This document shows, in pieces, positions 1 to 51,618 of a DNA stretch of 51,618 nucleotides. The position numbers and the translations under genes are program-made. The notes beneath the pieces were generated by a model, which had not been told where the DNA came from, ran no database searches, and saw nothing but the letters and a program-made list of their open reading frames with translations. This DNA is from Thermoprotei archaeon. GTDB lineage: Archaea; Thermoproteota; Thermoprotei; Thermofilales; B15-G2. Where the stretch lies: the NCBI GenBank assembly GCA_003649445.1, contig QMRV01000012.1, forward strand, positions 1-51,618. Direction: 5' to 3'. Each line of letters begins with the position of its first letter. Position 1 is the first letter of the stretch.

Positions 1-909
1 CAATAGTATAGTATTTATGTTATTTAGATCTATTTTATTACCTAGTATTCTCGTAATTTTAGCTATTTCGTAGTTTGCCTCATTAATTTGCTTTTCTATA
101 TCATATATAGTTCTTTTAATACTGTCAATCTTTCCTTTAATTTTAGACAATTCCATTAGCTTGCTTCTGTAGTTGTCTATCTTGTTTAGCAGTCTTTCTT
201 TTTCTTCAAGTAAGTGTTTTTTAGCTAGTGATATTTTCTCTAATTTACTTCTATCTTCATTTAACTTAGCTAGAATATCATTTTTCATAGAGACTTCTTT
301 TTTAAGCATTTTTACTCTTTCGTTTAGCTCTAAATACTTTTGTTTAGCTTCATAGTATTTTTCTTTAGCTACTTCTCTCGCCTTTTCAAGCTTCAAGCCT
401 AAAAGCCTTAAAAGCAAGTCTCTTCTTTCGCTAGGAGTTCCTTTAGCTATTTGAAGTACTTCGCCTTGGCGTACAGCGACGGTAGTCAGAAAGGTTTTGC
501 AGTCTAATTTGAGTAAACTCTTTATGTAAGGTGTAACTGTTCTATCTCCGTGAGCTATAAGCTTTTTACTGTCATCTAAGTACTCATATAGTTCTACGGA
601 GCTTGATCCATTTTTTCGCAGTATTCTACATATTTCGAGTATTCTTTTTCTTCCGGTATTATCGATAGTTTCGAATGTAAGAGATACTGAACAGAAGCTT
701 TTTCCACTCATTATTAGGTCTTCCAGCTTTATTTTTCTGCTTCTCACCCACTCGTATCCATATAGTGCAAAAAGTACTGCATCGACAAAGACTGTAGTTT
801 TTCCGGCTGCATTAGGCCCGTATACTCCAATAATTTTCATGTTCTTTAAATTTAAGTCTATATCATCACATGTAATAAAGTTTTTTAGTTTTATATTAAT
901 TATTTTCAT
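1..909 (-). CDS. rad50: DNA double-strand break repair ATPase Rad50, N-terminal part (cut by window edge)
   Basis: Rad50 is an SMC-like ATPase that pairs with Mre11 to tether and process DNA ends. The frame is open from an ATG at 907-909 to the left edge, 303 codons without a stop. Residues 31-39 read GPNAAGKTT, a Walker A. A Q-loop-like VAVRQGE follows near residue 140, and after that the sequence becomes a Lys/Glu-rich coiled coil, as expected where the Rad50 arm begins. The start overlaps the mre11 stop in an ATGA, so the two genes are translationally coupled. The signature motif, Walker B and zinc hook lie outside the window. Identity is near certain from motif and operon position. Confidence 0.95.
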   Translation of the reverse strand, partial: MKIINIKLKNFITCDDIDLNLKNMKIIGVYGPNAAGKTTVFVDAVLFALYGYEWVRSRKIKLEDLIMSGKSFCSVSLTFETIDNTGRKRILEICRILRKNGSSSVELYEYLDDSKKLIAHGDRTVTPYIKSLLKLDCKTFLTTVAVRQGEVLQIAKGTPSERRDLLLRLLGLKLEKAREVAKEKYYEAKQKYLELNERVKMLKKEVSMKNDILAKLNEDRSKLEKISLAKKHLLEEKERLLNKIDNYRSKLMELSKIKGKIDSIKRTIYDIEKQINEANYEIAKITRILGNKIDLNNINTILL

Positions 910-2096
910 GTATTCACCTCTTCTAAAATACTTAAAGCCTCACGTGTAAGTTCTTCTTCTAAGTCTTTTAAATCGAATGATGTTTCACATAGTTTCTTAA
1001 TATAAGTTTTAATTAATTCATGTAAAGGTTTTTCTTTACTATATAATTTAATATCACTCGGCTTTACTATTTCGTATTCAGTAGTGATTTTGAGACAGTA
1101 TACTTTATCTCTAATGTAATCCTCTATATTCTTTATGTTAATATTCATTCCTTTCTTTAAAATAAGTTTAAGTTTTAGTAGTGGAGGTAATATTTCGTAA
1201 TCATCGTTTATGTTCTTTACTTTAAGCAGTATTCGATAAATATCTTGCATTATTTTTGAAGGGTCTTTAACAGCTAGAGCTGCTGAGACCATAGCTCTTA
1301 CAGGTATTCTGTACTCTGTGGGAACTACTTTGCCATAGTTTTCACTTAGAATTAACACTCTTTTCTTTTCTTTTGCTTCACTGAAGTCTATTCTCTCAAT
1401 AGAGCCTGCGTAATATACGTTGTCTCGACTTTGAGGTTTATGTACATGTCCTAAAGCTACATAGTCAAATTCATGTGCCAGGATATCTTGATTAGATATT
1501 CTTATGTCCTTATCTCCAACAAATATCTTTTCGCTTCCAAAAGTAGCCCATTCTGTCATAAGGTGTCCTAGCAGTATTTTGTAGTCAGCGTCAGTGTCTT
1601 CTAGTAAAGATTTTACTGTGTTTCTTATTTTTCTACGATAGCCTATTTCGTCTCTTACATCTGGTAATGTAAAGTATATCGGATTTAAGTATGGTATGCC
1701 TACAATGGATATTTTCTTGCCTTCTTTGCTCTCGATAGTCACTTTGCGGGGACGCTTAATGAAAATAAACATTTTATCTGAATACTCGGCTAAGGCTTCT
1801 AAGAATGATTTATCTTCTAAAGATCTAGGAACATCGTGATTTCCGGCAACAGCTACTACTTTGATATTTTTCTCGAATAGCCTCTTAGTTTGCTCTGCAA
1901 ATGCGTAGAAAACTGTTGATGAAGGTCTAGGAGTATGGAAAATATCTCCGGCGATAAGTACTAAGTCGACTTCTTCTTTTATCGCTAAGTCTACTATACG
2001 TTTAAATGACTCTATGAAATCTTCCACACGCTTCTTGCCTCCTATGCTACTTCCCGCACCTAAATGTAAGTCTGCTGTATGTAGAATTTTTACCAT
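906..2096 (-). CDS. mre11: DNA repair exonuclease Mre11
   Basis: Mn-dependent phosphoesterase of the Mre11-Rad50 end-processing complex. All phosphoesterase motifs are visible in the N-terminal half: TADLHLG with D9 and H11, IAGDIFH with D51, AGNHD with N86-H87, then LLGHLMTEW and ALGHVHKPQ. The remaining ~170 residues form the capping and Rad50-binding part. At 396 aa it is of usual archaeal length. It overlaps herA by 7 bases upstream and rad50 by 4 bases downstream, giving the order herA-mre11-rad50 known from thermophilic archaea. Proposed role: 5' end resection with HerA. Confidence 0.96.
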   Translation of the reverse strand: MVKILHTADLHLGAGSSIGGKKRVEDFIESFKRIVDLAIKEEVDLVLIAGDIFHTPRPSSTVFYAFAEQTKRLFEKNIKVVAVAGNHDVPRSLEDKSFLEALAEYSDKMFIFIKRPRKVTIESKEGKKISIVGIPYLNPIYFTLPDVRDEIGYRRKIRNTVKSLLEDTDADYKILLGHLMTEWATFGSEKIFVGDKDIRISNQDILAHEFDYVALGHVHKPQSRDNVYYAGSIERIDFSEAKEKKRVLILSENYGKVVPTEYRIPVRAMVSAALAVKDPSKIMQDIYRILLKVKNINDDYEILPPLLKLKLILKKGMNINIKNIEDYIRDKVYCLKITTEYEIVKPSDIKLYSKEKPLHELIKTYIKKLCETSFDLKDLEEELTREALSILEEVNT

Positions 2097-3748
2097 TCAG
2101 GCTCACCTTTCTCTCTTAATCTTCTTTCCTCTATTTCATTATAAAATTCTTGAATTCTTTCTTTAACAATATCTATTGCTTGTGAATAGTCTATAACTTT
2201 CACTATTGCTGGAAAAGATATTGCCGAGCCGAATATTAGGGCTTCTCCTCTTCTAAGTGTCTCAACTATTGGCTCAAATAATTCTCTATGAGGTAGACCT
2301 ATGCATGCTTCACGTATATCACTACGATCTGTCAAGTTGAATACTATCTTGTTCCATAACATCGCCTTGACGTCAGGGTCTAATTCTGAAGGTCTCTGGT
2401 CTATTACAGCCAGCACAACTCCTCTCTTCCTTAGCTCTCTAGCTATTTTTCCAAAAGGTGTCTTGAAGTACATATCTCTAGCAAGGAATTTATGTGCTTC
2501 CTCTAAGAAAATAACTAGTCTCTTGCGCGAGCTTGTTTTTAAGCCTATTTCACGATAAGTATTCCATATTCTACGGGCTAAAACGTTTGCCACTATTAGA
2601 TAAGCTAAGGAATCGTTTTCATAAGTACCGAAAGCTATGCAGACATTTTTTCCTTTAATCAAGTTCTCTACAATTTCCGATAGAGAATCTTCTTCGTCGA
2701 GAGAAATGAACGGATATTCTGCAAGCCTTTTGAGCTTAGGAATATTAGCTCTAAATACGTTTTTCTCTTGAGGAGAATCTAAGCTATTTATAAATGACTG
2801 TAGTCTATTATAATCTTCTTTTAAAACGTACTCGAGAATAGATCTAGCTCGCCTTCTATTTCTTATAGCGTTTGTGATGGCATATGCATAATCTCCAAAT
2901 TTCTCTGTTAAGCCGAGAGCTTCAGAACAAATAAGTAGATCGTCTACATCTATGTTGCTAGCGGATATTTTAAGCAAACGTGCATCGAGTAAAACTTTGG
3001 TGAACGCCTCGTCCAGAGTATACACTATAAAATCTTCGTTAAATGCTCTAGCAACACCTTCTACCAGAGGCTTTCCTGTGGGGTCTAATAGAAAGTGTGA
3101 ATACTCGCTATGAAGATCAAAAATAAGCATACTTACTCTATCTTCTTCACTTACACTATGGTTGTAGCCTACAATAAAGGATGCTAGGATATTGCCCATG
3201 TAAGTCTTACCGGTACCGCTTTTACCGTAGATAGCGAAAGAGTTTCTTAGTAAAGCGTCGATGTTTATTGGAATGAACGCTTGATCTTCTTTCTCTCTAT
3301 TAGCTTTAGGCAGACCTATAGGCCACCTATACTTGTAGTCTATGTCGCCATAAAATATCCTAATATAGTCTTTAGTTACTTTGAAGCATCTAGAAAGAAA
3401 GTCAGGTATTGTGTCGGCTTCAAATATCCTTTTATCTCTGTAAACTGCTATGGGTATTAGCGATATTTTTGAGGAAAGTAACTCACCTACAGCTGTGTCC
3501 TGTACATATTTAATGTTGTGAGGGTCTCTTGCGAGACCCTCTATCTTAGAGAGCATAAATGCATAGCTTTCTCCTTCATGATGCTTGATTTCGCTGACAA
3601 CTGTTAAAAATACGGAGCTTCTTCTACCTTCAACTAGAAGAGATTCTCCTACAGAAATATCTTCGCTTGAATAAGGAGGTAGTATCCTGGCGTCTATTCC
3701 TTTTGCAGAGCTTCCTCCACAAACTTGAGCCACAATACTCTCTTCCAC
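2090..3748 (-). CDS. herA: DNA double-strand break helicase/translocase HerA
   Basis: Hexameric bipolar DNA translocase that works with a nuclease and Mre11-Rad50 in end resection. The N-terminal ~100 residues are beta-rich, fitting the HAS barrel. The ATPase core has Walker A GKSGTGKT at about 175-182 and Walker B LVIFLEEAH near 410, followed by KRGVVLAVIDQRPSE, a typical HerA sensor stretch. The start is GTG at 3746-3748. It is supported by a strong ribosome site (GGAGGTGAT) a few bases upstream, inside the end of the preceding gene, whose TAG stop shares one base with this GTG. 552 aa is normal. NurA, the usual nuclease partner, is not recognised in this window. Confidence 0.95.
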   Translation of the reverse strand: MEESIVAQVCGGSSAKGIDARILPPYSSEDISVGESLLVEGRRSSVFLTVVSEIKHHEGESYAFMLSKIEGLARDPHNIKYVQDTAVGELLSSKISLIPIAVYRDKRIFEADTIPDFLSRCFKVTKDYIRIFYGDIDYKYRWPIGLPKANREKEDQAFIPINIDALLRNSFAIYGKSGTGKTYMGNILASFIVGYNHSVSEEDRVSMLIFDLHSEYSHFLLDPTGKPLVEGVARAFNEDFIVYTLDEAFTKVLLDARLLKISASNIDVDDLLICSEALGLTEKFGDYAYAITNAIRNRRRARSILEYVLKEDYNRLQSFINSLDSPQEKNVFRANIPKLKRLAEYPFISLDEEDSLSEIVENLIKGKNVCIAFGTYENDSLAYLIVANVLARRIWNTYREIGLKTSSRKRLVIFLEEAHKFLARDMYFKTPFGKIARELRKRGVVLAVIDQRPSELDPDVKAMLWNKIVFNLTDRSDIREACIGLPHRELFEPIVETLRRGEALIFGSAISFPAIVKVIDYSQAIDIVKERIQEFYNEIEERRLREKGEPEW

Positions 3749-4377
3749 TATATCACCTCCTTCAAGACTCGCCCAACTCTCAAGAACTCTCTATCGGACA
3801 GAACTGAATGAATGCGGCTAATAGCATTCAATGCTAAAATTCTCAGCTCATCTTTACTTAAAAAAGCCTTCAAGTACTTGAAGTGAGCATCCACTATTAA
3901 AGGAAATTCTTGGCTCAGATAAGTAGCTAAGATTTCTAAATACCTAGCCGAAATACTATCTTTTTCTCTTAAAAAGTATTTAATATGTTCACTTTTCATC
4001 GAGAAAACAAGTGTATGTATTTTAGGCTTGTGTAGAGGAAGCCCCTGTATAAACTCTCCTTCATCGAGATATCCTACTAAAATAGCTTTAGTAAGATCTC
4101 TAAACCTTTCAGATAGATCTACATACAAGGCCTCTAAGTCCTCTACACGTTTCCTAAGAGGCTCGACAACAGCGACTGGCGACTGCGGAATAATCTGTGA
4201 ACCAACGGATACTCCTACAATAATGGTATCCGGATTTCTTATCACTAAAAATTCTCCTATTCTTGGTGATTCTCCAAGCGAGTACGATGATAAAGTACAG
4301 GAAAAGTGAGTACTTTCAACAATTTCGCCTATAGCCTGGTCAGGGTTCTCGTATTCACTTAATATACTGTAGAACAT
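3748..4377 (-). CDS. HAS-barrel-like protein at the head of the herA-mre11-rad50 operon
   Basis: 209 aa, first gene of the repair operon; its stop shares one base with the herA start. Residues ~14-75 (AIGEIVESTHFSCTLSS, then PRIGEFLVIRNPDTIIVGVS) look like the HAS-barrel N-terminal domain seen in HerA itself: a short beta-barrel with the pattern G-E-[IV] ... P-R-[IV]-G-E. The C-terminal ~130 residues are helical and end in a segment rich in Leu/Arg. No ATPase motif and no clear NurA nuclease carboxylates were seen. Position and fold suggest an accessory or regulatory partner of the HerA ring. A very divergent NurA is less likely because NurA is normally larger. The function is inference. Confidence 0.6.
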   Translation of the reverse strand: MFYSILSEYENPDQAIGEIVESTHFSCTLSSYSLGESPRIGEFLVIRNPDTIIVGVSVGSQIIPQSPVAVVEPLRKRVEDLEALYVDLSERFRDLTKAILVGYLDEGEFIQGLPLHKPKIHTLVFSMKSEHIKYFLREKDSISARYLEILATYLSQEFPLIVDAHFKYLKAFLSKDELRILALNAISRIHSVLSDREFLRVGRVLKEVI

Positions 4378-4433
4378 CTGTTTTAAGTAAAGAAGTATGT
4401 CGTATTAAAGTAACGGTGAGGAAAGTGAAAGTA

Positions 4434-4994
4434 TTATAAGATATGGTACTCGGCTAAACGTCTTCTTATAAATCCCTCGTCTTCTTTGAATAATGATATA
4501 TTTTTATTCAAGTACTTTGAATTAATTTTTATTTTACCCATATTTATTAATTTCTTTACTCTTTCAAGAAAATTGTAGTCTTCTGGTCTACTAGTTCTGC
4601 ATGCAATCAAAATATAGTCTTCTAGTTTGAGCACCTTGACTTTTACATTGTTTATCTTAATTTGAACTGCGTTTTTTAACATTCTATCAGGAATATATAT
4701 GTCACCTATGTTTTCAATTAGTTCAACAACATATTCATCGCCATTCTTCCTAATAAGGTAATAGGGAGTTCCTATGTCTGTGAAGCCAACATCCCATCCT
4801 CTCTCCAGTCCTATTTCTTCGAAAATCTGTGGCTCGAGAAAAGGACTCTTATTCAAAACAAATACTGCGAAGTCTTTGACCTCTACTGGTATTTTATATA
4901 GAAGTTGAAGACATACTTCACCTACAATAACTCCCTCTATTCCTTTCTGGGACAAAGTGTCAGCTACTTCTTTAACTATTTCAACTATCGTCAC
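4434..4994 (-). CDS. Nucleotidyltransferase-fold-like protein, function unknown
   Basis: 186 aa. The start (TIVEIVKEVADTLSQKGIE, then VIVGEVCLQLLYK) and later KVLKLEDYILIACRTSRPEDY resemble nucleotidyltransferase-superfamily proteins of the DUF6036/AbiEii-like type, where a helix precedes a GG-x-A motif and a late L-x-x-EDY-I-x-x-[KR] stretch with R-x-KD-x-x-D follows. Here the GG is replaced by GE and the second acidic motif is R-PEDY, so catalytic competence is doubtful. It stands alone on the reverse strand upstream of the repair operon, separated by 56 bases. No toxin or antitoxin partner is next to it. Fold assignment is tentative. Confidence 0.45.
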   Translation of the reverse strand: MTIVEIVKEVADTLSQKGIEGVIVGEVCLQLLYKIPVEVKDFAVFVLNKSPFLEPQIFEEIGLERGWDVGFTDIGTPYYLIRKNGDEYVVELIENIGDIYIPDRMLKNAVQIKINNVKVKVLKLEDYILIACRTSRPEDYNFLERVKKLINMGKIKINSKYLNKNISLFKEDEGFIRRRLAEYHIL

Positions 4995-5141
4995 GTGCTT
5001 CGTAGTAGCGGCAAAGTATTTAAGTGTTTATATATGATATAACACAAGATATTTCTCTTTTGAGTAATGTTTTAGTATTCTTTAGTAAAAATAAAGAAGA
5101 GGTAGCTAGAGATTTTGAGGTTGAGCTGGAGGGAATTGACC

Positions 5142-5927
5142 ATGACTACTCCGAGAGATGTATGGAGGAAAGTTAAAAGAGTTATTAGAGAGGCGGATGT
5201 AGTGCTAGAAGTCATCGATGCCCGAGAACCCATGAAAACTAGGTGTGAGACCTTAGAGCGCTTAGTAGACAAAATGGGCAAAAAACTAGTTATTGTAATA
5301 AATAAAGCAGACCTTGTTCCAAGAGATATTTTAGAAAAGTGGAAAAAATATCTTTCAAAAGAATATTACACAATATACGTTAGTGCTTCATCCCGACTAG
5401 GTACACGCAAACTATGGATTGCGATCAAAAAGGTTTGTGACAAGCGACCAGTCAAAGTAGCAGTCGTTGGATACCCCAATGTAGGCAAAAGCACTATAAT
5501 CAACATACTTAAAGGAAGACACAGTGTCGGAACTTCTCCTCTGCCTGGATTTACTAAACACATAACTCAAGTGAAGGCAGCTACCTGGTTAAGAGTAATA
5601 GATACTCCTGGAGTACTTCCTGTAGAAAAGAAAGATGAGCTCGACTTAATCTTAAAGTGTGCAGCTCCTCCAGAGAGATTTGATGATCCTGTAGTAGCTG
5701 CAATAAAGTTCATAGAGTATGCGAATAAAGTAGCTCCTGGAGTTTTAGAGAAAACATACTCGATTAAAGAAAAAGATCCTCTTGAGTTCTTACGTGCATT
5801 GGCTATTAAGAGAGGACTTTTAACTAAAGGTGGAGAGCCGAGAATAGAAGAGGCTGCTAAAATAGTTATAAGAGACTGGCAAAATGGGAAGATTGCGTGG
5901 TACCACCTACCTCCTGGCGAAGAGTAG
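5142..5927 (+). CDS. Circularly permuted GTPase (YlqF/RbgA-like, ribosome assembly)
   Basis: GTPase whose motifs appear in permuted order: G4 NKAD at 54-57, G5 SAS at 81-83, G1 GYPNVGKS at 110-117, then G3 DTPG near 149. That order defines the YlqF/YawG class of ribosome-assembly GTPases. I choose ATG 5142 over an upstream in-frame TTG at 5115, because a GGAGGG ribosome site lies eight bases before the ATG; this gives 261 aa. The 3' end overlaps the convergent hflX gene by 62 bases, so the C-terminal tail and the HflX tail share DNA. Role in large-subunit maturation is inferred from the family. Confidence 0.9.
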   Translation: MTTPRDVWRKVKRVIREADVVLEVIDAREPMKTRCETLERLVDKMGKKLVIVINKADLVPRDILEKWKKYLSKEYYTIYVSASSRLGTRKLWIAIKKVCDKRPVKVAVVGYPNVGKSTIINILKGRHSVGTSPLPGFTKHITQVKAATWLRVIDTPGVLPVEKKDELDLILKCAAPPERFDDPVVAAIKFIEYANKVAPGVLEKTYSIKEKDPLEFLRALAIKRGLLTKGGEPRIEEAAKIVIRDWQNGKIAWYHLPPGEE

Positions 5928-7029
5928 GAGCTTTATGTTCGCTTAGCTTATTCTCTATTTTAGCCAAGAGTTCATCAAGACCCCTACCCGTCTTAGCTGA
6001 AACAAGAACATATGTAAATATTGACATATACGGATGCAGAAAAACAAGTTTTTGTTTCAATTCTTCTTCACTTATTTTATCTATCTTGTTTAATACAAGT
6101 ATTATTTTATCATAAGTTATGCCTAAATCCTTCAAAATATTTAGAGATGTTTTAAGCTTTAATAGCAGTAAACCTAAGGGATCAGAAATGTCTACTATAA
6201 GCAATACAATATCTGAAGCCTTTATATCATTGAGAGTTAATTTAAATGAATCAATTAATCTAGGGTCTAAGTCTAGAGCAAAACCAATTGTGTCTATTAT
6301 AAATAGCTCCGAAGTATGATTACTTATTAAGTAATATTTACTTGAAAGCGTAGTGAAAGGCTTTCCTGTAACCGGTTTATTTAGACCTGTTAAAGCATTA
6401 AAAATACTTGTTTTCCCTGCGCCATAATAGCCTGTAAGACATACAATGGGCTTTCCTTTCTCTTTTCTTTCTCTTATTCTCTTTTCATGAATTTCTATCA
6501 AAGCTTCAAGTTCTTTTCTAACTTTCTTAATTCTTTTTCTCAACTGCTTGATAACACTGTGATAAGCGTATTCACCCATGCTCTTTTTACCTGGGTGTTC
6601 TACCAAATATTTCACGGCAGCCTTTAATTTCTCGTAGGGGAACGCTTTAGTTAATCTAGCTAATTCTATCTGTAGCTTAGATATTTTATCCGAAGCAGAT
6701 TTATCGAAAATCTCAAGAGTTAAATCATATCTATCTATTACTTCTACATTCAGTTGCTTCTCTAAATTATATTTTTGATTACTCTTCAAAATATTATAAA
6801 ATATTACAGTATCTATTTCTAGTTTCTTAACAAGCTCTTTTACTTCCTGCACCTTACCTTTACCTAAGCAGTAACTACTATGTTCACGACGCCTAACTTG
6901 AATAACAGTATCCACTACTTTATAGCCCGCTACCTCGGCTAACTGAGCCAGCTCAGTTAGCCTTATTTTATACAGCGTATGGTCATGTGGATCTGTCTTA
7001 ACCATGCACAAGAGTGCTCTCTTACGCAC
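5866..7029 (-). CDS. hflX: GTPase HflX (ribosome-associated)
   Basis: HflX is a ribosome-splitting or rescue GTPase. The N-terminal HflX domain shows the family signature HSSYCLGKGKVQEV (49-62) and FYNILKSNQKYNLEKQL, followed by DRYDLTLEIFDKSA and the linker helices. The G domain follows: G1 GYYGAGKTS at 200-208, FTTLSSKYY as switch I, DTIGF as G3, and NKID as G4. Start is GTG 7027-7029. It overlaps the convergent permuted GTPase by 62 bases. 387 aa is typical of archaeal HflX. Membership is clear; substrate subunit is not visible from sequence. Confidence 0.93.
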   Translation of the reverse strand: MRKRALLCMVKTDPHDHTLYKIRLTELAQLAEVAGYKVVDTVIQVRRREHSSYCLGKGKVQEVKELVKKLEIDTVIFYNILKSNQKYNLEKQLNVEVIDRYDLTLEIFDKSASDKISKLQIELARLTKAFPYEKLKAAVKYLVEHPGKKSMGEYAYHSVIKQLRKRIKKVRKELEALIEIHEKRIRERKEKGKPIVCLTGYYGAGKTSIFNALTGLNKPVTGKPFTTLSSKYYLISNHTSELFIIDTIGFALDLDPRLIDSFKLTLNDIKASDIVLLIVDISDPLGLLLLKLKTSLNILKDLGITYDKIILVLNKIDKISEEELKQKLVFLHPYMSIFTYVLVSAKTGRGLDELLAKIENKLSEHKAPTLRQEVGGTTQSSHFASLL

Positions 7030-7055
7030 TATTTCATGGAACTAAATCTTTATTT

Positions 7056-7505
7056 TTAAACTTTTCTTAAACTACAATACTTACAAACAGTATCTCCTTC
7101 TAACAGAATAATATTGTTCTCTCTAGCTGCTTTAAAGACATCTTCATGTTTCTCAGACGGATATTCCAAATCAATTATCTCTATTTTTTCTCCAAAAATT
7201 CTACGTAATAGTGAATATCTTATTGATTTACAGTAGTAGCACTTCGACCTCTTTAAAAGAATAAAGAAAGGGCTATTTATTTCATTTAACTCGAATATTA
7301 TATGATCAAGTTTAATTTCTCTTAAAGAATTAATTGTTTCTACAATATTTTTTCTTTCATGGAGAGGTGTATCAAAAGATATTACTAGTATTTTTTTAGC
7401 TTTATTCTTATACCGTTGTATAGTATTTAATAGCAGGCTATAGTTCTTCGGAGAATAGTGATAGACTATAAGAATGTTTTTTTCAAAGATATTTTCCTGC
7501 ACCAT
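7056..7505 (-). CDS. Small protein with LarE-like cysteine motifs, function unknown
   Basis: 149 aa. The middle has RSKCYYCKSIRYSLLRRI, reminiscent of the C-Y-x-C-K segment of LarE/PP-loop sulfurtransferases, and the C-terminus has CKYC. Together these give two CxxC pairs that could bind zinc or iron-sulfur. The N-terminal half (ILIVYHYSPKNYSLLL, then KKILVISFD) looks like a Rossmann-type beta-alpha start but lacks the SGGxDS PP-loop. It overlaps the Clp1/Grc3 gene upstream by one base, so the two are co-expressed, which hints at an RNA-linked role. It may be a degenerate PP-loop domain. Confidence 0.5.
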   Translation of the reverse strand: MVQENIFEKNILIVYHYSPKNYSLLLNTIQRYKNKAKKILVISFDTPLHERKNIVETINSLREIKLDHIIFELNEINSPFFILLKRSKCYYCKSIRYSLLRRIFGEKIEIIDLEYPSEKHEDVFKAARENNIILLEGDTVCKYCSLRKV

Positions 7506-8800
7506 TACAAAAACCAGTCCCTAAACTTGCCTATCTCTTCGCCCTTTTCATTTAACTTTACTTGACCGAAAGCTATATATTGAGGATCACTTGATACGTT
7601 TGTTTTTATTTTCAGAGTTTTCGTATCAAAGTCTATTTCTTCTAACAAACCTATACCTTGGCACAACATTTCTTTATCGAGCAGGCCTACTAGAAGTCCT
7701 TTCTCGTAGCCTTTAACAATTATGAAAACTTCTTTACCGTAAAGTGCTCTAAGTTCCTCTATTTTTTCTCTCGGAATAGGCTTATCTACGATAATTATTA
7801 CTCTATCACAGGTTTCTTCAGAGTATAGTACTCGAGCTCCTAAGTGTAATTCTAGAGCCTTTTTCTCATCGTCGTTCAGTGGACATCCCTTAAATAAATG
7901 TGTATAGAGAAGAGGACATTTTTCAGCACTTACTGCTTTAAGTTTCAAGTTATTTATAAAGCGCAAGTAAGAGGACTCCCTAAACATTTTTCTTTCATAG
8001 CGATCTCTAGCCTTAGCTGCTTTAGGTGAAGGAAGAATAAATAGCTTAGACATTTTCCTTAATACTGGAATTATATTATCCAGTTCTGGTGTGTCTTTCT
8101 GCAATAAAACAATAGCATCCGGGTTAATTACAGATGCTATTGCTAACTTATATTCATGGGCCTTAGACCCCTGAGTCCAGCCATCGGTATTAATGATCAC
8201 TATATCGGTTTTTTCATATTTCATTACTTTTTCATAAATTAATTTTAAGCCAGCAATAACTCTCTCTTTTACATTCATAGGGCTATCTACGCCTATGAAA
8301 GCCATGTATTTCGGCTTAAGTTCTCTCAGAGAAAATATCGGCTTATCCACTCTTCCAGCACTAATAGTAGTGGGAGGACCTATATCGGCCTGCCCTATAT
8401 CAGCGTCTATTACGTAAACACTGTAATTTTTAGCGAGAGCTTTATTTGCCATAAAGCAACAAAAAGTAGTCTTTCCAACATCAACAGGTCCTAGAACTAG
8501 AACTGAAGACACTTTACTGTCGAGTATTCTATCGATTTCTGTGTTCCATATGTCTATAACTTCTTCTTCACTTGATGCTTCTTCAAAACTACCTTCACTT
8601 CCAACAACAATTTCTACTTCACTATCTTCAAGTGTTTTAAAGCAAAGTATTCTCGACCTAGGAACTACTATTTTTTCCCTACTCGTAAGCTCCCTACCTA
8701 AAGCGAAAATTCTTCCTTTAGTCAAAACCATCATTGCTGGGCCCTTCAGTCTATATATTTTGTCGCGAGCCAGAGATACTCTCTCCTTTTTCGCTTCCAT
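7505..8800 (-). CDS. Polynucleotide 5'-hydroxyl kinase, Clp1/Grc3 family
   Basis: Phosphorylates 5'-OH ends of RNA (and DNA). In archaea it is linked to tRNA/rRNA processing and to re-phosphorylating ends left by splicing or cleavage. The N-terminal beta-rich domain (1-95) is followed by Walker A GPVDVGKTT at 104-112, the DADIGQADIGPPTT segment typical of Clp1/Grc3, and VIINTDGWTQG. The C-terminal ~130 residues form the third domain. 431 aa fits the archaeal enzyme. The first codon is ATG 8798-8800, preceded on the same strand by a TTATTTAAAAG TATA-like box. It is co-transcribed with the cysteine-motif gene downstream. Confidence 0.9.
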   Translation of the reverse strand: MEAKKERVSLARDKIYRLKGPAMMVLTKGRIFALGRELTSREKIVVPRSRILCFKTLEDSEVEIVVGSEGSFEEASSEEEVIDIWNTEIDRILDSKVSSVLVLGPVDVGKTTFCCFMANKALAKNYSVYVIDADIGQADIGPPTTISAGRVDKPIFSLRELKPKYMAFIGVDSPMNVKERVIAGLKLIYEKVMKYEKTDIVIINTDGWTQGSKAHEYKLAIASVINPDAIVLLQKDTPELDNIIPVLRKMSKLFILPSPKAAKARDRYERKMFRESSYLRFINNLKLKAVSAEKCPLLYTHLFKGCPLNDDEKKALELHLGARVLYSEETCDRVIIIVDKPIPREKIEELRALYGKEVFIIVKGYEKGLLVGLLDKEMLCQGIGLLEEIDFDTKTLKIKTNVSSDPQYIAFGQVKLNEKGEEIGKFRDWFL

Positions 8801-8940
8801 TCGCTAATACTATATTCTCTTTTAAATAATTAAGTTTTTTGAATAAAACAGTATGAGAGATACGAGTACAGTTAAAGCCTTTGCAATACATAGTGTAGTC
8901 AAAAGCATATGTAAACGGCGAGAATAAAGAAGTCGAGTAG

Positions 8941-8998
8941 AAGTCAGTGGAGGTGCGTTTCTTCATCAAATCATTGCTACCGTGAGGTTCATCACCCA
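8941..8998 (-). ncRNA. Box C/D guide sRNA candidate 1
   Basis: Reading the minus strand: C box GTGATGA (8989-8995), then the D' guide ACCTCACGGTAGCA with a weak D' (ATGA-like), C' box TGATGA (8963-8968), a 15-nt guide AGAAACGCACCTCCA, and D box CTGA (8944-8947). Ten bases of the first guide (CCTCACGGTA) are complementary to the conserved 23S rRNA motif UACCGUGAGG, a plausible 2'-O-methylation target. A TATA-like AAAATATT lies just upstream at about 9004-9012. It sits in the gap between divergent genes. D' is the weakest element. Confidence 0.75.
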
Positions 8999-9000
8999 AT

Positions 9001-9036
9001 GTAATATTTTAAGAGGGTCTTAATATACTTAGTTAT
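9001..9036. promoter_or_regulatory. Short divergent promoter region between sRNA 1 and the deacetylase gene
   Basis: Only about 36 bases separate the sRNA 5' end from the GTG start at 9037. They contain AATATTTTAA at 9003-9012, readable as a TATA element on both strands, and a second AT-rich stretch TTAATATAC at 9020-9028. The GTG has no ribosome site in front of it, so the forward transcript is probably leaderless. Transcription starts were inferred from spacing only. Confidence 0.4.
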
Positions 9037-10104
9037 GTGAAGGTTGCTCTGTGTTACTCTCCGGTGTTTAAGGAGCATAAGCCTTGTTTCGTGCATCCTG
9101 AATCTCCTTCAAGACTCGATACAATTGTCAGTTATTTAGAGTCAAAAAATATTTTGAGTAAGCTTCCTTTAATTTCGTTTGAGCAGGTAGATGAGGAGAT
9201 TTTAGGACTTGTGCATACGAGTGAGTACATAGAGAAAGTTAAGGTTTTTTCTGAAGAAGAAATTCCGCTTGATACAGATACTTATGTGTGTAAAAAGACT
9301 TTTAGTGTAGCTCTTTCTGCAGTATCGGCTGTAATTAGTGCATGTAAGCGTATTTTATCCAAAGAATATGATTTCATATCAGCCCTAGTGAGGCCTCCCG
9401 GTCACCATGCTGGAATAGATGGAGTAGCTTTAGGTGCGCCGTCGCAAGGGTTCTGTATTTTCAATAATGTTGCTATTGCTGCTAAGTGGCTCATAGAAAA
9501 GTGTAAATTGAGGAAAGTTGCGATTGTTGACCTAGATTGTCATCACGGCAATGGTACGCAGGAAATTTTTGAAGAAGATCCAAGGGTTCTTTACATTAGT
9601 TTGCATGAAGATCCGCGGGTAATTTACCCTGGAACAGGTTTTATCGAGCAAGCAGGTAAGGGTGAAGCGGAGGGAACTAAAGTAAATATCCCATTGCCTC
9701 CTCTGACAGGTGATAATGATTATTTAAAAGCAATAGATGAAATTGTTTTACCAGTACTGCTTGACTTTAAACCCGAGTTTCTTTTGCTATCAGCTGGATT
9801 TGACGCACATTACCTAGATCCTCTAACTGACATGAATTTAAGTAGTGAGGGTTATGCTAAAGCATATTTGATGGTCATATGTAGTGTTTTTAAAGAGCTT
9901 AAAGTAGGATGTGTAGCTTCACTTGAGGGAGGATATAGTTCTGGTATGGCTGAAACCATATACTATCTAGTAAAGTTGGCTGAAGCTGAAGAATATGATA
10001 GCTTAGAGGCGCGTACTACGACGTATTCTTCATTTAAAGCGGAAGTCCTAGATACTATTAAATATGCTAAAAGATTCTTTAATAAGTACTGGAAGCTCAA
10101 GTGA
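9037..10104 (+). CDS. Histone deacetylase / acetylpolyamine amidohydrolase family enzyme
   Basis: Zinc-dependent deacetylase of the AcuC/HDAC superfamily. Visible motifs: RPPGHHAG (tandem active-site histidines), [14 protein letters not shown] (zinc Asp and His), SAGFDAH (zinc Asp), and a C-terminal SLEGGYS with the loop that carries the catalytic Tyr. 355 aa matches prokaryotic members. Start is GTG 9037; the ATG two bases upstream is followed at once by TGA and is unusable. Substrate could be acetyl-lysine on chromatin or other proteins, or acetylpolyamines; sequence alone does not decide. The dCMP deaminase starts 4 bases after its stop. Confidence 0.93.
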
Positions 10105-10108
10105 AAGC

Positions 10109-10603
10109 GTGGGTGAGAAGAGACCTTCATGGGACGACTACTTTATGCTTATAGCGCATATAGTTAAACTACGCTCGACCTGTCTGAGAAGAAAAGTAGG
10201 AGCTGTTTTAGTTAAAGATAACCGTATTCTTTCTACAGGATACAATGGGGCTCCTAAAGGACTCCCTCACTGCTCAGTAACTGGCTGTATTAGAGAAAGA
10301 CTCGAGATTCCTTCGGGTGAGCGGCACGAGCTGTGTAGAGGTCTTCATGCAGAACAAAATGCAATAATTCAGGCAGCCGTATTTGGTGTGTCGACTAAAG
10401 GTGCTACTCTGTATTCTACTACCTTTCCTTGCGTGATATGTGCGAAAATGATAATTAATGCTGAAATAAAGGAAGTTGTATATGATTCAGACTACGAAGA
10501 TAAGTTATCCAAAGAAATGCTTGAAGAAGCAAATATAATTGTTAGAAGACATAAATTGTCTCCTGAAATTTACGAATTGTTGCGTAAAACTTTAGGAGTA
10601 TAG
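10109..10603 (+). CDS. dCMP deaminase (ComEB-like)
   Basis: Converts dCMP to dUMP, feeding dTMP synthesis. The zinc site is complete: HAEQNA (His and catalytic Glu) and PCVICAK (two Cys). An upstream four-cysteine/His region ([24 protein letters not shown]) is typical of dCMP deaminases. An ATG at 10064 gives 15 extra, low-complexity residues overlapping the previous gene. I prefer GTG 10109 because the conserved domain ([13 protein letters not shown]) begins right after it and the previous stop ends at 10104. The tail overlaps the convergent lipoate ligase gene by 34 bases. Confidence 0.93.
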
Positions 10604-11403
10604 AATAAATATTTCTTGTCTACTCTGCCCATGTTCCACTTGTCTTTACTGTACTTGTTTTCGTATAGATCATAAGCTATTTCCCACTCGATGTCGGTTA
10701 AGTCGTCGCACATTTCTATGTTATTTACGCCAAGTACTTTGCTGAATCCTTCTACTAATGCTTGAATTACTTCGTCGAAGCTTGGAAGGCTTTCTAAGAC
10801 CTCTTTAACATTTACTACACGTTCTTTGAGAGAAGATACTCCTTTATCAGAGAGCTTAGCCTTCGGTATCTTCAGTAACCTAGCCATTTTCTCTGTGTCG
10901 GTATCTACTAGAAGAGTTCCGTGATAGAAAATAGTATTGAACATTCTTGTCTGAGCAGTGCCCCCTACCTTTCTTTTGCCTATAACTATGTCGTTTACTT
11001 TGCCTAACCCTGCGTCTTCTACGCCAAGTCTCTTTAACGCGTAGACTACGGCCTGGCCAAAATACCTGTATGATTCGAGTATAGAGGTAGGCGGTCTTCT
11101 ATCTTCTCGATGCAGTGCTATAGCATAATTTACGTTACCTAAGTCGTGGTAAACAGCTCCTCCTCCAGTGAATCTTCTAACTACTTGTACAGATAGCTTA
11201 TTGCTTTCTTCTATATTTACTTCATCTTCAGTTATTTGGAAAAGTCCCATGACAACAGCATTCTTGTTTCTCCATATACGAAGAGTATCTGGAACTAGTT
11301 TTCTTCCTTTAGCTCTAGCTATAGCTTCTTCGATAGCCAAGTTCAAGTAGGCATTTTCCGGCTTCTCTATGACTAAAACTCTAAGCTTAGACATTCTTTT
11401 CAC
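10570..11403 (-). CDS. lplA: Lipoate-protein ligase A, catalytic (N-terminal) subunit
   Basis: Attaches lipoate to the lysine of H protein and similar domains. The hallmark [19 protein letters not shown] and the lipoate-site stretch RKVGGTAQ are present, with [11 protein letters not shown] following. 277 aa covers the catalytic domain only; the C-terminal domain is supplied by the separate gene immediately upstream (11387-11659), which overlaps by 17 bases. This split LplA arrangement is known from archaea such as Thermoplasma. The next-door gcvH supplies its obvious substrate. The tail overlaps the deaminase gene. Confidence 0.93.
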
Positions 11404-11659
11404 CTGCCGCTAGCTTTATGGCTTTAATAAAGTCTTCTGCCGTAACACCAGGCGATTCAATGGTCTTAAAGAAGTCCACTATTATTTTGTCTATTTCGCT
11501 TAAGGCTTTTCCTTTAAGGAATTCTTCAAGAGACCAGAGCTTTTCTTCAGGGTGAATAAAGAAGTCTCCAGCAATCCTAATATCGGATATTTTTCCGTCA
11601 GTTAAGCTTAAGTCGATCTTAATGACTCCTTTAGCCGCTTTGTAGACAGCTTTCGTCAC
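11387..11659 (-). CDS. Lipoate-protein ligase A, C-terminal domain subunit (LplB-type)
   Basis: 90 aa corresponding to the accessory C-terminal domain of bacterial LplA, needed for lipoyl adenylation in bipartite archaeal ligases. The sequence starts AAKGVIKIDLSLTDGKISD, contains GDFFIHPEEKLWSLEEFLKG, and ends with a short amphipathic helix (AEDFIKAIKLA), the expected pattern for this domain. It is first in a two-gene operon and overlaps the catalytic subunit. Start ATG 11657-11659, with AT-rich sequence and no gene between it and the divergent 11698 start. Confidence 0.9.
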   Translation of the reverse strand: MTKAVYKAAKGVIKIDLSLTDGKISDIRIAGDFFIHPEEKLWSLEEFLKGKALSEIDKIIVDFFKTIESPGVTAEDFIKAIKLAAGEKNV

Positions 11660-11697
11660 AAAACAATTATTATTAGCAAGCTATTAAACTATTTTGT

Positions 11698-12807
11698 GTG
11701 AAGAAAATAGGCTTTATAGTCAATCCTATTGCCGGCATGGGAGGCGCTGTAGGCCTAAAAGGAACTGACGGCAAGGAGATTCTTAAGAAAGCCATTGAGC
11801 TTGGTGCAGAGCCTGTAGCTCCCAGGCGCGCCTCGGTTTTCTTAAGGGAGCTTGTTAGACTCGGCATCGATGCGGATTTTCTAGTTGCTCCCAAGGCTAT
11901 GGGGGAGTACGAGTCCAAAGGCCTGTTAAAACAGTTTACCGTAATTGGTGAAGTTGGTGAAGAAACTACCGCCGAAGACACCATTAGAATAGCTAAAGAA
12001 ATGGTGGACAAAGGAGCAGATATACTTGTGTTTGTTGGTGGAGACGGGACTGCTAGAGATGTTTTGAAGAGCGTGGACACTAAAGTCCCTATACTCGGCG
12101 TGCCTTCAGGGGTTAAAATGTACAGTGGAGTATTTGCCGCTACTCCTCAGGCAGCGGCATCTATGCTGAAATTGTTTATCGAGGGGAAAGCAGGCATACG
12201 TTATGTTGAAGTACTCGACATAGACGAAGAGGCGTTCCGTGAAAATAGGCTTTCAGTAAAGCTTTATGGCTACGCATTAACGCCTTATGATCCACGTTAT
12301 GTTCAAGAATCGAAGGAGCCTACAGTTTTAACGGATTCTGAATTAGATAATCAAAAAGCTATAGCGAGGTATGTCGTTGAGGAAATGGAGAAAGACTGCC
12401 TATATATTTTAGGACCGGGTACAACGGTCAAAGCTATAGCTGATGTACTGGGCGTAAAGAAAACTCTCTTAGGAGTAGATGTAGTATATAATGGCAAAAT
12501 TATAGCGAAAGATGTAAATGAAAAAATTCTATTGAATTTACTTAATAAGTATGATAAGGTAAAAATTATAGTATCTCCTATAGGTGCTCAAGGCTTTATT
12601 TTCGGTAGAGGTAATCAACAAATTAGCTCCAGGGTCTTGAAGAAAGTAGGCAGAAATAATGTTATAGTAGTTGCAACTAAAGCAAAAATTGTTCATACAC
12701 CAGTGTTGAGAGTAGATACAGGGGATCCAGAACTTGATAGTCTCTTTAAAGGATATATCAGGGTTATAATAGATTACAGAGAGGAAAAGATGGTTAAAGT
12801 TATTTAG
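11698..12807 (+). CDS. Predicted ATP/polyP-NAD kinase-like protein (COG3199)
   Basis: 369 aa. It opens with IGFIVNPIAGMGGAVGLKGT and carries FVGGDGTARDVL, the GGDG motif of the NAD kinase/diacylglycerol kinase superfamily, followed by GVPSGVKMYSGVFA. The later YILGPGTTVKAIAD and IVSPIGAQGFIFGRGNQQIS segments are typical of the archaeal COG3199 group, predicted to phosphorylate NAD. Start is GTG 11698 with no ribosome site, so likely leaderless behind the TATTAAACTATTTT stretch. It lies between the lipoate ligase and glycine cleavage genes and converges with gcvH, sharing 4 bases. Confidence 0.85.
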   Translation: MKKIGFIVNPIAGMGGAVGLKGTDGKEILKKAIELGAEPVAPRRASVFLRELVRLGIDADFLVAPKAMGEYESKGLLKQFTVIGEVGEETTAEDTIRIAKEMVDKGADILVFVGGDGTARDVLKSVDTKVPILGVPSGVKMYSGVFAATPQAAASMLKLFIEGKAGIRYVEVLDIDEEAFRENRLSVKLYGYALTPYDPRYVQESKEPTVLTDSELDNQKAIARYVVEEMEKDCLYILGPGTTVKAIADVLGVKKTLLGVDVVYNGKIIAKDVNEKILLNLLNKYDKVKIIVSPIGAQGFIFGRGNQQISSRVLKKVGRNNVIVVATKAKIVHTPVLRVDTGDPELDSLFKGYIRVIIDYREEKMVKVI

Positions 12808-13208
12808 TGTTCTTCTTCCTCGAGTAACTTGACGTAATCTTCAGGCTTGAGTAGTTCATCTACCTCTTCCGGCTTCTCTATCTCTATTACTAGTATCCAG
12901 CCTTCTCCGTATGGATCTTTGTTTATAAGTGTAGGGTCTTCAACTACCTTAGAGTTTATTTCAACTACTTTTCCTGAAACAGGTGCATAGACGTTTTCAG
13001 ACGCCTTTATAGAGTCTATTGCGGCTACAGGTTCTCCTTTCTTTACGTGCTGACCTATGTCTACTGGCTCTATGTAAACTATATCTTTGAGTTTCTTTAC
13101 AGCGTAGTCTGTTAATCCAACTCGGGCTTTTCCATTCTCTATTTTTGCCCACTCGTGTGTTTTAGTGTATAATACGTTTTCATTTACTTCGTATTCCTTA
13201 TACTTCAT
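12804..13208 (-). CDS. gcvH: Glycine cleavage system H protein
   Basis: Lipoyl carrier of the glycine cleavage system; shuttles the aminomethyl group between P and T proteins. The lipoylation site is IDSIKASENVYAPVSG with K68 as the modified lysine. The fold hallmarks (KTHEWAKIENGKARVGLTDYA, then GEGWILVIEI) are present. 134 aa is standard. It follows gcvT with a 10-base gap on the same strand. The ligase that would lipoylate it is encoded about 1.1 kb away. Confidence 0.97.
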   Translation of the reverse strand: MKYKEYEVNENVLYTKTHEWAKIENGKARVGLTDYAVKKLKDIVYIEPVDIGQHVKKGEPVAAIDSIKASENVYAPVSGKVVEINSKVVEDPTLINKDPYGEGWILVIEIEKPEEVDELLKPEDYVKLLEEEEH

Positions 13209-13218
13209 TTTATCACCT

Positions 13219-14304
13219 TTACTTTGTTATAAAGGGAAAGTCTACTATTTTAGCTTTCCTTTTCTTGCCCCTTATGTCAACTACTACAGGAGCTCCAATC
13301 AGCGCGTGCTTGGAATCAATATAAGCTATTCCTATACCGCAGTTGAGTATTGGAGAGAAAGTTCCGCTAGTGATTTCTCCTACGCATGTTTCTCCCATGT
13401 ATACTTTATGTCCTCTCCGCGGTACGGTTCTTTCTTTAAGCTTTATTCCTACACGTATTTTATCTACTCCTTCTTCATATTTCTTAAGCAAAGCCTTGTA
13501 TCCGATATACGGAGGTTTGTTAAACGTGAATACCCAGTATCTCGCTTCAAGCGGAGTAATATTTTCATCTATGTCTTCGCCGTAGAGGCAGTACCCCATT
13601 TCTATTCTAAGTGAATCTCTTGCGGCGAGCCCGCAAGGAGTTGCTCCAGCTTCAATTAGCGCCGACCATACTTTTGAAGCGTAGTTTGAGGGAACCATTA
13701 TTTCATAGCCATCTTCACCTGTCCACCCGCTTCTGCTCACAAGGAAGCTTTTTACACCAGCTACTTCAGCGTCTTTCTTAAAGTGGAGAAAATCTAAGTC
13801 TTCGATATTGCTTGAAGACAATTTCTTCATTATCTTCGAGCTATCAGGTCCTTGGAGAGCTATCATTGCTATTTCGAAAGTTAGGTCCACTATTTCTACT
13901 TCGAGTCCTTCGACGAAGCGTTTAATCCAGTTAACATCTTTTTCTCTATTTACAGCGTTTCCGACAATAAGAAACTCTTTCTCGCTTAGCTTATAAACCA
14001 TTATATCGTCTATAAATCCTCCTTTCTCATTTAGAAACGCCGTGGGCCCTAACATTCGTCCTTCTTTAGCTTTCTCTATATTCTTTGCAACTAGTTTTTG
14101 CAAGAGATTTGCTGAGTCAGGTCCCTTAACCAATATACGTGCCATGTGAGAGACATCGAATACTCCTGCACTTTTTCTAACAGACAAATGCTCCTTAATA
14201 GTGCTCTCATATACTATGGGCATAGACCAGCCGGCAAAGTTGGAGATTGTCGCACCCAGCTTAACGTGTTCTTCGTAAAGAGGTGTTTTAAGTTGTACCA
14301 TCAA
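13219..14304 (-). CDS. gcvT: Glycine cleavage system T protein (aminomethyltransferase)
   Basis: Transfers the methylene carbon from aminomethyl-lipoyl H protein to tetrahydrofolate and releases ammonia. Recognised by TPLYEEHVKLGATISNFAGW at the start, FDVSHMARILVKGPDS, GPTAFLNEKGGFIDDIMVYK (folate/active-site region with the conserved Asp), SRSGWTGEDGYEIMVPS, and GLAARDSLRIEMGYCLYGED. 361 aa is full length. It heads the reverse-strand gcvT-gcvH pair, divergent from gcvPA-gcvPB across a 78-base gap. Confidence 0.97.
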   Translation of the reverse strand: MMVQLKTPLYEEHVKLGATISNFAGWSMPIVYESTIKEHLSVRKSAGVFDVSHMARILVKGPDSANLLQKLVAKNIEKAKEGRMLGPTAFLNEKGGFIDDIMVYKLSEKEFLIVGNAVNREKDVNWIKRFVEGLEVEIVDLTFEIAMIALQGPDSSKIMKKLSSSNIEDLDFLHFKKDAEVAGVKSFLVSRSGWTGEDGYEIMVPSNYASKVWSALIEAGATPCGLAARDSLRIEMGYCLYGEDIDENITPLEARYWVFTFNKPPYIGYKALLKKYEEGVDKIRVGIKLKERTVPRRGHKVYMGETCVGEITSGTFSPILNCGIGIAYIDSKHALIGAPVVVDIRGKKRKAKIVDFPFITK

Positions 14305-14382
14305 TTCTTTTTAGCTCTGTAAGTATATATCGCTAAGCACTAAGTCCAGATTTAAGCTTAGGATAATAAACTACTACACGAA
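14305..14382. promoter_or_regulatory. Divergent promoter region of the glycine cleavage genes
   Basis: The 78 bases between gcvT and gcvPA must hold both promoters. AGTATATATCG at 14322-14332 could serve gcvT on the reverse strand. CAGATTTAAGCTTAGG at about 14347-14362 is a candidate TATA region for gcvPA, roughly 25 bases before its ATG, which suggests a leaderless message. No operator repeat or riboswitch fold is evident. Confidence 0.4.
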
Positions 14383-15804
14383 ATGTTTACTGGGAGCTGT
14401 ATGGAAAGCCATCCCTGGATACCGAATTCTTCGCAGAAAATATTTGACGAGATGCTGAGTGAAATAGGGGCGAATGACGTAGAGGATTTGTTTAGTGATA
14501 TTCCTAGAGAAATTCGAGAAAAAGCTAAAATAGATTTGGAAATTGAGCAATCAGTTTCAGAATACCTTGTGTGGAGAAAAGTCAAGCAGATTTTGAAGAG
14601 AAATAAGTCTTTACTTGAGTTAAAGTGCTTTAGAGGTGCTGGATGCTGGCCTCATTATGTTCCAGCAGTCGTTAAAGAAATAGTTAGACGTAGTGAATTT
14701 TATACATCGTATACTCCTTATCAAGCTGAAATTTCTCAAGGTATGCTTCAAGCCCTTTTTGAGTACCAAAGTATGATAGCTGATTTAACGGGCATGGAGG
14801 TAGTTAATGCTTCACTCTACGATGGATCAACCGCGTTAGCTGAAGCTATACTTATGGCTAAAAGAGTAAATGGACGAAGCAAGGTTCTTGTTCCACGTAC
14901 TATGAATCCACAGTACTTAGAAGTAGCTAAAACCTACACGAAGTATCAGGGCATCAAGATAGTGGAGGTAGACTACTGCAAAGAAACAGGTTATATGAAT
15001 AGGGATGATCTGCAAAACAAAATAGATGACGATACTGCGGCAGTCTGTCTAGAAGTACCTTCTTTCTTAGGCTTTATTGAGGAGAAGCCCGATGAAATAG
15101 CTGAAATAGCTCACAGTAAAGGAGCACTACTGGTAGTCAGTGTAGATCCCATTAGCTTAGGAATACTCAAGCCTCCGGCAGATTATGACGCCGATATTGT
15201 TGTTGGAGAAGGACAGCCTTTAGGTCTGGGACTCAACTATGGGGGACCGTTGTTGGGAATATTTGGTGTAAGAGACTTGAAGCTTGCTAGAAAAATGCCT
15301 GGAAGACTTATCGGCATGACTACTACGCTTGATGGGTCTCAAAGAGGATTCTGCATGGTGTGGCAAACCAGAGAACAGCACATTAGAAGAGAAAGAGCTA
15401 CATCAAACATATGTACGAATGAAACTCTTTGCGCGATAGCTGCTGCAGTATATTTGTCTCTCCTCGGACCTAAGGGTTTGCGTAAATTATGTGAAATAAT
15501 ACTGTATAATTCGCATTACTTAGCTAAGCAACTTAACTCTATTGAAGGTGTAGTGGCCCCTTTATTTAAATCAGCGTTCTTCAAAGAGTTTGTAGTAGAC
15601 TTTAGTAAGATTAGCATAAGTGTGGAGCATATAAATAGAGAGCTTCTTAAAAGAAATATTATAGGTGGACTTGAACTGAGTAAATATTTCCCCCAATTGG
15701 AAAACGCGGCACTTTTCTGTACTACTGAGATTCACACGAAAGAAGATTTAGATTGTCTTGTGGAGGCTTTAAGAGAGATTATTTCAGGTGAAAATAATGT
15801 TTAG
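14383..15804 (+). CDS. gcvPA: Glycine dehydrogenase (decarboxylating) subunit 1
   Basis: N-terminal half of the split P protein, which with gcvPB forms the PLP-dependent glycine decarboxylase. Typical stretches: FRGAGCWPHYVPAVVKEI, FYTSYTPYQAEISQGMLQAL, ASLYDGSTALAEA and GLNYGGPLLGIF. 473 aa is the normal size for the alpha subunit. The gene overlaps gcvPB by 8 bases, fitting equal production of both halves. This subunit does not carry the PLP lysine. Confidence 0.96.
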   Translation: MFTGSCMESHPWIPNSSQKIFDEMLSEIGANDVEDLFSDIPREIREKAKIDLEIEQSVSEYLVWRKVKQILKRNKSLLELKCFRGAGCWPHYVPAVVKEIVRRSEFYTSYTPYQAEISQGMLQALFEYQSMIADLTGMEVVNASLYDGSTALAEAILMAKRVNGRSKVLVPRTMNPQYLEVAKTYTKYQGIKIVEVDYCKETGYMNRDDLQNKIDDDTAAVCLEVPSFLGFIEEKPDEIAEIAHSKGALLVVSVDPISLGILKPPADYDADIVVGEGQPLGLGLNYGGPLLGIFGVRDLKLARKMPGRLIGMTTTLDGSQRGFCMVWQTREQHIRRERATSNICTNETLCAIAAAVYLSLLGPKGLRKLCEIILYNSHYLAKQLNSIEGVVAPLFKSAFFKEFVVDFSKISISVEHINRELLKRNIIGGLELSKYFPQLENAALFCTTEIHTKEDLDCLVEALREIISGENNV

Positions 15805-17341
15805 ACAAGCTAGATGGGATGAGCCGCTCATATATGAGTTAAGCAAAGAAGGTCTTGTAGGGCACTTAGTGCCAGAGCCTCCTAAAGAAATAGTGGAGAC
15901 AGTAGGAGCTAAACCCGAAGAAATGGTGCCAGCCACTATGTTGCGTAAAGAGCCCCCTCCGTTGCCTGAGGTTTCTGAAATAGACGTAGTTAGACATTAC
16001 ACTAGGCTATCTCAAATGAACTATGGTGTTGATTTAGGAACATATCCTCTAGGCTCTTGTACGATGAAATATAACCCCAAAATATGTGAAGAACTGGCTT
16101 CAGACGATAATATAGCATGGCTTCATCCACTGCAAGATGAAGATACTGTTCAAGGAATACTGGAGATACTGTATAAGCTTGAAAGATGGCTCTGTAAAAT
16201 AACGGGAATGTATAGAGCTACATTGCAGCCAGCTGCAGGCGCCCATGGAGAGCTTACAGGCTGCTTAATCATAAGAGCTTATCACGAGTATAAGGGTGAA
16301 AAACGTGATGAAATGCTCGTTCCAGATAGTGCTCACGGCACAAATCCAGCTTCAGCGGCTATGGCGGGATTTAAGATAATTAGAATACCTACTCGAGATG
16401 ACGGCTGCGTAGACATAGAAGCTCTTAAAGCAGTAGTTTCGGAAAAAACAGCAGGAATAATGTTAACGAATCCCAATACCCTAGGACTTTTCGAGAAAGA
16501 CATTCTCGAAATAGCGAAAATAGTCCACGAGGCAGGAGGACTCCTATACTACGATGGAGCAAACCTCAATGCAATATTAGGGAAAGCGAGGCCCGGTGAC
16601 ATGGGCTTTGATATAGTTCACATAAACGTGCATAAAACATTTGGAACACCACATGGAGGAGGCGGGCCGGGAGCAGGACCTGTGTGCGTAACAAAGGAAC
16701 TTGAGAAGTTCCTGCCTATACCCGTAATAGAGCGCGATCCAGATAAGAAAAGATACTATCTCGACTACAATAGACCATACTCAATAGGCCGTGTAAGAGC
16801 ATTCTACGGAAATATTATCCCGCTGCTCAAAACATTCATATACATAATGTCGCTTGGAGAAAAGGGTCTCGAAAAAGTTTCTGAAGTAGCGGTTCTTAAC
16901 ACTAATTACTTCCTATCTAAAGTAAAGAAGATTAAAGGATACAGCCTACCCTATGGTCCAGAGCGATACCGTAAGCACGAATGTGTTATAAGTGCTAAAG
17001 AGCTAAGGAAGGATACTGGAGTTACCGCTGAAGATGTGGCTAAAGCTATACTAGATGAAGGTATGCATGCACCAACAATATATTTCCCGCCTATAGTCGA
17101 AGAAGCCTTAATGATAGAATTTACAGAATCCGAGAGAGTAGACAACATAGACCGCTACGCCGAAATACTCTGCAAGATCTCGGAGAAAGCTTACAAAGAA
17201 CCGAGCGAACTTAAGAAAGCTCCCATAAACACGGCGGTCAGTAGACTCGACTATGTTAAAGCGAATTTGCCGAAAACAGTCATATTAACTTACAGAATGT
17301 ACATAAGGAAATTCGAAAAAAGCAAGAGTCAAAGCGGATAA
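15797..17341 (+). CDS. gcvPB: Glycine dehydrogenase (decarboxylating) subunit 2
   Basis: PLP-binding half of the split P protein. The PLP lysine lies in HINVHKTFGTPHGGGGPGAG, with LYYDGANLNAI before it and DSAHGTNPASAAMAGF further upstream. ATG 15797 is chosen over GTG 15788 because AGGTGA sits five bases before the ATG inside the end of gcvPA. 514 aa is full length. It ends 30 bases before the probable uptake protein gene, suggesting one transcript gcvPA-gcvPB-transporter. Confidence 0.96.
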   Translation: MFRQARWDEPLIYELSKEGLVGHLVPEPPKEIVETVGAKPEEMVPATMLRKEPPPLPEVSEIDVVRHYTRLSQMNYGVDLGTYPLGSCTMKYNPKICEELASDDNIAWLHPLQDEDTVQGILEILYKLERWLCKITGMYRATLQPAAGAHGELTGCLIIRAYHEYKGEKRDEMLVPDSAHGTNPASAAMAGFKIIRIPTRDDGCVDIEALKAVVSEKTAGIMLTNPNTLGLFEKDILEIAKIVHEAGGLLYYDGANLNAILGKARPGDMGFDIVHINVHKTFGTPHGGGGPGAGPVCVTKELEKFLPIPVIERDPDKKRYYLDYNRPYSIGRVRAFYGNIIPLLKTFIYIMSLGEKGLEKVSEVAVLNTNYFLSKVKKIKGYSLPYGPERYRKHECVISAKELRKDTGVTAEDVAKAILDEGMHAPTIYFPPIVEEALMIEFTESERVDNIDRYAEILCKISEKAYKEPSELKKAPINTAVSRLDYVKANLPKTVILTYRMYIRKFEKSKSQSG

Positions 17342-17371
17342 TTTTATATTACTTGCTTTTCTCACCATGAC

Positions 17372-18073
17372 GTGAAAACTTCACTCAAAGTCGCTATTCT
17401 AGCTGTATTCGCGGCGATGTACTGTATAATGACATTTATACCAGGTATACCTGTAATAGGCTTGACTAAAGCTAAAATAAAGGTAGTAGCTGCATTAGCA
17501 CCTCTCTATGGAATCATTTTGGGTCCCTTTAACGGACTAATAGCAGTAGCTATGGGCCAGCTACTAACCTATATTTTTAAAGGCTTCAAGTTCATGAGCA
17601 TAATTTTTTCACCTCCCTCTATGCTAAGCGCACTTACGGCAGGAATTTTAGCTCGCTCTGATTCAGCTAAGAAAAAACTACTGCTTCTAGCAGTATACTC
17701 TGTACTTCTCGCTCTATGGTTTGTCTACACTGATTTCTCTTATTTCGGGCTTATTGCTTTGCCACATCTGATAGTCTTCATAGTTAGCATAGTAATGTCC
17801 GATAGCATTTACAAGTGGGTAAAATTGCTTAAAGGAAAGAAGTACATAGCATCCGTTGTAATTATTTCAGCGTCAGCGATACTAGTAGACCACTTAACTG
17901 GATTCAACATATATTTCTGGATATTTAGACCTCCGCTAAATGTCTTAGAAAGTATTGCTCCCATGGCCTACATCATGTACGTCGAGAGAGTACTGTTGAT
18001 AATCTTGTCAACAGTGATTATTAGCTTAACTTTGCCAGCATTAAAAAGAATGGGAATAAGTCTACTAGATTAG
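17372..18073 (+). CDS. Membrane protein resembling an ECF-transporter substrate-binding (S) component
   Basis: 233 aa with about six hydrophobic segments. The first ~80 residues read KVAILAVFAAMYCIMTFIPG, then KIKVVAALAPLYGIILGP and GQLLTYIF. This resembles S components of energy-coupling factor importers: an N-terminal A/K helix, a long cytoplasmic-facing loop, then G-x-x-x-G helices. No A or T components are in the window; group II ECF systems share those at a distance. Placement directly after gcvPB suggests uptake of a cofactor for glycine cleavage, such as folate or lipoate. That substrate guess is inference. Start GTG 17372; the nearby ATG 17366 runs straight into TGA. Confidence 0.55.
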   Translation: MKTSLKVAILAVFAAMYCIMTFIPGIPVIGLTKAKIKVVAALAPLYGIILGPFNGLIAVAMGQLLTYIFKGFKFMSIIFSPPSMLSALTAGILARSDSAKKKLLLLAVYSVLLALWFVYTDFSYFGLIALPHLIVFIVSIVMSDSIYKWVKLLKGKKYIASVVIISASAILVDHLTGFNIYFWIFRPPLNVLESIAPMAYIMYVERVLLIILSTVIISLTLPALKRMGISLLD

Positions 18074-18115
18074 AAAGCGTAAAACATAAATGGTATACAT
18101 TAGTCATTTATCTTA

Positions 18116-18172
18116 GTCCGTGATGAAACGACGGTCTTCTTGAAAGATGAAGAAAAAGAATTTCTGAGACCA
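18116..18172 (+). ncRNA. Box C/D guide sRNA candidate 2
   Basis: C box GTGATGA (18120-18126), guide AACGACGGTCTT, D' CTTGA (18139-18143), C' AAGATGA (18144-18150), guide AGAAAAAGAATTT, D box CTGA (18164-18167). Flanks GTC and GAC can pair as a terminal stem. The first guide is complementary over about ten bases to the archaeal 23S rRNA sequence AGACCGUCGU near the peptidyl-transferase region, a well-known conserved stretch. AAACATAAATGG at about 18081 is a possible TATA element. It fills the gap between the convergent transporter and helicase genes. Confidence 0.8.
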
Positions 18173-18178
18173 ATACTA

Positions 18179-19960
18179 TTAAGCTAACCCTATTTTCTTT
18201 TCAGCATATGAGAAAGCATTTCTTATGATTAGTTCTGCTAGCATTGGAGTATCTATGCTGTAATTGTATTTGACTGTTATCAAGTGATAGGCTTTTAGTT
18301 CAGGATTAAAGACTTGTACCGAAACTGTTGCTTGGGAAATTGTCTTGATATGTGCTATTTCTTTTAGCTTAGCTAATACTTCAGTCAAGCTTCCGCTAAT
18401 TTTTCTTTTCTTCTTATTGATAACTATATTTACGTCAGCTATTGATTCCTTTATCTTTGGTTCGAAGAAGTAATCGTATTCTTCAAGTATTGATTGAAAA
18501 GAGTTTTTTGCAACATATGTTTTTCCTAAATGAGTGTAGAAGTATATAATATCTCCGTTTTTAACTAAGAAAGCCAAGTGCCTTTTTGCTTCAGATAGAG
18601 ACATGTTTAGTGCTTCAGCTATCCACTCTGCAGGAAGAGGACGAGCTTCAAGTAGCTCAATTATTCTAGCTTTAGTACTTTTCTTCACTAGCGCTTCTAG
18701 CGTATGTTCTTCGAGCGGAACATCAACACCGGCTTTTTTAGCGAAGAAAATTGCGTCTACAAAGCTGTCTACGTCAGGAGTCTCGGGTGTAACTATATAT
18801 GTAACGAATTTCAGTTTTTCTCCCGATTTGCGCAGAAGTCTTCCGTGTCTTTGAATGAATCTTAGTGTGCTTACAATATTGGACCATATTATCAGAAGGT
18901 CTGCTGTAGGTAAGTCTATTCCTTCTTCGCCAGCAGACGTAGATACTATAATTTTTGTTTCGGGGTTTTGTGCTTCATAAAGTATTTCCTTCACATCTCT
19001 CTCTCTACGTGACTTTCCACATAGAACAATGTTCCGGTAGCTCCATTTATTAAGTTTTTCTGATATGTAATATGCTAGTGAAACTCTATCGATGAAGATT
19101 ATAGCTTTTTTGAATTCTTCGTGGTCTTCGAGAATTCTTTTCAAAGCTGGGAGCTTGTGTGCTGGCCTTACGTATTTTAGTTTTTCCAGCAGCTTGCCGT
19201 CTAGTAATTTATACATTTTTCCTCTCTTCTGAATGCTTTCTGAGAGAGCAAGGGCTCCGTCTCTAACGAAAAAACGTATAGCTAGCCTAACAGTACTGCG
19301 GTACTTATCTTCTACAGTGCTGTATATTTCTTCTAAGTACTTGAGCACGTCTTTTTCCTGTGAATTGAGTGGTGCCTCGTATACTTCTCCTATCCATTCG
19401 GGAACATATTGCTTAATGCGAGGGTCTTTCCAGCTCCAGAATCTTATGTCTCCTATAGATTTCTCTATCTCTTCTCGTCTGCTAGGAGGTATATAGGCTG
19501 ATAGCCCAAGTCTGTATTCTGCTTTAATTTTGTTGACTAGTTTTGCATAAGCGTCTTGACCTGTAGTATGATGGCATTCATCCACTATAATTGCGTCTAT
19601 TTCCTCAAGATCGCTTTCAGTTAGGTCACTTAAAACTATTTCAGGAGTAGCGACTATGACTCTCGATTTCCACATTTTTCTACGGTAGTTTTTGGGGAAT
19701 CCTCCATGAATAGGCTTAGCATCTATTTTACCTATTCTCCTGTAGTAGCTAGCTATTTGCTCTACTAGATATCGCGTCGGCTCAAGTACTAGAATTCGTT
19801 TCACCTTTTTCTCTTGAAGGAGTCTAATAGCCCACAGAAGTCCAATTAGGGTCTTGCCTGTACCAGTAGGAAGGACGCAGACACATTTCTTCTTTAAATA
19901 AGCGTACTCAAATGCCTCAAGTTGGTAGTCTCTCGGTTTGTGTAGAACTCTATCAGACAT
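18179..19960 (-). CDS. SF2 DNA helicase, XPB/Rad25-like (COG1061), with winged-helix C-terminus
   Basis: 593 aa. Motif I PTGTGKTLIGLLW lies at about 31-43, motif II DECHH, motif IV region KAIIFIDRVSLAYYISEKL, motif V VSTSAGEEGIDLP, motif VI QRHGRLLRK. After the core, ~430-490 forms a winged helix (IIELLEARPLPAEWIAEALN, then EAKRHLAFLVKNGDIIYFY), then a C-terminal domain of unknown type. DECHH rather than DEVH, and the QRHGR motif, differ from classical XPB, so a Hef-like or a separate archaeal helicase group is possible. No Bax1 nuclease partner is adjacent. Likely acts in DNA repair or unwinding. Confidence 0.75.
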   Translation of the reverse strand: MSDRVLHKPRDYQLEAFEYAYLKKKCVCVLPTGTGKTLIGLLWAIRLLQEKKVKRILVLEPTRYLVEQIASYYRRIGKIDAKPIHGGFPKNYRRKMWKSRVIVATPEIVLSDLTESDLEEIDAIIVDECHHTTGQDAYAKLVNKIKAEYRLGLSAYIPPSRREEIEKSIGDIRFWSWKDPRIKQYVPEWIGEVYEAPLNSQEKDVLKYLEEIYSTVEDKYRSTVRLAIRFFVRDGALALSESIQKRGKMYKLLDGKLLEKLKYVRPAHKLPALKRILEDHEEFKKAIIFIDRVSLAYYISEKLNKWSYRNIVLCGKSRRERDVKEILYEAQNPETKIIVSTSAGEEGIDLPTADLLIIWSNIVSTLRFIQRHGRLLRKSGEKLKFVTYIVTPETPDVDSFVDAIFFAKKAGVDVPLEEHTLEALVKKSTKARIIELLEARPLPAEWIAEALNMSLSEAKRHLAFLVKNGDIIYFYTHLGKTYVAKNSFQSILEEYDYFFEPKIKESIADVNIVINKKKRKISGSLTEVLAKLKEIAHIKTISQATVSVQVFNPELKAYHLITVKYNYSIDTPMLAELIIRNAFSYAEKKIGLA

Positions 19961-20000
19961 TCTCTACAGATATGCTATTGGTGTTAATAAAAAAGCTATA

Positions 20001-20879
20001 CTATTTTAAGTAGAGGAAGACTCTACGCATTATCTCTGAATACAGCATAACGGTGTCCTGGTACTTTGTTTCGGGGGGACCTGTATAAATTAAGTGTATT
20101 TCGAGGGGAAGATTTTTATCGTATATTTCTTTAACCATGAATTCTGCAAGTGCGTCGGCGAGTGGTTCTATATCAGGATATCCTCTTCCTAGCGGCACTC
20201 TTTTCTTTAATAGTTTATTGCCTAAGAAAATTCCGGTTATCTGTGAAAATCTTAAGCTAAAGTAGCCTTTACTCAGCCTTAAGGTTTCAGCAAGCACTTT
20301 AAGCCAGAAGTCTTTAGTAGCATGTTTATTGGCTTGTTCAAATTTTCCGTGAGAATGTAGAGCAGTTTTGTACATGAAAACGTTCTCGAGTTGTGGAGAC
20401 ACTGTTACTTTATCACTGCCAATAGTCTCTATTATAGCTCTTATTTCTTCGAAGTTTCCTAGCATCCATGGAGCATACGTTGTTTCGAGAGAGAAGTATA
20501 TTTTATCTTCAAAGTCCTTCATTATTTCTTTAACAGTATTTGCTACAAGCTCTATGTCCCTTTCATCTCTGAAGACTTTTACTCCAATATGCATATTGAA
20601 TATCTCTGCTCCAGCAATAACGGCGTTTTTTACAGCATTTCTCATAGCTTTAATACTTCTCTCCATTACCTCCTTGTTATATGATAAAAGAGAGTAGTAA
20701 GGAGCGTGAGCAGTAATAGTTGTAAAGAACTTCGAGTTTTCCTTGTACTCCCTAAAGTAACCCTCATAGGTTTTTCTCATAAATATTCTTGGAGGAATTT
20801 CGGTAAGCCTAGTGCCTAAAAGTTCTGCTACCCTTAACTTAGATAAGCCGTTGTATGTCCCCCAGTCGAAGATAGGCAT
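20001..20879 (-). CDS. Endonuclease IV-like TIM-barrel protein
   Basis: 292 aa. TAHAPYYSLLSYNKE matches the endonuclease IV HAPY motif (first zinc His), followed by IFNMHIG (second His), SLETTYAP (zinc Glu) and KVTVSPQLEN. Later metal ligands are less typical: HSHGKFEQANKH and LRFSQITG in place of the usual H-x-ND-S-K. It could therefore be an AP endonuclease or a sugar-phosphate isomerase of the same superfamily. It stands alone, 40 bases from the helicase gene on the same strand; a repair role fits that neighbour but is not proven. Confidence 0.7.
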   Translation of the reverse strand: MPIFDWGTYNGLSKLRVAELLGTRLTEIPPRIFMRKTYEGYFREYKENSKFFTTITAHAPYYSLLSYNKEVMERSIKAMRNAVKNAVIAGAEIFNMHIGVKVFRDERDIELVANTVKEIMKDFEDKIYFSLETTYAPWMLGNFEEIRAIIETIGSDKVTVSPQLENVFMYKTALHSHGKFEQANKHATKDFWLKVLAETLRLSKGYFSLRFSQITGIFLGNKLLKKRVPLGRGYPDIEPLADALAEFMVKEIYDKNLPLEIHLIYTGPPETKYQDTVMLYSEIMRRVFLYLK

Positions 20880-21134
20880 ATTTTCACTCCAAATATCTTA
20901 TTGCAGGAATTGAATATATAGGTAGTTTGCAAAACTTTATTTTTACGCTGGAGACGGCAGAGTGCTTAAATAATCATAGCTGTCTTAGGTTTTTGGACAA
21001 TATTCATAATTTTATAAAAATGAAGAACATATCGGGCTATTGAAGCTACAGTCAGATAGGAATCAGTTTAAAAATAAATCTAAGCATATAAAATTATATA
21101 TTACTACAAAATTAAACAAGGAATTGTTTTTAAT
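20880..21134. other. Intergenic AT-rich stretch, nothing firmly identified
   Basis: Apart from AT-rich promoter-like sequence for the endonuclease-IV-like gene (AATATATAGG near 20913), no gene or repeat is supported. A weak C-box-like ATGAAGA at 21019-21025 lacks convincing C' and D partners. The small open frame starting near 21040 overlaps sRNA 3 in antisense and has no coding character. Confidence 0.4.
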
Positions 21135-21193
21135 AGCTCAGTTCATGAATGGTTCATCACCTCGACAGCACTCGGCAAAGTCATCATCAAGCT
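21135..21193 (-). ncRNA. Box C/D guide sRNA candidate 3
   Basis: Minus strand: C box ATGATGA (21181-21187), guide CTTTGCCGAGTG (exactly 12 nt), D' CTGT (21165-21168), C' GTGATGA (21154-21160), guide ACCATTCATGAA (12 nt), D CTGA (21138-21141). The architecture is near perfect. Guide 1 is complementary to CUCGGCAAAG and guide 2 to AUGAAUGGU; both resemble conserved archaeal 23S rRNA stretches (equivalents of E. coli ~1675 and ~1937), which would make this a double 23S guide. A TATA-like CTTTTATAAG lies at about 21209-21218, correctly spaced upstream. Confidence 0.88.
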
Positions 21194-21222
21194 TAAACTG
21201 TCTAAGAACTTATAAAAGTTTT

Positions 21223-21900
21223 TTATCGAGATAGCTTACTTGTAGTACCATGAAAGACTACTAGATCGAAACGAAGCACTACGAGAGGGCCTCTGTAATT
21301 TCTAATGAACTTTACCTTCTTATTAATATTATTTATTAATGATATTGTATTCTTTGATAGTATTTCAACAGTTTTATTAACATCCTTAATATTATTGAAG
21401 AATTTAGCGACTTCAGCCTTGATTATACTGTCTGTAATGAGATTAGTCATACATACTTCTCCAGCTCTAATAATTGATCCTAGAACATATTCTTTTAGTT
21501 CATCTATGAAAGGAAGCTTACTTATTACTTCGTCTACCTCTTTGTCGAAGTTTACGGCTATTTTCTTAAATTCATCTTCATTTACTGTTATTTTAACTCT
21601 AGTTCTCCACTTAAGAATCCACTCGTCGATCCATTCGTCAAATTCTCTTTTAAGCTCTAAGGGTTTTTCTTCTAAGAGCCTTCCTATATAATTATATACG
21701 TCGAGTAAGTCTCCATCTATATTTTTCATTACTTTAATATAGTTCAGGAAGTCTTTCAGAGCAATATCGACAATGAAGTTTTCTTCTCTGTTAGATAACA
21801 CTTGAAATTCTTCTTTTAGTTTATTTGATATCATTCTTCTCAAGACTAGTTCCTCTACTCTTACTAATCTTGGTCTGAATACTACTATGTTATTGTGCAT
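21223..21900 (-). CDS. Uncharacterised protein (225 aa)
   Basis: I do not recognise this protein. It is highly charged and mostly helical (KREFDEWIDEWILKWRTRVK, then a long Lys/Asn-rich stretch), has no membrane segment and only one Cys, and ends with GPLVVLRFDLVVFHG. The ending resembles VVELRFDLDRF near the end of the 139-aa protein encoded just upstream on the same strand, hinting at related C-terminal strands. Start ATG 21898-21900; 91 bases separate it from the upstream gene. Possibly part of the transcript that begins with the pyruvate oxidoreductase genes. Confidence 0.6.
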   Translation of the reverse strand: MHNNIVVFRPRLVRVEELVLRRMISNKLKEEFQVLSNREENFIVDIALKDFLNYIKVMKNIDGDLLDVYNYIGRLLEEKPLELKREFDEWIDEWILKWRTRVKITVNEDEFKKIAVNFDKEVDEVISKLPFIDELKEYVLGSIIRAGEVCMTNLITDSIIKAEVAKFFNNIKDVNKTVEILSKNTISLINNINKKVKFIRNYRGPLVVLRFDLVVFHGTTSKLSR

Positions 21901-21991
21901 AAACCTCCGCTCGCCATTAATATTGGGTCTAAGTTTATTAGTTTTATGGTCGAAAAATATTTAAAAAAGTAGCTAAGGGAAGGTGGAAAAA

Positions 21992-22411
21992 TTATTTAAG
22001 GGGTTTGAGGAATACTATTTTCCCATGAGTTTCTAATATATTGTATATATATGATAGCGGTTCTTCTTCTTTGGATGTGAATCCAGCTATTTTTACTTCT
22101 TTATCGTAGATACTTATAAACCGATCTAAGTCAAATCTTAGTTCAACCACCTTAGGCCATATTATTATTTTGAATGCAGTCTTGTTTTGTATGAGTTTTT
22201 CTGACAATTTCAATAGTACTTTTTTAGTTTTTTCTTTTACTTTTCCTTTACGTTTTCTAATACCTTTTACTTCATTTTTTGATACTTTATACTTTACAAT
22301 TCCTTTTACATCTTTTATTATTGGTGTGTCGTTTTCGTATGCTATTTCTAGGCTTTTACTTTCATTTAATCTTTCTTCTATTTCATTTAAGATATTTGCT
22401 AATTGCTGCAT
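21992..22411 (-). CDS. Uncharacterised protein directly downstream of porB
   Basis: 139 aa, not recognised. N-terminal helix (QQLANILNEIEERLNESKSL), a basic segment (KNEVKGIRKRKGKVKEKTKK), then mixed alpha/beta ending FKIIIWPKVVELRFDLDRF and a short tail. No cysteines or metal motifs. Its ATG follows the porB stop by a single base (TAAAATG), so it is almost certainly co-transcribed and translationally coupled with the pyruvate:ferredoxin oxidoreductase genes. The basic stretch suggests nucleic-acid or acidic-partner binding, but that is only a guess. Confidence 0.6.
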   Translation of the reverse strand: MQQLANILNEIEERLNESKSLEIAYENDTPIIKDVKGIVKYKVSKNEVKGIRKRKGKVKEKTKKVLLKLSEKLIQNKTAFKIIIWPKVVELRFDLDRFISIYDKEVKIAGFTSKEEEPLSYIYNILETHGKIVFLKPLK

Positions 22412-22412
22412 T

Positions 22413-23339
22413 TTACTTTTCTCCAGCTAATTCTAGTAATCTATTCCAGTTTTCTTCTACTACTTTCTTTATTCTTTCTAGTAGCCACTTATTTTCGGGT
22501 AAGAATAAGTGCTTGAATCGACCCTGTTTCTTTAAGTACTCTTCTACTGGCTTTGGCTTCGCTACCTTTATGTTTATCTTATACTGTCCTCTCTCTACTT
22601 CATAGATAGGGAAGAATCTTGTTTCTACAGCTAGTCTAGCTACTTCAATTGTTTCGCTTGGATCGAATCTCCATCCTCTTGGGCATGGAGATATTATGTG
22701 CAGTACTGCTGGTCCATCTACTTCAATAGCTTTTCTTACTTTATTCACTAAGTCTAGAGGATATGCTGGTGAAGCTGTTGCAGCGTACTCTACTCCGTGT
22801 GCTACAGCAATTCCTATTAGATCTTTCTTTCTTTCTAGTTTTCCTGGAACAACCTTGCCTGCAGGACTTGTTGTTGTCCACGCGCCAAGTGGTGTTGCGC
22901 TGGATCTCTGAATGCCTGTGTTCATGTAGGCTTCGTTGTCGTAGCATATGTAGACGAAGTCGTGCTCTCTTTCTAGTGCTCCTGATAGAGCTTGAAGACC
23001 TATATCGAAGGTTCCTCCGTCCCCGCCGAAGACTATTATGTCGGGTTTCTTGACTCCATACTTTTTCTCCATTATTCTAAAAGCTGCTTCTATACCGCTT
23101 GCCACTGAAGCAGCGTTTTCGAAGGCTACGTGAACCCATGGAACTCTCCACGATGTATAGGGGTATATTGTTGTAGCTACTTCTAAACATCCCGTGGCAT
23201 TTACCACTATTGTTGGGCCTCTCGTAGCTTTAAGAGCTAGTCGTGCGATAATTGATGCAGCACAACCTGCGCATAATCTGTGTCCTGGAGCCAGGAGTTC
23301 TTCTCTAGGTAAATCAGCTAATTTCTTAAAGTAGCTCAT
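22413..23339 (-). CDS. porB: Pyruvate:ferredoxin oxidoreductase beta subunit
   Basis: TPP-binding subunit of the four-subunit enzyme that converts pyruvate and CoA to acetyl-CoA, CO2 and reduced ferredoxin. TPP motif: FGGDGGTFDIGLQALSGAL followed by YDNEAYMNTG. The N-terminal LCAGCAASII carries two of the cluster cysteines. IISPCPRGW is also typical. 308 aa is standard. Last of porG-porD-porA-porB; one base separates its coding end from the porA-proximal and downstream genes. Could act on a related 2-oxoacid, but the sequence pattern favours pyruvate. Confidence 0.94.
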   Translation of the reverse strand: MSYFKKLADLPREELLAPGHRLCAGCAASIIARLALKATRGPTIVVNATGCLEVATTIYPYTSWRVPWVHVAFENAASVASGIEAAFRIMEKKYGVKKPDIIVFGGDGGTFDIGLQALSGALEREHDFVYICYDNEAYMNTGIQRSSATPLGAWTTTSPAGKVVPGKLERKKDLIGIAVAHGVEYAATASPAYPLDLVNKVRKAIEVDGPAVLHIISPCPRGWRFDPSETIEVARLAVETRFFPIYEVERGQYKINIKVAKPKPVEEYLKKQGRFKHLFLPENKWLLERIKKVVEENWNRLLELAGEK

Positions 23340-23340
23340 A

Positions 23341-24516
23341 TTATCTCACCCCAACCCATAAGACTTTTTCTAAAACTTTACCTTCTTTAATGTACTTATA
23401 TCCAGTATTGTAAATTTGTTTAATATGTTCAGGAGTTATGTCTCTTCCTCCTAGTCCAGCAATAATGTTGTATGTGAGTGGTTTTTCTGGGAGGTCGTAG
23501 AGAGCTGTACATATGTCTTCAAATAGTGGTCCGCCTATACATCCAGGAGCAGAAGACCTATCTATTACTGCCACTGCTTTCGCGTTTCTTAGTGCCTCTA
23601 CAACGTCTTGTGCCGGGAATGGTCTAAATAGCCTGATGCTCAACACACCTACTTTCTTGCCTTCTTTCCTTAGGCTCCTTGCGACTACTCTTGCTGTACC
23701 AGCAACAGTTCCCATACAAACTAGCACTACATCTGCATCATCTGTCATGAATTTCTTTACTGTTCCGTAAGTTCTTCCAGAGATTTCTCCGTATTTCTTC
23801 CCAACTTCTTTGACTACTGATAAGGCATTTCTCATAGCCTCTTCCTGTTGTCTCTTGAACTCAAAGTAGTAGTCTTGCAATGCCAATGGACCAAATGTTA
23901 TTGGTTTCTCTGGATCCAACTTATATTCAGCTTTACGCGGAGGCAAGAAGTCTGATACTACTTTATTGTCAAGTACTTCTATTCTTTCTAGGCAGTGAGA
24001 TAAAATGAATCCGTCTAGGCTTATTGACGTAGGCAGAAGTACGCGGGAGTCTTCGGCTATCTTGAAGGCCTGTATCGCGTTATCGTAAGCTTCTTGTACA
24101 CTTTCTGAAATTAAGTGAACCCAGCTTGCGTCGCGTAGAGCTACTGTATCGTCGTGACTGCAGTGAATATTGATTGGAGCAGAGAATGCTCTGTTAACTA
24201 TAGCCATGACTATTGGGCATCTCATAGAAGAAGCTATGAATGTTATCTCGAACATTAAAGCTATACCTTGGCTAGCTGAAGCAGTAAAAACTCTAGCTCC
24301 AGCTAGGGAAGCGCCTACACAGCATGATAAGGCTGAGTGCTCGCTCTCGACAGGAACAAAGGCTGCGTCGAGTTCTCCATTAGCTACAAACTCTGAGAGT
24401 CTTTCGACAATTATTGTTTGAGGAGTGATTGGGTAAGCGGCGATTACATCAACATTGCTTTGTTTTACTGCATAGGCTACAGCTTCATTTCCCATTAAAC
24501 CGAGAACCTTACCCAT
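23341..24516 (-). CDS. porA: Pyruvate:ferredoxin oxidoreductase alpha subunit
   Basis: 391 aa. GNEAVAYAVKQSNVDVIAAY, then PITPQTIIVERLSEF, is the classic alpha-subunit start with the pyruvate-site Thr, followed by VESEHSALSCCVGASLAGA and TASASQGIALMFE. The C-terminal transketolase-like domain has VCMGTVAGTARVV and AVIDRSSAPG. Tight spacing (2 bases) to porD and porB indicates one operon. Confidence 0.94.
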   Translation of the reverse strand: MGKVLGLMGNEAVAYAVKQSNVDVIAAYPITPQTIIVERLSEFVANGELDAAFVPVESEHSALSCCVGASLAGARVFTASASQGIALMFEITFIASSMRCPIVMAIVNRAFSAPINIHCSHDDTVALRDASWVHLISESVQEAYDNAIQAFKIAEDSRVLLPTSISLDGFILSHCLERIEVLDNKVVSDFLPPRKAEYKLDPEKPITFGPLALQDYYFEFKRQQEEAMRNALSVVKEVGKKYGEISGRTYGTVKKFMTDDADVVLVCMGTVAGTARVVARSLRKEGKKVGVLSIRLFRPFPAQDVVEALRNAKAVAVIDRSSAPGCIGGPLFEDICTALYDLPEKPLTYNIIAGLGGRDITPEHIKQIYNTGYKYIKEGKVLEKVLWVGVR

Positions 24517-24518
24517 AT

Positions 24519-24797
24519 TTACTCACCTTCAGGAACCATAGTAATTGCCTTACGTGGACAAACTTTAGCGCAAATACCACATCCTTTACAGAAATCGTAG
24601 TTAATGTCTACACTGTTGTCCTCATGTCTTATTATGGCTGGCTCGGGACAGAATGTCCAGCACATTAAGCATTTAATGCACTTACTTTTATCTATAACAG
24701 GTTTCATTGCCCTCCAGTCACCAGTCTTAAAGTTGACACTATTGCCGGGTTCTAGTATCATTCCACCTATCGGAATTTCCTTCCATCCTTTAAGCAT
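24519..24797 (-). CDS. porD: Pyruvate:ferredoxin oxidoreductase delta (ferredoxin-like) subunit
   Basis: 92 aa with two 4Fe-4S motifs: CIKCLMCWTFCPEPAI and CKGCGICAKVCPRKAI, the pattern of the electron-transfer delta subunit. The N-terminal stretch KTGDWRAMKPVIDKSK is diagnostic for PorD. The second gene of the operon, it overlaps porG by 8 bases. It passes electrons from the TPP subunits to external ferredoxin. Confidence 0.95.
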   Translation of the reverse strand: MLKGWKEIPIGGMILEPGNSVNFKTGDWRAMKPVIDKSKCIKCLMCWTFCPEPAIIRHEDNSVDINYDFCKGCGICAKVCPRKAITMVPEGE

Positions 24798-25350
24798 ATT
24801 CTCTCACCTGCTCATAACCTCGTTTAATTACCTCAATATTTTTCTCCAAAATTGTTCCGCTAAATCTTAATTTTGCAGCATCGAGAACAGAATCTATTTT
24901 AACTATTCCTGAAGCCTTTACAGCAGCACCTAGCATTGGCGTGTTATAGAATGGTCTCTTAAAGACTTCCATAGCTATGGTGTATGCGTCGACGACATAT
25001 AGTTTGATTTTCTTTTCGTTGCATTGATTGACAAGAGTTTCTGGAGGTGTTTTAGCATTTACTACAAGCAATCTGTCTTCTTTCAGTCCTTGGAGAATTA
25101 AATCTGTTCTAGTCAGAAGCGTCGGGTCTATTACGACAACCATTTCAGGCTCGTATACACCTGTGTAGAGCTCTATTTTTTCGTCGCTTATTCTAGTAAA
25201 TGCTCTGATCGGCGCACCCATTCGCTCTGGACCGAATTCAGGGAAGTGCTGAGCGTACTTCCCCTCGATTATCGCTGCACGCGCCAGAAGATCGCTTGCA
25301 GTTACGACACCCTGCCCTCCTCTTCCATGCCAGCGAACTTCGTACAACAT
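24790..25350 (-). CDS. porG: Pyruvate:ferredoxin oxidoreductase gamma subunit
   Basis: 186 aa. EVRWHGRGGQGVVTASDLLA is the gamma-subunit hallmark, with HFPEFGPERMGAPIRAFTRI after it and ASGIVKIDSVLDAAKLRF near the end. It is first in the operon; AACTTATATATC at about 25377-25388 on the reverse strand is a good TATA candidate. The gap to the divergent hsp20 gene is 111 bases. Confidence 0.95.
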   Translation of the reverse strand: MLYEVRWHGRGGQGVVTASDLLARAAIIEGKYAQHFPEFGPERMGAPIRAFTRISDEKIELYTGVYEPEMVVVIDPTLLTRTDLILQGLKEDRLLVVNAKTPPETLVNQCNEKKIKLYVVDAYTIAMEVFKRPFYNTPMLGAAVKASGIVKIDSVLDAAKLRFSGTILEKNIEVIKRGYEQVREYA

Positions 25351-25461
25351 TCTCTCAATTAGCAGAAGGTAATTTGATATATAAGTTTTAGTTTCTGCAG
25401 GTTAATATGCTTCTAAGCAGAGGGAAGAGTAAAAATATCAGTAAGAGTATTTTAAAGCTGT
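25351..25461. promoter_or_regulatory. Divergent promoter region between porG and hsp20
   Basis: The 111-base gap has a TATA-like TTGATATATAAG at 25372-25383 (porG side) and AGAGTATTTTAAAG at 25444-25457 just before the hsp20 ATG. CTGCAGGTTAATATGCTTCT with the later AAGCAGAG forms a short imperfect inverted repeat near 25396-25421 that could bind a regulator. No heat-shock operator can be named from sequence. Confidence 0.35.
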
Positions 25462-25902
25462 ATGGAAATAAGCGAGAAGTTCCCTCTAAAAATGATTTTA
25501 GAGCTACATAAAGAGATAGAGAAGGCTTTTAGGGACCTATGGTCATCACTGCCCACTATGGAGTTAAAAGATCTGAGTTATGATCCTCCAGCAGATGTAG
25601 AGGACTTAGGAGAGAAGTATGTTGTAAAAATAGATTTACCTGGGTTTAAAAAACAGGAAATAAAAATTAAAGTAGGTGAAGACTATATACAAATAAGAGC
25701 TGAAAAAGGAGAAGAATTAGAAGAAGTCGGTAAAAAATATATTATTAGACAGAGAGTTTACAAAAAAGCTGTTAAAGAACTAAAGCTTCCCGAGAAAATA
25801 AAACCTAATCCTCGCGAAATTCAGGTGAAATACGAAAACGGCGTTCTAGAGATAATTGTCCCAAAAGCAGGTTTTGCCAAAGAAGTAGAGATTTTGCCGT
25901 AA
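25462..25902 (+). CDS. Small heat shock protein, Hsp20/alpha-crystallin family
   Basis: 146 aa chaperone that holds unfolding proteins. The alpha-crystallin domain spans ~50-140: DVEDLGEKYVVKIDLPGFKK, KVGEDYIQIRAEK, LPEKIKPNPREIQVKYENGV, LEIIVPK. The N-terminal arm (FPLKMILELHKEIEKAFRDL) is a helix, as in archaeal Hsp20s. A C-terminal I-x-I motif is replaced by VEILP. Single gene, start ATG 25462 immediately after an AT-rich promoter, so probably leaderless. Confidence 0.93.
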   Translation: MEISEKFPLKMILELHKEIEKAFRDLWSSLPTMELKDLSYDPPADVEDLGEKYVVKIDLPGFKKQEIKIKVGEDYIQIRAEKGEELEEVGKKYIIRQRVYKKAVKELKLPEKIKPNPREIQVKYENGVLEIIVPKAGFAKEVEILP

Positions 25903-25969
25903 GAACAGCCACATAAATATTTAAGTATTCTTCTCGAATTTTTAGGAACACTATCCAAAGGTGAGTCTC

Positions 25970-28390
25970 ATGAAATATAAGCCGCTAATTAAAGAGACTA
26001 GGCTTCCTGAGAATTTTGAAGAAGAACTTATAAGGAAATGGGAAGAAGAAAATATTTACGAGTTTCACGAAGACAGCGAAAAGCCTGTTTTCACTATAGA
26101 CACTCCTCCACCTTATACTAGTGGCCGCTGGCACTTGGGGGCGGCAGCTCACTACGCGCAAATAGATATGGTCGCTAGAGCTTACCGCATGCTGGGGTAT
26201 AATGTTCTAGTACCCTTCTATTGTGATAGAAATGGCTTACCTGTAGAAGTTCAGGTAGAGAAAAAGTACGGTATTAGAGCAAAAGATGTTCCACGAGAAG
26301 AATTTCTTAGACTTTGTAAAGAGTTCATCGATAAAGTAGAAGAAGAGTTAGTATACATAGTTAAGAGGATGGGCTTTAGTTTTCAGTACTGGCGTGATGG
26401 TACTGACAGCGAGAAGTACCGTACTTTAACCCAGCTTACTTTCATTGAGCTCTACAAGAGAGGGCTTATTTACGAAGACTTAAGGCCAAACAATTTCTGT
26501 ACTAGATGCAATACCACTCTAGCAGACGCCGAACTAGAATACAAGACTGTAGACGCATATCTCTATTACATTAAGTTCAAGGTCAAAGAAACGGGTGAAG
26601 ATATAATAATAGCTACAACAAGACCTGAGCTTCTTTGCACGTGTGCACTTGTGATATTTAATCCTGAAGACGAGCGATATAAGAGGCTGGAAGGCAAGCA
26701 CGCTATAGTTCCCATATTCGGTCAAGAAGTAGAGATAAGGGCGCATCCAGCTGCAAGACCAGAGTTCGGGACTGGACTTGTCATGATATGTTCTTTTGGA
26801 GACTTAACCGACGTAAGAATATTTAGAGAACTTGGTCTGAAGTACAAGATTGCGATTAATCCTGACGGAAAAATGAATGAGGTTGCAGGAAAATATGCGG
26901 GGCTCACTGTTAAAGAAGCCCGTGAAAAAATAGCGGAGGATCTTGAAAAAGAAAGTCTCTTAGTTGAAAAGAAGCCTATTAAGCATGAAATACCAGTATG
27001 CTGGCGCTGTGGGACTCCAATAGAGTTTATCGCTATGCCAGAATACTATCTTAAGCAGGTAGAATTCAAGGAAGAGTTATTGAAGCTAGCAGATCAAATG
27101 GTATTCTATCCTCCTGAAGCGAAAGAAATCTTAGTGAACTGGATAAAGAGTATTACTGCGGACTGGCCTATTTCAAGGAGACGGTACTATGGAACAGAAA
27201 TTCCCATATGGTACTGTAAAAAATGCGGGACTCCACATGTACCTGAGCCCGGAAAATACTATAGGCCTTGGGCAGAAAAAGCTCCATTTGAGAAGTGTAG
27301 CAAGTGTGGTTGCACAGAATTTGTAGGCGAAGAGAGAGTATTCGATACGTGGATGGATTCAAGTAATACGCCTCTCTATGTGTGTGGATACTACTATCGT
27401 AAAGACTTCTTCGAGAAAAACTATCCTTGTTCACTAAGACCTCAGGGAAAAGATATTGTCAGAACATGGCTCTACTACACTATGCTGAAATCATACTTAC
27501 TGACTGGTAAACCACCATTCAAGTATGTGAGAATAACTGGAATGGGTTTAGATGAGAAAGGAGAAAAAATGAGTAAGAGTAAAGGAAATATCATTGATCC
27601 AATACCTATAGTTGAAAAGTACGGTGCTGATGCAGTAAGATTCTGGAGCGCTGCTGAAGCCAAACTCGGAAGCGATTACCGCTATTCAGAACACCACGTT
27701 GCAACAGGACGAGCTTTTGTTGTAAAGCTATGGAATATCGCTAGATTTATATCACAGTTCCCTAAGTGCGAAAAACCAAGTAAAATTGTGCCATTAGACC
27801 TTATGATATTAGGTGAACTTAATAACTTAATAAGGAAATGTGTCGATGCTTACAAGGAAATGGATGTATTCTTGCCGGCTAATGAAATATACAGTTTCAC
27901 ATGGAAAGTATTCGCTGCACACTACATAGAAGCAGTTAAACAGAGAGCATATAACTTAGAAGGAATATTTAGTGAAGAAGAGCAGAAAAGCGCATGGTAT
28001 ACTCTGCACACAGTACTAGAAGCTATCCTAAAGTTGCTCGCCCCCATATGTCCATTCATAACTGACTACATTTGGCGAAAACTCTACAAAGAAACAAGCA
28101 TTCACATAGAATTATTCCCAGAGCCAGTTCCAGAACACGATACTGAGTACGTTAAAGCACTCGAACTTTTCATGGAGTTTAACAGCAGTATATGGAAATA
28201 CAAGAAAGATAAAGGCTTATCTCTCAAAGAGCCTCTACAGCTCACAGTGTATATGCCTAAAGAATTAGAGCCTTTCATAAAAGACTTAAAGGCAATGCAT
28301 AGAATCAAGGAGCTCAAAGTAGGAGTTCCGGAGAACAAAGACCTATTCGAGGTAATAGGACCCAATATGTACGTAGAAAAATCACAATAA
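25970..28390 (+). CDS. valS: Valyl-tRNA synthetase
   Basis: Class I synthetase of about 806 aa. The HIGH motif appears as PPPYTSGRWHLG, KMSKS as GEKMSKSKGN. The editing domain has IIATTRPELLCT and PEFGTGLVMICSFGDLTD; ITADWPISRRRYYGTEIPIW with zinc-type Cys pairs (CKKCG, CSKCGC) follows. PPPYTSGR also occurs in IleRS, but the GTG-x-VM-x-C-x-x-GD-x-TD segment and overall length fit the crenarchaeal ValRS type. ATG 25970 preferred to GTG 25961 because AGGTGA lies five bases before the ATG. No anticodon-side truncation is evident. Confidence 0.88.
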   Translation: MKYKPLIKETRLPENFEEELIRKWEEENIYEFHEDSEKPVFTIDTPPPYTSGRWHLGAAAHYAQIDMVARAYRMLGYNVLVPFYCDRNGLPVEVQVEKKYGIRAKDVPREEFLRLCKEFIDKVEEELVYIVKRMGFSFQYWRDGTDSEKYRTLTQLTFIELYKRGLIYEDLRPNNFCTRCNTTLADAELEYKTVDAYLYYIKFKVKETGEDIIIATTRPELLCTCALVIFNPEDERYKRLEGKHAIVPIFGQEVEIRAHPAARPEFGTGLVMICSFGDLTDVRIFRELGLKYKIAINPDGKMNEVAGKYAGLTVKEAREKIAEDLEKESLLVEKKPIKHEIPVCWRCGTPIEFIAMPEYYLKQVEFKEELLKLADQMVFYPPEAKEILVNWIKSITADWPISRRRYYGTEIPIWYCKKCGTPHVPEPGKYYRPWAEKAPFEKCSKCGCTEFVGEERVFDTWMDSSNTPLYVCGYYYRKDFFEKNYPCSLRPQGKDIVRTWLYYTMLKSYLLTGKPPFKYVRITGMGLDEKGEKMSKSKGNIIDPIPIVEKYGADAVRFWSAAEAKLGSDYRYSEHHVATGRAFVVKLWNIARFISQFPKCEKPSKIVPLDLMILGELNNLIRKCVDAYKEMDVFLPANEIYSFTWKVFAAHYIEAVKQRAYNLEGIFSEEEQKSAWYTLHTVLEAILKLLAPICPFITDYIWRKLYKETSIHIELFPEPVPEHDTEYVKALELFMEFNSSIWKYKKDKGLSLKEPLQLTVYMPKELEPFIKDLKAMHRIKELKVGVPENKDLFEVIGPNMYVEKSQ

Positions 28391-28427
28391 ACTTATTTTA
28401 GTCTGTTTCGTTCCTTATTAACAGCTA

Positions 28428-31280
28428 ATGCTAGAAGATATTTTGCAAAGGCTTCATCCTAAGGTGCGTGAAGTTCTCTTAAGTAGATTTAAGTATCTTA
28501 CTCCTGTACAAGAGAAGGCATTTCCTCTGATTCTAGAAGGCAAGAACGTGTTGATAGTAGCGCCTACAGGTAGCGGTAAAACGGAAGCAGCGGTAATACC
28601 AGTGTTAAGTAGGTTGCTTAGCGAAGGTGTAGGTGAAAAAGGAATAAATATACTCTATATTACTCCCCTGAGGGCTCTCAACAGAGATCTATTGGACAGA
28701 CTTGAGTGGTGGTGTTCTAAACTGGGTCTGAGTATTGGTGTTAGACATGGAGATACCGACCAGAAGGAAAGAACAAAGCAAGCTAAGAATCCTCCCCACA
28801 TGTTAATAACGACTCCAGAGACTCTTCAACTTCTTCTCTACGGAAGACTTTTGAGAAAAGCTCTCAAAAACGTAAAGTATGTTATTGTCGACGAGGTGCA
28901 CGAGATAGCTGAAGACAAAAGAGGGTCGCAGTTATCTCTAGCACTCGAGAGACTCAGATATCTTGCAGAAAGAGACTTTCAGATAATAGGCCTAAGTGCT
29001 ACTGTAGGGTCGCCTAAAGAAGTTGCCCAGTTTCTTGCAGGTATTGGAAGAAAAATAGAGGTTGTCGAAGCTGATGTCACCCGGCAAATGGACATAAAAG
29101 TTATTTACCCTAGGCCTTTGCCTGAAGATGAAGTTCTTGCAGCGAAACTGTATACAGTACCTGAAGTAGCGGCAAGACTAAGAATTATAGCTGATTTGAT
29201 TAAAAAACATAGATCAGCGCTAGTTTTCACTAATACGAGAGCTATAGCTGAAGTGCTTGCATCTCGCTTTAGAATATGGGATAGAAACGTGCCTCTGGAC
29301 GTCCACCATAGCTCACTTTCTAAATTGAGCAGAATTGTTGCAGAAAGAGGTCTAAAGTCAGGAGAGCTTAAGGCCCTTGTATGCACATCTTCATTAGAAT
29401 TAGGAATAGATGTAGGTAGAATAGACATTGTAATACAATACATGTCGCCTCGTCAAGTTACGAGGCTTGTGCAGAGAGTGGGCAGAGCGGGTCATTCTCT
29501 TGATAGAGTCGCTAAGGGAATTATTGTGACTGACGATGAAGACGATACACTTGAAGCCGCAGTTATAGCAAGGAGGGCTCTTGAAGGAAAAATAGAGGAA
29601 ACAAAAATGCCTGAAAAACCATATGATGTTTTATGTCACCAAATAGTAGCACTCTTTTTCTTCAAAAGACGCTGGAGATTTAGTGAAATATTAGATCTGT
29701 ACACGAAAGCTTACCCCTATAGAAACTTGAGTAAGGAAGATTTAGTAAAAGTCTTAAGCTATATGCATAATCGTTACCCAAGATTAGCATGGGTTAGCTT
29801 TGAAGACGAAATTGTGCTTAAACCAAAGAACACTAGAGGAATATACGAATATTTCTTTAATCAAATTTCTACAATACCTGATGAAAAGCAGTACTTAGTA
29901 GTAAACATAGAAAACGACGAGCCTTTAGGAGTTCTTGACGAGGCTTTTGTCGCTGAATACGGTGAAATAGGAGTTAAGTTTGTGTTCCGCGGAAGTGTCT
30001 GGATCATAAAGGACATAAGTAGAGATAGAATCTACGTAGAGCCCGCTAAAGATCCCACGGGCGCAGTCCCCTCATGGGTAGGCGAAGAAATACCTGTTCC
30101 TCTAGAAGTAGCTCTCGAAGTGGGTGCTATTAAAAGATACCTAGAGCAGCAACTACGTAAAGGTCTTAAAATAGAAGAGGTAGCGGAAGACCTTGTACAG
30201 AAATACCCAATAGACAAAGTAAGCTTAGCAAATGCCCTTAGGCTTTTTGCAGAGCATGTAAAGAAGGGATACAAGCTGCCCACTGATAAAAGAGTGCTTA
30301 TAGAAAAATGTCCCGAGGGAATCGTAGTCCATGTCCATGGAGGAACCCTTGCTAATAGAGCTCTTTCTCGATATCTCGCAGAAAAAATAATTGAGGCTAC
30401 AGGCTATGGAGTTAAAGTCCAGCAAGATCCATATTCCATAATAGTAGTGACGTCAGCGAATGTAGATGGTAATTTAATAAAAAATAAGCTCCTTGAATGC
30501 GACTACGATGATTTTAGGAACACTGTAGTAACTTCTGCCACGAGGCAGGGTTTATTCAAGAGGAGATTGATTCATGTTGCGAGAAGGTTTGGTGCGTTAC
30601 CTAAAGGTGTTGAGGCATCGACACTTAGTATGAGAAAACTAGTAGAAGCTTTTGAAGGTACAGTCATCTTCGAAGAAGCTCTGAAAGAGTATATGGCGAA
30701 AGATGTCAGCATTGAAGAAGCTTGGCAGATAATCGAAGGCATACAGAGAGGTGAAATAGAGGTTATAGTTATTGAGAGCGAAGAGGCATCGCCGGTAACA
30801 GCAGCAGTTCTTAACAAAATGGCTAAAAAGCTTGAGCTAATACCTCCTGAACGATTAGAGAAAATTATAGTCGAGTCAGCTAAAACAAGGCTCTTAAATA
30901 CAGTTCTTTGCTTTGTGTGTCTTAATTGCAAGTGGTACTCGCTAATGAAAGTAAAGGATTTCATTAAATACGGAAAATGCCCCAAGTGCGGGTCAAGAAA
31001 AGTAGGCGTAGCTAACGCTGAAGAGAAAGAAATAGAAAAAATTATTAACAAAAACTTCAAAGCTGTAAGTAAGCAAGAGATAAAATTAATAGATTTTCTT
31101 CAATTTTCATCACGAATAATAGAAAAATATAATAGTATAGGTGCAGTCGTTTTGGCAGGCAGGGGATTGAAAAAAGAAGAGATAATAAGAATTGTTGAAA
31201 AACATAGCAAACTAGATGATTCTTTAATAAAAGCAATAATAGAAGCTGAGAAAAAGGCTCTATCTAAGAGGTTCTGGTAA
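28428..31280 (+). CDS. lhr: Large SF2 helicase Lhr
   Basis: 950 aa. Motif I APTGSGKTE at 45-53, DEVHE (motif II), LSATVGSP (III), the IV region SALVFTNTRAIAEVLASRF, and VQRVGRAGHSLD (VI), which is typical of Lhr. The C-terminal third holds the winged-helix and Lhr domains, then a zinc-ribbon-like CFVCLNCKWY ... CPKCGSRK near residues 828-865. The zinc ribbon plus ~80-residue helical tail is a feature of the longer archaeal Lhr type. DNA/RNA-hybrid unwinding in repair is the family role. Its stop overlaps the coaD start (TAATG). Confidence 0.92.
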   Translation: MLEDILQRLHPKVREVLLSRFKYLTPVQEKAFPLILEGKNVLIVAPTGSGKTEAAVIPVLSRLLSEGVGEKGINILYITPLRALNRDLLDRLEWWCSKLGLSIGVRHGDTDQKERTKQAKNPPHMLITTPETLQLLLYGRLLRKALKNVKYVIVDEVHEIAEDKRGSQLSLALERLRYLAERDFQIIGLSATVGSPKEVAQFLAGIGRKIEVVEADVTRQMDIKVIYPRPLPEDEVLAAKLYTVPEVAARLRIIADLIKKHRSALVFTNTRAIAEVLASRFRIWDRNVPLDVHHSSLSKLSRIVAERGLKSGELKALVCTSSLELGIDVGRIDIVIQYMSPRQVTRLVQRVGRAGHSLDRVAKGIIVTDDEDDTLEAAVIARRALEGKIEETKMPEKPYDVLCHQIVALFFFKRRWRFSEILDLYTKAYPYRNLSKEDLVKVLSYMHNRYPRLAWVSFEDEIVLKPKNTRGIYEYFFNQISTIPDEKQYLVVNIENDEPLGVLDEAFVAEYGEIGVKFVFRGSVWIIKDISRDRIYVEPAKDPTGAVPSWVGEEIPVPLEVALEVGAIKRYLEQQLRKGLKIEEVAEDLVQKYPIDKVSLANALRLFAEHVKKGYKLPTDKRVLIEKCPEGIVVHVHGGTLANRALSRYLAEKIIEATGYGVKVQQDPYSIIVVTSANVDGNLIKNKLLECDYDDFRNTVVTSATRQGLFKRRLIHVARRFGALPKGVEASTLSMRKLVEAFEGTVIFEEALKEYMAKDVSIEEAWQIIEGIQRGEIEVIVIESEEASPVTAAVLNKMAKKLELIPPERLEKIIVESAKTRLLNTVLCFVCLNCKWYSLMKVKDFIKYGKCPKCGSRKVGVANAEEKEIEKIINKNFKAVSKQEIKLIDFLQFSSRIIEKYNSIGAVVLAGRGLKKEEIIRIVEKHSKLDDSLIKAIIEAEKKALSKRFW

Positions 31281-31714
31281 TGTTTAAGAAAGTCTGTCTA
31301 GGAGGAACATTTTCTATTTTACACGAAGGTCATAAAAAACTTATTAGAAAGGCAGGTGAGCTATCTAAAAAACTTGTAATTGGAATTACTTCTGATAATT
31401 TCATTAAGAAACTTAAAAAGAAGCACCCTGTAGAAAACTTTTCTATTAGGGCTCAAAGAGTCGAGAAATTACTGACAAGCCTTGGCGTTGAATATGAGAT
31501 AGCGAAGCTAGACGACCCCTATGGTCCGGCTATTTTTGATAGCGAGATTGAAGCAATAGTGGTGTCGCAAGAGACCTTAATTAATGCGATTAAGGCGAAT
31601 GACATTAGACGTGAGCGGGGACTTAGGCCTCTGATTATTTATGTAATTGAATGGGTTTTAGCTGATAATGGATTAAAATTTTCTTCAACAGCTATATGGA
31701 AGAAGTTAATTTAA
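31280..31714 (+). CDS. coaD: Phosphopantetheine adenylyltransferase (archaeal CoaD type)
   Basis: 144 aa nucleotidyltransferase of coenzyme A biosynthesis, adding AMP to 4'-phosphopantetheine. CLGGTFSILHEGHKKLI holds the (T/H)-x-G-H nucleotide motif (HEGH); VIGITSDNFIKK and the C-terminal KFSSTAIWKKL replace the bacterial ISSTxIR. The start overlaps the lhr stop by one base, so it is co-transcribed though functionally unrelated. Confidence 0.92.
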   Translation: MFKKVCLGGTFSILHEGHKKLIRKAGELSKKLVIGITSDNFIKKLKKKHPVENFSIRAQRVEKLLTSLGVEYEIAKLDDPYGPAIFDSEIEAIVVSQETLINAIKANDIRRERGLRPLIIYVIEWVLADNGLKFSSTAIWKKLI

Positions 31715-31765
31715 CTGTGCAGAAACTTTATCAATCACTTTTAAGGAGATAAGAGGGAGATAAAT

Positions 31766-32128
31766 TTGTATAGCCTTGAGGAATTAAGACAAAAGAAAAA
31801 AGAATTAGAAGATCTAAAGAATGAATTAGAAAAAAATAGAAACGAAATTCTTGAAAAAATAAAGAAGCTTAAAGAAAAAGAGAGTAAGATTTTTGAGGAA
31901 ATGCGAAAAACGAGAGATTACATAAGGGCTAGTAGGCTTGAACTGTACTTAATGAAGATAAGCGATGAGAGGAAAAAACTTGAACAGAAGCTTGAAGAGA
32001 TTGAAAGAAAATTAAGAGGAGTTAACTCTGTTTTAGAGGATGTTGCTAGAAAAATAGAAATATTAAAGCCAAAAGAAGTAAAGTGGGTCGTTGAGTATTC
32101 TAAGGACTCTGAAAGCACTAAAGAGTAG
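31766..32128 (+). CDS. Coiled-coil protein, function unknown
   Basis: 120 aa, almost wholly a Lys/Glu-rich coiled coil with one break around MRKTRDYIRASRLELYLMKI, so a helical hairpin is likely. The C-terminus (KPKEVKWVVEYSKDSEST) is extended. It resembles a prefoldin-like hairpin in outline but lacks prefoldin signature residues. The start is TTG 31766, supported by a purine-rich GAGGGAGA just upstream. The tail overlaps the convergent deoxyhypusine synthase gene by 11 bases. Confidence 0.6.
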   Translation: MYSLEELRQKKKELEDLKNELEKNRNEILEKIKKLKEKESKIFEEMRKTRDYIRASRLELYLMKISDERKKLEQKLEEIERKLRGVNSVLEDVARKIEILKPKEVKWVVEYSKDSESTKE

Positions 32129-33155
32129 AGATAGATGAATTTATTATTTTTTGAGCATTCTGTTTTCTTAAGTTAAGCTTATTTTCGTTTACTATATCGT
32201 ATACTGCATAAAATATTAGCGGTAAAGTTATTGTGGCGTCGCTGTATATGAATGCTTTTTTAGATTGTGGCTTTATTTTATTCCAGCTTATAGCTTCACG
32301 GGGTCTCGCTCCACTAAGGCTGCCGTCCCATTCTACAGCTACAGTTAAATAAACTGCGTAGTCTAGTCCGTCTCTGAATTGGCTCCACCATATTAAGTGA
32401 TGTTTGCTTATTCCTCCTCCGACTATTATTCCTCCTAATTTATTAGCTATGAAAAATATGTTGGAAAGTTCTTTCATATCGATTGAGTAGTCTATTGATA
32501 TTATTTTTCCGCCCTTTAGTCTCTGTTTTTCATTAAATGTAATGATGTGTGTTCCAAATGCACTATCGTAAAAGCCTGGAACATAAATAGGTACTTTATT
32601 TAAGTAGGCACTACGAAGAATAGAGTTTTCGTCTGAAATTTGTTTGCCTATTTCCCAGAGCAGTTCTCTACAACTCCACTTTTCTTTAGTTTTTATTACT
32701 TTCTCTAAAAATGTATGTAATTTCTCTTCAATTAAGGGACCATAGCTTTCTTTAGGTACGAGAATATTGCCTAGACGATGTATTTCCTCTTCTCTTAGCA
32801 TCTCGTCGTCGATATCAAAACTTCCGCAGTAGTAGTTAGCATAGCTTTTTGCTATATCGTGGTCGATAGTTCCTCCAGTAGTAAATATAATATCTACCAT
32901 CTTATTTTTGATTAGGTCTGAAACAAGGCCTCTAATTCCGGTAGCTATAATATTTGCTGTAATCGACATAAGTACAAGACAATTTTCGTCTTCCAGCATT
33001 TCTGTTACTATACTGCACGCATCAGCTAGATGTGCTGCAGAAAAACCGCCTATGCTTTTAAAGGAGTCTATAAGGTCTTTAATTTTTGTATCTTTACGTA
33101 AGTGTAAGTCTTTAACAGGGGTCTTTAGCAGCTGGTCCCTAATACTGTTTCTCAT
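32118..33155 (-). CDS. dys: Deoxyhypusine synthase
   Basis: Transfers the aminobutyl group of spermidine to a lysine of aIF5A, the first step of hypusine formation and an archaeal/eukaryal hallmark. NAD-binding TTGGTIDHDIAKSY, GGGISKHHLIWW (GG-x-x-K-H-x-x) and EWDGSLSGARPREAISWNKI are visible; the last carries the catalytic lysine. 345 aa is usual. It follows the lysine-methyltransferase gene with a 2-base gap on the same strand, so both are probably one transcript. Confidence 0.95.
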   Translation of the reverse strand: MRNSIRDQLLKTPVKDLHLRKDTKIKDLIDSFKSIGGFSAAHLADACSIVTEMLEDENCLVLMSITANIIATGIRGLVSDLIKNKMVDIIFTTGGTIDHDIAKSYANYYCGSFDIDDEMLREEEIHRLGNILVPKESYGPLIEEKLHTFLEKVIKTKEKWSCRELLWEIGKQISDENSILRSAYLNKVPIYVPGFYDSAFGTHIITFNEKQRLKGGKIISIDYSIDMKELSNIFFIANKLGGIIVGGGISKHHLIWWSQFRDGLDYAVYLTVAVEWDGSLSGARPREAISWNKIKPQSKKAFIYSDATITLPLIFYAVYDIVNENKLNLRKQNAQKIINSSISTL

Positions 33156-33157
33156 AA

Positions 33158-33649
33158 CTATCTTCTTGAAAGTACTTCTTCCATTAGATATAAGTATACT
33201 TTATGGTTTCTCCAGTCTTCTTTAACTTCTTTCACTAAATGAGGCTTCCATCCGACGATCTCAAAATCATGTGAGACTATTCTAGCTGAAGGTTTTAATT
33301 CTTTAATAAACTTAGTTTTTAATTTTTCATTAACGCTTGTTAGAAGATATAGAGTAACTACATCTGCATCACTTATATCTACTTCAAAAAAGTTGCCATA
33401 AATTATTGTGACTCTATCCTCTAGTCCGAGTTCTTTTACTTTTCTTATGCACTGTTCTACTAAATCCTTACGTATTTCTATGCCGACTGCGTACGCTCCA
33501 AAGTCTTTTGCAGCAGTTATTATAATTCTGCCGTCTCCGCACCCTAAATCGTAAACAATTTCTCCGGGTTTTACTTTAGCTAATTCAAGCATTTTTCTAA
33601 CAACTATTTCTGGTGTAGGAACGAATGGCACTACTGGAGTATAGGACAT
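33158..33649 (-). CDS. Protein-lysine methyltransferase, aKMT4-like
   Basis: 163 aa SAM-dependent methyltransferase. SAM motif VYDLGCGDGRIIITAAKDFG at ~32-51; NFFEVDISDADVVTLYLLTS and VSHDFEIVGWKPHL match the crenarchaeal aKMT family, which methylates lysines on chromatin proteins such as Cren7 and many others. The N-terminus SYTPVVPFVPTPEIVV also fits. First gene of a pair with dys. ATG start 33647-33649. Confidence 0.85.
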   Translation of the reverse strand: MSYTPVVPFVPTPEIVVRKMLELAKVKPGEIVYDLGCGDGRIIITAAKDFGAYAVGIEIRKDLVEQCIRKVKELGLEDRVTIIYGNFFEVDISDADVVTLYLLTSVNEKLKTKFIKELKPSARIVSHDFEIVGWKPHLVKEVKEDWRNHKVYLYLMEEVLSRR

Positions 33650-33756
33650 TTTCTCTCAGTAGAGTCCTTAGTTCTCTCTAACATAATTTTTTCTGTTAGA
33701 GTATTGAAAATACTATCTATCGAAAGACTAATTTTTAGCTAAATCATTTTCTCAAT

Positions 33757-34275
33757 GTGGCTAAGTCATCTGATAGAAAATTAAAGACACTAGTGACAAT
33801 TATTGTTGTAGTACTGCTAGCTTACATTACTATAAACTACTTATTTAAAGCCATATTGTCGACAGAAATACCCTTAGCGGTAGTTTCAAGCTGGAGTATG
33901 ATACCCTCACTTCAAGTTGGAGACATGATAGTAATTGTAGGAGTTCAATCTTCCTCTGATCTTCAAGTAGGAAAAGTAATTGTATATAAGAGGAGTGCTG
34001 GAAGCGAGCCAACAGTTCATAGAATAATAAAAGTTTATGAAAGAGAAGGTAATGTTTACAAGCTAGTAACTAAAGGAGACGCTAATCTAATTCCAGACTA
34101 TCCTGTCTCAATAAGTCAAGTAAAGGGAATAGTGATGTTGGACGTACCTTATCTTGGAGTACTTAAACTGTTCGCCGAAAAATATCCTTATGTCTATGCT
34201 CTAGTAGTAATACTGCTACTCATTATGATAGTCTTTTCTCCAGAGGAGGAAAAGAAGTCTAAGAGTCGAAAGTGA
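33757..34275 (+). CDS. Signal peptidase I (archaeal/ER type)
   Basis: 172 aa membrane protease that removes Sec signal peptides. N-terminal membrane segment (~12-32), then catalytic Ser47 in SWSMIPSLQVGD, His88 in VHRIIKV replacing the bacterial Lys, and Asp108 in KGDAN, the archaeal/ER triad. A second membrane helix lies near the C-terminus (YALVVILLLIMIV) before a basic tail. Start GTG 33757, no ribosome site. Confidence 0.92.
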   Translation: MAKSSDRKLKTLVTIIVVVLLAYITINYLFKAILSTEIPLAVVSSWSMIPSLQVGDMIVIVGVQSSSDLQVGKVIVYKRSAGSEPTVHRIIKVYEREGNVYKLVTKGDANLIPDYPVSISQVKGIVMLDVPYLGVLKLFAEKYPYVYALVVILLLIMIVFSPEEEKKSKSRK

Positions 34276-34279
34276 CCGA

Positions 34280-34300
34280 TTAATATATATTTAAGCTTTT
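34280..34300 (+). promoter_or_regulatory. Promoter of the TBP gene
   Basis: ATTAATATATATTTAAGC at 34279-34296 is a strong TATA-like element about 27-35 bases before the TBP ATG at 34322. The spacing implies a start of transcription at or just before the ATG, a leaderless or nearly leaderless message. TTTTTAAAGG just downstream may be a second, weaker element. Confidence 0.5.
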
Positions 34301-34321
34301 TAAAGGTAGAACGGGAATATT

Positions 34322-34925
34322 ATGAGAAGAGTCGTTAGGTTCTCAGAACCAAGTTTCCGTATAGAAAACGTAGTTGCATCGGTTACTCTCGACCAACGGC
34401 TTGATTTAGAGTTAATCGCGTCGAGAGTACCTAACGCGGAGTATAATCCGGAACATCCCGAGGCTTAAAACCCTCGGGATCCGAGAGTTCCCTGGGCTAG
34501 TCCTGAGAATTAGTAGGCCTAAGACTGCGACTCTAATTTTCTCTAGCGGAAAAATGGTATGTACTGGAGCAAAGTCCGAAAACGAGGTATACAAGGCAGT
34601 TAAAAACATAATAAAGATTCTTAAGGAACATGGTATAGAAATAGTTAGCCAGCCCCAAATAAAAATACAGAATATAGTCGCAAGCGCGAATCTTCACGCT
34701 GAAGTCAACTTAGAAAAAGCAGCATTCTTACTTGAAAACTCCATGTATGAGCCTGAGCAATTCCCGGGACTAATCTATAGGATGGATGATCCTCGTGTAG
34801 TTATTCTAATTTTCTCTAGCGGAAAGTGTGTATGTACTGGAGCAAAGAAGGAAGAGGAAGTAGAAATAGCCATCAAGAAGCTGTATAATAAGCTTAAAGA
34901 ACTAGGAGTACTATATGTAACTTAG
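34322..34925 (+). CDS. tbp: TATA-box-binding protein, gene interrupted by a 31-base intron
   Basis: TBP is the essential archaeal transcription initiation factor. Exon 1 (34322-34454) encodes the start of repeat 1, ending EYNPE plus one base. Exon 2 (34486-34925) continues with the rest of a Gln codon, then [20 protein letters not shown] and all of repeat 2 ([14 protein letters not shown] ... [14 protein letters not shown] ... [16 protein letters not shown]). Joined exons give 190 aa, normal for TBP. Unspliced, translation stops at TAA 34466-34468 after 48 codons. EQF is restored at the junction and is matched by EQF in repeat 2. Exon 1 has its own promoter; exon 2 has an internal ATG at 34554 that would make only a truncated repeat. 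RimI-like gene follows 5 bases later. Confidence 0.93.
34455..34485 (+). other. Bulge-helix-bulge intron in the TBP gene (31 nt)
   Basis: Central helix CGGA (34449-34452) pairs with TCCG (34480-34483). The 5' bulge is ACA (34453-34455) and the 3' bulge is AGA (34484-34486). An 8-bp intron helix TCCCGAGG (34456-34463) pairs with CCTCGGGA (34472-34479), closed by an 8-nt loop. Archaeal EndA cuts each 3-nt bulge after its second base, which removes exactly 34455-34485. The joined sequence is GAA-CAG-TTC. The outer exon helix is weak (C34448-G34487, then mismatch), so this is a relaxed motif, of the kind the broad-specificity crenarchaeal EndA accepts. An in-frame TAA lies inside. Confidence 0.88.
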
Positions 34926-34930
34926 CGAAT

Positions 34931-35416
34931 ATGACAGAAAATAAGCAAGAATATATAATAAGAGAGTTCAGACCTGAAGACCTAGAAAGAGTTATCGAGA
35001 TTAACAGGAAATGCTTGCCCGAAAATTATCCTCCATACTTCTTCATGATGCAGTACTACAATTGTCCTAAAGCGTTCTTAGTAGCTGAAATGCATAATGA
35101 AATAGTAGGCTACATTATGTGTAGAGTAGAACATGGATTAAGTAATTTCGGAATAGGAGTAGCGAGAAAAGGACACATTGTGTCGATAGCTGTTATGCCT
35201 TACGCTAGAAGAAAAGGTATCGGTAAATCCTTAATGATAAAGGCTATGGAAAACCTTAAAAAGGAATACAATGTCGACGAATACTTTCTAGAAGTGAGAG
35301 TATCTAATAAGCCTGCTATCTCTCTGTATAAAAAACTAGGATATAAAATAGTTAAAGTGATTAAAGGCTATTACTTAGATGGAGAAGATGCCTACTTAAT
35401 GGCCAAAAAAGCATAA
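34931..35416 (+). CDS. GNAT N-acetyltransferase, RimI/Ard1-like
   Basis: 161 aa. Acetyl-CoA site IVSIAVMPYARRKGIGKSLMI (R-x-x-G-x-G/A form: RRKGIGKS), followed by YFLEVRVSNKPAISLYKKLGY and VIKGYYLDGEDAYLMAK. This is the pattern of archaeal Ard1/RimI N-terminal acetyltransferases, which modify nascent proteins with broad specificity. ATG 34931 is 5 bases after the TBP stop, suggesting shared transcription. Confidence 0.9.
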   Translation: MTENKQEYIIREFRPEDLERVIEINRKCLPENYPPYFFMMQYYNCPKAFLVAEMHNEIVGYIMCRVEHGLSNFGIGVARKGHIVSIAVMPYARRKGIGKSLMIKAMENLKKEYNVDEYFLEVRVSNKPAISLYKKLGYKIVKVIKGYYLDGEDAYLMAKKA

Positions 35417-35434
35417 TTCTACTGAATACTCTAG

Positions 35435-35785
35435 CTATTCACCAATAATTGTTGAGAGATATTCTGCAAGAAGCATTAAAATTATAGCCGCCAGAATATA
35501 GTGCTTTCCTCTACTAGGATTCCAGTGAGTAATCCATAATATTACGCCAACTACAGCTAGTATAATATAGATTGCTCTTACAACATTTATAATAAATTTC
35601 ATAACTCTATTGACTGCTAAGCATAGTATTCTTTCTATATCACTTAATATTTTATCAAATGTCTCTAGAAAATTTGTTGAAGGAATTATAGACTTATTTT
35701 CATTATTTTTTGGCTTACCTAAGACTACTATAGGTACAATAGATAGCGCAAGTAGTACTACCAGTAAAGCTTCTACTTTAGTCAT
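35435..35785 (-). CDS. Small secreted/membrane protein, VirB2/TrbC-pilin-like outline
   Basis: 116 aa. It has an N-terminal hydrophobic segment (VEALLVVLLALSIVPIVVLG) like a signal peptide, a polar stretch (~26-55), then two closely spaced membrane helices (RAIYIILAVVGVILWIT and YILAAIILMLLAEYLSTII) joined by a short basic loop HWNPSRGKH. This signal-plus-helical-hairpin layout with a positive turn is that of VirB2/TrbC conjugation pilins and of archaeal CedA1/TedC pilins. I see no sequence signature that proves it, and many small membrane proteins look similar. The 310-aa unknown gene lies upstream on the same strand. Confidence 0.45.
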   Translation of the reverse strand: MTKVEALLVVLLALSIVPIVVLGKPKNNENKSIIPSTNFLETFDKILSDIERILCLAVNRVMKFIINVVRAIYIILAVVGVILWITHWNPSRGKHYILAAIILMLLAEYLSTIIGE

Positions 35786-35836
35786 TTAGTCCCTTAGACT
35801 TGTTCCATAGAGCGTATATACTTAAATTCCTGTTTA

Positions 35837-36769
35837 TTAGTGGCACTTAATTGAGCGAAGGCTTGTATTGAAAAGATTTTCTATTTCCTTTAATTCTTTT
35901 TCTTTAATTCTAATTGATTCTTTTGAGACTACAGTAAAACACATGAGTCTATTGTTCTGATCGCAAACCCATAGGGAGAGGTAGCATTTTCGCTTTCTCG
36001 GACTAAATGGAACCTTAATGTTGTATGTGAAAATATCGATACTGTGATTGTTTAATTTAATACTTTCCTTTTTCTTTAAGTCTGATATTTTGCCGTACTT
36101 TTTGAAGCATTGCTTAAATACTCTTTTTTGGAACCATGTCTCTGTATCTTCTTCTTCAAGAAGAACTGAAGCCATACAGTTATAGGCGAGTAAAATTACT
36201 GTTTCTTTGTAATAAAACTTTAAGTAACTAAGTCCAGTAGTAGTTTTCTTTTCTATAGGCTTATATTCTTTTGGCAGTGTCAAAAAAATTCCTTGAAAAT
36301 ACCAAGGATATTTTTCTCCATCTAAATGACATTTAAAGCTTTTTAATACCTTAGATATGGTGTGCTTAGCTTTTTCAGACTCATCAATCTTGTATATGAA
36401 GTTTAGGAGAAATGCTCTTTCACTTTCATCGCAGTACCATCCTATACATTTGAGACAATAGTCTTTTGTTCTCATTATAGCTTCATAAGCTTTATGACTT
36501 AATGAAGAAAGATCTCCTTTGCTTATAACTTTTACATCTGTAAACTTTTCCTTAACAGTTTCAATAAATTTCTCTATAATATCTTTTGCTTCAGGAGCTT
36601 TATCAAACGGAATTTTTTCTGCCTTAAGTTCTAATCTACGCATTTTAATATCTTCAAACACTACATAATATACTTTTGAAGTAAACTCCTCTTTAGCTAT
36701 CTCCCATGAATAAGGTTTACTAAACACTATACCGCTCCACGCAAAAGTCTCCCAGCCTTCGGAAGCCAT
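35837..36769 (-). CDS. Uncharacterised protein with internal tandem duplication
   Basis: 310 aa, not recognised. Two halves (about 1-150 and 155-310) share a pattern. Each opens with a G-I-x(4-6)-P-x-x-Y/W stretch (WSGIVFSKPYSW; FQGIFLTLPKEYKP), each has a W-x-C-D core (CIGWYCDESERAFLLNFI; YLSLWVCDQNNRLMCFTV), and each ends S-x-KCH (KSFKCH; RSIKCH). No signal peptide or membrane helix. Several cysteines are paired between halves. No catalytic motif is obvious. It is probably a two-domain beta/alpha protein that arose by duplication. Confidence 0.65.
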   Translation of the reverse strand: MASEGWETFAWSGIVFSKPYSWEIAKEEFTSKVYYVVFEDIKMRRLELKAEKIPFDKAPEAKDIIEKFIETVKEKFTDVKVISKGDLSSLSHKAYEAIMRTKDYCLKCIGWYCDESERAFLLNFIYKIDESEKAKHTISKVLKSFKCHLDGEKYPWYFQGIFLTLPKEYKPIEKKTTTGLSYLKFYYKETVILLAYNCMASVLLEEEDTETWFQKRVFKQCFKKYGKISDLKKKESIKLNNHSIDIFTYNIKVPFSPRKRKCYLSLWVCDQNNRLMCFTVVSKESIRIKEKELKEIENLFNTSLRSIKCH

Positions 36770-36896
36770 ACATCAATTTAACTTGACATATAAAATAAAT
36801 CTTACCGTGGCATTCTAGGCAGTGGAGAGGGCTTTGTTGTTGTGTAAGTACTATTCTAGGAAAAAATAAAAAGGTATTAAAGTAACTAAAACTTAA

Positions 36897-37814
36897 ATGC
36901 GGTGCATTGTCTGTAAAAAACCTGCTGTAGTGAAAATAGATTACGCAGGAGTTAGCTTTTGCAGTGAACATTATGATAAACACTTTATGAAGAAAATAGA
37001 AAAAACTATTAGAGCATTTAAAATGCTTAAAAAGGGAGATGTTGTTTTAATAGGTGTTTCGGGAGGAAAAGATAGTATATCATTGCTACATGCATTATGG
37101 CGTCTCAAAGAAAAATTCAGTTATGAGGTAATATCATTGCACATCGATTTAGGCTTAGGAAAATACAGTGAAGTCTCTAGAAAAGTATGTGAAGAAGTAT
37201 GTTCTCGGCTAGGAGTTGATTTAATAATTGTAGACATAAAAAGAGAATATGGTATAACTTTACCTGAGCTCGCTAAGGTCTCTAATCGCCCTCCCTGCTC
37301 TATTTGCGGTACTATAAAGAGGTATATTATGTCATCTTATGCTGTGAAGTTAAAAGCTACTAAAATAGCTACTGGGCATAACCTAGTGGATGAAGCTATC
37401 TTCTTGTTATCCGCTTTAACTAGGTCAGATATACTTTCGTTGGCGAAAAGAAGTCCTTTCATATCTTCCTTAGGAAATCTTCCTCCAAAAATAAAACCGC
37501 TTTATCGAATGTATGAGTACGAAACACTAGCCTATGTTAAAGTACATAGATTACCCTATGTTGAAGAACAATGTCCCTATTCAGTAGGAGCTACTTCACT
37601 CAAAGTCAAAAGTCTAATAGAGCTCCTAGAAGCCATGTATCCAGGATCTGTACTGAACTTAGTTAAAAGCTGGTATAAGAATATTCAGCCAATTCTATGG
37701 GAGAAAATTTCTTCGGAAGTGCGTGTTAAAAAATGTAAGGTATGTGGTTTGCCTTCACAAGGTGAAGTCTGTAGTTTCTGCAGATTATTGGCTATGAAGG
37801 AAAAGACGGTATAG
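36897..37814 (+). CDS. tRNA 2-thiolation enzyme, TtuA/NcsA (Ncs6) family
   Basis: 305 aa. An N-terminal zinc site (C3, C6, C22, H25: MRCIVCKKPA ... FCSEHY) precedes a PP-loop SGGKDS at 55-60. PPCSICGTIKRY and the later EQCPYS-type segment supply the [4Fe-4S] cysteines, TGHNLVDEA is the family T-G-H-N-x-D-D/E-x-A motif, and the C-terminal CKVCGLPSQGEVCSFC is a second zinc site. This layout is diagnostic for TtuA/Ncs6, which thiolates tRNA uridine (54 or 34). The start is ATG 36897; its tail overlaps the convergent lipid kinase gene by 23 bases. Confidence 0.92.
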   Translation: MRCIVCKKPAVVKIDYAGVSFCSEHYDKHFMKKIEKTIRAFKMLKKGDVVLIGVSGGKDSISLLHALWRLKEKFSYEVISLHIDLGLGKYSEVSRKVCEEVCSRLGVDLIIVDIKREYGITLPELAKVSNRPPCSICGTIKRYIMSSYAVKLKATKIATGHNLVDEAIFLLSALTRSDILSLAKRSPFISSLGNLPPKIKPLYRMYEYETLAYVKVHRLPYVEEQCPYSVGATSLKVKSLIELLEAMYPGSVLNLVKSWYKNIQPILWEKISSEVRVKKCKVCGLPSQGEVCSFCRLLAMKEKTV

Positions 37815-38526
37815 GGGCTTTTAGTAAATATGCTGTAAATGAAGCCGTTAGAGGTATTGCTAGATTGTCTTCAACACCGTAGGCTTCAGCTATAACCGTA
37901 AGCGTTGATATTATAAGTGCAGCTATAGCATTCACTTTTATCAGAGACAGGGTGACAAAGAATGCTACTAAACCTGCTAAGCTGCCTTCAAGTGTAGCAT
38001 TTGTTCCAGGAATCCTAGTTTTTCCTAAAAATTTTCCTACTAGTGCTGTAACTGTATCGACAACGGCTAGAGCTAAGGCTCCATAGAAGACATAATTTTT
38101 AAACAGAATATTCGACACAAGGACTCCTATTGCGCCAAAAGTTATACCTATGTATCCACCTAGACGTTCATAGTCTCTTATAGCGGCGTTGATTTGAGGA
38201 ATTAAAGTATGCTCTATTTCGCTTAGAAAGCTTACAATAAAAGCATTTATTTCGCTTTTAGATTCGATAGAAGATATTTTTGCAAAAAACTTATTTCGAG
38301 TTTCTTCTATATGCTCCAATACAATTTTTACTAAGGGAGGTTTTTTTACTTGAATAGAGTTGATGAAAGCCGAAACTAGAAGAAGTATTGAGTAGTATGT
38401 CAAAGTGGTCAATCCAAAAATCCTAATATCTACTACAAAGGGTAAGAACAGTAGAGTAACTAGCATTAAATGAATTATTTTTCTGAGAATTAAGCTGTGT
38501 AATTTCTTATGTATATGTAGAAGCAT
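37792..38526 (-). CDS. CTP-dependent lipid kinase / cytidylyltransferase-like membrane protein (dolichol kinase family)
   Basis: Membrane protein with about six hydrophobic segments. The C-terminal half has the CTP-binding pattern of Sec59/phytol kinase/CdsA-like proteins: ALAVVDTVTALVGKFLGKTR, then TNATLEGSLAGLVAFF and EAYGVEDNLAIPL. It probably phosphorylates a polyprenol or isoprenoid alcohol for glycan or lipid synthesis. A GTG at 38553 would add nine residues, but that stretch is inside the C/D sRNA whose C' box (GTGAAGA) it shares, so I take ATG 38524-38526, giving 244 aa. The sRNA D box ends 5 bases before this ATG. Confidence 0.8.
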   Translation of the reverse strand: MLLHIHKKLHSLILRKIIHLMLVTLLFLPFVVDIRIFGLTTLTYYSILLLVSAFINSIQVKKPPLVKIVLEHIEETRNKFFAKISSIESKSEINAFIVSFLSEIEHTLIPQINAAIRDYERLGGYIGITFGAIGVLVSNILFKNYVFYGALALAVVDTVTALVGKFLGKTRIPGTNATLEGSLAGLVAFFVTLSLIKVNAIAALIISTLTVIAEAYGVEDNLAIPLTASFTAYLLKAPIPSFPS

Positions 38527-38585
38527 ATTTTCAGCCGAGGACCACTTCTTCACCTTATCTGATCCCAGGGTTATTCATCATACCT
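38527..38585 (-). ncRNA. Box C/D guide sRNA candidate 4, abutting the lipid kinase start
   Basis: Minus strand: C ATGATGA (38575-38581), guide ATAACCCTGGGAT, D' CAGA (38558-38561), C' GTGAAGA (38547-38553), guide AGTGGTCCTCGG (12 nt), D CTGA (38531-38534). A TATA-like AAAAATATAAT lies about 28 bases upstream of the C box (near 38611-38621). The lipid kinase ATG begins 5 bases after the D box, so the sRNA and the mRNA may share one promoter and transcript. Targets not identified. Confidence 0.75.
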
Positions 38586-38589
38586 TGTT

Positions 38590-38712
38590 CTCTCTACTGA
38601 AGCATAATTATATTTTTAGTGCTTACATTTTCTACTTATTCAGGTTATTCTTGGAAAATGAATTAGATTTTTAAAGGAACTATATCAAATTAATAAGCCT
38701 TTTCTAATGTTC
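38590..38712. other. Intergenic stretch between two sRNAs, no gene seen
   Basis: Contains the TATA-like element assigned to sRNA 4 and AT-rich sequence (ATTAGATTTTTAAAGG near 38665). No open frame with coding character, tRNA or repeat was found. Confidence 0.4.
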
Positions 38713-38713
38713 G

Positions 38714-38771
38714 CAGATCATCGTCTAGCCCGGTCATCACACATCAGCACGGGTTCTTTTTAATCATTTCG
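38714..38771 (-). ncRNA. Box C/D guide sRNA candidate 5, both guides matching tRNA arms
   Basis: Minus strand: C ATGATTA (38761-38767, one mismatch), guide AAAAGAACCCGTG, D' CTGA (38744-38747), 3-nt spacer, C' GTGATGA (38734-38740), guide CCGGGCTAGACG (12 nt), D ATGA (38718-38721, one mismatch). The first guide pairs with CACGGGTTC, tRNA T-stem/loop sequence. The second pairs with CGTCTAGCCCGG, tRNA D-stem/loop sequence. The D'-C' centre is ideal; the outer boxes are degenerate, which lowers certainty. It lies just downstream of the rhomboid gene. Confidence 0.7.
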
Positions 38772-38816
38772 TCTACGTACGTACGTAAGTGGAGGCACTT
38801 AAGTCTTTTGAAGGAT

Positions 38817-39578
38817 CTACTCCACGGGAATTTCATACCATCTTCTTCCTGTATAGTCTATAATTATTCTTTTTCTTCTTTTTGCTTTTCTTGAGAGAGG
38901 AGATGCTAAAAGCAGTCCTGCAATAAATCCACCTATATGCGCCCAGAAGGCTACACCAGAAAAGTAAGGAGCTGGTATAGCTAATGAAAGTAAGCCCATA
39001 AGTAGCTGATAGACGAACCAAAAGCCTATAAAGAGGTAGGCTGGGGCTCTAATTATATAGGGGAGGCCTGGCCAGAGGTACGTTAATACGTATACTGTTT
39101 TATTAGGCATTAAGAACATGTATGCACCTAATATACCGGATATAGCTCCTGACGCACCTATACATGGTATCAATCTTGAGTCTATTATGCTGTAGCCAAA
39201 TGGGCCGTAAACAATTATTGGTTCAGAAAAGTTGTAGACAATGAATATGTGAAGAAGCGATGCTGCTATACCAGAAGCGAAGTACAGTATAAGATATCTT
39301 GTTTTTCCTAATCTTGACTCTATTCCAGGACCGAAAATGTATAAATAAAGCATATTTCCTCCTAAATGCAGAAGTCCTCCATGTAGAAACATTGATGTTA
39401 CTAATGTATATAGTCTTTTTCCTTCGACAATAAATGCAGGTATCATTCCATAGTTGTTAACGATATTTTCGTAGCCGAAAATTAATGACAAAACATACGC
39501 TATTACGTTGATAACTATTATACTCCATGTAACTAGAGGAGGTTTTCCCCGCCTTTTCTCAGCACTTATTGGAAACAC
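38817..39578 (-). CDS. Rhomboid family intramembrane serine protease
   Basis: 253 aa, about six membrane helices. Catalytic Ser143 in GASGAISG, His214 in FWAHIGGFIAG, and the oxyanion-side HLGGNMLYLYIFG (H71, N75) with the preceding TSMFLHGG are all present, so the enzyme should be active. The C-terminal tail is short and basic (SRKAKRRKRI). Start is GTG 39576-39578; the upstream gap to the XPD-like gene is 42 bases. Substrate unknown. Confidence 0.93.
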   Translation of the reverse strand: MFPISAEKRRGKPPLVTWSIIVINVIAYVLSLIFGYENIVNNYGMIPAFIVEGKRLYTLVTSMFLHGGLLHLGGNMLYLYIFGPGIESRLGKTRYLILYFASGIAASLLHIFIVYNFSEPIIVYGPFGYSIIDSRLIPCIGASGAISGILGAYMFLMPNKTVYVLTYLWPGLPYIIRAPAYLFIGFWFVYQLLMGLLSLAIPAPYFSGVAFWAHIGGFIAGLLLASPLSRKAKRRKRIIIDYTGRRWYEIPVE

Positions 39579-39620
39579 AGCCTATAAGGTACTGTACTCA
39601 TTTATATTAGTTAACCTATA

Positions 39621-41084
39621 TTAGCTATTAGAAATAATACTAGAAAATATTAGTTCATTATAAAGCTCATGTGAATTTTTTATTGCTTTGATATTTTTGT
39701 TCTTAAGCCACGCTGGAAAATATTTTTTTAGGTCGAGCCATCTTTTATCATAGAAGACTATTACTCTATTTGGTTTTCGCAGTATTCTACCTGCTGCCTG
39801 AACTGCTTTAATAACAGCGGGAATAGTATAGCCTAAAGTCTTAGGTCTACTAGCATATCGGCGAAAATATTTTACTGTCTCTATAGTAATTCTTGTTACA
39901 CGGTCATACGGCACACCTAAAATAATACAAATATTGGCATTTACATCAATTCCTTCGGCTTCACGAGAGCCTGCAACAATAGATGTGGTGTTACGTGAAA
40001 GAGAGTAATGTCTTAGATAGTTTCTCAGAGTGTCTTGTGATGGAAAAACAGCTAAAACTTTTCTGTAGTACCTTGACGCAATATCGAGTACTTTACTCAC
40101 TTCACTTAAAGTCTTTGAATTATACCACTTTTTCTTAGGTAAACTACTGCCTATGAAGATTAACGTTCTGAAGCAGTATTCATGATTTTCTACTTTATAA
40201 AAGCTGTAACTAAAGTGACGTAATACAGTCGGAAGATTATTAGGTAATGTAGCGCTAGTAATGACTGTTTCTTTTGTTTTTAAAATATCTGATAGTTTAC
40301 GATGAAATTTTTCATCTATACCTAAATACTTGTTTGTTTTTCTGTTTAAAAAGAGTTTAGAAGCTTGAACAGACTGAAGAACTATTTCTAGTGAATAGGA
40401 TAAGCCATTGCGCCAAAAAATTTCCTCGCATTTCGTTATAGAAGGAGCAGAGCTCACTAATATTATTTTTTCTCTATTAATCATTTTTTCGAAAAATGTG
40501 CATTTTATTTCATTATATGCTTTTTCCGCCCACTGAACAGGTATTTCTATTCTAGGCGGCAGTAATAAATGATGAGCTTCATCGAAAACTACTACATCAG
40601 CTAAGTCGATTAAGGAGGATATCTTTTTGAAATAAGGTTCCTTTAAGTAAGCATAAGTAACTACTACAAGTCTCGATGAAAGAGCTTTCAAGAACTGTTC
40701 TTTATAGGGACAGTGTGCACATCCATGGATAGCGCTATAGTATCGGCAAGCTTGATGGGGAAAAATAGACTCTCGAACCTCTTTAAATAAACATAAACTA
40801 CTTATCCCCCTTATAAGCACCGTATTTAAATGTACTCCAATTTTTTCTTCGATTCTTCCGGCTTCTTTTAGTACTACTTCTTGCTGACGGTGCGTATAGC
40901 AAAACCACAGCACCCTATCATATTTTTCTAGCAAGTAGGATAGAATAGCGCTAGTTTTACCTACACCGGTTGGTGCCTCAATGAAAATAGCCTTATTTTT
41001 CTCTAGTTCTCTAAGTACACTCCAAATTTCTATCTGAGCCAATCTAGGATACTCATATGGGAAAATCCTTGGAACAAGACTCAC
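39621..41084 (-). CDS. XPD/DinG-like SF2 helicase with iron-sulfur cysteines
   Basis: 487 aa. Motif I EAPTGVGKTSA (36-46), four cysteines C98, C113, C122, C125 placed between motifs I and II as in the XPD iron-sulfur domain, DEAHH at 168-172, ETVITSATLPNN (III region), SREAEGIDVNANICIILGVP (V), and QAAGRILRKPNRVIVFYDKR (VI). It is shorter than typical archaeal XPD (about 550-600 aa), mainly in the arch and C-terminal parts. The start overlaps the membrane HerA-like gene by 4 bases, so the two proteins are made together. This is probably a paralog dedicated to that ATPase rather than the general repair XPD. Confidence 0.85.
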   Translation of the reverse strand: MSLVPRIFPYEYPRLAQIEIWSVLRELEKNKAIFIEAPTGVGKTSAILSYLLEKYDRVLWFCYTHRQQEVVLKEAGRIEEKIGVHLNTVLIRGISSLCLFKEVRESIFPHQACRYYSAIHGCAHCPYKEQFLKALSSRLVVVTYAYLKEPYFKKISSLIDLADVVVFDEAHHLLLPPRIEIPVQWAEKAYNEIKCTFFEKMINREKIILVSSAPSITKCEEIFWRNGLSYSLEIVLQSVQASKLFLNRKTNKYLGIDEKFHRKLSDILKTKETVITSATLPNNLPTVLRHFSYSFYKVENHEYCFRTLIFIGSSLPKKKWYNSKTLSEVSKVLDIASRYYRKVLAVFPSQDTLRNYLRHYSLSRNTTSIVAGSREAEGIDVNANICIILGVPYDRVTRITIETVKYFRRYASRPKTLGYTIPAVIKAVQAAGRILRKPNRVIVFYDKRWLDLKKYFPAWLKNKNIKAIKNSHELYNELIFSSIISNS

Positions 41085-42613
41085 ACTTCCTCACCACGCA
41101 TCGAGCGAAGCTGCTCACGGTACTCCAAGTAGTCTACAATTTTCCTGAGAGTTCTTTCAGTTCTCGCTAACTTACTTTCAATGACATTTACTCTTCCTTC
41201 GAGAACTTCAATTAAGCTGAATATTCTCTCAAAGCTAGAAGAATTAGCAGCAACGCGGCGCTCTATTCGCTCTATTCGTTCGGCTAAAACTCTTAGCTGC
41301 TCGCTAAAAGCATTAAGGCTTTTTCCCATATTTTCAGATTTAGTGAATTCGGTGCTTTTAGCAGGTTGACTTTTAATTAAATTAGACGAAGTGGAAGTAT
41401 TGCAAAAATTAGGCTTAGGCTCTTCACTAGAAGCAGTGTCTTGAACAAGGTTCTCTGCAGGTACTGCATTATCTACAAAATTTCTCGCAATAACTACTGA
41501 AAGATTGTTTACTTGGATTCTAGGAAACTTGTATTTGATTAATCGACTACCTGAAATCAAATATGCCTCAAATACTTTCAGAGAGTCTACATCAATATTC
41601 TCTTTTCCTAATTTTTTAGAAAATAAAGGTAGTCTATGAATTATAAAAGTGTGCGTATTTTCAAGTACCGTAGGTGCTATAAGCTCAGGACTCTGTGCTA
41701 TTGAAATCAATATTTCTCCATATTTTCTCAATTCAATATACATTCTTTCTCCAACTGAAGGAGGGTCTTCTAGCCTTCGGGGAGGGATTATATTGGAAGC
41801 TTCCTCGATAATGGTAATATGTCTTGTACTATAAGAGGGACCTTTTCGCATTAAATAATTATACAAAGTCTTTAATATAATTAATGCAACCAATTTTCTT
41901 AAGTATATACTTTTAAATACACTTAAATCTATTATAAAATTTCCAGAAAGTATTTTTTCAAAGTCAATATCTTTGGACAACATTAAGCCAAGTCTTCCCT
42001 CGGATAACGGCTTTAGTCTTCTTAATATAGCTAATTTTATTTCATTCTCCTTAATACTTTTAATTTGATAATTTTCAACAGATTTTATAAGATTATATAT
42101 ATTTTGTTCTTGTTTATTAATTATAATATTTTTCAGTGCTTCATATAAAATATATCGCTGAGGGTCAGTAAGATAGAAAACTTCACTTATTATATCTATA
42201 ATTAAATTTATCTCGTCAACAGTATTTTTACTTCTAATCTTTATAGGATTAATAAAAAAGTTAATACCAGGAATAAGTACCTTAAATCCATTTAATCCGA
42301 CATGTTCTCCATGCCAATCTAATATAAGCACAGGATATTTCTTTGAAATTTTTAATGCAAGTAGTCGTGCAGTATTACTTTTACCGCTACCACTAGAGCC
42401 GAGTATACATATGTGTTTAGATAAATCTATCGTAAAAAACGGAATTACTGATACAATAAAGTAGCGGCCTACTAGTGACCACTTAAACACTTTATTTAAA
42501 AGCAAGACTATAATCACGCAAAAAGCGACTGCTAAAGTACAGTAAATTACGCAAGGTATATCGGATGCTATTGATGTTATGTTCGGCAACGAAGAGTATT
42601 GAATATTCATCAA
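41081..42613 (-). CDS. Membrane-anchored HerA/VirB4-type ATPase, CedB-like
   Basis: 510 aa. One or two N-terminal membrane segments (~20-40 IPCVIYCTLAVAFCVIIVLL; possibly 50-61) precede Walker A GSSGSGKS at 72-79, VLILDWHGEHVG (motif typical of HerA-like ATPases), and Walker B HITIIEEASN near 265 followed by an IAQSPELIAPTVLENTHTFI stretch. After residue ~390 comes a Ser/Pro/Asn-rich linker and then a coiled coil (~430-505, RIERIERRVAANSSSFERIF). A membrane-tethered HerA ring is the layout of CedB, the DNA-import motor of Crenarchaeota. Partner of the overlapping XPD-like helicase. Identity as CedB is inference. Confidence 0.75.
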   Translation of the reverse strand: MMNIQYSSLPNITSIASDIPCVIYCTLAVAFCVIIVLLLNKVFKWSLVGRYFIVSVIPFFTIDLSKHICILGSSGSGKSNTARLLALKISKKYPVLILDWHGEHVGLNGFKVLIPGINFFINPIKIRSKNTVDEINLIIDIISEVFYLTDPQRYILYEALKNIIINKQEQNIYNLIKSVENYQIKSIKENEIKLAILRRLKPLSEGRLGLMLSKDIDFEKILSGNFIIDLSVFKSIYLRKLVALIILKTLYNYLMRKGPSYSTRHITIIEEASNIIPPRRLEDPPSVGERMYIELRKYGEILISIAQSPELIAPTVLENTHTFIIHRLPLFSKKLGKENIDVDSLKVFEAYLISGSRLIKYKFPRIQVNNLSVVIARNFVDNAVPAENLVQDTASSEEPKPNFCNTSTSSNLIKSQPAKSTEFTKSENMGKSLNAFSEQLRVLAERIERIERRVAANSSSFERIFSLIEVLEGRVNVIESKLARTERTLRKIVDYLEYREQLRSMRGEEV

Positions 42614-42697
42614 AAAATTGTACTATTCGGAAAATTACTTTCCGAAAATCGAGCCATATAAGTAAGAAATATAGTTGTCGTATGAATAGAATACACA

Positions 42698-42763
42698 GAA
42701 CGATGATGAGCGCTGGGTCGTCAGATAAACATCGATGAAGAAAACGCTTGTGTCCTGAGTCTC
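42698..42763 (+). ncRNA. Box C/D guide sRNA candidate 6
   Basis: C ATGATGA (42703-42709), guide GCGCTGGGTCGT (12 nt), D' CAGA (42722-42725), C' TCGATGA (42732-42738), guide AGAAAACGCTTGTGTC, D CTGA (42755-42758). It overlaps, in antisense, the tail of the TnpB relic, so some box matches could be chance features of the transposon end; confidence is lower for that reason. CATATAAGTAAG at 42655-42666 is a possible TATA element but lies rather far upstream. Confidence 0.55.
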
Positions 42764-42903
42764 CGGTTTTTGGGTGGGGTTTTCTCTGAGGGGGTCTGGT
42801 TCATTCCCCCTGTTTCATCGAAAACACCCACCTTCATCCCGGAGGCTGGGGGTTTCGTCACGGGAGCTTTTAGTGGCTGAGAAGTAAGCCCCTCTGTTCC
42901 TAG
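42721..42903 (-). pseudogene. Relic of an IS200/IS605-type tnpB 3' end with its structured RNA region
   Basis: A minus-strand frame of 60 codons with no intact start reads GLTSQPLKAPVTKPPASG, then MKVGVFDETGGMNQTPSEKT, a Pro/Thr-rich tail I recognise as typical of archaeal TnpB C-termini. An upstream TAG (42904-42906) ends the relic, and no RuvC or zinc-finger part of TnpB is found. The same DNA can form three nested helices: 42758-42766/42839-42847, 42771-42776/42825-42830 and 42789-42794/42806-42811. TnpB guide (omega) RNAs overlap the tnpB 3' end in just this way. The local GC is much higher than in neighbouring genes. Element boundaries and target duplication are not resolvable by eye. 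Confidence 0.55.
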
Positions 42904-43146
42904 CTAGATACGCAGTCCTCCTACTAATTCTACTACTTTCGTTAGTAATACTTTCTGTTAAAGTAAGTGCTAGTAAAGTATATTTGACATAAAACCAAGC
43001 AATGTTAATGTATTTACTTACTGAAAACTATACTAGTAGCACTTGCTAGAATTTTATCGAAAATAGTTGATAGTATTCCTGAGCGTTATCGTGACGAGTT
43101 TTTTGATTTAGAGGAAATAGAGAGGCTTAGGGAGAAGTGTAGTAGG

Positions 43147-43446
43147 GTGGTTGAGTATGTGGAGCCTTTTAGTGGTACAGTGCATAGATTTAGAGTATAC
43201 GGTGCATGGGTTCTTGACGAGGAGTATAGGTGCGAGTGTGGCGGGTACTCTCTGAGTGTTTATGCGTTTGAAGACTGGTTTGATGTTTTTGGTGAGGAGC
43301 CTCCGCCGCCAGAAAGCGACGAGTGGCTTGAATACAAGTTACCGAGGGAGTATAAGGTAGAGGGTAGAGTGCTTGGCTCGTGGATTAATAGGAGAAGAGA
43401 CACAGTAATTGTTCTTGTAGAGGAAAGCTTAAGGAGAGTACCATAA
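43147..43446 (+). CDS. Hypothetical protein, N-terminus probably damaged
   Basis: From GTG 43147 the product is 99 aa: acidic, with a possible zinc Cys pair (YRCECGGYSL), a Pro-rich EEPPPPESDEW segment and a C-terminal RRRDTVIVLVEESLRR. Not recognised. The same frame stays open upstream to 43009 and reads convincingly as protein (ILSKIVDSIPERYRDEFFD, EEIERLREKCS), but no ATG, GTG or TTG occurs there. An ATG at 43008 in another frame would join it if one base of CTTACTG (43016-43022) were lost. So it is either frameshifted or starts at GTG 43147. Base composition is more GC-rich than nearby genes. Confidence 0.5.
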   Translation: MVEYVEPFSGTVHRFRVYGAWVLDEEYRCECGGYSLSVYAFEDWFDVFGEEPPPPESDEWLEYKLPREYKVEGRVLGSWINRRRDTVIVLVEESLRRVP

Positions 43447-43559
43447 AGATTCCTATACTGGTGGACTAAAAGAAAGCAATTATAAACTAACCCCAAGAGC
43501 AAGATCGCTCGCTCTGATAGAAATCCTCCAAAGCACTATAGCCAAAAATGATCATAGGT

Positions 43560-43575
43560 AAATATATTTTAAAAT
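43560..43575 (+). promoter_or_regulatory. TATA-type promoter of sRNA candidate 7
   Basis: AAATATATTTTAAAAT lies about 27-40 bases before the C box of sRNA 7, the distance expected for an archaeal TATA element and a transcript starting a few bases before the C box. Confidence 0.45.
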
Positions 43576-43596
43576 CGATAGTAGTACGGTAGCCTA

Positions 43597-43653
43597 TTTA
43601 ATGATGAAGTATCTGCGAGCCCGAGAGATGAGGTCACGTCGGCAGCTGATAAT
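43597..43653 (+). ncRNA. Box C/D guide sRNA candidate 7
   Basis: C ATGATGA (43601-43607), guide AGTATCTGCGAGC, D' CCGA (43621-43624), C' GAGATGA (43625-43631, directly after D'), guide GGTCACGTCGGCAG, D CTGA (43646-43649). A TATA-like AAATATATTTTAAAA at 43560-43574 is correctly spaced upstream. Targets not identified. It fills the gap between the small hypothetical gene and FAU-1. Confidence 0.78.
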
Positions 43654-43779
43654 GAGTTATATTAGTTTAGTTAAGGTTGAATTACTTCAAAATGCTTATT
43701 TGAGGTCAATTGACTATTATAGAGTATCCTGTCTAGTGTGAGCTGAGAACTAACAGTGCATAGGTGGGGTGGAGTGACA

Positions 43780-45177
43780 ATGTTTAAAATAAGGATACGT
43801 GGTATTTACGCTACTGCATTAACAAATCTTGCTCAAAAATGGGGTTACAGAATAGTGCAAGCAACAGAGCCTATCAGAGAGAGGTTCAATATAGAGTTTG
43901 ACAGGGCTCCTCCCGACTTAACAGTAAAGGACCTAGATCATAAAGAGGGTGTATTAGTTATTGGTAGGCCTGAAGCTGTGAAAGATTTTCTAACAAAAAT
44001 AGGCGAGATAGAAGGTGTTTTTACAAGAAAGGCTGTAGTAGAGTTGAGGTCTACTTTTAGAGGCGTAGTTAGAGAAGTTAAAGGAAATGAGAGTATAGTA
44101 GAAATTTCTCCGGGAATCTACGGTAAGCTCAGAGGATTCTATCCTGTTGGAAGTGAAATAACAGTATATGTGAGAAAGCCTACATTTTCTAAAAAAGAGT
44201 ATGTAGAACTTTCGGAAGGAGTGGCTGTAGTACAACCATACGTGACTCTTTTGCCGAGAGGCGGCATTAAGTTAAGTGAACACATAAGAGATCCTGAGAA
44301 AAGGAAGGAACTCTTAACTCTAGCGTATTCAATGAATGTATCAGGATACTGTGTTAAATGGAGAAGTTCGGCGCAGTACGCAGATTTGCTTCAGCTAAGT
44401 GAGGCTCTTAAAAAAGCTTACGAAAAAGCTCTTGAGCTAGAAAAAGCTGCGAAAAATGCCGAAGCTCCGGCGAAAATTTCTGAAGGAGAAAGCATAGCTG
44501 AAGTTCTCTTCGCTTCGCAGGCCAAACGAGAACTAGATAAAGCTCGAAAAGAAGTACTTTATACAATAGATGGGCATCACGCATTTAAGTCGAGTGGTAC
44601 TGTGTCTTCGGTAGTAACTGACTTTCTAGAGCATATGGCTTCTCTCGACGAAGATCTGAGGAAATACATTGAAGAAAAATTAGAAAAACTACATATAAGT
44701 TTCTTGAGAGGAAGAAAAATATCAATAAAACACATAAAGTTATCGGGAGAAGTAATTAAATTAACCCCTGGAATTGTCGTAGATGTACTAGAAAACGGAG
44801 TAATATTGAAAAGAGTCTTTACATCGAAGGGAGTATATGACGGCTTAAATATAGCGAAAGAGCCGGGAGACTATGATCTAATGGAAGTAAATACTAGAGA
44901 ATGGTATGTTGTCCATAAGTATTTCTCGAAAAATGGAGACCTTAAGGGGGTATACATAAGCATATCTACACCTCCAGAAATTTCGTTCGATGAAATAAAG
45001 TACATAGACTTAGCAGTAGATGTTGTTCGAACAAGAGATAGCGAACCCAAAATAATAGACCGCAAGGAGCTCGACATGTATTTAGAAGAAAATTTGATTT
45101 CGAGGGAACTATATGAGAAAGCAATTAAAATAGCTGAGGAACTCGTTAATAAGCTAAAATCTGAGAAATTGGTATAA
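43780..45177 (+). CDS. FAU-1-like RNA-binding protein / ribonuclease (RNase E/G-like, DUF402)
   Basis: 465 aa from ATG 43780, preferred to GTG 43756 because GGGTGGAG stands just before it. The N-terminal half carries an S1-like region (FRGVVREVKGNESIVEISPG, IYGKLRGFYPVGSEITVYVR) and continues TLLPRGGIKLSEHI. The C-terminal half has TIDGHHAFKSSG and the DUF402 block (VVDVLENGVILKRVF, EPGDYDLMEVNTREWYVVHK). This is the FAU-1 arrangement: an AU-rich-RNA-binding RNase linked to rRNA/mRNA processing. It ends 13 bases before aspS. Confidence 0.88.
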   Translation: MFKIRIRGIYATALTNLAQKWGYRIVQATEPIRERFNIEFDRAPPDLTVKDLDHKEGVLVIGRPEAVKDFLTKIGEIEGVFTRKAVVELRSTFRGVVREVKGNESIVEISPGIYGKLRGFYPVGSEITVYVRKPTFSKKEYVELSEGVAVVQPYVTLLPRGGIKLSEHIRDPEKRKELLTLAYSMNVSGYCVKWRSSAQYADLLQLSEALKKAYEKALELEKAAKNAEAPAKISEGESIAEVLFASQAKRELDKARKEVLYTIDGHHAFKSSGTVSSVVTDFLEHMASLDEDLRKYIEEKLEKLHISFLRGRKISIKHIKLSGEVIKLTPGIVVDVLENGVILKRVFTSKGVYDGLNIAKEPGDYDLMEVNTREWYVVHKYFSKNGDLKGVYISISTPPEISFDEIKYIDLAVDVVRTRDSEPKIIDRKELDMYLEENLISRELYEKAIKIAEELVNKLKSEKLV

Positions 45178-45190
45178 AAGAGGTAAAACT

Positions 45191-46450
45191 ATGTCTGAAG
45201 CGAAAATACTTGGATATATAAATGAGAAAAAGGATATTGGAGGAATAGTTTTCCTAGAAGTAATTCCAAATACAGACCTAAAAATAATTACAGTAGTAGC
45301 AAAGAAAAACTTTTCTAGAGACGCCTGGAAGACTGCAAAAAAGGCTAAATTAGGTGCGGCAATAAAAGTCACAGGAATTATTCCGGAAAAAGCAGTAAGC
45401 CGCAAAGGAGTAGAACTCCTTGCAAGAGAAATAGAAATTGTATCAAATCCTGTGGACGTGCTGCCTGTAGACCCCAGCGGAAAAACGGAAATTCTCTTTG
45501 ACACCAGGTTAGAGTACAGGTACTTTCTCCTAAGAACACTAAAAGAAAGAGCTATTTTCAAAATAAGAGCTAAAGCCCTAAAGTTTGCCAGAGAGTTCTT
45601 CGAAGAAAGAAGGTTTCTCGAAGTACACACCCCCAAAATATGTGGAGCTGGCGCTGAAGGAGGAGCTACGCTATTCACATTAGACTATTTTGGTAGAAAA
45701 GCTTTCCTAGCTCAAAGCCCTCAGCTCTATAAGCAAATGCTTATGGCTGGAATTCCACGAGTATATGAAATAACACCATATTTTAGAGCAGAAAAATTCC
45801 ATACAACGAGACACTTAAACGAATGCTGGGGCATAGACTGCGAACTAGCGTTCATAGAATCTCAAGAAGATGTAATGAGAGTATTAGAAGACCTAGTGCA
45901 TTACATAATAAGCAAGGTATCAAAAGAGTGTGCAAAGGAATTAGAAATATTAAATGTGAAAGTTAATGTACCATCAAAGCCTTTCAAAAGACTGACATAT
46001 AAAGAAGCATTGGAAATATTGAAAAATAAAGGAATTGAGGTGAAGTGGGGCGAAGATTTCAGCGACCGCGAGGAAGCTGCTCTAGGAGAAGAAATGCTGA
46101 AAGAGGGACACGAGCTATACTTCATTGTAGAGTATCCTTGGGAAGTAAAACCCTTCTATATTATGAGGAAAGGCGAGCTTAGCGAAGCATTCGACTTAGA
46201 CTATAAAGGTCTAGAAATTGCTTCGGGAGGACAAAGAGAACACAGATACGAAGAGCTAGTTAAAAACATTAAAGATAAAGGACTTAGTCCCGAGGACTTT
46301 GAATTCTATCTAAACGCATTTAAGTACGGCATGCCTCCCCACGGAGGCTTTGGTCTAGGCCTCGAAAGACTACTGATAAAAATGCTCGGCTTCAACAACG
46401 TAAGAGAAGTAGTGCTATTTCCACGAGACATTCACAGACTTATACCCTAA
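45191..46450 (+). CDS. aspS: Aspartyl/asparaginyl-tRNA synthetase (archaeal class IIb)
   Basis: 419 aa. An N-terminal OB fold binds the anticodon; class II motif 1 includes FFEERRFLEVHTPKICG, followed by EGGATLFTLDYFGRKAFLAQ and SPQLYKQM. Motif 2 is YFRAEKFHTTRHLNE; motif 3 GGFGLGLERLLIKMLG. FDLDYKGLEIASGGQREHRY is the archaeal aspartyl/asparaginyl type. Discriminating Asp from Asn specificity needs alignment. Start ATG 45191, preceded by AAAGAGGT. ThpR follows 2 bases after the stop. Confidence 0.9.
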   Translation: MSEAKILGYINEKKDIGGIVFLEVIPNTDLKIITVVAKKNFSRDAWKTAKKAKLGAAIKVTGIIPEKAVSRKGVELLAREIEIVSNPVDVLPVDPSGKTEILFDTRLEYRYFLLRTLKERAIFKIRAKALKFAREFFEERRFLEVHTPKICGAGAEGGATLFTLDYFGRKAFLAQSPQLYKQMLMAGIPRVYEITPYFRAEKFHTTRHLNECWGIDCELAFIESQEDVMRVLEDLVHYIISKVSKECAKELEILNVKVNVPSKPFKRLTYKEALEILKNKGIEVKWGEDFSDREEAALGEEMLKEGHELYFIVEYPWEVKPFYIMRKGELSEAFDLDYKGLEIASGGQREHRYEELVKNIKDKGLSPEDFEFYLNAFKYGMPPHGGFGLGLERLLIKMLGFNNVREVVLFPRDIHRLIP

Positions 46451-46452
46451 CG

Positions 46453-46992
46453 ATGACGTTTTTCATAGGAATAGAAGTAGATTTATCACTTTTCTGCAGT
46501 CAAGTAAAACCTCCTTTTATTAAAGAGCCTGTAGAAAAACATCATATAACTTTACTCTATTTAGGTAAAACAAAAATACCGCGGTACCTATTAAGGGAGC
46601 TTTCACTATACTTACTGTGTTTTCAGCAATTTAAAGTAGTTTTAAAAGGAGCTATACCAATACCATCACTCACAAAGCCTAGAGTAATTGCCGCGAAAAT
46701 TACATATGGTGAAGAAAAAATAAAAGAACTTAGAATAGCTCTAATTGATTTTTGTAATAAGCATGGAATAAAAATATCGGACAAGTACTTAGAGAACTTT
46801 CTACCTCACGCAACTTTCGCTAGATACAGAGGTAAAGACTACGTTTATGCATCAAAAATAGCTGAGAAAATACTAAAAGCCTGTGAAAAAATATCGGTAA
46901 CAACTACAGTTAAGGAATTAATATACTACGAGGCCGGAGATAGGTATAGAAAAATAGCTATTTTTCCTTTACAAGGTCTAGAACATGTTTAG
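46453..46992 (+). CDS. thpR: RNA 2',3'-cyclic phosphodiesterase (ThpR, 2H family)
   Basis: 179 aa of the 2H phosphoesterase family. Two H-x-T motifs: HHITLLYLG with H31-x-T33, and LPHATFARYRG near 127-138. It hydrolyses 2',3'-cyclic phosphates on RNA; in archaea it has been linked to tRNA splicing ends. It starts 2 bases after aspS, and its tail overlaps the convergent thioesterase gene by 35 bases. The presence of an RNA-end enzyme agrees with the window's RNA-processing genes but is not specific to the TBP intron. Confidence 0.9.
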   Translation: MTFFIGIEVDLSLFCSQVKPPFIKEPVEKHHITLLYLGKTKIPRYLLRELSLYLLCFQQFKVVLKGAIPIPSLTKPRVIAAKITYGEEKIKELRIALIDFCNKHGIKISDKYLENFLPHATFARYRGKDYVYASKIAEKILKACEKISVTTTVKELIYYEAGDRYRKIAIFPLQGLEHV

Positions 46993-47398
46993 GTAGAATA
47001 ACGCAAGTAAATTTTCCTTCAAATACTCTCACTCCATCTTCTTTGCGCTTTACAATAGCTTCAACTAGTCTTTCTTCTCTTCCTTTAGTGTTTAGTGTTC
47101 TCGCAACAACTTTAGCTTCAGCTAATAGAGTTGAGCCGACTTTTACCGGTCTTATAAACTTAACTTCAGCTTTCTTTAAGACAACGTATGGGTGATTTAC
47201 TGCTAGCATAGCAGCGTAATCAGCAAGGCCGAAAATAAAGCCTCCGTGAATAAGCCCTTTTTCGTCAACTACCATTTCTTCGCAAGTTTTCAGCTCTACT
47301 ACAGAATGATCTTCAGTTACTATTTCTATAGGCTTTCCTAGAAGATCGCTGTTTGCTTTTAAATGAGTTTGCGGCGCGTCCACAGGAAAGTGAAACAT
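46958..47398 (-). CDS. Hotdog-fold thioesterase, PaaI-like
   Basis: 146 aa. VVDEKGLIHGGFIFGLADYA is the hotdog active-site helix with the HGG motif of PaaI/YbgC-type thioesterases, and VKFIRPVKVGSTLLAEAKV is the following strand-turn pattern. ATG 47396-47398. A single gene on the reverse strand; the substrate acyl-CoA is unknown. Confidence 0.88.
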   Translation of the reverse strand: MFHFPVDAPQTHLKANSDLLGKPIEIVTEDHSVVELKTCEEMVVDEKGLIHGGFIFGLADYAAMLAVNHPYVVLKKAEVKFIRPVKVGSTLLAEAKVVARTLNTKGREERLVEAIVKRKEDGVRVFEGKFTCVILPKHVLDLVKEK

Positions 47399-47431
47399 TA
47401 ATGCGATAAAAACCTAGCGACTAGGGTCTTA

Positions 47432-48085
47432 TTAACTGAGTACCTCTATTTCAGTTCTCAAAACTTTCTCAATTTCTTCTTTAGAAATAGGACCTTTTCT
47501 TAAAATAATCGGTTTTTCCTTACTTAAGTCGAGTATTGTTGAAGGAATTCCATGAGGACAGGGTCCTGCGTCAACTGCAGCATCTACTTCAGAACCTATC
47601 TGTTCTAAGGCATCTTCCAGGGTTCTAGGGGATTCTTTACCTGAAATATTGGCGCTAGTCCCTATAAGGCATCCTCCGCAAAGCTCTATTAGAGCTAAAG
47701 CTACAATATGGTTAGGCATGCGGACAGCTAGATTCTTTTTTCCACCGGAGACTATATCTGGTACGTTTTCTTTTTTGGGCAAAACTAAAGTTAACGCCCC
47801 AGGCCAAAAAACTTGCATTAATTTCTCGGCATAGGGAGACACATAGACTACTTCACGTGCATACTCTACGCCAGAAACCAGCACTGGTAGAGGTTTATGA
47901 AAGCTCCTTTTCTTTACTCTATAGACTCTAGCTACAGCCTCAGTGTTAAAAGGATCTGCTCCAAGACCATAAACAGTGTCTGTTGGATAAACAACAACTC
48001 CTCCTGCTTTAACAATTTTTGCAACTCTACGTAAAGCATCTCGATTAGGCTTTTTAGGATCTACCTTAATGATAATAGGCTTCAT
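47432..48085 (-). CDS. Threonylcarbamoyl-AMP synthase, Sua5/TsaC/YrdC family
   Basis: 217 aa. It makes threonylcarbamoyl-AMP for the t6A37 modification of tRNA. AGGVVVYPTDTVYGLGADPF and VARVYRVKKRSFHKPLPVLV are the YrdC-fold signatures (K-x-R ... P), and LIGTSANISGKESP the later one. The length lacks the extra Sua5 C-terminal domain, so it is the short YrdC/TsaC form. ATG 48083-48085. Confidence 0.93.
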   Translation of the reverse strand: MKPIIIKVDPKKPNRDALRRVAKIVKAGGVVVYPTDTVYGLGADPFNTEAVARVYRVKKRSFHKPLPVLVSGVEYAREVVYVSPYAEKLMQVFWPGALTLVLPKKENVPDIVSGGKKNLAVRMPNHIVALALIELCGGCLIGTSANISGKESPRTLEDALEQIGSEVDAAVDAGPCPHGIPSTILDLSKEKPIILRKGPISKEEIEKVLRTEIEVLS

Positions 48086-48187
48086 ACTTAACTAAATTAG
48101 AGAAAATATTGTATTAACGGTTTCCTAGATTCATTATATAATAAAAGTCTTTCGAAAGCTATATTTTAACCAATCACTAATCCACTT

Positions 48188-48832
48188 GTGTATTTACAGG
48201 GACTAGAAGAGATGGGTCTACTTGGAATCTTTATTCTATCACTCATAGCCAACTCAATACCTTTCGTAGGCTTGCCCTATCTCCTTGTAGTAGCTGTGTA
48301 CGCAGCTAACTGCGGAAACCCCATAATAGTGGGAATCATAAGTGGCGTAGGTGCAGCTGTAGGCAAAATAATAATCTACTTGATTCCCTCCTTAACTAGA
48401 AGATTTGTTAGCAAGGAAACGAAAGCCCGATTAGATGCTTTCAGAGAACTTGTACAAAAATACCTTTTCCTAGCAATAGTACTTTTTGCAGCTTCTCCTC
48501 TACCCGATGATCTGCTCTATATTCCTGTAGGCTTCATGGGCTACGACATAGTAAAATACTTTATTGCCTGTACTATAGGAAAAGTCATCCTTACCGTAGG
48601 TTTATGTATATTTAGTAAAAGTTATTTATATTTAATGACCGAATATATGGGTGTAAACAGTTTGTGGTCAACGATAATTCTCGTAGTACTATGTCTCATA
48701 GCTACCTACTTATTAGCGAAAATAGACTGGGTAGAAGTGGCTAAAACAGCTAAAAAAGAAGGATTTATAGAGGCAGGAAAACTGCTTTTGAAAAAATATT
48801 TCTTCAAACCATGTAGGAAAAAGACCTCTTAG
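48188..48832 (+). CDS. DedA/VTT-domain membrane protein
   Basis: 214 aa, four or more membrane segments. VVAVYAANCGNPIIVGIISG and the re-entrant-loop signature AASPLPDDLLYIPVGFMGYD followed by GKVILTVGLC fit the DedA/SNARE-associated (VTT) family, membrane proteins with lipid-scrambling or flipping-related roles. The C-terminal tail is basic (KKYFFKPCRKK). Start GTG 48188; no other convincing start. Substrate not visible. Confidence 0.8.
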   Translation: MYLQGLEEMGLLGIFILSLIANSIPFVGLPYLLVVAVYAANCGNPIIVGIISGVGAAVGKIIIYLIPSLTRRFVSKETKARLDAFRELVQKYLFLAIVLFAASPLPDDLLYIPVGFMGYDIVKYFIACTIGKVILTVGLCIFSKSYLYLMTEYMGVNSLWSTIILVVLCLIATYLLAKIDWVEVAKTAKKEGFIEAGKLLLKKYFFKPCRKKTS

Positions 48833-48880
48833 GCAGAAGTCATTTATTTGTATTATGTGTGACAACTACTGGGAAGAACA

Positions 48881-49987
48881 TTGAGTAAAATAAGGTATGG
48901 CGTAATTGGAATTGGTGGCGTAGGCAGAGAACACGTCAAATGTGCGCTGAAAATCCCCGAATTAGATCTTGTGGCAGTAGCTGACGTCAACGAGCAATTT
49001 CTTGCTCAAGCTAAAGAAGAGTACGGAGTAAAAACTTACACCGATTATATCGAAATGATAGAGAAGGAAAAGCTGGATGCTGTATCAGTATGCGTCCCGC
49101 ACTTTTTACATGCCACTATTACAATAAATGCTATTAAAGCTGGAGCTCATGTCTTGGTCGAAAAGCCGATCGCTATTTCTGTCAAAGAAGCAGACGAAAT
49201 GATAAATGCGGCAAAAAAGAAGGGAGTAAAACTAGCTGTAGTATTCCAGAATCGAACAAATCCTCTTTACCAAGAGGTAAAAAGAATTATAGACGAAGAA
49301 GGCATAGGAGAGCTTCTGAGAGCACAGCTAACTTATCTATGTTATAGAACGCAGTCATATTATCAAAGCGCTGCCTGGAGAGGAAAATGGAAAACAGAAG
49401 GCGGAGGAGTACTAATAAATCAAGCAATACACTTCATAGACCTTTTCCAATGGCTCACAAAAACTCCAGTGAAAAGAATACGTGCTTTTATTAATACTAT
49501 CGCTCATGAAATAGAAGTAGAAGACATTGCTTCGGCTGCAATAGAGTTTGAAAACGGTGCACTCGGCACTATTCAAGTAAGTAGCATTGATACACCTGGC
49601 GAACTACGAATAGAAATACGAGGAGACGAAAAAGCTGTAATAATCGAAAATGATGTAGCCACAATTTATTACAACAATATTCCAATAAAAGAGTCAATAA
49701 AGAAACTAGCCAAGTGGGAGTCACCAACCTATACTTCAAAGAAAATAAGCCTAGAAGAAGTTAAACGCGAATGGGGACATAAAGTAGTGTTAGAAGATTT
49801 CGCTAAAGCAATTTTATTCGACAAAGAACCCATGGTAACAGGAGAAGAAGCTCTGAAATCTCTAGAAATAGTAAATGCTATAATATTGTCGAGCGTAAAG
49901 AAAAAAGAAGTAACGCTTCCTGTAGATCGAAACGAATACGAAGAAGTATTAAAAGAATTATCAGAAAAGAAAGCCATATCAAGGTGA
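48881..49987 (+). CDS. Gfo/Idh/MocA-family NAD(P)-dependent sugar dehydrogenase
   Basis: 368 aa. Dinucleotide-binding GVIGIGGVGREHVKCALKI at the N-terminus, DAVSVCVPHFLHATITINAI, and the hallmark AGAHVLVEKPIAISVKEAD with the catalytic-loop Lys of EKP. GGGVLINQAIHFIDLFQWL is the family active-site helix. Start TTG 48881 after a gap of 48 bases. First gene of a three-gene cluster with the DUF6807 protein and an isomerase. Confidence 0.92.
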   Translation: MSKIRYGVIGIGGVGREHVKCALKIPELDLVAVADVNEQFLAQAKEEYGVKTYTDYIEMIEKEKLDAVSVCVPHFLHATITINAIKAGAHVLVEKPIAISVKEADEMINAAKKKGVKLAVVFQNRTNPLYQEVKRIIDEEGIGELLRAQLTYLCYRTQSYYQSAAWRGKWKTEGGGVLINQAIHFIDLFQWLTKTPVKRIRAFINTIAHEIEVEDIASAAIEFENGALGTIQVSSIDTPGELRIEIRGDEKAVIIENDVATIYYNNIPIKESIKKLAKWESPTYTSKKISLEEVKREWGHKVVLEDFAKAILFDKEPMVTGEEALKSLEIVNAIILSSVKKKEVTLPVDRNEYEEVLKELSEKKAISR

Positions 49988-49991
49988 AAAA

Positions 49992-51137
49992 TTGCCTGAA
50001 GTAAATATTATAGTAAAATTTGATAAAACACAGTATGAAAATACTCCGTTAGAAGCACTACTCAAACTCCCCTCTGCTAAGTACATTGATGTAAGCTCAC
50101 TTAAACTTACTGAAAAGAAAACTGGAAAAGAATTACCATGTCAAGCTGTATATTTAGCAGACTCAGTGTACAAGATATATTGGATTGAAAATGAAGCTAA
50201 GCCAAATGAAGAAAAGCACTACACGCTAGCGTTCGAGTACAGCGACAAGCCCTCACTCAAAGCACCAGGTGCCTGCAAAATACTAGAAACCAGTGAATGC
50301 CTTGAAGTCAGAATAGAAGATAAGCTTTTCACAAAATATGTCTACAACAAAGAAGGATACAAACCATACTTGTACCCCATCTTAGGGCCAGTAGACAAGT
50401 CTCTAACTCAACTTGCTCCAGAAGACCACCCTCACCACAAGTCAATATGGGTAGCTTTCGGAGACGTAAATGGATATGATTTCTGGGCAGAAAAAGAAGG
50501 CTGCGGTAAAATAGTCCATGAAGAAGTATTGAAAATAAGCGAAGGACCCGTACTAGCTTATATTGAAACAAAATCAAAATGGATTACACCTGAAGGAACT
50601 CCCCTGCTTCAGGACTATAGAACAATAAAAGCCTACAATTTACCGCCTGAAGCCAGAATACTCGATATCACAATTATGCTCAAAGCTTTACAAGACATCG
50701 TAGTCTTCTATGACACAAAAGAAGGAGGAATATTCGCGACGAGAGTAGCTGATGAAATAGACGTAAAAGATGGAGGAAAAATAGTCGATTCAGAAGGAAG
50801 AGAATACGAGAAAAACGTATGGGGTAAAAGAGCTGACTGGTGCGATTACTACGGGATAATAGATGGTGTGACAGCTGGCTACGCTATATTTGACCATCCT
50901 GATAATATTAGACACCCGTGTCATTGGCATGTAAGAGACTACGGCATGTTCTGTCCAAATATCTCATCTAGATTCCCTGATTTCCCAGGATGCTATGAGC
51001 TACAGAAAGACGAAACACTGAAGCTGAAGTACAGAATATACATACATAGAGGAAACTATATTGAAGCAAAAGTCTCGCAAAAATATCTTGAGTACGCTCT
51101 GCCAGTCAAAATACTTATCGGAAAAGTGAAAAAATGA
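49992..51137 (+). CDS. DUF6807 (PmoA-like) family protein
   Basis: 381 aa. EDHPHHKSIWVAFGDVNGYD and FDHPDNIRHPCHWHVRDYGM are the conserved histidine-rich segments of DUF6807 proteins (labelled PmoA in some databases). These proteins sit beside Gfo/Idh dehydrogenases in sugar and glycoside degradation clusters. Function is unproven; a sugar-oxidising or lyase-like role with a metal bound by the histidines is likely. Start TTG 49992, 4 bases after the dehydrogenase stop. Its stop overlaps the next ATG (ATGA). Confidence 0.8.
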   Translation: MPEVNIIVKFDKTQYENTPLEALLKLPSAKYIDVSSLKLTEKKTGKELPCQAVYLADSVYKIYWIENEAKPNEEKHYTLAFEYSDKPSLKAPGACKILETSECLEVRIEDKLFTKYVYNKEGYKPYLYPILGPVDKSLTQLAPEDHPHHKSIWVAFGDVNGYDFWAEKEGCGKIVHEEVLKISEGPVLAYIETKSKWITPEGTPLLQDYRTIKAYNLPPEARILDITIMLKALQDIVVFYDTKEGGIFATRVADEIDVKDGGKIVDSEGREYEKNVWGKRADWCDYYGIIDGVTAGYAIFDHPDNIRHPCHWHVRDYGMFCPNISSRFPDFPGCYELQKDETLKLKYRIYIHRGNYIEAKVSQKYLEYALPVKILIGKVKK

Positions 51138-51618
51138 AGCTCAGTATATGTAATGAAATTATAGGAAGAGATTTAACTAAAGCAGCTGAAGTAGCGTCGA
51201 AAGTAGGCTGCCAAGGAGTAGAATTAGCGCATTTCACTTTCTGCACAAAACCCTCAGACTTGTCGACAAGCGAGAGAGCAAAAATAAAGGAAGTTTTTTC
51301 ATCAAGGGGCCTTGAAATATGCGCTCTTCACTGGATTTACGCGTCGCCGCCAGGGCTTAAACTCTTCTCGAAGTCAGAGGAGAAAAGAAAGGAGGCCTTA
51401 AAGCAAACATTTGATGTAATTGATTTGGCGGTCGACTTAGAAGCAAAAATAATTGTAGTGGGAAGCCCTAAGCAAAGAGAAATACCTCCTGAAGTCCCCA
51501 GAAAAACTGCTGAAGAATGGGCAGTAGACTTCTTTAGAAAAGCCGGAGAATATGCAGAAAACCGTGGAGTAATCGTAGCACTAGAGCCTCTACCCTCAGA
51601 AGACACAAATTTCATTAA
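51134..51618 (+). CDS. Sugar-phosphate isomerase/epimerase-like TIM barrel, cut by window edge
   Basis: 161 codons from ATG 51134 to the right edge. AAEVASKVGCQGVELAHFTF, GLEICALHWIYASPP and KIIVVGSPKQREIP, then VIVALEPLPSEDTNF, are the early strands of an AP-endonuclease-2/xylose-isomerase-like TIM barrel; the EPL glutamate is a metal ligand. The start overlaps the DUF6807 stop. A dehydrogenase-DUF6807-isomerase trio fits a pathway that oxidises then isomerises a sugar. The C-terminal half lies outside the window. Confidence 0.85.
   Translation, partial: MKLSICNEIIGRDLTKAAEVASKVGCQGVELAHFTFCTKPSDLSTSERAKIKEVFSSRGLEICALHWIYASPPGLKLFSKSEEKRKEALKQTFDVIDLAVDLEAKIIVVGSPKQREIPPEVPRKTAEEWAVDFFRKAGEYAENRGVIVALEPLPSEDTNFI

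Follow-up and report, generated by a model that had tools for sequence, protein, structure and literature searches.

Can a TATA-binding protein (TBP) be produced from a tbp gene whose reading frame is interrupted within the first repeat of the protein, and by what route? This question is raised by a locus in the window, the whole stretch of 51,618 nucleotides of archaeal DNA analysed here. An earlier interpretation of this DNA (the sequence-only reading) had claimed that a bulge-helix-bulge (BHB) intron splits the gene, and the claim held up: the same site was interrupted in 19 genes, with covarying helices and frozen exon codons. From sequence comparison, we infer with high confidence a pre-mRNA BHB intron, together with its cleavage by EndA, exon ligation by RtcB, and the dependence on both that would follow.

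Gene structure of the split tbp

Exon 1 (34322..34454, + strand) encoded residues 1-44 and the first base of the Gln-45 codon, and exon 2 (34486..34925, +) included the stop codon; both were assigned from the joined frame, and exon 1 was conserved in relatives. The intron between them (34455..34485, +), delimited by excision and by comparison with relatives, was 31 nt long, in phase 1, frame-shifting, and contained an in-frame TAA. The sequence around it reads CCG GAA C / ATCCCGAGGCTTAAAACCCTCGGGATCCGAG / AG TTC CCT. The 34 bases with an in-frame TAA that had been proposed to lie between GAA and TTC were thus present, and removal of the 31 bases at 34455-34485 gave E-Q-F, as predicted, in a single 190-aa TBP frame without an internal stop (233.5 bits against Pfam TBP). 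The solved structure best matched by the sequence of the joined product was the TATA-binding protein 1mp9_A (E 7.1e-74), a Sulfolobus protein. The unspliced frame, on the other hand, reached a TAA stop after 48 codons. The junction was located in the Gln codon of P-E-Q-F-P-G, directly before a Phe that is presumably one of the DNA-kinking phenylalanines of the yeast TBP literature. Since 34455 and 34486 are both A, the alternative excision of 34456-34486 yields an identical mRNA; the product alone therefore leaves the cut unfixed, and it is the bulge rule that fixes it.

BHB structure of the intron

The central helix consisted of the exon strand CGGA (34449..34452, +; from the covariation alignment and a geometry scan) and the intron strand TCCG (34480..34483, +; covariation). 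The inner helix was formed by TCCCGAGG (34456..34463, +), all eight pairs of which changed on both sides among 20 introns, and CCTCGGGA (34472..34479, +; covariation). The 5' bulge ACA (34453..34455, +) and 3' bulge AGA (34484..34486, +), both taken from the intron alignment, have predicted cuts after 34454 and 34485, respectively, according to the rule for bulge borders in section 8 of PMC2738675. The coordinates, sequence, CGGA/TCCG helix, ACA and AGA bulges, and 8-bp inner helix all agreed with the sequence-only reading. The four central positions were paired in 20/20 introns (one with G-U), between two 3-nt bulges; the 5' bulge was ACA in 19/20 (ACG in G015), and the 3' bulge was AGA in 15, AAA in 3, and ATA in 2. 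The outer helix, on which the sequence-only reading is silent, was a single invariant C-G pair flanking the 3' bulge, short of a strict outer exon-exon helix. Because it has only this one outer pair, the structure is a relaxed BHB, a form counted within the archaeal BHB intron family in the relevant part of PMC6379350.

A scan of both strands of the window gave 2 sites with BHB-like geometry, versus 17 in 40 shuffled windows. Since such geometry is by itself not rare at this scale, a single sequence would be no more than suggestive. A chance hairpin in tbp was excluded by its position precisely at the frame break, recurrence in 18 other genomes, and covariation. The second BHB-like site (41524-41579) lay within an opposite-strand ORF, and the shuffles indicated that chance suffices for it. 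Searched against Rfam, the window gave no match at gathering thresholds and no group I/II catalytic core; a group I or II intron was rejected on this ground and because neither type would fit into 31 nt. Assignment to the cbf5 intron family was also rejected, as the gene is tbp.

Distribution among relatives

A contig scan of named genomes gave 80 tbp loci. At locus L071 (Thermoproteales archaeon AUK141), an insert of 29 nt occupied the same position; its inner stem differed but was again self-complementary. The order of this genome, to which G001 belongs, was represented by 27 genomes, 24 of which had a TBP match: 14 split at the site and 10 unsplit. In the class, 75 of 81 genomes gave a tbp match, and 18/75 were interrupted at the same codon, including a second intron-bearing group of four genomes, G035-G038. 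The alignment of relatives suggested in the sequence-only reading thus revealed the intron at the same site in some genomes and its absence from others. Excision was examined in 42 genes (G004 and L010 being one genome), 19 of which had the intron; in all 19 (18 relatives and the window), the motif was present and the TBP frame was intact after excision. The excision script was keyed to the motif and hence blind to unlike introns, and the split genes had first been found by protein matches.

The 19 genes contained 20 introns, because G038 carried two. Their lengths were 26, 27, 28, 29, and 31 nt, and every one of them shifted the frame or contained a stop; the two 27-nt introns kept the frame but carried TAG. 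The second intron of G038 (locus L116; 27 nt) lay in repeat 2 of TBP, at the codon homologous to that of the first intron, had the form CGGA-ACA-stem-TCCG-AAA with exon codons CCG GAA CAG, and its excision restored E-Q-F. The introns of G035-G038 all started with AG, and that of the window (ATCCC...GGGATCCGAG) was closer to the commonest Thermofilum-Infirmifilum type than to these.

A motif search in 398 genomes of the phylum gave matches in 17, within tbp in 14 (15 places), which rejected a dispersed element; a reversed-pattern control matched in 10 genomes. The three other matches were in G045, G258, and G282; that of G045 was on a different contig from its tbp, and that of G258 was judged by eye to be outside tbp. 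Because the introns of G015 and G035 deviate from it at fixed positions, both escaped the pattern, which therefore undercounts. Among the matches listed for 161 genomes of the phylum (152 with a match), tbp was split at the site only in G001, G024, G026, and G029, all already in the set. Other breaks in tbp (G049, G053, G054, G057, and G058; L117-L121) were rejected as introns, being one-base frameshifts. These were at several different places and were probably sequencing errors.

Covariation, codon usage, and selection

In the 20 aligned introns, BHB pairs were formed in 236/236 cells, and 9/12 pairs changed on both sides (8/8 inner and 1/4 central). The covariation score was 0.563 versus a shuffled mean of 0.224 (0/500 as high), and fell to at most 0.139 when the alignment was slid by 1-3 columns. 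Two introns (that of G037 and the first of G038) had A-U in place of G-C at the central pair 20-52, where a synonymous position of the exon meets a base of the intron: Pro CCA for CCG and intron TCTG for TCCG. G035 had CGGG/TCCG with a G-U pair.

The codons at the intron site (n=20) were CCG GAA CAG in 17, CCA GAA CAG in 2, and CCG GGA CAG in 1. CCG GAA CAG was found at 0/22 uninterrupted first-repeat sites, which are a subset, as many as 38 more genomes of the class having an uninterrupted gene, and at 0/40 uninterrupted second-repeat sites. The Fisher p value for intron versus uninterrupted sites was 4.5e-9, which is overstated since the genes are related. In six gene pairs, pN was 0.00-0.05 versus a pS of 0.58-0.95 in both exons; both are under purifying selection.

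Folding energetics

Folded at 37 C within 83 nt of sequence, the transcript had as its minimum-energy structure an exon-exon helix, GGAAC/GUUCC, and not the BHB (z -2.03; 7/200 shuffles folded equally well). At 80 C, the BHB core was the minimum-energy fold in 17/20 introns in a short context, while all four central pairs had a probability > 0.5 in just 1/20 with 24-nt flanks. In longer contexts the BHB was not the preferred fold, which counts against the structure. The competing exon-exon helix was paired in 98% of cells, but 0 of its pairs changed on both sides, and it was broken in the G037 intron and the first G038 intron. The structural case rests on covariation, not on energy.

Splicing machinery

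The endonuclease domain PF01974 was detected over the cut-off in 27/27 genomes of the order; the 14 intron-bearing ones had two matches in 9 and one in 5. RtcB was detected in 24/27 genomes and in 13/14 intron-bearing ones; it was not found in G006, G008, and G027 of these 27, of which G027 is intron-bearing. Genome incompleteness is the likely reason both for the missing RtcB of G027 and for the single endonuclease match in 5/14. The survey covered the 27 genomes of the order, with G035-G038 and the genome of the window outside it. Two-subunit (alpha-beta)2 endonucleases cut relaxed BHBs, according to passages in PMC6379350.

The following route may be proposed. The tbp pre-mRNA would fold such that exon CGGA pairs with intron UCCG between two 3-nt bulges, EndA would cut both bulges between their second and third bases, and RtcB would join the exons into an mRNA for normal TBP. 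As the unspliced message can be read for just 48 codons before a stop, the supply of TBP, and hence the initiation of transcription, would depend on tRNA-splicing enzymes.

Alternative explanations

The interrupted frame may also be explained by direct use of the unspliced mRNA, in which translation starting within or upstream of exon 2 would give a C-terminal TBP fragment, alone or beside the spliced form. Databases do list such forms: the TBPs of Infirmifilum sp. NZ, I. lucidum, I. uzonense, and T. pendens (query: the joined TBP of a relative) were 141-153 aa, and among 24 listed proteins with at least 85% identity to an intron-bearing TBP, 22 (138-153 aa forms) were without exon 1. However, a protein of this form would be without about half of repeat 1, while exon 1 is under purifying selection and the codons at its end are frozen in a form that suits the BHB, which makes this explanation very unlikely. 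The intron itself explains the exon-1-less database TBPs of Infirmifilum and Thermofilum. The two listed proteins with exon 1 (P0021 and P0017) were full-length, found in ENA only on contigs of 1394 and 1867 bases, and 92% identical to those of G024 and G011, respectively; they could be from spliced cDNA or intronless alleles. Four other predicted TBPs (P0001, P0002, P0241, and P0245; 272-289 aa) appeared by eye to have three TBP repeats, not two. Translational bypassing, for which phage T4 gene 60 is the precedent, would let the ribosome hop over the hairpin, and a hop from GAA to GAG is formally possible, because a stable hairpin follows GAA and GAG precedes TTC at the intron end. Nevertheless, the hop would give P-E-F and drop a Gln that every uninterrupted site encodes (22 in the first repeat, 40 in the second), and exon-intron covariation would be needless for it; we consider bypassing extremely unlikely.

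The gene may instead be broken, as a pseudogene or through sequence error, with TBP made elsewhere. The five genomes of the class with one-base tbp frameshifts resembling sequence errors give this some footing, and the count of tbp copies covers relatives, with the window's own genome outside it. Against this, the same site, structure, and frame repair were found in 19 genes, both exons were under purifying selection in the six pairs tested, and no second intact tbp was detected in G035-G038 or in the order, where each of the 14 genomes with the intron had only the two pieces of the split gene as TBP matches. The probability of a broken gene is therefore close to negligible. An assembly error and a second intact tbp had both been named in the sequence-only reading as grounds for abandoning the intron: the former is very unlikely, as the intron recurs in 18 other genomes, whereas the latter is weakened by its absence from intron-bearing relatives rather than removed, because some genomes are incomplete (G018 has only 0.7 Mb). 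In G029, by contrast, contig 1 alone covers ~1.60 Mb of a genome given as 1.6 Mb.

Intron history

The closest TBP found (96% identical), that of G006, was without the intron. Its neighbourhood was collinear with the window, with aligned stretches within 31988-37092. The pS values between the two were 0.95 and 0.79, near saturation at synonymous sites, and so the genome of the window and G006 are not close strains. The TBP tree required at least 3 changes of intron presence/absence, and a single clade of all intron genes was rejected on it (p-AU 1.8e-5; the group was named after the tree had been seen). Intron history was read from the TBP tree alone, because valyl-tRNA synthetase (ValRS) and a class II tRNA synthetase were unusable owing to paralogues. 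The intron may have been gained once long ago and lost several times, gained repeatedly, or transferred. It is conceivable, albeit doubtful, that the intron is mobile at a hot spot, being inserted repeatedly at the same codon (including repeat 2 of G038) by reverse splicing or gene conversion; TBP synthesis would then have come repeatedly under the control of the tRNA-splicing endonuclease, and the competing folds could make TBP output respond to temperature or to the level of the enzyme.

The ValRS-like gene of the window (25961-28390) had a split distribution: matches of at least 60% were found in G004, G006, G007, G009, G014, G035, G037, G038, and G052, and the match in G036 was in two pieces, while the best matches were 39-42% in 19 other genomes and 33% in G012. 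G006 carried both ValRS types. This distribution suggests gene replacement.

Comparison with known BHB introns

A pre-mRNA intron in cbf5 was reportedly described by Watanabe in 2002. Yokobori 2009 (PMC2738675) places it, in the sections concerned, in Sulfolobales and Desulfurococcales, with a gain in their common ancestor; its table gives 0 for the Thermofilum cbf5 intron, its account provides a precedent for border placement and lineage loss, and it notes predicted introns in other genes, for which its sources are a book chapter and a paper on a rudivirus. The sequence-only reading had regarded protein-coding archaeal introns as rare, with cbf5 as the established case, and this agrees with a passage in PMC7714728, which names cbf5 mRNA as the only such additional archaeal BHB intron reported by 2020. 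Searches of full-text literature, with subscription papers mostly outside coverage, gave no report of a tbp intron among the matches listed, and no paper was found that brought together an intron and the TATA-binding protein in archaea or in Thermofilum; the portions seen of PMC3189178, PMC4673724, PMC4090602, PMC13149111, PMC12397907, and PMC3218864 make no mention of one. The tbp intron is likely new to the literature.

On the comparative evidence, the tbp intron very probably joins the rare cbf5-type pre-mRNA introns, as a conserved member in the gene for a general transcription factor that would be spliced by EndA/RtcB. If so, mRNA splicing by tRNA enzymes is more than a one-gene oddity, and transcription initiation is tied to tRNA processing; presence and absence among relatives and the repeat-2 copy offer a tractable case for intron gain and loss in archaea. 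The tbp intron differs from that of cbf5 in its gene and site, and in its occurrence also at the homologous codon of a second repeat (G038). With the BHB introns of pre-tRNA and pre-rRNA it shares the central 4-bp helix, two 3-nt bulges, and putative EndA/RtcB route, but the 5' half of its central helix is mRNA coding sequence and thus codon-constrained. It also resembles another known mRNA substrate of the endonuclease; however, that site is in a 5' UTR, whereas the tbp intron is inside the reading frame.
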